Shown: positions 1 through 64,000 of the stretch, one piece after another
Numbering within the stretch: the stretch's first letter is position 1
How the letters are laid out: every line of letters starts with the position of its first letter
Assembly: GCF_964204645.1 (NCBI RefSeq)
Contig: NC_134031.1
Location: 16,861,307-16,925,306 of the forward strand
DNA: 64,000 bases
Reading direction: 5' to 3'
From: Tubulanus polymorphus
Taxonomy: Eukaryota > Nemertea > Palaeonemertea > Tubulaniformes > Tubulanidae
Made by a program: the position numbers and the translations under genes
Notes under the pieces: model-generated
The model's database searches: none
What the model saw: the letters and a program-made list of their open reading frames with translations, nothing else
What the model was told of the DNA's origin: nothing

Positions 1-1683
1 GGTACAGACTTCAAAATGAAGACATTTTTTTCAAAAGCGAGAGGTTTCAAACAGCTACTACCAACAACACGACGCTCTGGGGAATGAATAATCGAACCCT
101 CGTCATATTTTTTATTCTGTCCCACTGGTTTTTCGGTTTGAGTAAGAATTAGTTTACTACAAAAAATACATTTCATGTTGGTTTCTGTAGACAAGTGACT
201 GATGTCTGATATAATTGAAGTAAAAACCCACAGAAAAACTGGATAAGAAATTGACGTTTCAGTCCAATTATATAAGCCGTTTTCAAATTGGTTTTTAAAA
301 TTCCAAAATGTTTTTGAAAATGGCCCATAGCATTGGACCGAAACGTCAATTTCACATAATACACACAATATCACATCAACGCACCAATCTAAATTAATCT
401 CGATTAAAGAAATCTTCCCGGCCGAAATGTAAGGTGAACAGACTTAATAGCATCGCGGGTTTTTATACACCATTTTGCGACTAGGTCTCATTTTGATTTT
501 GGTGCATCGTAATAAACAACGTTGATAGCATATGCTAAGAGACAATAATAGTTATGGCCTGGCGACTTGTATGTTTGTTTTTGTGTATGTATATATCGAG
601 GTTCGGGTTTAATTCTTTTTTTTTTCAAGTACCTGTTGAACAATTGCACGCAGTCTTTTGTTGAATTAGCCATCGAAAAACTGTGACTTATCACTAAAGT
701 CCACACGACTGGTACTCGATACTATAGATTTGTGACCTCATTGATAATGTGTATTGGGGGACCTGTGAGTTGCTATGATATACGATTTTGAGAGACGGTT
801 AACCAGCCTAAAATTCTAAAACCCGCTTACAAATTCAGAATTTAAAAGCAAGATTTATCATTTAAAAAAAACCAAAAACGGAGGACACAACGTTTCGAGC
901 TCCCACGAGATATCATCTTCAAATATGAACTTAGAAGTTCTGTGTAGTTTTGTCACACAATCAGGTCCCCGTCTAGAGGAGGGCGGTGTTAGTCTGAATA
1001 CCAGTCGTTGTTACCGGTTCCCTACAACCGGTTGTTTGTAGAACGACGGCTAGGTACTAATAGCGGTGTGTGACTGCACATCCCAACGATGCTGGACTGG
1101 TCCAACTCCAGAATAGAAAATATAGGCATACATTATATTATGAAAATCCTATTGTTACCGCGTTATTGTTACTCATCTTTCGAAACACCTTGAACTTTAT
1201 GACATATTCTGTTGCTATGTTTGAAATCTTGGGCCTGTTCTGAGCTCAGTCGGTTGAAATAAACAGCTAAGTGCATCAGGCTCAAATAAATAAGTATATT
1301 TGATGGGTGCATTTAGAAATTTTAGATTCAGTTAATAGAAATACTTTGTAGAATAGCTTAATTTCGGTAATTCATTCATAGTGCACAGTGACTATAGGGT
1401 GGATACAAGAGGTAAAATTAGAGTGGGCTCGAACCATCGCTGTTAACTTTTAGTTATAGCAATGTCGGTAAGATGGCGCAACCTTCTGGTATAGCAGTCC
1501 TCGATTGCCAGAGGAAGAATCCCTCGCCTGCCATAGTTGTGGCGAGTCAGGTCATAGTGACACCTGTCGAACGCATTTTGAACTATACGGGAATTCCCTC
1601 GTATTTTATTTCCTCGTTGACGTTGAGTTGTTTGAAGACATTTCACTCGCGGGAAAGAAGGATTTTAAACCCCTGAAGCTGTC
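1..1683. other. Gene-free upstream stretch with repeat remnants
   Basis: I see no convincing coding exon here. It holds a foldback element at 247-353 and, around 855-930, a short stretch with an AACGTTTCGAGCTCC-type signature that resembles the tails of retroposons common in marine invertebrates (low confidence). Just upstream of the first CTL exon, about 1505-1680, an ORF without an ATG contains a cysteine/histidine cluster that I regard as chance. The last few hundred bases presumably hold the promoter and 5' UTR of the distal CTL first exon, but no TATA box or other clear core element stands out. Confidence 0.5.
247..353. repeat. Foldback MITE-like element
   Basis: Terminal inverted repeats begin GAAATTGACGTTTCAGTCCAA on the left, and the right end reads the same inward with one or two changes. 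The arms continue inward (GCCGTTTTCAAA against TTTGAAAATGGCC), so most of the 107 bp can fold into one hairpin. There is no coding capacity. Structure says non-autonomous DNA transposon; the superfamily is not determined. Confidence 0.6.
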
Positions 1684-1726
1684 ATGGGGTGCTGTAAGGG
1701 AGGTGATGATACGCAGAAAGATCCAG
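1684..1726 (+). CDS. SLC44A2: CTL distal alternative first coding exon (MGCC start)
   Basis: An ATG at 1684 opens [14 protein letters not shown] plus one base, followed by a GT donor at 1727. The phase (one leftover G) is identical to that of the proximal first exon at 5433, so either joins the exon at 8033 to give ...[17 protein letters not shown] is a plausible N-myristoylation/palmitoylation start and is also how human CTL1 begins. Mammalian CTL2 likewise uses two promoters with different first exons. The donor (GTTCGT) is weak, which lowers confidence. Confidence 0.55.
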
Positions 1727-4700
1727 GTTCGTATTATTTAAATGTACTATAATTGATTTTGTTAAGTTCACACCTGAAACTAAACTGCGTAAGGTCAGTC
1801 TGTTTAACTACCGTTCTCACTCATCAGTGGTTCTGATTCAGAAGAGAAAGCACTGAAAACACAGGGGCTTGTCACAATTTGATAATGAATGGATGATACC
1901 AGTATCCCTATATAAAAAAGATTTTTTATATAGGCATACTGGTATCATCCATTCATTATCAAATTGTGACAAGCCCCTGTGACTGTGTCTGTGAAAAGGA
2001 TATTGGGCTTCTTGTATTTTTAACAAAGTTTGGGGACTCACATTTGCGCACCTGACCATGAGCTGTTAAACAATTAATGATGAGTTACCTAGCTAAACCC
2101 TGCCATGGTTTGGTTTAAAAGTAAATGGGTATAGGCCTAAGCCTAACAACTCAAATCACTGTATGAAAAAATGTATAGATACTGGTGTACAGTAGTATAT
2201 TGTCTATTGAAATGAATAAACCTTTTCGACTTATAAAAACCAACTGGCCCTGGCAGATACCGCAACAAAATTTATTCTACTTCAATGTTAGTTGATGGGA
2301 TGAATGATTTTTTAAGGCGATTTTTTCTGAAATTCTGTTGAATGATGTGAAGGAATTCATATAGCCACATTGATTCACCATTCGAAACTATGAGGATAAT
2401 TGTGGCTAATTGTTCGATCTACTGCGCTGGTTTCTATTTATGATGATGGAATATCACACATAATTCTGCGGTGGTATATCGTTACATCAACGGCATTCTA
2501 ACAGCAGCTGCGGGTGCTGCTGCTGCTGAATATGATATTAATCATATCTATGAATAGTCACTCCCTGGAACTTTGTCAGTTGTAATATAAAAACTAAATG
2601 GCAGCCGCAGCGCCGCTAAAAATTAGATTTTTATAGGTATGTAATAAATCACCTCTTGTCTGGCATGGATCAGGGAATTTGGAGATATTGATTTTAATAA
2701 TCAGGGTATTCAAGGTGTCCATATCTAGTGTACGGAATCTGATTATTATGTAATTGATCAACATTTAAGAAAAAAGTATCCTTCTTTCCAAGGGCGGATT
2801 TTGGGGTGGACCGGGTGGACTGGTCCACCCCCATTTTAGAATTTGAGTTTGCCCTCCAAAAAGTCTAGAAATACTTTTTACGGCGGAAATTATAAAAAGA
2901 CTAAGAATAAATCCGAATGGGCCCGCTGATAAGGCCAAGAAAAACTCCTGTTTGTCCTAAATTTTCTGTGGGAGAGTCACCAGAACCCCTCTCCCCCATG
3001 TTTTACTTGCAGCCCTCACCTTGCTAAATCAAGGCATTTTCCCTTTCAAATTTTCAAATGAAGTGCCCATTCCTAATTTCAAGGTGCACCCCTTCAAAAA
3101 ATCCTAGAGCCGCGCCGCCCATGCTTTCTATTTTCTACAAAAGCAGGAGTTTCTTATTACTAACCGCAGTAGTAGTCGTACTATGATGTGTTTAGAATGC
3201 TGTTATGGGGTGTGGTCCACAAATGTCGTCGTGTGTACGTGATTAGGGGTCATCACCATGGAAAACTTGAATCAGATAAATGTGGGGGAAATACCTGGTT
3301 TACTATCACTAATTGTGTCCTCAGATAAGACCATTGCCAATTAGCCTATAGCCTAGTCTATCTATATCCATTCGCTAAAACGTAATTTTCGAATTTATCG
3401 ATAGTTTTCTCATTATTATTGAACGTTTATCGGATTGAAATATTGCTGCGGCGACACTGCGAACATCTGTTCATATCGAATTCTCATTTCGAGAGTTGAT
3501 TATATAGATATACACACTTATGACCTGCGGAACCATATTTACCATTTAAGCCGCATGTATTTTGAGTAAAGCATCTGTTCGGCTGTTATGACGTATTCTA
3601 TTCAATTAAATCAGACTTCGTCACGGCCGGTGCTTCAATTGGAGGCTTCGTCAAAGGATATACACTCGTTTGCCTCATTCATGGTAAAATTATGGTTTTT
3701 ATTTCTTGATTCGTAATAAATCCGATCATGTTTATCGTATCGAACCTTATTCATAAATTAAGTCGATCAGAATTTTCCCCTATTAAGTCTTGATAAGACC
3801 TTATTTAGAATTTATATTATTGAGTTGGATACTGAACTATATATAGAGCCTTGGCACTGAATATGTACAATACATATATATCATAATATCATATATTGAA
3901 TTTTCCTTTCAATATTCGCATTTTATTAGTTACGAGCCCTTCCATTAATAAAATGGTCTTTCGATATACAGATCAGTTAAGGCACATCTGTAATGGTGGT
4001 TGAACATAATTAATAGGCGGTAGATTGCTTTGTGACACTGTTGTTGTTGATTTTGTCAACATTGATTAGGTTATAGACTTAAGTCTCTGTCAGAGTATTC
4101 TGTTGGGAATCATTTCCCGAAGTTAGCCTATAGCTGTAGACAGTTCGAGGACCAGTTATTTGTAGGTAGGGCTTCTTTAAATTTTATGTGTCAGTAAATG
4201 CGAGGTAAATATTTCATGGAAATGTCTCCTAAAGTACATTTATAAGTTATTTGATGAGTGACATGTTCATGTCCGTTGCAATCTTCATAAAAGTCACTGA
4301 TTACTGCGGATATACTGAACTACAGTAAACCTCGTCTTACTCAGACAAACTGGGACCAGCAAGCTAAGCGGACATCACAAAATGTATTTTATTTTTATGT
4401 CCCGACTTGGGCATGTCTGGAGAGGTTTACTGAACAGTATCATATCGTTTCTCTCAATAGAGAAATCATTTGTGGTCATTTTAGACTCAACAGGTCGTTC
4501 AACTAGTGATAATTGCCTAAAAGACAGGCCTTGGCCCTCGAAGCACAATCAGAATATATGGCGACAGCTTGAGTATGATCAAAAATCAATGCAACAGATT
4601 AAATTAACTGTTCTGAGCATGAACTACGTTCAATAACCATTCCCTGTTTGTTTTCCGGGCCTTTACAGAATAAATTTCCGAGAATGTATTGATGATTTGA

Positions 4701-7700
4701 ATAATAACACCAGTCACTTGCCAGTTCAGGCTGGGTGAAAGATTGCTTATCAGGGGCCAGTTGCTCAAAAGTTGGCCGGTGGATAGTTGACATAGTGCCA
4801 ATTAAAAGTTCATCGTTACTATGGTATTTATAAGTGGGCTGTCTTAAATCAATTTTTTAGAAACTGGTCCCTGAACCAGAACTGAAATTTGTACAAAAAT
4901 TCTGTCCATTTGACCATTCATTTATGTATTTTCTCTTTGGATTTCACTTCATTCCAAGCAAGTATGCTGATGGGTTAGTAAGGGACATAAACCAATGAAT
5001 ATGATTATCATTTTGATGTTAAAGAAATTACACGAATAACTTGGAATGCTGTCAATGTTACCTATGTCATCATAGTTACCATATATAGATGATGCCTTTT
5101 TAAAAATAGCGTCGATCAAAGATCTTTTTTCAAAGCGTCCTTCGGTTGAAGGACTATTTGAGACGTAATTATTCACACTCAAATTCGGGTTTCTCTCAAT
5201 GGCGGGTGATTGAAATATTTCCCTATATTCTTGCATTTTAAAAGAGCCCTTCAAACCCTTGAAGAATATTATTGCGCTCGATCTCGGGCCTGCGTAAGTA
5301 TGAACGTGTTTTCATCGAGGTTTAAAACCACAAATTATATCCTCTACACAACAGTTGAATAATGTCGCACCATTGAAAAAAACCGTTTCGAGTTTATAAA
5401 ACGATATCGGCAAAAAAAATTGAGAACGAATTATGGGTGCGACTAAAGATGCCGACGCCAAAGACGACGGGCCAACTGAGGAAACCGGCCTCGTTAAAAA
5501 AGAATACAAGGGTATGTAGAAACGAAGTTTTGAAGTTTTAAATCGAGTTTCGTATGTCGGGTGACGCAAGTTAGACTCCTGCTTCGAGACACTGATTTCC
5601 TGCCTACTTTAACCACCGTTTTCATGAATAAGTTTTAACTATCCGTTGTTGCTGCGTTCTGTATTCTGGAACCCGATCGCATTGAGACTCGAGACCACAG
5701 CACGAAACCCTGCCTCACTAGCCCGAGTGCGCAGCTCCCATGCGCTGCTGAGATGATGTCATCATTAGCCAATCAGATATTCCATTTTATTTTCGCCCAG
5801 GTTTTTCAACTTAAGAGTTTTTCCGTAAAATTTGCCTCAGCGATTACACAATGAGCAATCTGATTGGCGCCGCAAGCAAACCTGTGCATGTACCTGCGCA
5901 CCCGGTCTAATGTGGCAGTGTTTCCTGCCGTGGCTGAGTCTAGTGACGCGATCAGGTTCCTCCTGAGAGAGGATGGGTTTCTGGTAGAACTTTTTCATGA
6001 CCCGTTAGCGGAACGTGGTCCCCACCGTTAGGTGATGGATATCATAACTTGGTTCTTCGTTTCACAGTTGTTTGTTGGTTCACGTTTGGCCCTACGGTTA
6101 ACGGTTGACTCCACTTTCCACGGAGCGGATTGCCTCGGTTTATCGCATTCCCATCGGACGAAATATTCAAATTTTCCTTCTCAAATTCATGTGGTATGAA
6201 ATATGAAAATCCATCTTTACACCATCTAGGCATAATGTATTGGTCCCAAGTGATCCGAGGCAAGCTTCTACTGTATTTGAAAAAACAAATTAAGAAATTC
6301 AAATTTTATGCCAATTCGAACCTAACTGGCAACTGAGGAACATGGGTCCAACTGAATGGGTTTTCTATTGGATTGACTTGTAGTAATACTGCACATTTTT
6401 GGTGGTTGGTTTCAATCGGTTTGACGATAACATCAATAACGTTTGTGTTCGATTTAATGAGAATAGCTTTTGATAGCTGTATTGGTTTAGCAATTAGAAT
6501 TGCTTATACCCGGAAAATAACGTCAACGATGCCTGATAGCACTGATTCATCGATAACAGCAATGAGCGGTTTTGTTTGTGTCAACGCGGAAGGTCGTTTA
6601 ATTCAGAATGGAATGAATGTACACGGTAGTAGTTGTCATGGTGAGATGTACACACCATCAACAAAACCGCGCTCCTACCCATGTACTCGATAAACCTAGA
6701 AAGGCAGCTGTTGACATTGAAGTCGTTTTCGTGATTCGTTTATGAGCATACTTACTTAACCACGGAAATAATTATGATATCTATACGATATATTTATGAT
6801 ATCTATATTGCCTAATTGATATATAAGTTACATATTTCTGGTTCACAGAAGAAGCGGAAAACCCAAAAAGCAATTGCCTCAGAAAAATGGCTTCCTTATT
6901 GATCTTTCATGTCACGTTTTTGATCGAAGTATATCATTTTTTCAAGTAGTAAGATCAGACACGCCTTAATTTCATGATTCAAAATGGTTGCTGACTTTAT
7001 GAGTAGTTCTGTTTATTATAGCAACCCGTGAAATGGTTGTTGATTATTTAGTTCTGTTTCTGTTGTTGACTATTTCTAGTTCTGTTTATGTGAAAGAAAG
7101 ACTTAAGTCTGCAATCTGCTAAACGCAAACATTTTGTAGTGTCTTCGTTTAAAGGGGATTCCTATTTCGCATTCCTGATATCTTCGCTGATATAATCTAG
7201 TCTGAACATAATGTGTTTGTTTTCCTGTTCTAGCGTATTTCCTGAATTGTAATTGCTTTCGTATAGGAGAATATAAAAACGTTCTATGGGTATAATTCAT
7301 TTTCCAAGAATGTAGAAATGGTCTCTATATCGTTTAGTGTTATATCGGTTGACTATATATGATGGTGCCTTTTCCTTCACTTTAGTGGTTATTTGAAATA
7401 CACAGCAACAAGCGACTATTAATGCATGCGCCTTTCATAAACACTATCGCGTCTTGGGTCAATTTTTTATGTGCATGAATTATTTACTATCAAGTTAGTA
7501 GTCAAATGCATATAAACTTATGGGACAAACATTCTGAATCGCTTTTGTTTATGTCCTGTAAGTTTATATGCTACGTTACTTCTGTTTTCTGGTTATCGGA
7601 AACAGCTAAAACGTTGTGGTTTCATTTTAATAAATTACTTTGTATAAAAATTCGAATTGTGGAACTTCTTCGATTAACTACCAAGTAATTTTGGTCTGGT

Positions 7701-10700
7701 GCCGGTTTCAATTACCAGTTTGTCAGTTAACCAGCCTACATGTACATGTACATGTAAATAACCATGTTACGCATTTATGTACGCGGCATTGCAATGGCAG
7801 GAATATCGATTAACTTCGGTACTTGTCAATTTTCCAGTTCAAGTCCCATCCATTAGCGGCATTCGCGAAGAAAATGTCGTTGAAGTGTCGATAATTCATT
7901 CAGCGATTAACACGTTGAAAAACCATATGCAAAATAAAACAGTTGTATCATAAAATTATTTTGATCAGAAATTTTTATCCGAAGTGAAAACTGCGAAAAC
8001 TCTTTATTTATGTATGTGCGTATATCTTTCAGGCGAACCTTTCAAGTATGACCCGACGTTCAAAGGGCCGATAAAAAACCGGTAAGGAATGAGTGAGCGA
8101 GCCGAATCAAAAACTAGTAACAACCAAGTGTCGCACCGTACACATGCATGACGAGCGGATTCGAGATTTGTTTAGGGACGCTCGATTTGATAAATGTCGA
8201 TTGATTTTTGGGAATGTTGATAAATCCCACAGCCCGCCGTGTCTTAAGTCAATCATTATGTAAAAATTGGCTGATATGTGTAGGTCTGTATGTTCAAATA
8301 TTTACTCGTTGATAAAATTCGGTGCGGTATTATTAAGCCAACGCTGTGATATTGAAATAAGGCTCGGGGTTTAATCAGCTATAGAGATATTCATTTGTTC
8401 AATTTCTTATCTGTTGACAAAAAATATAACTGCTTATCGAAAATGTACTAAAAAGATCAACTTTTAGATTCGAATTCTTCGATGAGATGATTGATGACTA
8501 TCCTGTACTTTAAATGAAACATTTAATTTGTCCGTTTTATATTTTGACTCCATGCTTGCGTATTAGTTATCGTATGTCTACAGACCAATATTAATTGATT
8601 AATCAATTTGATTAAAATTTAATTACAGATCATGTACGGATGTTATATGTCTGCTAGTGTTCCTTGCATTTCTCACCGGACTGGCCGCAATTGCTGGCAT
8701 TGGTACTTTATCATTAAAAAAAGCAAATCTATTATGTTTTCATCCTCTTTTTATATGCTTCATTCTCTCAAAGCCTCTCAAAGCAGTGTTATGTTCATCC
8801 TAGTGTACATCCTCCCCTGGCAGGAATTCGAACCTGATGGCATTGAGACTTGCCACCACCGTACGAAACCCTGCCACACTAGCCTCACTATTAGACAATC
8901 AGATATCCTGTTTTATTTTAGCCCGGGTTTTTCCATTTATAGTTTTTCCTTGAAATCTGCCTCAGCGATTATACAACGGGCAATCTGATTGGTACTGCAA
9001 GTTTTTTTGCGGTAAATCTGTGCATATACCTGCGCACCCGGTCTAGTGTGGTCAGAGTTTCGTGTCATGTCGTGGCTGAGTCTAACGATGCCATCAGGTT
9101 CAAATCGTTCCTGGGGACAAATTACCCATTTAACACATTAATACCCATTGAACAGTTTCTGAAAAATGAAAGTCCACTCCACATATGTTCACATTGAACT
9201 CTGTATTTGTCTATAGTCTAGACACAAGTGATGCTTGAGTTCAACATAAAAATCGTATGAAATCGATTTTTTCCATTTCAACATAGGCTGAACATGTCGT
9301 TACATAACATGTATTATATGCCTGTACCGGTACTATGTACGTATATGCTTCAACAGGAGACTCACTAACCTGTCGACTAAACCAGTAGTTACTGCATACT
9401 GATAAACTTTTTTGGGTTGCCAATTTCTCGACGAGCTAACACTGCTTTGAAAACTGCTCTCTGAAAAAAGCCGATCTTATCATCTTTATATCGATGAATA
9501 AATCTCACTTTAGAATACGTCCTCCCAAGGTTCACGGTCGGTTGATCAAAGTTGCATCCATTTTGTCACAGAGTCATTATCCGCTTACTTACGTTAAAAC
9601 TATCGCACCGATTCGAAATTTGCGTCCCACGAGACCAAAACTACATTGCAATGTTGTTTCCGTGATGGACTACACTTGTGATTTATGAATTAGACTCGTT
9701 TCAGTCCACCATCATAAGTTGTAGTTAATGTTCCCTTAGCTCAAATATGTATTACTTGCATGCAATTCCCCTCCCCCAGAATTTTTAGTAGCTGGTTTGC
9801 CGTGTCAGTATTTTGGTGTTTTGTGGTAAATCAACACAATACGTAGAAAGATGTATTTTGTTTAGTTTTTGTGGTGGGAACACATAGTGGGTATCAGAGT
9901 ATTGCACGCATTATTCGACCGGTCAGTACCAGGTTGACACCAGTCGATACCGGTCATTTCCAGTAGACTCCCGATAGTCAAAGCATTATTTATACATCTT
10001 TTCTTTATCCTCTTTTGCTTTTAGATCATGCACAGATATTATTTGCTGCCTTTTATTTTTTGTGTTCATTTTGGGTTTGGTAGCAGTAGCATTCCTCGGT
10101 AAGTTTGGCTGCAATCAGTGACTGGCCTAATGCTGTTGTAGCCACCACCACGACCACCAATTTGAACAACTCCATATTTGGTAATTTGTAGCCACGATCA
10201 CATGAGGGTTTTTACCCGGGCCTACCATTTACACTGGCGCCCAAAGGGTCTGTACCTGTTTGACATGGGCCTCATCTCGCCCGACCCAAAACACCGGCCA
10301 TTTTAACCCCATTCAAATCGTTTCCATGTGATAACGGCTTTCATAAAACATAAAAATAGTAAAGCTTTGCAGAAAACAGTAAGATATTTTCCTTAATTAG
10401 TCGCATGTTAAATGTCGTGGCGTTGAAATAAATTCATCGATTTATCATTTTCAAAAATTGGATGATTAAGAATTCATTGTTTCGCTTTCAGCATTCAGCA
10501 GGGGAGACCCAAAAATGTTACTGTACCCGACTGACTCTGAGGGCAATATTTGTGGTACTGGCAAGTTTACGTGAGTTTCGTACTAAATTTCAGCTTCGAT
10601 ACTGTATAAACCTCTTGCGGTTTCTTCAATGTCTGTTACGGTTTTCTTGAATTTCAGAGATCGGCCGAATTTGTTTTTCTTCGATTTATTGGCTTGTGCC

Positions 10701-13700
10701 CGTATGGGTCCGGCGGTCGCGATCAACGGATGTCCTACACCTCAGGTAACGCCGCGATAACACAAGTGTTTTTGACCTGGGTTGTATTTGGTCCATACCA
10801 GGTGTTAAATGAGCCTGTGCCTGTTTAACACAGGGTAAACAACGTCAGACCAGGCCCAGGTCACATTATTCCATATGAACGCTAAGTGGCTTGACTTGCT
10901 TGCCATAGTATCATTTTGATAGTATATTTCTATAACGAGTGTTGAGTGATTTGTACATGAATGCACTCATTGGGCATGGGCATGGCATAACTCGCATCTA
11001 ATCCCGGCTAGTTTAACGCGGGCAAAATCGCCTCCCTAATTTAAATTTCGATTTATTCATCATAAATCCAAAATATAAGATTGTGAATGAAGAAAAACAA
11101 CAATAACAACTAACAGACAAAAAACAAAAAAGATGTGCAATAAAAGAAAAATTATAAAAGGAGAGAGAGAAGTAATACAATGTCTAACATATACATACAA
11201 TATTATTTAAGTGATATTTACAAGCCCATAATATATAAATTTCGCTATGATCGTGGCTTATGGCACGATCATCGATAAACTGCCGAACACCGGGCCATTA
11301 ATTCTGATGTGATTTCTCATTTTCCGTCTTTTCTAGGTGTGCGTGAAATCGTGCCCTACGAATTATTGGACCTTTATACAAGACGAGGTGACAAACAATC
11401 GAAACAATTTAATCTGTTTGTACGACGTGGATCCGAAATCGGCGCAATATTCGTCGAAGGTAAGCGATTGCTGAATGCAATCATCGGCGAATCAACCGAT
11501 ACAAAATATGAATACGACGGGAAATGCATGGATTTGAAAGAGATTTACCAGATGACAGCGAAATAGAGTATGAAACTCAAGAAGTTATTATGACAATGCT
11601 CTAGGGTTGTTTATCATAAAAATTTGCGTTGTTATTCACACTGTTCTGTTTTTTCTATATTTCATACAGTCTTTGACACAGCTGGTTCAAGATAAATTGT
11701 GCGCTGGATATACTGTTAAAAGTGTACCAAGTACGTAAATCAATATCAATTATTATTCAAAAATTTTTAATTTCGAATTTCAAAAATTCTAGTATCATTT
11801 CGCTTAAAAATATTGTAACTCAACTGTGGAACTCCGGCTATAACCTATGTATCATTCGTGAGTGTTCTCTGTTTCAGTGGTTGGTCGATGTGTGCCGGCG
11901 ATATTTACCACTTTGCTGAACAAAACGCAAAAACTCGTCAGCCAGGTCGGCAACCAAAACTTTACCCTGACCGGTCCTAATAATGAAACTATCACTGGTA
12001 GTGAGCTCGAACAAGGATCAAAGTGAGCATTTCTCGATGAAACAAATATAAGCGTTGTAAGTGTATCAGTTTATAATTTGAGTTTGATGTTCTTTTAGGT
12101 ATCTGGCGATAATGATGAGCGCTATGGATGTAGCTCAGTCAGTGTTAGCTGATCTTGAAGCTTCCTGGTGGATGCTTATAGTGTAGGTTCTAACTCTAAC
12201 GAATTCGACCCTATCTGTCATTATCAGTGTATTAGCTGAATTGATACAGATATTTGATATTCTTCTCATATTCTTTTTTACAGTGGACTCGTCATATCTG
12301 CAATAATTGCTTTAATTTGGATTCTGATTATGAGGTGGATCGCTGGAGTCATGGTTTGGTTGTCGCTTATCTTGTTCATCGCGCTTTTCGCGTTCGGTAA
12401 GTTCATTGCAAACTTTTATATCTATATAAAGTTTTCTTTCGCTGATCCTGGGTGAGTTATTGTTCTTTTCACCAACAGGAACGTATTATGGTTTCAAGGA
12501 ATATGTTCGACTGAAGGACTCTGTCGGTTCGCAGGGAGCCCTCGAGTTTAAATTGAATCTATCGTACTATGCGGCGCGACAAGAAACCTGGTTAGCTATT
12601 GGTTAGTCTTCTGGCTCCAGTTCCACAGTTGTGAGTTACAATTAACTCCGTAATCAAATCTGAACTCACAACTGAGGAACTGGATCCAGTACTTTTAACT
12701 GGATTAGCTTGGATTTGATAATGATTTCGATAACGATCGTTAATTATTTCGCTTTTTCGTTTTTCAGGAATCATCTGTGCTGTGATTTTGGGAATCGTTT
12801 TGTTGATTCTTTTGATTTTACGCAACCGTATTCGAATTGCTATTTCTATTATTAAGGAAACGAGCAAGTGAGTAGAAAAATATCGCACACACATATCATC
12901 TGTAATCTCTCTGAAATACAACAGCTGGTTTTAAAGATTGGTATTACCTTTAACCTGGGGCTAATTCAATTCACTTTCTATTGAGTGAGCCCCTGGGTTA
13001 AAGGTAATACCAGTCTGTAAAACCGGTTCTAGTATAATACCACCAATTCCTGGTCGAAAAATAACTCCAAACCCCTGAAATCAAGTTTTAATGTCCTCTT
13101 TCTATATCCAACTTCAAATAATTATCTCTTACTTGGTTTTCACTTTTTACACATCAGCGGCACATGATGGTCATTATCTGAAATACCTATTTGTATTATG
13201 ATTTTATCCTTTGGTAGGCTTTTTGTACATATTCGCGCATACTTTGTACGAAGTGCTTGACAACCCTATTTTAGTTTACTTGATGTAACACCCTTGAGTA
13301 GTTGCGGAGCTTACAGTCGTTCATTATTTATTTGATATTTCTGTTCAGAGTAATTTCATATCCCTATCCAGACAGGTGAGAGATCCGTATATTCATGAAA
13401 TGTCTAGTTTCTTTCGTTAAAATCTTTTTTGGATGTTTATGCTTTAAAACAGATACCATGTATACATGTCCGACAGAAAGAACATCGTTTGTCCGACCAC
13501 ACTGATAAACTTCTAGGAGTCTCATTTTGAGGCTTTTCCACCATGTTTGTCTTTGTACGATGTATGTGTACATTTCAAATACAACGTGTTCGATCATTTT
13601 CGCATGTTTATTTCTACATGTTATGAATGGTTAGCTTTGATCGATATTATATATGGAAGCATGAATTTTCAACTTAATTCAATGACTAAATTTTCCTAAA

Positions 13701-16700
13701 CCACAGAAATCTTACTGGCATAAGATGTTGTTCATGACAGTCAACTTCCTGATAGATTCAAGATGGGAACAGTTTTGTTTCCAACAAAATGATCACTTGT
13801 TTACCCACCTTTAAAAAAATGTTTAAAACAGATGTTGCATACTGCAGAACTATAGAAATATGTAGCCTTTGTTCTTCTGAAATAAATTCAAGTACCGGTA
13901 CACATGAAACTAAACCTTTAGCAATGTTGCTTTCATTGGTGTGTCACCTAGCATGTTGAGAAACAAAATCTGAATTAGAAGCAGCGATTAGATTTAAACA
14001 TATTGCATGTAAATGAAATATTTGGTTTTATGTGGTAAATGTATGAACATATGGTTTTAGAAATAAAAGCAAATTCTCTTGATGAATCCTAGTTTAGAAA
14101 TTAAGTACTTAACATAGGAAGCCATTTACAAACTTTTTCTGTTCTTATTTGTCTATTACGATAATTTCAGAGCTGTTGGTAACATGATGTTCACTTTATT
14201 GTGGCCGTTGTTCCCATTTGTCCTTCAACTCGGAGTTTTTGGCTTGTGGGGAGCGATAACGATATTCTTGGCGTCGTCTGGTAAAGCTCAATCTAAAGCA
14301 AACGTCACGACTACTAATTCATCAGGAAATCCTGTATTCGACTTGATCGATTGTTCCACACTAGTATGTATCGGGTTTAGACACGGATGTCTGATGACTA
14401 TTTTCCAGTTTGTCGGTAGTCTAAAGAAAATGTGCTTTTACTTACATTTTAGCCAGCAAATTCATCGCAGCTGAAGTTTTGTCATTTTGTGAAATACGGC
14501 GGAAATGAGTATGTTGAAATCTGTTCAATTAAATTTTCTTAAAAAAAACCTACCAGTAACTAACTAATTTGGCTTGACTAATTTTTCCATTTGTAAATGA
14601 TGTTGTGATTCTAGTCCTGACTCAAGACAGTAAAAAATATTTACACATCTCTGCCTGCCAAAAATAATGTGTGGATATATTTAAACAGAATCAGAATAAG
14701 ATTTTGACACATATATGAAAAATGCTATGCCTATGTAACCGGCTGGTTGTTGTATCGGCAGGCTGGCTGGGGAACTAGCATTTACACCAGCGGTACAGGA
14801 TTCCATCCATCAGGAACAACAAGGCATTTACACCTTATATGTACAATCTTTATTGCATCCTGGAATGAGAATGATTATCATAACTTTACATAGTCTTTAT
14901 ATACAGAATCATGAGTATAATGTGAGAACTAGGTGATCAGAATCTTTCAATTTGTCTGATTCTTGATTTCGGAAATCTTTCAGGCTACACCTTACCGTAT
15001 AAGGCAGAGTCTACTAAGTACCCGCATTGATACATGGCCTCAAATCATTCAGTCATGATTATATCGTTATACTTGGTATCGAACTGTATTTTAGGTACAC
15101 GATTTATCTACAAATCTACAATCTGTTCATGTTGTTCTGGTTGATGAATTTCGTCGTCGCATTAGGTCAGATGACTTTAGCCGGAGCATTCGCCTCGTAT
15201 TACTGGGCATTCTCGAAACCAGCCGATATCCCCGCGTTCCCTCTCTCCGCATCATTTTGGAGATGTATTCGGTAGGACGGATAAAATATCACAGATCTAA
15301 AGTACCAGATAATTCTAATGATTCGTTCCACGTTGAAAACTTTTCTTAACCGTTTATAGATACCATCTCGGCTCTATTGCGTTTGGTTCATTGATTATCG
15401 CAATTATTCAATTGATACGTGCAATGCTTGAATACCTTGATCATAAGCTGAAAGGCTCGGAAAATCCAGTCGCAAAGTTTTTCTTGAAGTAAGTGTACAA
15501 TTTTGACATTTTTTTTATCGCAGTCGCGATAAAAGTTCTTTTAAATTAACGTGCCATATTTGATTTTAGGTGTTTGAAATGTTTCTTCTGGTGTCTTGAG
15601 AAGTTCATGAAATTCCTCAATAAGAATGCGTACATCTTGGTAAGTCAAGTTGAACGAAAAAATGAAAAAAATAAAAGTTGGTTGTCAAGAATGAAAAAAA
15701 CCACATTTTATTCACATTTTTCATATGCAATAATCTTCCTACTTCAGATTGCGGTATATGGTAAAAACTTTTGTACGTCAGCAAAGAATGCATTCTTTTT
15801 GATTTTGAGGAATATTGTAAGGTTTGTGTTGCTGACGGTTGTTTCTATAAAGAATGTAATTATGCGATACAAAGTATTTATTTGAGCATTTTGTCCTACA
15901 TTTAATTTTGTGTCAATTTTCAGGGTTGTGGTTATTGACAAAGTGACCGATTTTGTCATATTCATCGCGAAGCTAGTAGTGGTCGGAGCTACAAGTAAGT
16001 TAAACACGAACCTAGAAGTCTGAATTTTTATGATTTAATCCTAAATTCTTAAAGATTATCAACATTGTAAAAATCTTAAGTTTTTCAGTGGTTTTTCTAG
16101 AATCGCACAAACGGCCCTATTCTGTTGTTTTCACACAGTGTCAGCATTCAGAAATGTATATTTTATCGAGCACAAAGTTCACCACTAGTCGTGTTTATAT
16201 TATTTTCTCACGTACAGCTTGTTTGTTTATGCTGTTGCAAGGGACATTAAAAAAATATGAGTTTGTCTCGTCGGTAATTGATAATCTAAAAAATCCTGCG
16301 GGCATTATCGTTGTAAGTAATAGCATTGTTGTCGGCACCTGATCCTCATTTAGACGAGTCTTGTGATGTAGATAATCCCGATTTTATTATACCCAAAAGT
16401 TTTGGAGCATGGTTTGTTGGTTGCATGGTGTGAATAATTGATTAGAATCGACTCTTGCTTCGCAGATAATGCACTCACAAAATTTGCGCATCCGATCTTA
16501 TAGAAAGCAGTATTAGTGGACACAAAATGAATTCTAGAAAATTCAGTGTTGTCATAGATGAGAAATGCTTCGGTTATATGTATGAAAATATATTTATCCT
16601 GCTTATGCTATGTGTGAACAATCCCCCAGAATCTGTGAAAATTATTCAAATTCGCATGCGTTGATTTATCTATGTATTTTGCATGTGTTTTCAGCTGTAG

Positions 16701-17793
16701 CTGCGTTTTTCTTCTTCGACGGGCGAATTCCGTTTATCAGTAATTATTCGCCTAACCTACAGTACAACCTAGTCCCAGTTATCGTAAGTACAACCTATGC
16801 TTCGCGCAGAGCCAGTTCCGCACAGTTACGAATACAAATTCCTCCTCAAAGTTGAATAATGAAAATGAACTATCGGTGATTATAACCTCCCCAGTTTTCC
16901 CCATTGCTGTGGAATTGGATCTAGATTGTAAATTGAATTTAAACATTGATGCTTTACGCTTGAAAAGCCACAAGACCAAAACATTCTGTGTGACCTTATT
17001 TCATCCTTCCTTATTTGTTGGTTCTTAATCGGTACCTCAAACTCAACTTGTAGAAAGCTGTGGTTAGTAGTGGGTCAGTGAGCTAATATTTTACTAAATT
17101 TCCTCATGATGTAATAATATCTTGGAATCGTTTAAGCTATTTACATATCATTCTTCCAAGGTAATATGAACCAGTTGGTACTGAGTAGGAAATCATTTTA
17201 GCATTTTAGTGTTCGAATAATATGTTTGGATTTTCTAGGTAATCGCTATTGGATCATACATTATAGCCGCCTGCTTCTTCAGTGTTTATAACATGGGAGT
17301 GGATACTTTATTCTTATGTTTCCGTAAGTACTACGATACTACAGTAGAACCAGCTTAATTTGGCTCATTTGGGAAAAACCAAATTCATCCCGTTTGATAT
17401 ACGGGATCCAGTTCATAGTTCTGAGTTTAATTTGTCTCTTTGAGTTAGAACATCGAAAATGAACTGATTTCAACTCAAGAGTTAACTCTAACTCACAACT
17501 GTGGAACCGGAACCTGACATAAGATCAACATCCAGTTTAAACCTGTTCAAATTGAGTTGGTTTCACTACATTATTATTTTCATGGAAATTGATTTGAATT
17601 GAAAACAGGAACTTTTATTCGGAGTGACAGTTTAATGGTATGGGTTTTTTCCATAATTTCAGTGGAAGATTTGGAGCGACATGACGGCTCGCCCGAGAAA
17701 CCGTACTACATGTCGAAGGAGCTGATGAGAATTCTCGGCAAGAAAAACAAGAAACCGAAAGCGACTGAAAAAGAGGCGGAGAAAGATGGCTAA
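1684..17793 (+). CDS. SLC44A2: Choline transporter-like protein (SLC44 family, CTL2/4/5 type)
   Basis: Predicted plasma- or mitochondrial-membrane choline/ethanolamine transporter. Exons: alternative firsts 1684-1726 or 5433-5511; 8033-8081; 8629-8702 or 10025-10098; 10492-10570; 10658-10745; 11337-11459; 11670-11730; 11878-12022; 12099-12182; 12284-12396; 12479-12601; 12768-12867; 14171-14363; 14453-14508; 15095-15271; 15360-15488; 15570-15639; 15748-15821; 15924-15994; 16695-16783; 17239-17323; 17663-17793. All junctions keep frame, giving 730 aa (proximal start) or 718 aa (distal), against 706 in human CTL2. Seen: [17 protein letters not shown] before TM1, a cysteine-rich extracellular loop with three N-glycosylation sequons (NKT, NFT, NET, about residues 195-225), ten hydrophobic helices, the conserved [20 protein letters not shown] and [15 protein letters not shown] blocks, and a C-tail beginning [18 protein letters not shown]. 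Membership in the CTL2/4/5 branch is clear; one-to-one orthology with human SLC44A2 is inferred. A poly(A) signal lies at 19218. Confidence 0.95.
1860..1981. repeat. Near-perfect 120-bp palindrome
   Basis: Arms 1860-1919 and 1922-1981 are reverse complements of about 60 bp with one mismatch (1906/1935) and essentially no spacer; the centre is AT-rich, TATATAAAAAAG followed by its complement. It lies 134 bp inside the first CTL intron. It could be a young foldback transposon or a hairpin-RNA locus. No target-site duplication is obvious. Confidence 0.8.
2789..3122. repeat. Dispersed repeat with GGGGCGGAT-type ends (copy 1)
   Basis: The left end reads CAAGGGCGGATTTTGG and the right end, read inward, GGGCGGCGCGGCTCTAGG. 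Together with 18046-18286 and 27369-27562 this forms a three-copy family whose best copy ends CAGGGGCGGATYTAGG, resembling hAT-type non-autonomous elements. No ORF. Confidence 0.5.
4318..4380 (+). repeat. Terminus of a pogo/Tigger-like MITE
   Basis: TACAGTAAACCTCGTCTTAC followed by CAGACAAACTGGGACC matches the ends of the related copies at 17337, 19409, 35284 and 52545. Termini of the form TA-CAGTARAACC are typical of Tc1/mariner-pogo elements with a TA target. The opposite end was not found, so this copy is probably truncated. Confidence 0.4.
5433..5511 (+). CDS. SLC44A2: CTL proximal alternative first coding exon
   Basis: The ATG at 5433 starts [20 protein letters not shown]... (26 codons plus one base) and ends at a strong GTATGT donor. 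It joins the exon at 8033 in phase. The N-terminus is charged and cytosolic, unlike the MGCC version. The ATG context (GAATTATGG) has G at +4. It lies 3.7 kb downstream of the distal first exon, implying its own promoter. Confidence 0.75.
5666..5964. repeat. ~290-bp inverted-repeat element (copy 1)
   Basis: This aligns along its length with 8820-9114 (shared blocks GCCTCAGCGATTA, GCAATCTGATTGG, CCTGCGCACCCGGTCTA, GTGGCTGAGTCTA). The ends are inverted repeats around CCTGATGGCATTGAGACT. The copy is diverged (CCCGATCGC at the left end). It sits about 150 bp downstream of the proximal CTL first exon. Confidence 0.7.
8629..8702 (+). CDS. SLC44A2: CTL TM1 exon, version a (mutually exclusive)
   Basis: A 74-nt exon between TTACAG and GTACTT encoding (R)[17 protein letters not shown] and the rest of the first helix. 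It has the same length and the same start and end phases as 10025-10098, and the encoded peptides align without gaps. Including both, or neither, would shift frame, so exactly one must be used. This version departs further from the family consensus (which has SCTDIICC). Confidence 0.8.
8820..9114. repeat. ~290-bp inverted-repeat element (copy 2)
   Basis: The better-preserved copy. The left end CAGGAATTCGAACCTGATGG and the right end CCATCAGGTTCAAATCGTTC are inverted repeats; read on the + strand, the right end has GTGGCTGAGTC then GGTTCAAATC, resembling tRNA A and B boxes (spacing about 24 nt, shorter than a true tRNA). It could be a tRNA-derived or foldback element. Confidence 0.7.
10025..10098 (+). 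CDS. SLC44A2: CTL TM1 exon, version b (mutually exclusive)
   Basis: A 74-nt exon after TTTTAG, ending at GTAAGT, encoding (R)[17 protein letters not shown] and the remainder of TM1. It is the consensus-like version and joins directly to the exon at 10492 ([19 protein letters not shown]). The two versions share nucleotide identity at their 5' ends (ATCATGYACRGATRTTAT), the mark of tandem exon duplication. Confidence 0.85.
12611..12689. repeat. Foldback family GATCCAGTTCCACAGTTGTGAG, copy 1
   Basis: The left arm CTCCAGTTCCACAGTTGTGA and the right arm (read inward) TGGATCCAGTTCCTCAGTTG form one hairpin. It begins 9 bp after the 5' splice site of the CTL exon ending at 12601, and the host intron is only 166 bp, so it makes up about half of it. 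Other copies: 17404-17515, 52651-52770, 56011-56120. Confidence 0.75.
12920..13029. repeat. Foldback element in a CTL intron
   Basis: Arms of about 40 bp: TTGGTATTACCTTTAACCTG (left) and the complementary TTAAAGGTAATACCAGTCTG (right), with a short central spacer. It lies in the 1.3-kb intron 12868-14170. No other copy was noticed. The rest of that intron shows nothing recognisable. Confidence 0.7.
17337..17568. repeat. Pogo-like MITE with a nested foldback element
   Basis: The outer ends are ACAGTAGAACCAGCTTAATT and, read inward from the right, TGTAGTGAAACCAACTCAAT. The interior 17404-17515 is a copy of the GATCCAGTTCCACAG foldback family. It lies in the last CTL intron. The same nesting recurs at 52545-53071. 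Confidence 0.6.
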
Positions 17794-18045
17794 ATGATAT
17801 AAACCTCGATATAAGCATGAAATGACTATAAACTAGATAGAAGGACACCAACTGAACACTGTTGAATAGCTGTACTTAGAGTTCACTGTGTGTCTTTCTG
17901 TGATTTAAACCGGGGACTGTTTACCCGACTGTAGTATATATTAGTGTTCACTTACGAAGTACCCGATGATACATGAAGAATATCTCCGCTGTGCTTTGTC
18001 CAAGAAAAGCAATCTTCTAGAATTCACTTGGGTTCATGATAATAT

Positions 18046-18286
18046 CAGGGGCGGATTTAGGGGGTGGTTTCCGGGTCAGGACCCCTGCTTTCCCACTGAG
18101 GTTGCCCTTTTTGGCAAGACAAGGATAATTAAAAACTGCAAATTTGACACTCATCCTTTCAGAAATTGCATATTTTCAGATGTATTTCCTCATGAAATAT
18201 CTACGACCGAGGGGAGTCCCCGCTAGTTTTCTATGACTTTTTTTTTCTGGACCCCGGAATTTCCAATATTCCTAGATCCGCCCCTG
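18046..18286. mobile_element. hAT-like non-autonomous element (copy 2, best preserved)
   Basis: The ends are CAGGGGCGGATTTAGGGG and, read inward from the right, CAGGGGCGGATCTAGGAAT. Both sides are flanked by AATAT (18041-18045 and 18287-18291), a short target-site duplication. There is no transposase ORF. The CAGGGGCGG terminus resembles hAT ends, although a classical hAT duplication is 8 bp. Confidence 0.65.
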
Positions 18287-18794
18287 AATATTGAGGATGT
18301 AGTGATTTGAAGTTACAAACCGCTCAATTTTTCCCCATAGCCGAGTTTTGGAACTTGATTGTGTATAGGACTAGACAATTGAGGAAACTTATTTTTAATT
18401 TCTGTAAATGTCGAATGGTCATGCGTGAGACTAGCCAAAACTGAAGAAATGTATTCATATAATCAACCATCTATATTTATAGTATTACTGGTTAGTACTA
18501 TCGGTGTTGGAAGCTCGGGTATATTTATACTTCATAGATAGAAATGATCATGTGATTTCATGCACACGTGAAGATATATCGTGTATGTATGTATGTATGT
18601 GATAAGTGCCTTCACTAATGTGCGATAGCAATGCTGCTGATTTTTGTGTTTAGGTGAATACCGTGTCTGCCATTGATAAAATATGTATGCGCAATTTATG
18701 CTAGAAACTGGCTTAATTGCAAAGTTAATTCGTCTGCATGTATTCATTCATCACCGCCGTATATGGTACGCATTACTCAAAAATTTTTGTTGCC

Positions 18795-18860
18795 ACGTCG
18801 TCTTAATTCAATTACGTCATGATCGAAACGTCGTCTTAATTCAATTACGTCATGATCGAA
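18795..18860 (+). repeat. 33-bp tandem duplication containing ACGTCA cores
   Basis: Two exact copies of a 33-bp unit beginning ACGTCGTCTTAATTCAATTA and ending CGTCATGATCGAA. Each carries TTACGTCA, a CREB/ATF-type half site. A regulatory role is speculative. Confidence 0.8.
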
Positions 18861-19408
18861 TGTGTAAAAATTAGGGACTATTTCATTGTGCGAGACGCTT
18901 CAGGGGAATGAATTCGAGATTTCAATCTTCAATTTTTGCAGAATATCCACGCCCAGTCGTGCGTGCGCGGTCAACGCTTTAGCTTTAACACCAGTCTAAA
19001 CGCATTTTGATTTGTTTCGTTGTCAATTGATACCAGATTGTTAGATAAATATTCATGATCGTGGAAACTGTGGAACCAGGATTTTGATCGTAAATCTGCA
19101 GATGTGAGAGAATCATATTCGATATCGATTCCCCGGATCTATGAAGTTCATTTATAGCCTCTGTTCGGAAAGTTATGAATATAACAATATCAGTAATTAT
19201 GTTTGTAACTGCTTGTAAATAAAAACCAGGAATCTGTGTTATTTTGCATGCACTTAAGTATTATTTATATTTATACTATTGACCTAATAGTGTCTGAGGA
19301 GATTCATACTACGATAGATATATATATATATATATTTATAATGAACTTGTATTAGCAGGTTTGTATTTAACGCTATGTCCACTACCGTCCACTTACACTA
19401 TCTCCGCA

Positions 19409-19521
19409 TACGGTAAAACCCGATCGAATCTATTCATTCTGGGAAGTTTGATTGAAAGTGATGTCTGAATAAGATAAAAATCAAAATCGCACAGATGCGG
19501 ATTTGAACTGGGTTTTACTGT
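19409..19521. repeat. Short pogo-like MITE
   Basis: The left end TACGGTAAAACCCGATCGAA and the right end, read inward, TAGACAGTAAAACCCAGTTC are inverted repeats of the CAGTAAAACC type. It is 113 bp long with no coding content. Confidence 0.55.
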
Positions 19522-20410
19522 CTATTATTTCATTCCGATATTGATTATCTTCGCGTCACAATCACGTCTTGTGTTTGCGCACAATCACGTATTTTGGCAG
19601 CCTTTATACTTAATAGCTGACGTTTTTGATTTATCGTCTATATTTTCTATCATTCATATAAAAATGGTATCGATGTATAAATTTCTCTTTCAGTATTTGA
19701 TGAATTCAGTTGATTCGTCTATCATGAGCATATTGTCCTGTATTATAATCAAAGTAGGGTAATCAGGTTCCAATTAACAAGAGAATACATGTATATAATA
19801 ATCAATGAACGTATTCATTGTGTACCGTATTATCGGTAGGCCTACTGCAGAGCTAGGTTTTATAGACCAGCGGAACATATCAAAGTTATTACCATAATTT
19901 CTCGTTGTCACCTTTGATCTTAAGGTTTATGAAATACCCTGTCCATAAAACGGACTCCATGATTTGCATGACAATTATAATAATATATATTTATATATGA
20001 TATATATATTTAAAAGGTAAGATGCACCATAGTTTAAATGAGATGTCGAGTTAATATGTATTCCGACTTATTATTGTTGATAAAGTGTTGATATGATCGC
20101 TGTGAATCGAACTGTGATGTTTCTTTATTAAACTATGGATGTTTAAAGTCTACTTTATATGTCCACGGTTGAGCTGAATATTATTATTAATCCTTCGATG
20201 ACCGTCGCGTATTTACCGAATGAGAATGAATCAACTAATACACTGTATTTTGTCTGTTTGCCGTTGAAATAGCAATAAATGTTGACAATTCGAACAATTT
20301 CTTCCGACGTTTGTATCAGATTGGATTTGTGGCGTATTGGAAACTCTTCTAGTCGTTAAACCACTACTCGTGATTTAAGAGAGCCTATAGAATTCCGTTT
20401 ACCCTCGAAC

Positions 20411-20924
20411 TTATAGTAATTCTAAATCATCCATCATCTTTTGCCGATCGCTAAACGTAGTTTTGTTTCGAGTTTCTTCATTCGTGTTTTCTGTCGTCGT
20501 CTCTTCGCTGAAGGTTTTGTCACCCGCATCTGGCTGATTGTTTCTCTGCGCAGTTTTGGCCCTCCTAGCGGCGTAGTATTCCGCCTGACCAGGACGCAGT
20601 TTACATGCCGGAGTTTCGGGCCGGCCACTCGACGGAGGAACCCGAAATTCTCGGTCAACGAATTCCTGCTGCTTGCCTGCAGCTAGCCTTTGATTATTCG
20701 ACATGATTCTTAAATTGAGACAAAAGCAAAAATTGAGACAAATGCAATGGATTATGGAGAAAACAGAAATATTAGCAGATAAAACCAATCTTAGTTCAGA
20801 ATTCTTCGATAAAATGTCAAAATTGTATCAGAAATGTATAGAGAAGTGTTTTAGTTCGTGCCCAGAAGTGTTATAGATAGTGATAGATGTAAATTCTTAG
20901 AAAACCTGTGCAATGAAACTTACC
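20411..20924 (-). CDS. Small unidentified protein (97 aa), two-exon gene
   Basis: The coding exon is 20411-20704 (ATG at 20704, stop at 20411-20413); the predicted protein runs MSNNQRLAAGKQQEFVDREF at the N-terminus to SDRQKMMDDLELL at the C-terminus. It is hydrophilic, with no signal peptide or membrane segment; the middle has RPGQAEYYAARRAKTAQ and then a Thr/Glu-rich disordered stretch. GC content and codon use match the real genes nearby. A pyrimidine-rich acceptor ends at 20709, four bases before the ATG, and a canonical CAG|GTAAGT donor sits at 20924 on the same strand, indicating a non-coding first exon whose 5' end I cannot place. Family not recognised. Confidence 0.6.
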
Positions 20925-21711
20925 TGCGCGTTCTGTGTCAAGTCTATATCGATGCTGGACGTCGATCAGAAGTTAATCAGGAACTCCGTTTATTATTACT
21001 AGAGTATTTGCTCGCGTGCTGTTTCATCGTTGATAAGATGTTTGATGTCGTTTGACCTCTGCAACAGCGTCTAGAGCCGAGTCGATCCGGATATGAAATC
21101 TCTCATGTCCAATATCTGATCGAACAAAGCAACCGTGTCGAATGGATACACGTCGGTCGTTGAGTCCGTGTTTTCGAGAAGTTAAATGACTTTCTCATTA
21201 CCTAGGCAGCACCGGTGATTTCGTGATTTACTATTATATTTGCCGTGTGTGACGACGAATTAATGCGATTATACGCAGCGAGCGCGTTCTGTTTAAGGAC
21301 CGACCTGCAACTTATTTGTAATTGGATAGAGCTCTACGCCAGATCAATAGAATCAGTCTGGTTCGATTACATTATCTCACAGAAACAGCTTCATGCTATT
21401 TGAAAAGGATCAAAATAAAAAAGCAAAAACTAATATTTTCACATATTGATTCATTTGGATTAACTTTCGGTCGATCATCTGGTCATGGGTGACCAACTAG
21501 ATAGCTGTTGCTTCAGTGGCCGAGTTAGAGATGAGTTGTGCCTAGACACTGCGAATCGTGTCACCTAGCTTTCTACAGAAGAAATTCCGGGGTAGGCGTG
21601 TCGATATGTAACAAGTCGGTCTGTCACCGTCATTGGAAGGTTCGAATCTTATCCCCTTGCTTGAGTGATGCCCCGAGTCGGTTTACCTATCGACATTTTT
21701 CAACTCTCAGA

Positions 21712-21995
21712 ATCTACGGAACGCCGAAGATGAACTTGAACTTAACCGGCCTTATTGGAGTCCATATAATACAAATGTTACCGCTGAGAGGACATGACAT
21801 GCAATGAAATATCTACGGAAAGCCGAAGATGAACTTGAACTTAACCGGCCTTATTGCTCCGTATAATACAAATGTTACCGCAGAGCACATGACATGCAAT
21901 CTACATATCAACATTGAACTTAACCGGCCTTATTGCTCTCCATATAATACAAATGTTACCGCTGAGAGGACATGACATGCAACAAAATATCTACA
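21712..21995 (+). repeat. Tandem array, three ~90-99-bp units
   Basis: The units start at 21712, 21811 and about 21899, each containing GAACTTAACCGGCCTTATTG, then ATAATACAAATGTTACCGC, then CATGACATGCAA. Units differ by small indels. The array ends where a fourth copy would begin (ATCTAC at 21989). Confidence 0.85.
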
Positions 21996-22025
21996 TTGAT
22001 ACAAAACAGTACAAAAGACAATACA

Positions 22026-22436
22026 ATGACGAGCATACAATTTGAATCACCGAGGAACACCAAGAAAAACAATAATGCCGTCCGCAAAGGAAGCCGCGGG
22101 TCCGTTCGCGAACTCGGTCCCCGGGGACTCTTAGTAGAGAATCGTTTAGTGGTAAGCTTTTATAATCTGATGGGTTTGTGAAAATATTCGACCGTTAAAC
22201 TAAACCACAGGCTACTAGTAGCTGCTCAGTCGGGCCCAACCCCTCGAGAGCGGCCCGCCTCCGCTCGCTCCGGGCCGGCCGCGGCATTGTTTTTTGCCGT
22301 CACGGTCTTTTAGTCAAAAATTTCTTGTACCCTTGGGGGCTACTATTAAGTAGGCCTAAACTTCATTCCTCTCATTACTTTTCTATTTCTATTTCAGTTT
22401 TGCACCCTGAGAAATTCTAACTTCTTTTGTCAATAA
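22026..22436 (+). CDS. Doubtful two-exon ORF (54 aa)
   Basis: Exon 22026-22151 starts with an ATG and runs 42 codons (ending RELGPRGLLVENRLV) to a good GTAAGC donor; a pyrimidine-rich acceptor at 22397 opens 12 more codons (FCTLRNSNFFCQ) to a stop at 22434-22436. The first exon is GC-rich and codon-like, but no family is recognised and it directly abuts a tandem repeat. It could be an upstream exon of POMT1, a small gene or chance. Confidence 0.25.
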
Positions 22437-22886
22437 CTAGGCTTAGGCCGCTGACCAACATTTGGTAATTGTTGGCAAAATCCTAACCCGTGTTTTACCT
22501 CTATAGTTTCTCGTTCGCGCGATTGTTTGTAACTGTGGAGAATTCAATTCAATTATTTTATTTGCAAGTTAAGAACAAGAATAGATAGAATAGAATAGAA
22601 TAGAATAGATTGGATTTTATTATAGATTTGATGTTGTGATTCATTTTAAAAATGAAGGAGGAGGGGACAAAAAGGCAAAAACTAAGTGTGGTTAATCATA
22701 TTCAATTCAATTCAAATATTTATTCAGTATAAACAATTGCACTGTTTGTGACTGACATTTATACATACATACATGTTACAGAGAGAAATAAAAAAAATAA
22801 TAGAAATCATTAACATCTTATGTGAGCTTTTTTTGTGTAATACCAAAATTAACAACGTACGGTAAAGTAAACGTCGAGAAGAAATA

Positions 22887-25800
22887 ATGTCAGTCTCGAC
22901 TGCTGGAAAGAAGTTGGCAGAAGTCGATGGAGAAAGATCTACTAATGTTAGACCAACCCTTTCTTCAAAAAATGTTTTTCAACAACAATCAGGACAAGCA
23001 CCAGATCATGACAATGAAAAAGTTATAGACACGAAGGATTCCCTCACTTCAGAAAGGGCCCAGGTGAGAGAGAGGGGATAAAATCCGTAAAAATCTCCTC
23101 TGCCTCTGGGTTTTCTTGCTGCAGGGCCCCTGCCCTGCTGCTAGAGTTACCTCTTTTGTCTTAAATTATATAAACTATGGATCCAGTTTCATGAATTTCA
23201 GTTATATTTCGATATAGACTTAAAATCGTTTCATTTCCAATGTTATAACAATTTAGAGTTTTGAATGAGAATTGCTGTTGCTGTGAAATCCACTCTGAAA
23301 TGGATATTCACTCATTCATGGTTTTAATCAATATTGCAGGGAGATGGAGCCGCTGACAGAAATGACTTAACCATCACTAATAATCTGGATCACAACCACC
23401 AGAATAGCCGAACAATGACGAGAACCCACCACTGGCCGAAACCATTTACAGTGAATACTGAAATCGACTGGTTGCAATGCGCCTTATTTGTATTTGCTCT
23501 TATAACAAGAACGTGGAGATTAGATTGGCCCAAAGCTGTCGTGTAGGTGTTATTCATTACCTTGATTATAGGCACATAGATATCAGGACCTGATTTTGAA
23601 TGATAAATCTGCATACCTAAAGTTAATTAACAGAAACTCTCAAGTTATAGATTGAAGAACTACGAAACCAGGGCCTTGGTACCTTTTGGTAATTTGAGCT
23701 GTCATTTTATTTTTTATATTTTACAAATAGATTTGATGAACTTCACTACGTACGCTACATCGCGTTATATATGAATGAGACATTCTTCGTTGATATCCAT
23801 CCTCCTTTTGGGAAAATGATCCTTAGCATTGCAGGTAAAATTCATCTCAAATACCGGTAATTGATCCGTTACATTACATATTGGATCAAGACCTTTCATA
23901 TTTCTCCTTATTTCAGGATATATGACTGGATTTGATGGTTATACTCCCTTTGATGGAGTTGGAGCTGGTAGGATGCTTATCATATAAACAGCGTTACTAT
24001 GAAAATATGCAATTATGAAATTAAATCAAAGTCAAGTTTTGGACTATTTTTCCAATGAAAATCTCTCTTCTGTTTGATTTTGATTTTCATTCTATTTCTC
24101 AGATTATCCGGACAGTATTCCAGTCTGGCAGATGAGATTCATACCTGCGTTGTTTGGTAGTCTACTGATTCCGGTTGTTTATCAGATTATGGTTGAATTT
24201 GGAACCTCCAGATGGACAGCAGGTTTAGCCGGGCTTCTTGTTCTTTGCGGTATGCTTAAGCTCACTTCAATACTCAGGTTCCAACGGTAATTCTCAATAG
24301 TTGCTTCATCGGATTTTTTTGATTTTCAGAAAATTCCTTCCTCACCGAGTCGCGATTCATTTTGATCGAAGGCATCCTCGTATTTTTTTGCGCCTTTACG
24401 ATTATGATGATGCTGAGATTTCTCAATAATTCTAACCGGCCGTTTTCGACCCCCTGGTGGATGTGTCTGACACTACTCGGAATTTCATCGGCGATGACTT
24501 TTTCGTGAGTTTACTTAGCATCCTTATGACTCTAACAAGATGAAAAACGAGCTGTTTTGAAAAATCAGTATGATTGAATTCCAGGATTAAATATATCGGT
24601 GCTATGACTATTGGATTGTGTTATACATTCATTCTACGTGACCAGTGGAAGCTGTTAGCCGATAAGACAATATCCGATGTAAGTATTAAGGATTTATTCC
24701 AGCTGCGTTACAAGTAGAAGCTGTGAGGATGAAAAAAGATGGCTTTCATTTCAGATCACTCTAGTGAAGCACGTTACGGCGCGTGTTCTAACTCTAGTCA
24801 TTCTACCAACAGTCGTGTATCTAGTTATATTTTTTGCGCATTTATCTATTCTGAAAAAAGCTGGACCGACGGATAAAATCATGACGAGTGCATTTCAGGC
24901 CAGTTTAGAGGTAAGATAAGTTAGGAATTTCTGCAAAATTTGAAACTGAACTAAGTTGGTTAGAAAATCCGAACAATCGTCGTGTTCTAATTCTTTATTT
25001 GATTTAACAAGTTTTGTATTTCAAGGGTGGTCTGGCTTCGATAACAAAAGGACAGCCATTGTACGTGGCGTACGGCTCTCAGATAACGTTGCGTCACACG
25101 TTTAAAACACCGTGCTGGTTACATTCCCACAACCATCTATATCCAATACGTTACCCCGATGGACGAGGTAGCAGTCATCAGCAACAAGTTACGTGTTATT
25201 CGTTCAAAGACGTGTTCAACTGGTGGATTGTCAAACAACCGGAAAGGTACAGTAGATTCGTACTGCTTTTTCTTGAACTAGCAAATAAAAGGATTTGTAC
25301 GGCACGTAACAATAATTCGGGAAGTAGATAAAGACGTAATGAAATTTCTCTGTTTCTTGAAATGCTTCTCTTTACTGTGACATCTTCTGTTGCGACAAGT
25401 TCTGTTGCTCCCAATTTGACTGATTGCAGAAAGGTCGAGTGTAGTTAATGTTGATAAAATGTAAAATCCTTCAATTGTAAATGGACTAAGGAGTAAATTG
25501 AAATATAGAAATAGTTTTATACCTCTGTCTTAAGTCTGATAAGTCTTACTTTATCATGGATATTATCATTCAGTTAATATGGATGTTGTGTACATTTTTT
25601 TTCTGATAAAAGGAGTAACATTAGCGTTGATGAACCTCCACTGCCCGTGAAACACGGCGATGTTGTTCAATTGGTTCATGGTATGACTAGTCGTGTGTTG
25701 AACAGTCACGATGTCGCCGCTCCTCTGTCACCTCGACACCAGGAGGTCACGTGCTATATCGATCACAACATATCCGCTCCATCGTATAATCTATGGACTG

Positions 25801-27788
25801 TGGTAAGTACTGAAATCGCCTCTGCTATGACCACTAATTTCTGATACAGGGTGGACCTAGACTTACCTAGAAATCAGGGAAAAGTCAGGGAATTTTCATT
25901 TCTTTAAATAAGTCCAGGAATAGTTGGGGAATTTTCTTTTCTCAGAATAAGTCGGGGAATAATCAGGGAATTTTGTAAAAGAAAGTTGAAAGTCAGGGAA
26001 ATTTATTTAGATTGCTAAATCTTGTATAAAATCAAACAGTTTCCATTTATGTTTTATGTATTTGACTGTGTTAATTGATTGTACTCTCAGCAGATCAAGT
26101 TAGGCAAAACCAGTTTTCATTTGATTTTGGAAATGTTTCCAGGAAATCGTTAATCGAGATGTTGAAGGAGATGAGTGGAAAACGATACAGTCGCAAATTC
26201 GTTTGATACACGTCGAAACGAAGCAGGCGTTGAAATTGACGGGAAAACAGCTGCCTGCGTGGGGGTACCATCAGTTCGAAGTGGCTACAGATCACATCGT
26301 TCAACAAGACATGACCGTTTGGAACGTGGAAGAACATCGTTATACGAGGGCGCCCGATCAGAAACAAAGAGAAAAAGAGTTGGCGGAGTCGGAGATGATA
26401 CCGCTCGAACCGGCTAAACTCAGCTTCTTCCAGAAATTCTGGGAACTGCAGGCAAGTTTTCGGCAACAAATAACGAAAAATTCATCGTCGTTGAAGTGTA
26501 CGTACTCATAAATTTGTATTATAATGTGACTGCAGATAAAAATGTTAACGTCCAAGATTGATCAACAAATGGAACACAAATACAGCTCTGATCCCACTCA
26601 ATGGCCCACAATGGATCGTAATATTGCCTATTGGATCAGTCCAAATAGTAACGTAAGTGCAAGCTTCTGCTAACTAGATTCTTTTACACGAAACCAGGTA
26701 TATTTTTTGTAAAGATTGTGAAAATTCACTTCTCTTTTGTAGGCCCAGATACATTTACTGGGAAATATAGTAATATGGTATACGTTTCTAGAATTCTTTG
26801 TGTTTTACGCGATCATCTTCATTTCACTAACTCTAGCTCGAAGAAGGTCGATAAATGTTGTAACTGAAGGTAAAATCTCAAACTCCATTCAGTCGATTCT
26901 GTTCCGGAAATTTATTGATTGGAATGTCTTTTTCTGTTGTACAGAGGTCTGGCAGAGGTGGTTGTTTATGGGTGAACTGTTACTCGGAGGATACGTGCTG
27001 CATTATGTTCCATTCCTAATCGTTGAAAGTACTTACTTCCTCTACCATTATTTACCGGCTGTGCTGTATAAGATATTATTCCTAGCTGTAGCTGCTGAAC
27101 AGGCTTATTTATCGTTGTGGTAAGTTTGGTTTTTGGACTTTAGATTTCCTCGATTCGCAACTCGGTAATTACAGTCCTTATGTGAAGTCCTCAATTGTTC
27201 TGAAACTTAAACTGATATCACCGGGTATATGCATATTCTCTTATAGTTGACAGTCTGGAGGGAACTTGTCTGAATGTCACTTCCATTTCACAAAGGCCTC
27301 AAATTCACTGCTCAAGGCTTTGAAAAATACTTTTTCAATTTGTTGCTTTTAATGCCTGTAATGAACCCCAGGGGTAGATCCAGGGATTGTGAGACTTGTA
27401 TAAGTCCATCAATTTTCTTGAATGCCCTATTTCATTTTGTCAACAAAGATAGTTGGTGCATTTCAGTGCAGGAGTATACTTCATATCACCTTTTTGGACA
27501 TCAACCTTTTGGAATGTGACAAATGACAAATCCTTCAAAACTGGCCTCTGGATCCGCCCATGATATTTACCTGGGTCTCGGCTATTACAGCACATCAATT
27601 TGTACATTTATTTCAGGTGTAATTGGTGTCGTCAGTTATATATTGGTCTAGTTTTAGCTTGGTTGTCAGCTGTATTGTATAGTTTTACTCAGTTCGCCGC
27701 ATTTAGTTATGGTTTACAAGATTTCGACGCCGCTGAACTTAAGTCGATGCTTTGGAAAAGTACGTGGGATTTCATCATCCATCGATGA
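22887..27788 (+). CDS. POMT1: Protein O-mannosyltransferase 1
   Basis: An ER-membrane enzyme that, with POMT2, transfers mannose from dolichyl-phosphate-mannose to Ser/Thr, starting the O-glycan of alpha-dystroglycan. Exons: 22887-23063; 23340-23542; 23731-23834; 23917-23967; 24103-24249; 24330-24504; 24585-24678; 24755-24910; 25026-25246; 25613-25802; 26143-26451; 26536-26652; 26743-26869; 26945-27119; 27617-27788. Total 805 aa against 747 in human; the extra length is a disordered N-terminus (residues 1-90). Seen: the PMT domain with the acidic DE pair in [15 protein letters not shown] (about 127-141), HPPFGKM, a three-repeat MIR region from about 370 ([45 protein letters not shown]), a C-terminal PMT membrane domain with YLFYHYLPA-like FLYHYLPAV, and the end [17 protein letters not shown]. 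These blocks separate POMT1 from POMT2. The intron after 26451 has a GC donor. A poly(A) signal lies at 28144. Confidence 0.97.
25853..26010. repeat. Dispersed CAGGGAA-rich repeat, copy 1
   Basis: Contains repeated AGTCAGGGAATTTT and AAGTCGGGGAATAATCAGGG. Related sequence occurs in BET introns at 37036-37225, 37498-37710, 41190-41290, 46540-46740 and 47936-48190, some with GGGTGGCCACTC at one end and CCTGGAAA/CCTGGGAA internally. No coding potential. Confidence 0.55.
27369..27562. repeat. hAT-like element copy 3
   Basis: The left end CAGGGGTAGATCCAGGG and the right end (read inward) CATGGGCGGATCCAGAGG match the family at 18046-18286. It is inserted in the last POMT1 intron (27120-27616). Confidence 0.5.
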
Positions 27789-28920
27789 ACGAATGCCGAT
27801 TTTATATTTTTACATTTGGAGCGCACAGAAACTGAAAATACTCATAGATTAATCGTCATTAAATGCTCAGATTTCTTGAGATTTCAATGTTATCAACTGA
27901 TGGTTATCTGCCACTGTTCGGCCCAATGTCTTCAATCCAACAACTAATGATCATTTGAATTGGAAATGAACTAAATTTTTGTGATTAGATTCAAAATTTA
28001 TGCGAACAATTTGAGGTTTGCGGATAATTGCGGGTACGCTGTTGCTACAATACTATTTTAGCGGGTGCTGTCTTAAGTGATGCTCACTCTAATATTTAAT
28101 GTCTCAATGCCTTTTAGGGTTATCTTATGTTTAATTAGAATTGAATAAATGTATAATTGGTAAATTTTAACGGTTGTTTCAAGTTATTCAGTTTCTATTC
28201 ACATTCATAGATAGATTGAGCGGATCCACTTTTCTCAGTCAGTGGATGAGATTAAGCAAAGTTCCAGGTTCCACTGCCTGGTCCTTACTTCAAACTACAG
28301 ACGAGAGCAAAAAAATAACACAAAAGTGTGAATGATTTTTCATTTTATTTACGAAGAAAAAATATTCAATTCCCTTCCTTACAAAAATTTGTAATATACA
28401 TTCGTAGGTCGCTTTCTACACGTAGCGTGCAAATCGTAACAAATATCGTGTGCTTATTTACAGAACTTATTTACAGACGGTTCCAAAAATTGGTTTAAAG
28501 TAGAATAACTGATTACGCCGGAGTCTAATTGGAGAAAACTGTGACTACTTTCACAACTAACATACCAGTAGATCTCAGTCGACTCTTTTAATGAAAAACT
28601 TTCATTTGCAAAACATTTGATGTCTTAAAATGAGATACTAAACGCAACTTATTTCAAATACAAACATCTTCGTCGAAGATTACAACATGATCAAACATCC
28701 GATTGATCGAGTAATTTTGGTATAGACCGACAATTGCCATTACGGTTAACTTGACATCATAGACGCTGAGGGGTATGATTGAAAATTAATATATCCGAGT
28801 CTCGCATACCGGGGCAGTTAATGTACTGAAACACAATTCAGATAAATGCCTATCTCCGCATGGAAGTTTTTTTCGCGATCGCGATTATTTCGATATATAC
28901 GTGCGAAAATCGTTACACGT
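27789..28920. other. Convergent 3' region of POMT1 and WDR5
   Basis: The POMT1 poly(A) signal AATAAA is at 28144-28149 (+), and the WDR5 signal is on the minus strand at 28344-28349. The two transcripts therefore end within about 200 bp of each other, tail to tail. Nothing else was recognised. Confidence 0.6.
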
Positions 28921-31547
<2,627 letters not shown>

Positions 31548-32796
31548 GTTTGCTCTTCTGTGACTGAGATTGTGAAGTGACAGTACACCTATCTATCTAC
31601 TACACAGATTATCACTTTTAAATCTACAGTTATTATTTAAAAGTTATGTCAACAGTTATTTCACGTTTCTACAAAAAATAAATGAAAGGGATAAGTGGGG
31701 CTGAACAAATCAGAATATCAGTACGAATAGTATACGAATTCAAGGGTCCCATAGGAATACAACGATGACTTTTTTTAGGAAGAAACCACGAATCTTAGCG
31801 ATTTAATTGCAGACTATTTTCTCATGAAGTCGAACAGATTTCTGATTCAGAAAGGCTTTTAAGGACGATTCATTGAATTACAATCATTTCCGATTCATAG
31901 GATACAATCTTCAGCAATAGGAATTAATGATTTGATTGCTGAACTTGCCTGCAATCGCGAGATATATTCCTTAATCGGAGCTCAACAAATAAATTTTGTA
32001 CTAAAAAGCTCAACCGGAAAGTGCCAGATTTAAGAGCTTGTACGCATGCGCTAGACTCAATAATTTATGTTCTCGCGGTTTCTCGCGATTGTAAGCTCGA
32101 TCCGAGATTAAGTGTTCAGTACACTAGACCTAAGTTGTGTTAGTGTCTCGATCTAAATTGAATATCGAACTAAATATGCGTCTATGATTTAATTCTTTCA
32201 TATGGCGTGTGCTCTAAAAGTGAAAGGTGGTTTGGATTCGAACCCCGGTGGTGTATGGAGCCGGCGATCTCAGTTCTCTTTCAAAAATCGCGGGAAATCG
32301 CCCTACCATATAAAAATAGCATTTTCAAAATCAATTGATTATCTCAATATAGGGATATTAAAATCGTGAGCTATTATGGCATTTATTTACATGTATATCT
32401 CGAAAAATGTAATGCCAAAATCTCGTTCACGTGGTTTCTATTGACCAATCAGAACTCATTATCGCGACGCTGAGTCACAGGTTGTTGGCGTAATTTTCTG
32501 TCGCGTCTCAACAAATGCCGCTATTTCGCATCTTTAGCCGGCAAAAATTTCCCCTTATCGCGCATAAGCCGAAAGGATAGGACATTATCTTACGTACCCC
32601 GACCCTAAATAGTAAAACTAGAGGGTAATTTGGGCCCAATTCCTAAAACTCGGGGTACTACGAAACCATGTGACCTGAATCGACCAATGAGAGATCGTCG
32701 TTTTCAAAAGCGAGTATAAAAGCTCAATCGACAAGCTCGCGGAAGCCATTACAGGGTATCAGGGCCGGTAATGTTCCGGCCGAATCCTGCATCAAA
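31548..32796. promoter_or_regulatory. Divergent WDR5/BET promoter region
   Basis: The 1249 bp between the two start codons contain TACGCATGCGCT at 32041 (one change from the NRF1 site), TCTCGCGA at 32081-32088 and its complement at 31955-31962, plus TCTCGCGG at 32071. TCTCGCGAGA-type and NRF1 motifs are known to be enriched in bidirectional vertebrate promoters. A TATAAAA lies close to the BET start (separate entry). Confidence 0.55.
32715..32721 (+). promoter_or_regulatory. TATA box of the BET gene
   Basis: TATAAAA sits 76 bp upstream of the BET start codon, placing transcription initiation near 32745 and giving a 5' leader of about 50 nt. The leader contains a 6-bp-stem hairpin GGCCGG-TAATGTT-CCGGCC (32763-32781), with an upstream ATG at 32771 inside its loop, out of frame with the main ATG. 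Confidence 0.5.
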
Positions 32797-35700
32797 ATGG
32801 ATACGAAGACCCATCCGGCACTGCAAGGCTACAAGCAATATGCGCAGGACGTTGCTGCAGGGTACTGTTTCAACCTTTTAATGTATTGTGGCTATTTTAG
32901 CGTTAAAATCGCCGATTAAAAATCCAATGCTCGCTCAGCCGCCATTGTGAAGGTGCCCTCGTATGCAACGTTGAAAGTGTCCCACATTTCTGATCGTTTA
33001 CGCTTCTCGTATACGTTTTCAAATCGAAATTGTACGTCCCTTAAGCGCTCCAAGTCTGCCTCCCTATAAACCAATGTCTTTAATTGCTGAATTGCATCAC
33101 GAAAGGTTCGTTTTCCCCCGTTTAAATTTGCTGCTCAAACGCGTAGTACGTCGTTAATTATCGGCAGCAGCCATGATGCCAGTCTCTTTTTTGGACCGAT
33201 TTTCTGGGTTAGTTGAAGGCAGATGCTGATTCCTACTATCGATGTATGTTCCCAATGGTGTACAGCATTTAGTTGATCAGTTTATTTTCATTCATTTCAA
33301 TGGGAAAGTTATAAAATTGATGCTTACAGGCTGATTACCCTGGCCGCTGCGGATTTCAATTCTCAAAATTTTATCCCATTTTCGACCCCCCTCGACGAGC
33401 GGTGGACGAAACAATGATCGCATCTGATACTACATTTTACTATTGTCGTCATTTGAAATTTTTTGTATCGTTTTTGAAAATTTCTATTTTGCCGAAATGA
33501 CGACCTTCTTGTCGCCTGAGTTCTGAATTATGTCGAGTTTGAAATTATCGAACTTGGTAGATTACTATGGAATCTGAAGTGTACTTATGATGGTATAGGT
33601 GAATTTAAATGCTTTTTGGAAAAATTGTCGGTCAGATAGGACTATAATGTGATTTTCCCAGATTTTGGAAATCGGTCAGTTTGGGCCCCAAAAATAGTAC
33701 AGATAGAGTTGTGGTCCTAGTAGCTGTTGACGGAGGAAAAGCTATTTATTACAGTTTCAAAGACCCATTAACTCGAAAATTTTCAATAATTCACGCTTTT
33801 GATTTTGATCTTGTAGGAACGGTGCTACTACTGATGACGGTGATTCAGTAAGTATCGATTTAAAAGTCGTTTTTTTGCGCGAAATCAATTCGAAACTGAT
33901 CTTCGATGTTAATGTTTTATCGTCGAACTTTTTCAGAATGATGCCTGTCTCGTCTGTAAAAAATTAGGCAGAACTTGTCCGGACACTGCAAAGGTTAGTT
34001 GGGTTGATGGCCGAGTGAGAAGCTTCTGATTATTGTTCTCGAGTTTTAAGCGTCGTAGTTTTCGCGAGATCGCTAATACAATCGGTAATCAATAACATTT
34101 CTCTGACCTACAGTCATCTTTACAGAACGGATCGGCGAGTGACGATGGCAGTGCCAATTCCACCACTGCTGAAACTAACAACAGTAAAGGCAAGAACGGA
34201 CCGTCGAAAAGAGGCCGAAACACGAACCAGTTGCAATATCTGTGTAGAACTGTCATGAAAGGTGTATGGAAACATCAGTTCGCGTGGCCGTTCCATCAGC
34301 CAGTCGATGCGCAGAGACTCAATTTACCTGTAAGTTCCGTTCAGCTTCATTATCAATTACATATGGGATCATTCATTTATTACGTACGCATAAAATTCGA
34401 ATTTTTCAACCCCCCTCTGTACGCAAAATCGGCCATTTTTTCATATACATTAAGCATAACAGTACGCAATTGCACTGACCCCCCTCCCCTAATGCATACA
34501 TAATAAATGAATGACCCCTATACCCTCCTGTTTCATTCCTAGCATCGGTTCGTGAGAGACGTCGAATCAAAATTATCCCTATTTCGAAAACCATAAAAAT
34601 GACTCCGATGGTGTTCCTAGAGTAGCGTGATACCGATTTAACTGATATCTGTAACATCGTTCGTTAACGTAATAATTGTAGGATTATCACAAGATCGTTA
34701 AACACCCGATGGATCTCGGCACGATCAAAAAACGCTTGGAAACGAATTACTACTACAGCGCAAAGGAATGCCTCGAAGAGTTCAATATGATGTTTACGAA
34801 CTGTTACATCTACAACAAACCTGGAGAGGTAGGCTTATGTGATTAGAATGTGTATGATAAAAGTCAACCATTTGCAGTAGCCCCAAGCATTTTCGTATCG
34901 CCCTCTGAAAATCATCCCCCGTTTTAAAAAGTTAGCTGATCCTTTTCATGGGTTAATGTCAATGTAATTATCAGTGTTACTGTTTTGTTGAGTAAGATAA
35001 TATAACGAATAGCATTATGCATTTGAATTAAGCTTATTTCATATATTTTGAACACGAAAGCTTTGAAACTTAAACATCCTCAATAACTACGAAACTAAAC
35101 AATTAAGATAGCCCATCAAGCACGTTAGCTACCGCCTACGAGTTATCTAGGTAGATTCTTCAATTTGAACAAAATGTTTATTCTCAATGAACAATGGACG
35201 ACCGTAGTATAGCTCTATTGTCTGCTATGAAATATCTGGCGGTAGTAGCTACTGTAGGTAGCATCGTATGATCAGCATGGCAGCTAAATGCGTTACGATA
35301 CAGAAGAACCTGCTTAATTCGGATCATTCGGGACCAACTACGAAATCCATCCGGTTTACGTTAACTTGGATTAAGATTCATTTTCCCGTAATATTAATGA
35401 ACAAATGGACTGCAAATATCGTCTGGATTAGACCAAAATCTGGATTAAGCAGGTTTGATAATAAAGTCAATGTCGGTATTGTATGCAGGGTCCAATCTAA
35501 GGAATGACAGCCACTTGCCCGGGGGGGGGGGGCAAGCATATCTGAAATTTCGCTTGCCCCCTCCAAAAGCTACCTGCTCTACACAGGCAGTTCGATTGGT
35601 GGCACTATCATCCGTTGTATCGAGTGGGAAAAAAGCTTTGTGACATAAAATTGCACTAGCCCGGGGGACAAGTGATAATGATAACTTACATGCCCTGATG

Positions 35701-38700
35701 AGAATATACTTGCCCCTGGCAATCGGAGGACAAGTGCTTAGATGGGACCCTGAGTATGTACAGTGGTTGGTTTTGTATATTTTCAGGATATTTGTCTGAT
35801 GGCGCAGACGTTGGAGAAGATATTCTTACAGAAAGCGTCGTTGATGCCGCCTGAAGAAATCGAAGTGATACCGGCTCAAAAGAAAACGGTGAAAGCAGCA
35901 GCTGCACGTCAAAATCAAGGTCAAGGCCAACGCGCAGCAGCAGTTGCTGCAGCAGCTGCCGTGGCCAATCAGATGGCGCCGACGCCTTCTCCGCCTCCGC
36001 CGCCCCCTCCGGCGGTTATACCGGTGCCGATTGCCGCGACTAACGCGTCGTCGTCGACAGTCGCTTCATCGGATTCAGCAATCGTTGTGCCGACCCCTGT
36101 AAGTACTAGATCTTACTATAATACTCTCCTCAATACCATTACTACCAAGAGCTCAAATTATTTTCAATTTACTCAAAATGAGTAATTAAAAATTAAAATC
36201 AAAATGAATTCTGATGCATTTTCGACTATACTACTGTTTTCGATGTCTAAATACTGTCATTCGTGCTGATAAATACTATGAAGGGATACTCAAAGAATTC
36301 TGGTCTGCTGTAAGCTGAAACCAGTTCATTCTTCAAGCTCCCGTTGTAACAGGAGCTTTCACAAGAGCCGTCAGACTAACAGCTGTCACCATTGTTACTT
36401 ACTGCAAATGCTAGACTCCTGTGAATGATTGTATAGGACTAATCATTGAGTGATTTCTATCGTCTGGATTGTGAAAGAGTATATATATTCCCAGGGCCCA
36501 GTTTCACAAAAAGGATTAAGGCCTCAATCGATTTAAGATAAACTGAATTAACGAAGGAATTAAATCGATTTAAGAGTTAAACTTTTTTGTGAAACTGGGC
36601 CCAGTACCTTAAATTAGCTGTTTGTCTCGAAGGCTGATTACGACGCTCGGACCCCTTGTGTGAAATTGAGGACAATTTCAAATATTGTTTCTGAATTTAA
36701 TATATCAATTAGACGAAAAAAGGAGTGAAGCGTAAAGCGGACCCGGTCGGCGGTAAAACGATGGTACTACCTCCGACTCAGACGACGTCCGTAACGCCGT
36801 CGCCGTACGACTTCCCGTCGTTCGACGAGGCGACGCCGGTGAAAGTTCAGAACCGACGCGAGAGCAGTCGTCCGATCAAACGTCCGAAGAAAGACCTACC
36901 CGACGACCAGGCGCAGCATAGTACGAAAAGCAAAAAGGGCAAGATGGGCGAGCAAATGAAATACTGTAACGTCTTGCTGAAGGAATTGTACGCCAAGAAA
37001 CATGCTGTAAGTTTTATTGTTGTCTCTTAAGGAAACAGGGTGGCCACTCACCCGGCAAACACGGGCAATTAGAAAAATCAGTGAGAACTCTGAGAATTTG
37101 ACAGATTTTGCCATTAAAAACCTGGAAATAAGGGAATTTGGATATGTTTTCAATACGGGATTCATGAAGAATGAATAAATTCTGACATTCGAAAACAAGG
37201 AATTCCTCGGGATTTACTTGGGTGGAATTATAACATGGAAAAAAATCGGCGATAACTGGGATGAATCGGTGTAAAGTGGAATCCCTGTGAAAGAAAAAGT
37301 GTTGTGAATTGGGTAGAGAAATTATAGCTATTCTCCTCGTGTGATTTACAGGGTTACGCGTGGCCTTTTTATAAACCGGTCGACGCGTCTCTACTCGGCT
37401 TAAACGATTACCATGAAATTATTAAGAAACCGATGGATCTGGGCACAATAAAGGTAGGAGTCGAATTTGAATATTTCTAGTTAACTAACAGGATTCTTAC
37501 GGATCAGGGAAAAAACTTGGAGCCCTGAATTTAATTTTCCCTCAAGGGAATTTCTGGTATTCTGACTTATCTTGAAAATCATGGAATTTTTGATGTGCGG
37601 TTCTCGCTGACTTGAGGAACCCCTTTAAGAAGAAACTGAGGATGTCTTAAAATGTCAATTTTCAAAGAAAATCTTAGATATTCTTGAGACATTTGAGATT
37701 CCCTGATCAGTATGAACCCTGTTGTGAAAGAAATACTAGTAGAATTTAGAGATTAACGACGTGTGTAATTTTTAGACGAAGATGGAAACGCGTGAATATA
37801 GGATGGCGAACGATTTCGCCGAAGATGTACGATTAATATTTACGAATTGTTACCGATATAATCCTCCCGATAGCGACGTTGTGGCGATGGCTAAAAAATT
37901 ACAGGTACACGTATATTTTAATCGTTTCCATACTCTGATGCTCCTTTGCCTTAAGAAAATAAAGATATCACAATCTGGTGTATAGTGTATGAAGCACCTC
38001 GATATTACACCTATCTGCCCCATGGCACAGTGTATGCGTAGTTACTGAGGCAGGTTACAATTGGTCTCTGCCGAATTCTCTTCTGGTGCGTTTGTTTCGA
38101 CCAGAATTTACTCAACCTGTTCCAGATATGCTCAATCTGTAAATCAGCTATAACCAGGCTGGTAGAGAGGTCCTATTCCGGAAATACAAATTCGGAGTAC
38201 AATCGGAAACCTGCCTAAGAGTTTGAAATGTTTGACTGGTGCTGCCATCTTTCCAAATGTATATTAACTGTTCAACAGATGGCAGCACTGTATGGCTTGT
38301 CCATTATACGCCGTATTGTGTGTGAAATGCACTGAAAGGGGTTTTCTATAGGTTTGAGATCGAACTTATACAATAGATACGTGTAAAGCCTTGTGACATG
38401 ATTATAACGAAGTTGATTGATTGTTTTAGGATGTGTTCGAGTTACGGTACGCTCGGATGCCGGACGAACCGCTCGTCTCGGAGAACGAGCGCATGAAGGG
38501 CGACTACAGCGACAGCGAAAACTCGGAGATGTCGGATTCGAGCGATTCGGACGACAGCGAAGCCGAACGCGAAAAACGTCTGCGCGAATTGCAAGAGCAG
38601 GTAGGAAGAATATTACTTGATTTCTCTATTCGTGACGTCGAGGGTTAATTCGATAGAAAGGGTTTTGTTCGTGATTATGATAATGATGAGGTTGTGCCTA

Positions 38701-41700
38701 TAATCATGCGTGTCATCTGACCCCGGGTTTCGGCACCGGTTGACGTTTTCTGCCGACGTTTTGCCGGCTGTAAACTGATCCTGTGTTTGAATTCCGACGG
38801 AATGATCTTTGGACTTCTCTGAAACATTCTCATTTCCCTGATGTGTGGCGATCCTAGAATTGTATGCGATTATTATTTGTTCTTAGAAATACTGCGTTCT
38901 TTGATCTTTCATATATTTATTCGAGAAAACTAACAACTGAATTGTGAAAGATTTTGATTTCGATTTTTTGACAGATTTTGTGAAGAGGTTTTATCAATAT
39001 ATTATTTAGAAAATAAGGGACTTTTTTATTTGCTGCGCGTCGACCCAATCTGGTCACTGCCTGTATCAGAGATTGATACGAGAAATGTATTGTTTATTTT
39101 CAGCTCAAAGCGGTTCAGGAACAATTAGGTCAATTAACGCAGGAACATTTAGCTAAAAGTCGTGAAAAACAAAAACGTAAAAAGAAAAAGCGGGAATCTC
39201 GGACTGATCGAAATAACGATAAGGATAAAAAAGTGGAGCCGATCGCTCCCGTGGCGACATTGCCGTCGACGACGGCGTACACGGCGCCGACGTCCGCGTT
39301 GCCGTCGATACCGACGCCGTCCGGAGCGGCGGTCGCGGCTGCGGCGCCCGTCCTCGGTTCGAACGTTATATCGCCGTCGGTACCCGCGCTTGTGTTAGAG
39401 ACGCCTAAAGCGGCGAAATCGGGCGCCGCGCCGAATAAAACGAAAGCGAACGCAAAGACGCCGAAAACGCCTTCCGGTTCGACCGTCAAACGACAGCGGT
39501 CGAACAGTAAAACGTCGAAAAAGAACAAAACGGCGACGCCGGCTTTCGACAGCGAGGACGAGGACAATGCGAAGCCCATGACATACGACGAAAAACGGCA
39601 ACTTAGTTTAGACATCAACAAACTGCCAGGTGAGACCATCCGGGAGTTTGTTTAAAAAAAAAATGACGGATTTTACTAAACGCACCGGCGGATTATTATT
39701 GAATTATTAATCGATATATATATATATAACAGTGTATTTCTAGTCATCGGGAGTCGAGCGGTAATTTCTATTCGCTTATTCGCCTCGTGGCGGATTTGCG
39801 AATTTAACGCCGGCTTCGGATTTGTATATACGATAGACTCTGCTCAAGTCTGATCTTATGAACCACGAAAATTCGTCGAAATTCCGGACGATATTCATTC
39901 AGTTTGAATTTCCTCATTGTCGGCAAAATAAATTTAAGATATCGATCTAACTTGAGCGCAGTCTGTTATAGTTTCGTTCTAGTCAATGGGAGTGAAAATA
40001 TTTATTCTATTGTTAATGTTCGTTTAATAATCAGTGAATATGTGTTTATTTCGGTCGTGAATTCAGACTGAATTATATCTATTTTATAATATGAATAAAA
40101 AGGGCATATATACACGTAATTATAGCGACGAGTCAGACGTTTTAAATGTCAATTTCGATGTTTTATTTTCAACAATGTGGATCGATGTTTTTTTTTTTTC
40201 GATGCCCCGATCCCCCCGTTCTGGTCACCGTTGTTATCCAAGCTGCAAGAGTTAAATGATGAGTTTGTACCAAATCATGCGTGTCATCTGACCACTGATT
40301 GTGTAACTCGTAAAACCGCGTGGATAACGACGTTCTGTCGCTTGAAATGCGATTACGAGTTATCATCGGCTGGTATGATCATTGGGCTTCTCTGATGACC
40401 CCTACCCGCCCCCTTTTCAAATCATTAATCGCAAATATGTCGAATGGAATCTCTGCACTCGCGCACGCACACACTCAAAGAAGGAAATTGAATAATAAAA
40501 AGGTTTTTTTATCCGTTTCGAAATGCAAGGTAACCATTTATCACTGTTTATTTTCGCTTGGAGAGTTGTGCTCGCGCAGATTTTCTCGATGTGTTTGCGT
40601 TAGAAATTGATTATTGATCTATTAGGATTATAAGGTCATTAAGAACAGCTGAACTCGCGCGCTGTCGCTCTCGTGTTACACTCCATTCCACGTCGAGTTG
40701 TCGAGTTCGTTGATTGTAATATCTATCGCTGTATTTTTATAGGTGATAAGTTAGGACGGGTTGTACACATTATCCAGTCCCGTGAACCGTCCCTACGAGA
40801 TTCCAATCCTGATGAAATTGAGATAGACTTCGAAACACTGAAACCATCGACCCTTAGGGAGCTGGAAGCGTATGTGATGTCCTGTCTGAAAAAGAAAAAG
40901 TTTTATTGTAAGTATTCGGAAAAAAGCGCAAACATTATCGTTATCGAAAAAGTGCGTAACAATTCACGTGAACCTGGCGCTTTATTTTCCAGCCAAGAGA
41001 AACACACCGGGCAAATCGAAACAAGAGCTACAAAAAGAGAAGAAACAAGAATTAGAGAAACGATTACAAGACGTGACCGGACAATTAGGAGGCAGCACTA
41101 AAAAACAAACCTCAACGAAAAAAGGTATCGTTCGAGTTCTGATATCAATCGTCGAGATATTTTTCGCGACTGCCTCGCTTGCATGGTTCCCGGCCTTAGT
41201 ACTTGGTAAAAAAAAACTTGGGAATTTTGATTATTTCACCGTTTGAAACTAATTTGGGAATTTGATCGAATTTCGTCGAATCAGGGAAATTGGAAATTCA
41301 TTTACCGACGGCTACTTTCTTCAATTTTTCTTTTGAAAATTGCCATAACCCGATAACCAAGTGATATCGGTATCTGTTCATTTTCTTGAGGGCCCTATTT
41401 CCATTGGGGAAGATGGAAAAATCACCAATTTTTAATTCATGTAACTACATGGGAGCCATGTTTGCAGAGGTCGGCATCGAACGTTTCTTTCGTTGTTCGT
41501 TGTTTAATCGCGCGTATGTTGATTTCAGAAGAAAGTTCGCACGTTGACGTCGTCGGCGGTCACAGTCGTCTGAGCGCCAGCAGCAGTAGTTCGTCGGACA
41601 GCGACAGCAGCAGTGATAGCAGTTCGAGCGATACGTCAGATACGAGTGATTCGGAATCAGGTTAGATCCCTAATCATTTTCAGAAAAAAAAAAAAACACG

Positions 41701-44700
41701 GTCTCTCTGTCTGTCTGTCTGTCGTTTCATTTCGTTTCGCCAACAAAAAAAAAACGAAATGAAAAGGAGAAAACAAAAGCAGTGCTGGTCACGGCCACCT
41801 GGTGTCAGGGTCAGGTGTACGGCGTCATGGCCGAATAGCAGTGGAATAGTGTCGTGTCTTCTGCTGTGATAATCGTGTAATTGAAGTAGCCTTCCATTGT
41901 TTAAGGGCTTAATCTGCGATCGATAGCGATTCATTTCTTGCGTTTTGTCATTTAGTATTTCATTAACAACTGCATACAAATTTTTTCGCCGAATCGTAGA
42001 TATGTTGAAATTTCAAATTTTCCGATGAAAAAAATCATCGTTCCTCTGTTCTGATTTAGTTAATTCGAATGCGAAAATTATTCGTTTTTGGTTTATTTCG
42101 AAAATTTTGATGGCAGTTCGCGCAATTTTGATCATGTTTTAAAGCGAAAATGTAAAAGTGCGAGAAATGAACCGATGTACTACTGCATTATGTTGAGTTG
42201 TAATAAATTTTAGGGTCGAACGAATATGATCCGAAGTGGAACCTTGTTACAACAATGAGTTAGTTATACGTACATCCATTCAATGTCTGATGGAATGTTT
42301 GCTAGAAGCATGCGTGAAGAAAGTCTTTGAAAATATTTGCGGGTTCTTTTTCGAGGGATCAATTACTCCCATAAGATACTCTCGAAATCGGAATAATTTC
42401 CTGTTCATTTTCAATTGAAGTCGGATAAACTTTAGTACTACAATTAGAGATATCGGGTAGTCTGGTCTGAAGCTATGAACTTGGATAAATTATTCCAATG
42501 GATAATTTGTTATAACCTGGTTCCACTGTTCTCATTATTTCTAATGTGCCTAGTTTAGGCGTCGCGTTCGGAAGACTCGAAATTTTGGTGGTGAAATTGA
42601 TCGCTCCTTATTAGTATTTTGTGCCTGCCTTCGAGCAATTGGTTTTGCGAGTATTTTATAACAAAAAATGGATGATTGATAAATGTCTTATTGATTTCAA
42701 GTATTACTTCATGATTTGTATCGATGAATGCCCGGGTAGTTTGATCCGCTGATCGTCGTGTAAATCTCGATCGAAACTGTTCCGTGAAATCATGATTCCA
42801 ACTGTTATTGCCGATTATTTTTGATGAATATGGGGTTTAAAGTATAAAAAGAAGGAAAATCCGCGTTGTCGGTTGAAAAAAAAGGTGTATCCAGAATATG
42901 CATTTGCGAGCGTAGAAAATTTCTGTTTCGGGGAATTATAAAAAAGCTGTATAGATAGGATGTAAAAAAAAGAATGTTTTATCGCACGTGTATTATTTTA
43001 TATAAAGAGTGAAACATTTGAGAAAACGATGTTTAAAAAAAAAAGTAATTAAATATGGAAAAAGTGTTAGACGTCGAACTCGTTATTTATTGTACCCTAA
43101 ACAAATTTGTAAAAAAACATTTCATAGAAATTCATTTCATTCATCTACACAATATTCATTTTAATCATCATTCATTCGAATTCGTATCGACTGTCTGCAG
43201 TTCATCAGTGTATCCAATTCATATACCGCGATATAATAGAAGTTTCATGGACATAGATTCACATCTGTTGGGGGTAGAAATATCTTCGAAATCTTAGAAA
43301 AAGGGAAAAAAATATACTGTTTTTTTTTTACTCCTACGAAAGTTACGATTACGCAATATATAGATATATATATATATATATATTGTAGTACATTATGGCA
43401 TTTTAAATGAAGCTGTCGGTCTATCGGAAATATCGCTTGCAAGTTCAGAAATTCTGGTATTTCCTATAGGTCCGCAGTCTCGTAAGCGACAAAATTTATC
43501 TTAATGAAGACCGCGCGCTTTCGAATGACCATTGCGCTCGACGATACGACAAATACGTCTTTCGGTTTTTGAAAAATCGTTTAAAGCCTCGTTGAATTGT
43601 GATGATGTATTTGCCGCGTTTGTTTTGCCCAGTGGTCGGAAAGTGCGCTTGACTGTGAAATTTTTCCATCATTTCAGTCCGAAACAAAATTACTCGATTC
43701 GATCTGTTCTTATTCTTCTCTTAAATTCAATTATAAAGACAATCAAAATTCTACTTCACGTATCGTCGACGCGAAAAATTCGTCGAACTCGGTTTTTGAA
43801 AACGGATTGTTTGATGATTTTGTTTCGATGGACTCGAGTGATTTTTATCTTGGCCTATGAGTGCAGAATGTGTTTTTACCAAGCGAGGCCAGCTTTTTAG
43901 ATTTTTTGGCTGGTGTACGTGTATATATATATAAATATATAATTATAATAATCATGTGTATGAGTGTGTATGGGTGTATGGCGCTAAGGTTTATCAATAG
44001 ATGGAACAAACGCATGAAGATTTATTTTTGTACCGATAAGCAGTTAGCAGTGAGTGCTTGTAAATGTCTGTATATGCGTGAGGGTTGTGAACTGTATTTA
44101 AAATCCGATCTCCGATGACCCGAGTAGTTATCACCGGTAGTTTCGCGTTGGGCTCAGTTCAGAGCGTTTTTCGAACGCTCCGCCCGGCCGGGTCGGGTCG
44201 GGTCGGCCGCACGATCTACGTTATCGGCCCAGTTACCCGAAATCACGAAAATTTCGTTTTAAAGCTGGCCTTACTTGCATCATCGTCATTCACGTGTACA
44301 CATCGCACTCCTGGCCTAAGTTCTGTCTTCTTCGTTTAAAAAAAAAAAACATTTTGTGGCCGTCGTCGCCGCGACTGTGACGCTTGATCGGAACCGTGAG
44401 ACTAGTAACAATTCAGTGGAGAGAAAAACGAAAAAAAAAAAAACAAATAGAATTTTTGTATTCGATTTTTACTTTTGTATATACGATGATAACGTTATTC
44501 TAATAGAGATGCTCCTAGTCACTGGTTTCATCAGTTGATAAGTGTCCCGCGTACGTAAGAAAAACCGGAAAAAAAAAGACTGTTGTTGTACATACGATAA
44601 ATACAGACAGTGCTCCTCTCTTCTCTCTATGTCATAATAAAAATTTTTGTGTCCATGCTAAATAAATTCAACGTCTTCATTTCTTTTGTCAGGAGTGCGA

Positions 44701-47700
44701 ATGTGCGTGCATGCATGCTACTACTACACCGGGCCAAAAACACATTCTACAATGATAAGGACCAACTTTTCGGTACAAAACGTAAACTGTAAACTAGATG
44801 TAAACATAATTCAAAAACGGAATATTAGGTTTATGGCTATGATCACACACGACTGGACAAAAAAAAATTTAGGACAGTGTTCTCGAAATCTGTGATAGCT
44901 TGAACCTTTTGATTTTGAATTCATGTAAAAACTTGTTGTGAACATTTTGTTGGGAAATGGTTTGCATTTGATTTACAGTGAATGTGATCTTCAGAATGGA
45001 AAGGCCCGTGTAGATAGAATGCAGTTCGCTTGATCTTACTTGCTCGTACGAAGGTAACGATTTGATAATCCATTTTGGACCTATTGGAGGGGGGTCGTCT
45101 CAAAATGCTGATTACGACCATTATCGAGCAAGTGAGATCATCTTGTCGCTTTCTGGAGCTTAGGAAGTTGCCGTCTTTCAATTTTTGCGTTGGATTATGA
45201 TCTGCTGAGCTATGCTGACTGAAGGTGGCTGTGTGATAGAGGATTCAAGGCTGATAACAATGAGGATTACGAAGTCTGGGATGTTCGCAGAAATATGAAA
45301 AATAATCATTCAAATAATCCGTGACCTTATTTCCTCTAGTCTACTCTATTTCATATTTAAGTCACTTGTCCCGATGACCCACTTGACGAGAAGAGCAGTT
45401 AGTCACCAATGTCCCGCAATTTGTTTTCCAGAAGCGAAGTCTAAATTACCTGAAAATAATAAGACCACTGCTCACACTGAAAATGCATCATCAGCAGCGT
45501 CAGTGAACATAGCTCCTATTCCTCCACCCCTTCTACAACAATCTAACCCAGAAGCTGTTCAAGCGCCGCCACCAGTAATTACTAATAGGGTGAGTATAAA
45601 GAGAGGAGAGTCGCGTCGGGGGGGCTATTCTGAAATATTTGGTTTTTAAAAGTGCATTCGTAAGATTTTGATCCGCGATTGGTTTTTCTGTTCAATCTTC
45701 TAAATGGTAGACTCTGCATGCGCTGAATAAATTCTCTCTTGAGTTACCGGTACACATACCTGACAACTATTACTATTTGAGAGAAGTATTGACTACTCTC
45801 TTGACAGCTCAATCACTACCAAAATTATCAAAATGCTCTCAAAATGGGAATGATTTCTAGTTCATTTTCCATTAAATGATTAGTTTTGATGTCAAGTTAC
45901 TGTTATTTGTGCTGAAAACTACTACAAAGTGAGGCACTGAGGTGGTCTGGTTAGCGATACACAAATTTCGGGGTAGTTGGGAGCAGGGGTGAGTTGTTGT
46001 GATGAATTGGAATAAGAAAATTTGTAATATCTTGTACTGGTCATGGGTAAATCTAAGGCAATAGTCTACTGACTTTGAGAAGACAAATCGCCCCCCGCGA
46101 TTCGACTTAGTTTTGAAGTATCCAGCAGGATAGATGAGGGGATAGTGGTCGATGCTAATGGGAATTTGTTATTGATTTTTAAAGACTAGTCCGAGACGAT
46201 CTCCTGCCCGTAGTCGTAAAAAAGGCGCGGCCGCGGCTGTAACGGCGGCGAACAAAAAACAACAACCGGCGCCGGAACCGATGGCCGTCGATCCGGTCGC
46301 CGCCGTCGACACTTCTCTTCCACCTACTCCTACGAGATCAATGGGCCACGTATTACCTGCACAACCTAGTCGGCCTACAGCCACAGCAACTGCCAAACCT
46401 CAACCAAAACCACCAGGTAGGTCTGCGTCTTCAGTGTAGAGATAAGTTTATTTGTAGTACCGATAGTAGAATTTTGTATTGACTGATATTCATTTCAAAT
46501 TTAAAGAAGTAAAATTAAAAGCATCCACTTACCTGGGTATCTTGGGATTTCATTTTTTTTTAAAGTCAGGGGAATTTGCGTAAGAACACATGTATTGAAT
46601 AGTTTCTGTGCATGTTTTACATGTTTGATTTCGCTAATTGTTTGGATTCTGTAGCAGATCAAATCAGGCAAAACAACTTGCCGTTCATGTCGGGGGGAAA
46701 AGCAAATAACAAAAAAGTTGCCACCCTGAAATGTTATGAATGTGGAACTAGCGCAATATACCTGGTAATAGATAATAAAAATAATATTTATTTCCGCTTA
46801 CAGTAGTATCAACTTCACCAGTCTTGCCAGCACCTCAGCAATCTTTGCCCCAGCCGCCTGCGCCGGTCAGTAGTAACGTTAATACAAATTCCAGTTCGAC
46901 ATTATCCACGCTGCTCACATCAGTAAAACCACCCACCTCTCCACCTCCACTGATCTCCATGGCAACCACGACGCCGCCTGCTGCGTTCGTTGAGCCGAAG
47001 CTGGAACCGCCGGCGACGCCCGTGCCGATATCGACGACGCCGTCTGCGATCGATCGTCGAGACTCGCTTCATCGGATGTCCGTTGACGATTCCAATAGTC
47101 CGAAACCTAGTCCAAAACCAGCGCCGCCTGGTGCTACTGTTTGTAAGTATTTCAACTATCTAGACTGAACTCTTCTGAACAGATTTCGTCATGAGTGTAC
47201 ATGTTAATTATTTAGCAACTGACAGTTTGCTACCCTATATAACCGGAGATAGTTAGAAAAATTCCACCGCACTGCAGCGTATAAACAAAAGGGACATACC
47301 ATTGTGGTGTATTGGTAGTTTACTAATATTCCACAATATTTGGTCAGTGTTACCATCCGTCTAGAGATTTAAACTAATTAGCAATTAGATGTGGATGCAC
47401 CATACACCGTGGGGCGGGTACAGGCAATATAGATTGGATTATACACCGCATTGCAGGGTAGAGGTACTGATATTCTCTTATATAATATTCTAGCATCCAG
47501 TGGTGTCGGCGTAATCTTCGGCACATCTTCATCGCAATCATCTACTGCTGTTAATCTGAGAAAACCAGAAACCTCAAACGCAACTCAAAAAAAGGTAATT
47601 TCATTCATTTAACCGATCGAGTACTGGCGACGCATTGCGAAGCTCTACCTCATTTATTTCATTGAGTGTCTGTCTTGCTAAACATGTTACGAGGGATTGT

Positions 47701-49218
47701 TTCCGTTTGCAGGACGTCAAAATAAGAAATATGAACAGTTGGTCAAGTCTCGCAAACCTTGGCAGTCAACAAACCGGACAATCAGGGAGTGCTCAGCGCA
47801 AAACTACAGCAATGAATAGTTTTGAACAGTTTAAAAAGGCAGCTAAGGAAAAGGAAGAGCGAGTAAGCAAGCTAACTAATACTTAACGCAGTGTGGGGTT
47901 AGAGTTCGATGATTGCGATAGGGGGATTTGGAAATATAAAGCACAGGACAGCCATTGACCTGGAAAACCTGGGAAATTTGGGAAACTTAGAAAAAAAAAC
48001 TGTATTTGATGAATGTTTCCAAAAACCTGGAAAACTCTGGGAATTCGGATATGCTATTGACCACCCATTACTTCGTCAATACGTGATTCGTGAAAAATGA
48101 ATGTGTCATTTGAAAATAAGATATTTCTTATTTCATTGGGAGGTGGGGGACATGAAGTAATTGAGAATTGGTTACTTGAAAATAAGGAAGTTATGTGTAA
48201 AAATATCAATTAAAACACTTAGGGAAGATAAAAAGTTTTTTAATGCAAACAAAAACTGTTTGTTTAGGAACGAGCTCAACGCGAGCAGGCGGATTTACGC
48301 CGCGCTCAAAGGGAACAGATCGAACGCGAACGAATCCGAGCTGAACAGGAACGACTCAGGGAACGAGAAGAGGAAGAGGCTCTGGATCGTGCGCGTCGCG
48401 CTCAAATGCAACAGCAACAACAACTCAAAACGCAACCGACTCAACAACAACAACAAACACAACAACAAACACAACGACCGGATCCGATACAGGCTCAGAA
48501 AGAACGGGACCGATTGAGAGAACAGGAACGACGACGTCGAGCTGCGGTGCGTATCACACACTGTCGAATCTATATTACACTTCATCTGTTCGTAGCTGTT
48601 ATTACTCTACAGATGTGTGAAATACCAGCTTTCGTTCGTAATTTCTTGATAATTAGGAGGCTATCTTAGAAATCTCGTTAAGAATTAATTAAGTATCGGA
48701 TGTCCATTCCATGCGCCGCGTAATTGTGGTCGCGCTTTCTTCACGCGTGGCTGTGTTTCAATTGATTCTCTGGACATTGACAGGTGTATCACATATTATT
48801 GAAGCACCCTGTAGTTGAGAGATTGCATGTTCATTCATTGAGCCTGTTTCATTCATGAACTTAAATGATGATTAGTTATTCACGACAATCTTGTTATCAA
48901 GACTACAACTGTATATGATTTGATTATGAGAAGGCTTGGTGAAAGTCCATACTCTTATATTGAAATCGGGTGATTTTGTAACAAATTACTCTACTAAACA
49001 AATTATTATCATTGGCAAACTTTCTTTTGATCTCTTGGCCTTGGTATTTCACTGCTCTAACATTGCACGGATTTTAGAAATTGAATTAATTGAAGTTATG
49101 GCGCGAACGACCGTGAAGTGACTGAACGTCTTTTCTTTTCGTATCTTTGCAGCAAGTGAATCGTATCGACATGAACGCTCAGAGCGAATTGATGGCTTCG
49201 TTCGAAGAGATGCTTTAA
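32797..49218 (+). CDS. BRD4: BET bromodomain protein, long isoform (BRD4 / Fs(1)h-L type)
   Basis: A chromatin reader of acetyl-lysine that recruits P-TEFb. Exons: 32797-32861; 33817-33847; 33937-33993; 34114-34329; 34682-34828; 35787-36098; 36713-37006; 37352-37453; 37776-37904; 38430-38600; 39104-39629; 40743-40907; 40993-41124; 41529-41660; 45432-45589; 46185-46416; 46804-47142; 47494-47594; 47713-47862; 48268-48546; 49153-49218. Total 1267 aa, all phases consistent. Domains: BD1 about 85-190 ([10 protein letters not shown] shelf, acetyl-lysine Asn in [10 protein letters not shown]); motif [16 protein letters not shown]; motif [20 protein letters not shown]2 about 355-465 ([26 protein letters not shown]); Ser/Asp/Glu phosphorylation cluster (475-495); basic linker; ET about 665-738 ([20 protein letters not shown]...); SER region; proline-rich middle; [15 protein letters not shown] and [16 protein letters not shown]-terminal motif [19 protein letters not shown], the P-TEFb-binding end unique to long BET forms. 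It probably corresponds to the single unduplicated BET gene. Confidence 0.97.
33937..33993 (+). CDS. BRD4: BET cysteine-bearing 57-nt mini-exon
   Basis: Encodes [19 protein letters not shown] in phase 0/0, so it can be skipped without a frameshift. CLVC plus a third cysteine is unusual in the disordered N-terminus of BET proteins, and I do not recognise it from other family members. Splice sites are good (TTTCAG, GTTAGT). Confidence 0.7.
35284..35460. repeat. Pogo-like MITE without nested element
   Basis: The left end TACAGAAGAACCTGCTTAAT and the right end (read inward) ATTATCAAACCTGCTTAATC are inverted repeats. It lies in the BET intron 34829-35786, next to a (G)12 tract at 35520 and a G/C-rich ACTTGCCCSGGGG-type repeat at about 35510-35750. 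Confidence 0.55.
36493..36604. repeat. Foldback element with GGGCCCAGTTTCACAAAAA ends
   Basis: Both ends carry the 19-bp inverted repeat GGGCCCAGTTTCACAAAAA; internal AATCGATTTAAG segments are also inverted. 112 bp, in the BET intron 36099-36712. Non-autonomous DNA transposon by structure. Confidence 0.75.
37036..37710. repeat. CAGGGAA/CCTGGAAA repeat remnants in two BET introns
   Basis: 37036-37225 starts GGGTGGCCACTCACCCGGC and includes AAACCTGGAAATAAGGGAAT; 37498-37710 includes GGATCAGGGAAAAAACTTGG and TTCCCTCAAGGGAAT. They flank, but do not enter, the BD2 exon 37352-37453. Same family as 25853-26010. Confidence 0.5.
39630..40742 (+). other. BET intron splitting the ET domain
   Basis: A 1.1-kb intron between LDINKLPG and [11 protein letters not shown]. 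It has a short (TA) run at about 39716 and no recognisable repeat or exon. ORFs on both strands here are spurious. Confidence 0.7.
41529..41665 (+). CDS. BRD4: BET Ser-rich exon with read-through stop (candidate short-isoform end)
   Basis: The exon 41529-41660 encodes [20 protein letters not shown] and a run of Ser/Asp. If its donor (GTTAGA) is not used, translation continues only Gly and stops at TAG 41663-41665, ending ...DTSDSESG. The weak donor is followed by the longest intron of the gene (3.8 kb), which has AATAAA at 42202 and 44637. Human BRD4-S and Drosophila Fs(1)h-S end at the corresponding place, just after ET and the Ser-rich segment. Confidence 0.5.
41661..45431 (+). other. Longest BET intron / possible short-isoform 3' UTR
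   Basis: AT- and T-rich, with a (GTCT)n run at 41706-41723, (TA)n at 43361-43382 and poly(A) signals at 42202 and 44637. No dispersed-transposon ends were recognised in this interval, unlike most other long introns of the window. That is compatible with transcribed UTR. Confidence 0.4.
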
Positions 49219-50195
49219 CAATACGCTCCCCGTATAGGATATCAAAAAAAAATTATTTATGGAACAATCGGTGCAGATCAATATATACAACCCGTGTCAG
49301 TCGGTCAGTCAGCATGGTAGTCATCATCTACCTGTCGTACTTAAAAAACTCATCGCGAACTCCGCGGCGTAAAGGCAACGTACTGCTCTTACTTAAATCG
49401 ACCCTCGCAAGCTCGAAAAATGAATGAAACCGAGAAAATCTCGACTCGAAAATCACCGATAACCAGTTGGCTAAAATCTAGATTTCGCTTGTAATTTATT
49501 TGTAAACTGAATTGAGCAGAAAGCCTGTGATAAAATGCGTTTATTTATGAATTGAGCTCACTTTCGGCTGGATGTCGTTCTTCGAATCGGACAAATCGCT
49601 TTTTTGTAAATCTGCCGTAAATCGTTTCGAGTTTCTCATAGACACTAGATGGCGACCTAGCTCATATATATCATGCATATCAATGTACACTTCGAACTTA
49701 GTCGATGGGAAACTCTAGATCACCAGCAATGGTCTATTAAAAACCTTATCTGCCCTCGAAACAGCACTAATTTGGTGCAAATCTTTGGAAAATGCAGATA
49801 GTTTTTATCGCCAAAAAAATAGAATAACGAGAAATTGAATTTATTTGTGACGAAATTGTCGCGCGTAGACTTTATGCAAATGCAATTGAATAGTTGGTAT
49901 TCGTTGAAGCTGTATGGCTCTTCCGTTTTACAAATGATCGTGTCCTGACCGTGTATGCTTATATTATAGCACTACGGTATATGTATAAGTAATATATATG
50001 TACATATTATCTGTGTAGGCGATGGTGACGACTTAACGAGAGATGTTGTCACGCTCGAAATACTTGAAAAAGAAAAAAAACTGTGAACAAATTTGCATTT
50101 ATAATTGTAGTCTTGAGTCTTGAAAGTTTAAATTTTTCCCTATCTAACTCGATGATGAATACGATGTATAACGATGATGAATATTTGTACGTATA

Positions 50196-50234
<39 letters not shown>

Positions 50235-53200
50235 ATAAGGCAAACTCGGTGCTATGTTTGGTACAAACTTGTCGGTCGTTTTTTTTTTTTTTCGTTCGTT
50301 GATTTGCTTCTTCGTGTTTTGTAATTTACATTTATTAATTGGTGTCGGAGTATCGATGATAAATATTTGGTTTGATTTCCCCCTCCCCCAAAAAAGAAAC
50401 TGTGCTCCTCGTGGCTATTTTAGAAATGAGGATTATTTGATAGACGACGAAAAATGATAAGGTTACTCGTTCGTGTCAAAAGTGGTGCATTTTAGTTAAT
50501 GCGAACTCGAGTTCATTCCTCATATCAGATTGAAAAATTTTTTCATTTTTGAATCCTATAATGTTGTTTCATCCGGTGTAGAACTGTTTTAATTTCATGC
50601 ATATTCGTCCACCACCGCTTCATAGTGTATGACTGCGTTCGTTTGTAGCCAAAAAAAAGCCTCTACGAAATATGCCTCGAGCAACAAAAAATGCATTTCA
50701 TATAAATCAGTATTTTCTAATTGATGTCAATGATAACAATAAAATATATATATATATATATATCCTTTTAATTACTTGTTCATTGACGCTACCTAAAAAA
50801 ACCCATATATCAACGGATGTCTATTTTATTTGGCCCTATTTCGTACCTCAAAATATCAAACGCGAGGTATTCTCATTTCTTCGTTAATTATTTATCCTTA
50901 GATCAGATATTTACGAACGGATATAAAAGAATCATTTTTTTCACCCGTAACGAAGAATAATTTGAACGGATTTAGCCTTAATTACCGGTGCGCACAGCCG
51001 ACGGCTCATCTGGTTGGGTTTTTGCGAGCAGAGTTTTCTGTAAATACATATACGCTGTTGTAGGTAATCGAAACTGAATTCACGAGAATGCATTTTACTA
51101 TCGTGGCGTTTGCGCGCTGCATTCAGATAATCACTTTCTAACACTTGCGAAAAAATGTATATGTTAACATCGTTTCGTGTGTGTGTGTGTATAATTAACT
51201 GATTGATCTAGTGGTGTTGTGTCGATTTTCTTGCCGATGTCGTCATGTTCATAGTTATTACACACCATTTGTACTTAAAAAAAAGGATAGATTTTGCTAT
51301 TATATTATATTATATCATCCATCACTTAATTTGTATCGTCGAAAAAAAAAACGTATTCGGTTTGTTCGTTTCATTTTTTTTTTTTCGCTCGAAAAAGAAG
51401 CATCGTTTCCGCCATATTTATATCTACCGATCGAATCGATGATGAAAATATATATATATATTTTTTTTACTGTTCACTTCTGAATTTGGCGATTGAGTTA
51501 TAATTCTATTTAATTAAGAGTGAAAAGCGATGGAATAATTAAAAATGATTAAGTGCATATCGCGGCCGAGGAAATGTGTTTGAATTGAAATGATTACGCG
51601 AATGAGTGTTAGAATGAATGTATATCGCATGATGATTGAAATGCTGAGTTTCGATTTTTTTTTTTTTTTTTAATTTCTATTATCAATGTATATGTCATAT
51701 TAATGGCTGTCTCTTAAGATTTCATGAGATTTCCCCCGTTGTGAAGCTAGCGATGGTTTTAGAACATAGTTATCGCGTCGTGGAATTGGAGCGCGGTATT
51801 TTCAACGTCTTCTTGCATTTTTCTCGCGAAACGATCGCATCATTTTGTGCCATGCCTGTCGAAAAAAAAGCAAAAAAAAATTGTTTTGATTCAGGGATAA
51901 AAAATCATCCTACAAGGTATCATTCTTAATTCTTTCTGAATGTTACTTACCGTAGACAAAAGATTTGAAAACATTTCTTTCAAGTTACTTCAGTTTGTTT
52001 TTGATTCACGAGTTAGATGCTTTATTACCAGGTGTTTGTTATGCAGACATGATGATGCAAAATTTAGGTAATACACAGTCTGTATGGGGTCGTCCTTTCT
52101 TGCCGGTACACAGATGAGAATTTCCGAGAAGTTTTCCGTTGCTGCAGTGCACGTACACAAGCAGTAGTAATTCCATCTATTCTAGACCCTTATGTCTGGA
52201 TTCTGCTCTTTTGAGTTATGATTTGACTTGTAGAGTTACGAAGACGATCTTGTTTTAACTCGACTCGGTACTCGCGGAACTGTTACACATATATGTAGTA
52301 TATAGACTATTATACTGTAATTTTCATTTGATCTCGATTTATTAAAGAAAAACTGTTGATTGATTGAATTCATCTATCTGTTTACAACGACCTTATCGCC
52401 AACTGATCAGTTAGAACAGCAATTATCGCAATTCTGAATAATGATTTATATGTATAAATGGTTGTAGTTAGTTAGTCACAAGTAATGTTGAATTGCTAGT
52501 CAAAAACGAATTGCAGTGATTACCGATATATACAATGTACACGGTAGAATCCTCTTAATCCGGATCACGATGTAAATCCATATTTGAATTGCATTGCTTA
52601 TTGATCTACGGTATAAGTGTAGGTTTAAAAAGTGGAGCGCGAGAGTTTTTGACTCCGGGATCCAGTTCCACAGTTGCGAGTTAGCGTTAAGTCTGAGTTG
52701 AAATAAGTTCATTTTCTATAAGTCAGATTCAAATCTGAACTCAAAACCGTGGAGCTGGGTCCGGGATGTCAAATCCCTACAAAACTTTAGGTGTACTGCT
52801 TATCCACATAGCGTCTCTCCGCGCAAATATCTGGCCTGATAGACAATCGTAAGCACTAAGTTCAGTAGCTCGGATGTCACTTCTTCCCAGGGATGACTTT
52901 GTATTTATTCAATTACTAATTCTTAGTTGTAATTTGGATAAGTCATCAACGTAATGATCGTCCCAACTATGATGACTTAACCGAATTCGACTGTACATAT
53001 TGTAATAGTGTAGCCGTCATTTGAATCAGATTCCTGCTTAAAGATACGGATTAAGCGGGTTTTTACCGTGTACGTACGATGCTTGTTACTCCGATGCCCC
53101 GTGTTGTGAATTTCGGTTGCGGAAAAGATTTATTTTTCTACTCCCCGAAAGGCTTCTTACGGTAGTTTGAAGGCGGCAACGAGAATAAATGTATAACCAA

Positions 53201-53983
53201 TATATATCTATATATATATATATATATGTATGTATACTTACTAATAGTCTCAACCGTCAATGGAACCAGTTCAGGAAAACGGCTCCATGTTAATTGGCAC
53301 ATTTATTTCGTAACAATGTATTTATAAGGTTTGAGTTGATATTTCATGCTTTTGAGATTGAGTTTAGTGGTCGGTGAGCGGCGCGTGTATTTTTTTTTCT
53401 TTTCATCGATGATTGTTTTAGTGATTCGTGAAATACAGTATGCAGGGAATACATGTGTATGTAAATATGATAATAATAATTAATTGAATAGAGAGGAGAT
53501 CGTTTCCAAGTGTAAAATAAACTACGTCATCAGAAATGAAATATATATCGTCATTTTCACTAGTTCGTTTCTTCGTTTGTCATATCAGAAGAGAGGGAAG
53601 CCAGTTACGTAGATGGCGGTTGAAATTTTGCTGCCGTCTGATTGTTCATCCATGAGGTAGGCATGCAAAAAAACGAAGATTTAGACGGTGTTACTTTTTG
53701 GCCAAAATTAAAATTCTTTATTTTAGGCTTATAGGCATAGGCATATTATTCTGCGTAATTGGATGATGTGCATGAATAATAGGAGTATCGAGACTAAAAA
53801 ATCCTGTGCCAAGCTCTACCCAAAAAAATAGCCAAAGATTGGTGTTGGATGGCGGTCTATAGTACAGCATGCTTTGAATTTAGAGGTTTTGAATAAATTG
53901 AACAGTTTTCCTCTTGCTAATTAAAGACACCGATTAAAATGATATTTCAAAATTTATTTGAATCATTTATCATTACAAATTGG
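49219..53983. other. BET 3' UTR and intergenic stretch before SURF2
   Basis: The long AT-rich stretch contains (TG)n at 50199-50228, (AT)n at 50741-50762 and 53199-53229, and several poly-T/poly-A tracts. A composite transposon occupies 52545-53071. Candidate BET poly(A) signal: AATAAA at 53516-53521, which would give a 4.3-kb 3' UTR; earlier ends are possible. SURF2 poly(A) signals lie on the minus strand at 53953-53958 and 53717-53722, so the two genes converge. Confidence 0.45.
52545..53071. mobile_element. Pogo-like element with nested foldback copy
   Basis: The left end TACACGGTAGAATCCTCTTA and the right end (read inward) TACACGGTAAAAACCCGCTT are inverted repeats; both continue with AATCCG. 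Inside, 52651-52770 is a copy of the GATCCAGTTCCACAG foldback family (left arm GGGATCCAGTTCCACAGTTG, right arm complementary). No transposase ORF was found. Confidence 0.6.
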
Positions 53984-55462
53984 TCAAGTCTGATTTGATT
54001 TTAATTTCGTGGTCTTATTCTTTTTCTGGAATTTCTTGGGTTTCGTGGTAACCACCTCTTCGTCCTAAAAAAAAAAAAACAAATCGGTAATAGATCAAGC
54101 CACATTACCAGATGCATGTCCATACAAAACAGTATTTCTGTTAATGTATACCTCGGATGCTTCTCTTTTGACTGAGTTATTTTTGCTGTTGCCGTTATTT
54201 GCGTGTATCTCCGGTTCGAGGTCTTCGAATTCGAAATCCGAATCGTCCGTAGTATCCATGTCATCATCATCATCACCATCATCATCGCTGCCATCTTCTT
54301 GCTGAAAATCAGCTTCTGAAGAAAACATTAAAATCGAGATGATTTGATGAAGAGAAATGAAGCATATTTGACGTCTATCGAAGTTTGTTAAAACAAGGTT
54401 TGAATTTTAAAATAGATACCTGGATAAAGGTCACTCATATCATCGATGTGATCCTGATTTTTTTCATCACCAGAATCGTTATTTGGTACTTCTTTGTTGG
54501 ATTCAACACCGGGCACGGACTTCGGTGTATTGCCGGTTCTTGGTTTGAATTCAATTCCCTTTTCTTGACATTCTTTCCCTACAAAAATGCAGCAAAACGG
54601 TCAACAGCTAATTCAAGTTAAAAATCTATGCGATTATGTTTCAACTTCTTACATCTGGCAAGCGCCCTTTTATATCGTTTTCCATTGACATGACGTTCTA
54701 AATGCCCTGGTTCTTTATTCAGGTGTCTGAGGGTTAGAGTACAGAATAATTGAGACCTGAAAATTGAATAAATCAAATCAATCAACAAAACTCATGTTCA
54801 ACTGAAGCACACAAGTGGTCATTTTTCCAAGGACCATAACTGATTGGAATGTGTAATAAGTAGAATCCAACCTTGCTTATAATCCTCACTTTCCTTAGTT
54901 AGTTACATAATTGTTAGTGGTAAAATCAGATGGGCTTAAAATAGGGCCTCATCCAATCGTGAAACTTAACCACAGACAGGTTACTAACTACGCTTTCATT
55001 TTCTAAGTTTTTTAAAACCAGAGATTGACACTTACTCACGACCCTTTTTACCACTAGGTACTATATGAGGCTTGTATTTCTCTATTGCTGCTATGGCCGC
55101 GGCCTTCTTGTATTTTCTGCCTTTAACGTACGTTTCAATTGCGGCGACATTGACATTCATTTCGTGTCCTGTGTAGTGACATTTCAACTGTAAATATTCA
55201 ATAATTTCTGTCTAAATCGGTTAGGTTGAAATTGCCCATGTTTCAATATATTTGATTTGAATTTGAGAAGTGTTCATGGCTTTTCACTGTAAACACTGAT
55301 TAATCTAGCACGGATAGAACAACATTTACTTCCCTAAAGCTGGTTTCATCGAGGTCTTTAATTTACCTTTCCATCCGATGTTATCAATTCTAATGAAGGG
55401 TGGTCTTTTAACAGGTTTTTCACGTTTTCGGGCAAATCTTGCATTTTCATGGGCGCGGCCAT
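53984..55462 (-). CDS. SURF2: Surfeit locus protein 2
   Basis: A nuclear/nucleolar protein of limited known function; in vertebrates it belongs to the surfeit housekeeping cluster. Exons in transcript order: 55462-55367; 55187-55036; 54756-54653; 54578-54420; 54315-54152; 54064-53984. Total 251 aa against 256 in human, in frame throughout. Seen: MAAPMKMQDLPENVKNLLKD start; KCHYTGHEMNVNVAAIETYV then RKYKKA; the LFCTLTLRHLNKEPGHLERH core, followed by VNGKRYKRALARWKECQEKG; an acidic stretch of about 15 Asp/Glu (residues 175-200); a Lys-rich tail. It faces AXDND1 head to head, 405 bp between start codons, and a YY1-type CAAGATGGCCGC overlaps its start codon. It ends tail to tail with the BET gene. 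Confidence 0.92.
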
Positions 55463-55867
55463 CTTGAAATGTTCAAAGTAAACGATGAAGTCGGATTCGG
55501 AATCAGAGCTAATCGGATCACGGGTACCGAATTTTAGTCCGGTTCTCAGTCCGGTCCGGCATCAGTGTCCTTGGCGACAATAAACAATATGGTGGATCTG
55601 TCATTTACTTCCGGGTTTGTGAGTTTTCATAAATTTTGCAAAACTTTTTGTTCCTCTCGCTTCTGATCTTCTTCATCTCCGATTTCAATTCATTGTCACG
55701 TATCACGCCGTCGACCTTTCTGTCTCATCAAATTGATTTCGTTCTTCTTCTCCAGGGTAGAGATAATTTGAGGAGAGAATGAAATAATCATCCGGCAACA
55801 ACTCAACTGAACAACCAGTTTTACTTTTTTTTAGAGTTGATTGAAAAATCAACCAAAATACAAAAAT
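55463..55867. promoter_or_regulatory. Divergent SURF2/AXDND1 promoter
   Basis: 405 bp separate the start codons. CAAGATGGCCGC (minus strand, around 55452-55463) matches the YY1 motif and overlaps the SURF2 ATG; the human SURF1/SURF2 bidirectional promoter is also reported to use YY1. No TATA box was seen. TTTTTTTTAG just before 55835 could be an acceptor if AXDND1 has a non-coding first exon. Confidence 0.5.
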
Positions 55868-58800
55868 ATGTCAACTGCTGAAGTAAGCGTGCATTATAGC
55901 TCTATACAGAGCTCATCTCAATCTCGGGTCTCACAACCTTCAACTCCTAAATCTAACAGCAGAAGTGCAACCAATTCCGCAACAGGTACTGACGATCTTA
56001 AACATAACAACTGGAATCAGTTCCACAAACCACAGTTGTGAATTAGAGTTGAAATTAGTTTATTTTCAATGAGTTAATCGTCATTCAAATCTTAACTCAC
56101 AACGGTGGAACTTGGAACTCAAGAATTCAAAAAATTACGCAGCGTGGATAACAATCTTTTCTTTTACGTTTCTGAATCTTAGTTGCGTTACCTGCGCTGA
56201 AACAACAAGATTTAGACACGACGAAGCCTTTGCCGACGTCTTTACAAAGTGACTTTATACCTGAAGATGTACTCAAGGCTCTTACTCAACCGACAACTCG
56301 CGGGGAAATTTTGGGACCTCCATCGCGATATAGAAATCTTGCAACTACTAATGTATGTTCGATGATATTAGTTTTTGGTATTATCTACTTTATCAGTCGC
56401 AATGGTTTTATTTTGGATATATAATGTTTGTAGGTTGCATCCAGGAAACCTCCGGCTAATGTATGGAGCCATCCGAAGAGGAGGGAACGCTTTAAACATT
56501 TGACTGAGAATACAGTTTGCATCTGTGGAGCTGGAAAGTAAGAGATTTTAATATCTAGAATCATTGTGCATTGAAATTCAAATCTAGTTGAATCACCTGA
56601 AATGAACTAATTGGACCCTAAACAAGAATTGGACCCTTTAAACATGTAAAATTTGACCAAAAACTATCAATCTTTTCAGGGACATTTCATTCTTGTACGA
56701 TGTACCGCCGAATAAGAACAAACCGATTGAAAAACCTGGCTTGTATGACGCTAGTGCTCAACGAAATGAGGCTCAAAAGGATAAACAATCGAAACCAGTA
56801 TGTACAATTCAGTTCGATAATTAGGTGCAAACTATGTTTTTATAAAGATATACTTATAAGAAAATACGGAATTTATATTCAGTCTCTACAGTTGCCGGAC
56901 ACATTGATACCGGAAGAATATCATATCGTAAAGAATAAAGGAGTAATGGGACTTGAGTTTAATGAAGAGTAAGTAATGCACTATCCGTCAATTTATTCAT
57001 CCTAAATGATTTTCTGGACTTAGTATCTATGATTCCATTACAGAAAGTACGCAATCCAAGCAACTGACCACGAGAAACATCTGGTGGTTTTCCCTTCCAT
57101 GTAAGTTATTTTCTTCAATTCGAACCCACCATGGATTGTCAACAACAAAATCAATACAATGCTAACATTATTCTCTTATGGTCGTGTTTTTATTCTAACC
57201 GACTTCACCAATTATATTCAGTGAAAATAACCTGTTAGAAATATTTTGAATATGCTTGGAAAAATGTTAAATGGTGTGTATTGTTTTTCAGGGTTCCGGT
57301 CAGTCGCAATGAAGTTGTCCAACTGAAGAAAACTATGGAAGAAATGTTGAATAAACTCGATGCGCGAGTTTCCGATGTACTCGTGGAAGGCGAAACACAG
57401 GTATAATCCAGTTAAAATGCCAGTATATTTGGTTCTAGTAGGAGATCTAAGTGTACACGGATTTATTTTATAGATGCACCAACTGCTAGAATTGATAAAA
57501 ATGGAACAAGACATCTACAACGTTGTATTCCATGAAATAATCAGACAGATCAGCGTAGATTGTATCGACAGGGGTGAACTACTCGCAAATTTAAGGAATA
57601 AATATTCTGATCTTCTGAACAGGATTCCGCTGCAAGTTAAAAGGTAAGAGAGCGATTAATTAGATTAGATTGAATCGATTTAAGAAAATCCCATTTTGAA
57701 CACTGGTGCCTGATGTGCAATTTCTATGTTGTAGTTTACACGAAGAAGTGATGGCCCAAAGAGCTTTAGACAGGAGACTAACTGAAGAACTGATGCGTTT
57801 CAAAAACACAATTGGTATTCTTACCAAGTAAGTCAGCTTTCTATTCATTACTAAGCGTAGCGTTTTTTAAGCCTATCTGATGCTGAAGGTGATGTTGTTT
57901 CATTACAGTGAACTGATCAATGTCAAGGAACATGATAGAAAAGTAACAAAAGAATGTCAAATGGCGCAAGAAGATGTAAGTTTGATTTCGAATTACTTAC
58001 TGAGGTCTGTCTGAAGTCATATGAAAACATTCGATGATATTCTCATGTACCGTATTTTTGCAGTTAAGCGCTGCCCTAGAGGAATCGAAACGTAACTCCA
58101 GCCTACTGTCCGAATATCATGAACTTTACGAACTGCAGAGAATGAGATTGGAAAATCAGGTGAATCTTCTGACTGATGAGAAGGAATTGTGGAGCACAGC
58201 AGCTTACTGTCTGGCCTTAAAGGTGAATATTTCAAGGCATAGCTTATATGTAAATTATCATCAGGAACATCCATAGAAAGCTGGATCTTCTCCAAGTTTT
58301 GTTCACTTATTGCATATGGTCTAATGGTTTACTGCTGCCATGAATTTTCAGGTTACAGCTGAGCGAAACTTACAAACTGCTCAAAGACTCCACGTCAGCG
58401 AAAAGGCTTGGCAGAAATTAGGCAATCATTTCGTGATTGTATTGAGCGATCAGGATACCGAAGTGTTAACCCGGTTACAAACACACGTCGACACCTGGCG
58501 CGATCTCATCGAAGGGTTCAATTTCGGCATGAAACAGCGCGATGAAGAAATGAAAGTCTCGCTGCATAAAGTTCGAGATAGCATGTCGGCTCTGCGCGAG
58601 GATTTCGAACAAACTCACATGTTAGTGTTGTATTCGATTGCTTAGATACAGGAAAAACTTTCAATGAATTTTACTTGTGTTGTTGCTAAATAATTGTTTC
58701 TTTCGCAGAGATGAAGATGGTTGTATGCATCATGTACCCGACAATGACAAAGTGACAGAGTATTTCAACACCATCAAACAATGGGAAGAGGTTTGTATCT

Positions 58801-61800
58801 AGAGGGAGGTTTTGTTTCATTTGGTTGGCTGTATTTGTTTTGTGCAGCCGGTTGTATTTCATCAGTTTGAAAAAAAAATGACGAGCTCCTAATCTTTGTA
58901 GTCAATCGGACAAGCGGTCGAACAGTTCGGAGGTGACATAATGTTGACGCAGCAAGAAACTCTCGAAAACATTCGCAAAGAAGTCGAAGGTTGGACCGAT
59001 TGCGGTTTGATCGTGTTTAACAGACATCGAGGAGAAGACGGCTCGCCGTACCCCGACCACGATAATATGATGCACATGAATTCAGAGATCGATGATCTGT
59101 TGACGCAATATCAGATCAGACTCACTGGAGAAAATGGTATTTATCGCATTGACAATTTTTCTAATCGATGATTCAAGATACTTCATACGCAATAAAGTAG
59201 GACATACAAATACCGAAATCATTGCTCATAGAAATTGTTAATAATCGGAGTAAAAACATTTAATGAAATTACAATCAAATGATTGTATCTTTTCTAATTA
59301 AATAATCACGTTCAATCACCGGTAATGCTGAATTCTATATTATAAAGGTGTGGCTCGAGGTATCATTCAATTGCACAACATAATTGAAACATGGGACAAC
59401 AAACTGAACACGATGCTCCACGGCTCCAACCCGTTGCCCGACATGGAATGGATGAGATTTTATCAGCTGATCGAAGAATGGGTCGCCAGCATCAACGAAA
59501 CAGAAACATACATCGGAACAACTCAAAAAGAAGAGGACAGGGAAGCAGAGAAAAAACATAGACAGTAAGTAATGATTAATTCGTTAAATTTACCTGTTTC
59601 ATGTTTTATGTCTGAACATTAAAAAGGACAACCAACTTTACTTCTAATTCTAGGGCTGTGGTTCTGTATATCAGTTTGTCATGAAATATGTTATTCGCGT
59701 TAGTTTCATTTCGTTTGCTTTATGAAAGTTGTCATTAAACATTACAATTTAGGGAACAAGCGAAACTGCAAGGGATTCCCGAGGATGAGGTCTTACCGCT
59801 CGAAACGGATAAACCTAAAAAACGAAGGTATACTGGTTATCACCACTAACTGCTTCTTACCCCCCTACTAAAATTTCAGTTACATCTTATTTCAGGCTTA
59901 CTCATTTATCGTTTATGCTCTATTACGACCCTGTTTATCGCAAGCATATACATTCATATACGCAAATCTACTTATTTTTGTTTCTCCAGTGTAGCTATTA
60001 CACTTATATTTTGCTTTTGATACTAATAATCCATGGTTACTGGTTAATCCATATTTTTTAGTTCTTGTTTCCATTTTAAATTCATGATGGTTTTTGTAAA
60101 ATATCGTTTCATATTTCAATTAATGATTGGTAATATATTTAAGTCATCATAAATCTTCTTTGTCCAGATTGATAATAGTGGATAAGAAGCAACGTTTAAT
60201 GGATGCCGACAGGTATACAAATATTATACAGTGCTCTACAGTCTACGCTTCTTCCATACATATAGCATGACGGTGGTTAGCTGTTCCTCTCCCCTCTCCC
60301 CGCCTGCTGATATTAACTACACGTTTTAAACAAACATATTTTCGATTCGAACTTTTGAAACTCGTTGAATACGTGTAGTTAGTCTCTATTGCGTAGTCAG
60401 TCGTCGCTCATCCAGATGTACGGTGTTGTCGAAGCCTATGTGTTTTATGTTATTTATCTGGAAGCTTTTAGGTTGCCTGCATTATTGAAATGGCATCTTT
60501 CCAAAGATTAATCCTTGCATAATGATTGCAGCGCATTGCTTTCAGATTAGAATTTAAAAATGTAGGTATATGTAGTGTGCTTTGATGGTGGTGAATTGCA
60601 TGGTCTGTTACTATTTTTCAATGTACCATGTTTTTAGTATGTAATCGTTAAAATTGGGTTGCGGTTAACGATAGTATTTATTTTTAGCAGTTCATTTTTT
60701 ACGTCTGCAGAAAAATCTTTTTAACTGTATGTACATATTTGTTCTACGCTGTAATAATATGTGTAATTTCAGTTTTATTGCTCAAAAGGAAGAAAGAATA
60801 CGTTGCTCTTAGATATATCAGATCTTTAATAATTATGTATTCATTTCAGTTCAAGCGCTAGCGTAAAGCCACCTCCTGGCTACGATCGAAGGTACCCATA
60901 CTTAAATCTACTACTACCATCTAGACTCCTGCCTAATATCTAATATCAAATAGAATTTTCAAACGGATTTGGCTTCCTTTCATGAAGCCAGCTTTATAAA
61001 CCTATTTATATCTTGGATCTATCTGGTTGAGGTTTTACAAGTAGAAAATGTAGTTCAGTTGACTTTGAACTATTGTGTGTAATCCTGCCTATTCCTATCA
61101 CTGCATGTTATCATATATAATCTCCTTTCAGGAACTAGTATAGAAACCCTCCCTTCGTAATGCTTACTCTCTGAAATTGGTGTCGTTACTTATTCCGTCC
61201 TTAGAAATATCGCTTCTGCTTTCTACATGTATATATAAGTTATGTTTGAATCATTTTGGGTTTGTCTTAAACATGTGATAAGGTCCCCAAGAATGTTGTA
61301 GTTTTCAATACATCACATGATATCTAATGATCTTGTTTTATTTCAGTGAGATTGAAAGGTTGCCATCATATTTATTTACAAATCACATTTACCTATCGTC
61401 ATTATTCTAATCCGATCATCTACGATACATATCGATAGTTGACTATTTGATTCATTCTATTGGGTTTTGGTTTCAGTGTGGAGTACTTTGACGCCGTGAA
61501 AATTACTCAACGTTGGGTTTCGTCTGCCACTAATGGAATTGATAGTGAAGATGCCAAACTCACTGAACAGGTTCGAATTCTACACTCGGCACTAAAATCT
61601 ATCCTTTCTTGATTCTTCGTCATATTTTTTCTATCTGGTGTTAATTCGTTTTCATACAGGTGTCTAGTTTACATACGGAAATGGTGAAATGGATGGTACA
61701 TATGTTGTTGCACATAGCTCCCGATCGCGAGGAAAATTCCGCCGAGGCTAAGGAGATGGTTTTACTCGGTGCATCGAGCATCACTGAACTGACGAACAAT

Positions 61801-63556
61801 GCTCATACGTTGTTTGAACGATTGGACAATTTTACTCGCTACCTAGCCATGTAAGTTGTTATCAGTTTTCAAATTGGTTATTCCATTGGCTTGTTCTCCT
61901 GACAGTCCCTAGTCTGATATATTCTGTAGGTCGCATTTCCATCCAAATTAGTTTTGAGTCTCAACTTTCATGTGTGCATTAAAACCAAACTATTTGTGCC
62001 AACTCTACAGTTTGCTGCTGTTCCTCACAATAGTCTATGTTTTAAATGTTCATATTTTGAAAATTTTAATTTGAAAAATGTGAAAATTCCACTTTAAACC
62101 AATCGCTTCACTGCATTTCTTTTTAAAAAGTTGCTGTGAAAATGTAGTCCGCGCTGAAATGCAGAGAAAACTTGATTTGCAAGAAGAAAACGCCGATCTC
62201 GAGTTTAAAGATTTACAGAGGACACAAGTAAGTGTTGAGCAACATTACACTCGGTTGAGTTTTTGTGAAAAGATCGTATTTTATGAATATTTTCATTTTC
62301 AGAACGAGTGCGACGAGTGGATCGACACAGCTATGTTACTGTTAAACGAACTCACCGGCGAAGTTATACATTTTAAAAGCAGATCTTCAACGATGATTAA
62401 ATCAGAGGCCGACAGACAAAATACTGATCTATCATCTGTTACAGTTCCGATTGAAAAACCGATCGAATCAGTCGAGGTAAGCCATCGGTTTTAATGAAGA
62501 GTTTGCGTTAGAATTTACTGTTTGACTTGGTACAATTTCTTACAATATTTGCATAGCCGACGGTTGCTGAAGAAGAGGACATTCAGAAAGAAGAAGATCA
62601 CGAAGAAGTAGTCGGCGTTTCGTCGGTGTATGACGGCCCCGAACCTGAAACCTCGAAAACAACTGCTGAAATGGTGAGAATTTCTTCATTTCATTCGGTT
62701 CCGGTGAAAAACTTTTCCAGGAGGTTTAACGGTATATCATCGTTTTTGTATTCTTCGCTCAGGTGTCTGTCCCTATCGAAACGGTCGAAACCGATCCGAC
62801 AGAAGAAACGGATCAAGCTGCAGCTGCGGAAGTTGTCGAAGAGGAAAAGCTCGAAAAAATCGGCCACGATTCGAATACACATTTCGCCGATTTGCAACAA
62901 GATCCGGACGGCGCACCACCCCCGACTGAACACAGAATGAGTTCCGAAGATATCGTTCCTCCCGATACGGAGAAGGCTTACGAAGCATTAGCTACCGTGC
63001 AAACCCTACAAAACCAACTCGTGTAAGTCTTAAGCCTAATGTAACACGACGCAGGGAAATGGGAGACAGAACCTCATGTTTCTGAGTGTTTCCCCGTGTT
63101 GTGTGCGTTTATGAGAAACAAGAAACATGGTTTTGGTAACAATTTTTCCTAGATTTGACATGGTTGTTTCCGTGTTTCCCTGGGTTTTGTGTAAGTCCTT
63201 TGATCAAGAAGTTTTTCTTCAGTCCTTCGATCTATGTTAGTGTAATCTGAATGAGTTCATCATTGATTTATTGATCTATTTCAAATTTCAGGGCTGCCGA
63301 GGAGCGAGCCCAGTTGGCTGAAGACAAAGCGCGCAGTATGGAGAACGAGCTCATTTCGGCGATGGAGAAAATCCGAGCCCTTGAACGGCAAATGTTCGGA
63401 GCAGATCCGCTGAAAATAGACCAAAAATCCGATTCGAAAGACGACGCTAAAGACGATAAACACGACTCGGGGCAGAGGGGTGATAAATCGCGCGGGCCGT
63501 CTCGGACTGGGGCCGGGTCTCGTCAGGCGTCAACTAAACACGTGAAAAAGAAGTAA
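55868..63556 (+). CDS. AXDND1: Axonemal dynein light chain domain-containing protein 1
   Basis: A probable ciliary/flagellar axoneme protein. Exons: 55868-55985; 56183-56352; 56434-56537; 56680-56797; 56883-56968; 57044-57100; 57292-57400; 57474-57643; 57735-57827; 57909-57975; 58064-58222; 58352-58620; 58709-58790; 58902-59136; 59348-59564; 59753-59827; optional 60168-60212, 60850-60891, 61347-61358; 61477-61570; 61660-61850; 62131-62227; 62303-62476; 62557-62673; 62763-63022; 63292-63556. Total 1141 aa with all exons, 1108 without the three small ones, against 1012 in human. Domains: Ser-rich N-terminus; p28-like axonemal dynein light chain domain about 175-365 ([59 protein letters not shown]); long coiled coil with WxxL blocks; acidic stretch about 930-1040; terminal coiled coil and a Lys/Asp tail. 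Start chosen at the first ATG after an upstream stop. Confidence 0.93.
56011..56120. repeat. Foldback family GATCCAGTTCCACAG, copy 4
   Basis: The left arm CTGGAATCAGTTCCACAAAC, then CACAGTTGTGAATTAGAGTT, and the right arm (read inward) AGTTCCAAGTTCCACCGTTG form a hairpin. It sits 25 bp after the first AXDND1 donor within a 197-bp intron, much like copy 1 next to a CTL donor. Confidence 0.6.
59828..61476 (+). other. AXDND1: AXDND1 mini-exon cassette region
   Basis: Between two constitutive exons lie three candidate in-frame exons, each phase 2 to phase 2: 60168-60212 (45 nt, [14 protein letters not shown]), 60850-60891 (42 nt, [12 protein letters not shown]) and 61347-61358 (12 nt, EIE). Each has an AG acceptor and GT donor; each could be included or skipped freely. 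The remaining sequence is AT-rich with no repeat recognised. Confidence 0.55.
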
Positions 63557-64000
63557 TATTTGTAGACCGTGTATTAGATCATTTCATTGAATGTAAATAT
63601 AAACAATCTGTGATAAACCAAGTTCGACAAAACTACAGCAATTACTTTAGTAATAATATATATGCTTATATTCTACAGTTAAGTTCTCGATTATTGTAGA
63701 CTTGCCTTTTCTTGCTTATATATGAAAATACATAATATAAGTTCGTTTTTCGAACAACTGCATATATTTGAATGTCAAAACTATATTGTTTGTCGATTGT
63801 GAAAATCTAAAATGTTTAACGTGATGTTGTAGGTTGTCGATAATCAAGAAAACCAATCAATTCATGATTCTCTGATGGATTTGTTTTTTCCTAATTATTT
63901 AATTTCATATCGTATCTATATATTTTAAGATTAATTGATTCCGTCCAAATGAAATGTTTTTGTTGATAGTGTCTTATTTAAAAAAGAAATCCGTCCTACG
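63557..64000 (+). other. AXDND1 3' UTR / downstream
   Basis: AT-rich sequence after the AXDND1 stop codon. No canonical AATAAA was found in the first 200 bp; variants such as AATATA occur. No start of another gene is visible before the window ends. Confidence 0.5.

Follow-up and report, generated by a model that had tools for sequence, protein, structure and literature searches.

Two homologous TM1 exons, predicted to be spliced in a mutually exclusive manner, in a choline transporter-like (SLC44) gene of Tubulanus polymorphus

An SLC44 (choline transporter-like) gene of Tubulanus polymorphus carries two neighbouring 74-nt exons, here called 3A and 3B, that each encode a first transmembrane helix (TM1). 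From their frame, splice sites and homology, we consider it likely that tandem exon duplication gave rise to alternative TM1 exons, and that these are spliced in a mutually exclusive manner. Homologous mutually exclusive exons are a well-described kind of exon pair and are common in membrane proteins (PMC9741552, PMC5740500).

The host gene and the TM1 exon pair

The window, meaning the whole 64-kb stretch of DNA that was analysed (C7:16861307-16925306 of a 268-Mb genome), contains the gene on the plus strand at about 5433-17793. The translated exons matched PF04515 over the full profile (positions 1-326, E 1.1e-107) as well as two human CTL1 chains, 7wwb and 9qu3 (E about 1e-72), and alignment to these two chains revealed TM1, then the extracellular domain, then the remaining helices, the order found in SLC44 proteins. 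Based on the N-terminal motif and the overall sequence, we take the gene to be CTL2-type. Scans of viral and prokaryote collections gave no relatives of the gene, which is expected given its animal origin. The gene model has the following parts, all on the plus strand.

5433-5511, plus strand: coding exon E1, which holds the start (gene model)
8033-8081, plus strand: exon E2, the common upstream partner, with donor CCG|GTAAGG (gene model, splice-site scoring)
8629-8702, plus strand: alternative TM1 exon 3A, 74 nt (frame, splice sites, homology scan)
8703-10024, plus strand: intron between 3A and 3B, 1322 nt (splice-site analysis)
10025-10098, plus strand: alternative TM1 exon 3B, 74 nt (frame, splice sites, homology scan)
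10492-10570, plus strand: exon E4, the common downstream partner, with acceptor ..cag|CATTCA (gene model)
10658-10745, plus strand: exon E5 (gene model)
11337-11459, plus strand: exon E6 (gene model)
11670-11730, plus strand: exon E7 (gene model)
11878-12022, plus strand: exon E8 (gene model)
12099-12182, plus strand: exon E9 (gene model)
12284-12396, plus strand: exon E10 (gene model)
12479-12601, plus strand: exon E11 (gene model)
12768-12867, plus strand: exon E12 (gene model)
from about 14170, plus strand: exon E13, with the last coding exon running to 17793 and borders past E12 approximate
10658-17793, plus strand: remainder of the gene, with the PF04515 domain (profile match)

The sequence-only reading had placed two 74-nt exons of the same phase at 8629-8702 and 10025-10098 and assigned both to TM1. 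These positions proved exact to the base, and 3A and 3B each give a 24-residue helix peptide. AG stands directly before each exon and GT directly after it, and each fits the phase of E2 and E4, such that either one completes the split R codon from E2 and leaves one base for E4. As adjacent internal exons of the same length and phase with proper splice sites, they have the anatomy of a mutually exclusive homologous exon pair. Joining 3A to 3B leads to a stop at codon 87, while skipping both leads to a stop at codon 57, within E4. This agrees with the earlier argument that, at 74 nt, using both exons or neither breaks the frame, and the protein therefore requires exactly one of 3A and 3B.

The stops could also mean that the pair serves mainly as an expression switch, in which regulated production of unproductive transcripts, containing both exons or neither, reduces protein levels via nonsense-mediated decay. 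The stops at codons 87 and 57 are early, with many junctions downstream, and U2AF1, with twin 67-nt exons and decay-prone products when both or neither are used, provides a precedent (PMC5224494). A poison exon alone, however, would leave the TM1-like protein sequence of 3A unexplained, and we regard a role mainly as a switch as improbable. Such a switch could also coexist with exclusive splicing.

Origin, selection and splice sites of 3A and 3B

All AG-N74-GT segments with an open frame across the 64 kb were scored against 3B using BLOSUM62. The score of 3A was 77. The runner-up on the plus strand reached 5, the best minus-strand segment reached 13, and the maximum over 60 simulated 64-kb sequences was 19, ruling out a chance open frame as the source of 3A. 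The two peptides share 13 of 24 residues (18 of 24 positive), and the exons are 57% identical in nucleotides, with 10, 5 and 17 differences at codon positions 1, 2 and 3, a dN of 0.34 and saturated dS. In simulations that let one copy or the other diverge neutrally to 57% identity, 0 of 20,000 runs kept an open frame together with a protein similarity as high as that observed. The saturated silent sites together with these simulations indicate that the duplication is old and that selection on the protein maintained both exons afterwards. Both 3A and 3B were coding for protein during most of the period since that duplication, although one of them may have been lost very recently.

Among 12 exons tested, the TM1 pair was the sole duplicated exon, and, apart from the single TM1 exon in each paralogue, neither the gene nor the genome showed another close copy of 3A or 3B. 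The paralogues are two more SLC44 genes detected by a genome search, each on C2 (C2:28014500-28029000 and C2:4655800-4668500). Both are CTL1-like in TM1 (KKRSCTDII.. and KKRSCRDVP..) and have a single TM1 exon each, with the next intron at a different position, after GGM inside TM1; a TM1 duplication inherited by the paralogues was thus not seen. The border between E2 and the TM1 exon falls in the codon for the R of ..YNR, and we take the exon 2/3 border of mouse Slc44a2 to lie in the same codon, matching it through the N-terminus of that protein. The shared border suggests that a separate TM1 exon is old. In mouse Slc44a2, exons 1 and 2 together with the opening residue of exon 3 account for the first 29 residues (PMC4636594).

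The splice sites of the two exons differ in strength. With a simple position-weight score, for which the ranking alone is trustworthy, the 3A donor (TTG|GTACTT) was the weakest among the introns scored (-2.6 bits, compared with 0.1 to 7.3 for the others). The polypyrimidine tract before the 3A acceptor was likewise the weakest among these introns (8/16). In contrast, the 3B sites are strong, with donor TCG|GTAAGT and a tract of 14/16 pyrimidines. The combination of weak 3A sites and consensus 3B sites suggests that 3B is probably the default exon and 3A the regulated form.

The weak sites of 3A are also consistent with an exon that is decaying or seldom used, which counts against the exclusive-splicing reading. 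Under this alternative, 3B would be the constitutive TM1 exon, while 3A would be a relic, or very rarely used, and recently released from selection. In addition to the low donor score and few pyrimidines, 3B is nearer than 3A to the TM1 of human CTL2 (52% vs 41%). Nevertheless, 3A retains intact AG and GT as well as its length and phase, and it still encodes a hydrophobic helix free of stops at a nucleotide identity of 57% to 3B, with silent sites saturated. In exclusive exon pairs, moreover, the regulated exon usually has weak sites. Since no neutral run resembled the 3A/3B pair, a long-neutral relic is ruled out; the same simulations are compatible with a recent loss, which sets a limit on the exclusive-splicing reading. 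Overall, we find it unlikely that 3A is a relic or very rarely used. The record of such predictions in Drosophila is counted in favour of exclusive splicing of 3A and 3B: pairs with these features are mostly real according to the authors, with annotation already in place for 26 of the 65 internal exons predicted, and look-alike but non-exclusive exons were seen in 0.35% of X-linked genes (PMC3228551).

Candidate splicing mode and intronic elements

The 3A-3B intron (1322 nt) exceeds the length at which steric exclusion could act, and all sites have a U2-type GT-AG look, arguing against U2/U12 incompatibility. Another means of enforcing the choice would be competing intronic RNA structures of the docking/selector kind, similar to insect Dscam, and the sequence-only reading had proposed looking for these between E2 and E4. 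One duplex, between 9033-9092 in the 3A-3B intron and 10189-10248 in the 3B-E4 intron (-41.7 kcal/mol), would loop out 3B. It is marginal given that three intron pairs were tested; none of 25 shuffles in a first test and 1 of 100 in a second were equally stable. The other two pairs resembled shuffles, no repeated selector was seen in the introns, and one arm of the duplex lies within a dispersed MITE-like element. The search thus gave no convincing signal, and we consider docking/selector control of the 3A/3B choice very unlikely. The element containing the duplex arm is as follows.

8826-9105, plus strand: interspersed repeat of MITE-like type, carrying terminal inverted repeats of 18 nt (94%), inside the 3A-3B intron

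A second copy of this repeat is located at about 5665-5960 in direct orientation, 75-92% identical by segment to 8826-9105. Genome-wide, 1643 candidates were raised, and all 40 that were scored matched, spread over 12 contigs. The repeat at 8826-9105 is probably incidental to the exon pair. Other repeats were noted in and near the gene. An intronic inverted repeat at 12610-12720 (27 nt, 93%, 25-nt loop) matches a second place at 17375-17517, and another intronic one is present at 12916-13035 (45-nt pair, 82%, 30-nt loop); the three sites probably represent another short repeat family. The region 3´ of the gene at 17950-18226 translates to SGADLGGGFRVRTPAFPLRLPF.., a sequence similar to translated dispersed repeats in other animal genomes.

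For mutually exclusive splicing of 3A and 3B, we suggest the following model. Tandem duplication of the TM1 exon in a CTL2-type SLC44 gene would have produced 3A and 3B, with 3B, given its consensus splice sites, used by default. Use of 3A would depend on an activator present in particular tissues or stages, or on 3B being repressed, and the occasional transcripts with both exons or neither would be cleared by nonsense-mediated decay. In this model, exclusivity would rest on competition between splice sites plus quality control of the frame, with no role for steric hindrance or for an evident docking/selector structure.

Predicted effect of the TM1 swap and comparison with known systems

The cytosolic-side start of TM1, SCTD-[VI]-IC, is kept between 3A and 3B, while the membrane-embedded half differs, being bulky and aromatic in 3B and rich in small residues in 3A. 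Over 22 positions, 3B has five aromatics and four small residues, whereas 3A has three aromatics and eight small residues. Swapping TM1 had been suggested to change substrate preference. This idea is weakened by the structure of human CTL1, in which the putative pocket residues are on M6, M8, M9 and M10, and the rear side has a hydrophobic pocket or groove, built from M1, M5 and M6, with lipid- or sterol-like densities (PMC13160678). With TM1 outside the pocket and lining the groove, the swap is likelier to alter lipid or sterol contact, helix packing, stability or sorting than the substrate pocket.

The authors of the CTL1 structure argue for a non-transport role, and choline transport by SLC44 proteins is disputed (PMC13160678), which makes a natural TM1 switch away from the central pocket of interest. 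More tentatively, a conserved, tissue-regulated TM1 switch in CTL2-type SLC44 genes might alter the M1/M5/M6 groove and thereby tune a non-transport role, a proposal that we consider possible but doubtful. If true, a switch restricted to TM1 would amount to a built-in experiment on the function of the putative lipid/sterol groove.

Within the same type of gene, mammalian SLC44A2 has P1 and P2 isoforms that differ near the N-terminus, before TM1, and weak choline uptake has been reported for P2 and not P1 (PMC4636594). Unlike 3A and 3B, these isoforms arise from alternative first exons, not duplicated internal exons, and TM1 is unchanged. Drosophila CG11880, which is listed in a table of TDP-43-dependent splicing, was set aside as a precedent, as only a changed splicing index is given for it and the term "mutually exclusive" there refers to another gene (PMC3385985).

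The frame logic matches that of exons Ab and 3 of U2AF1, which are likewise of equal length and not divisible by three; including both or neither similarly gives stops and decay, and one exon has poorer splice sites (PMC5224494). However, U2AF1 is a soluble splicing factor with exons far less diverged than 3A and 3B, and there usage favours the exon whose sites are poorer (PMC5224494), a caution for taking 3B as the default. Insect Dscam1, in which docking and selector RNA elements act, likewise places in each mRNA a single member of a set of homologous exons, but here there are two exons only and no convincing paired structure.

In human SLC25A3 and SLC39A14, the exclusive exons swap membrane-helix segments. 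As with 3A and 3B, these are homologous neighbouring exons with one used per mRNA (PMC5740500). SLC25A3 and SLC39A14 differ in belonging to other families and in that their splicing was shown by RNA and disease genetics, whereas it is predicted here. In line with the earlier statement that no such case was known for SLC44, no report was found in the literature searched, which was covered in part, and the gene described here would join the solute-carrier genes in which exons for a helix can be exchanged.
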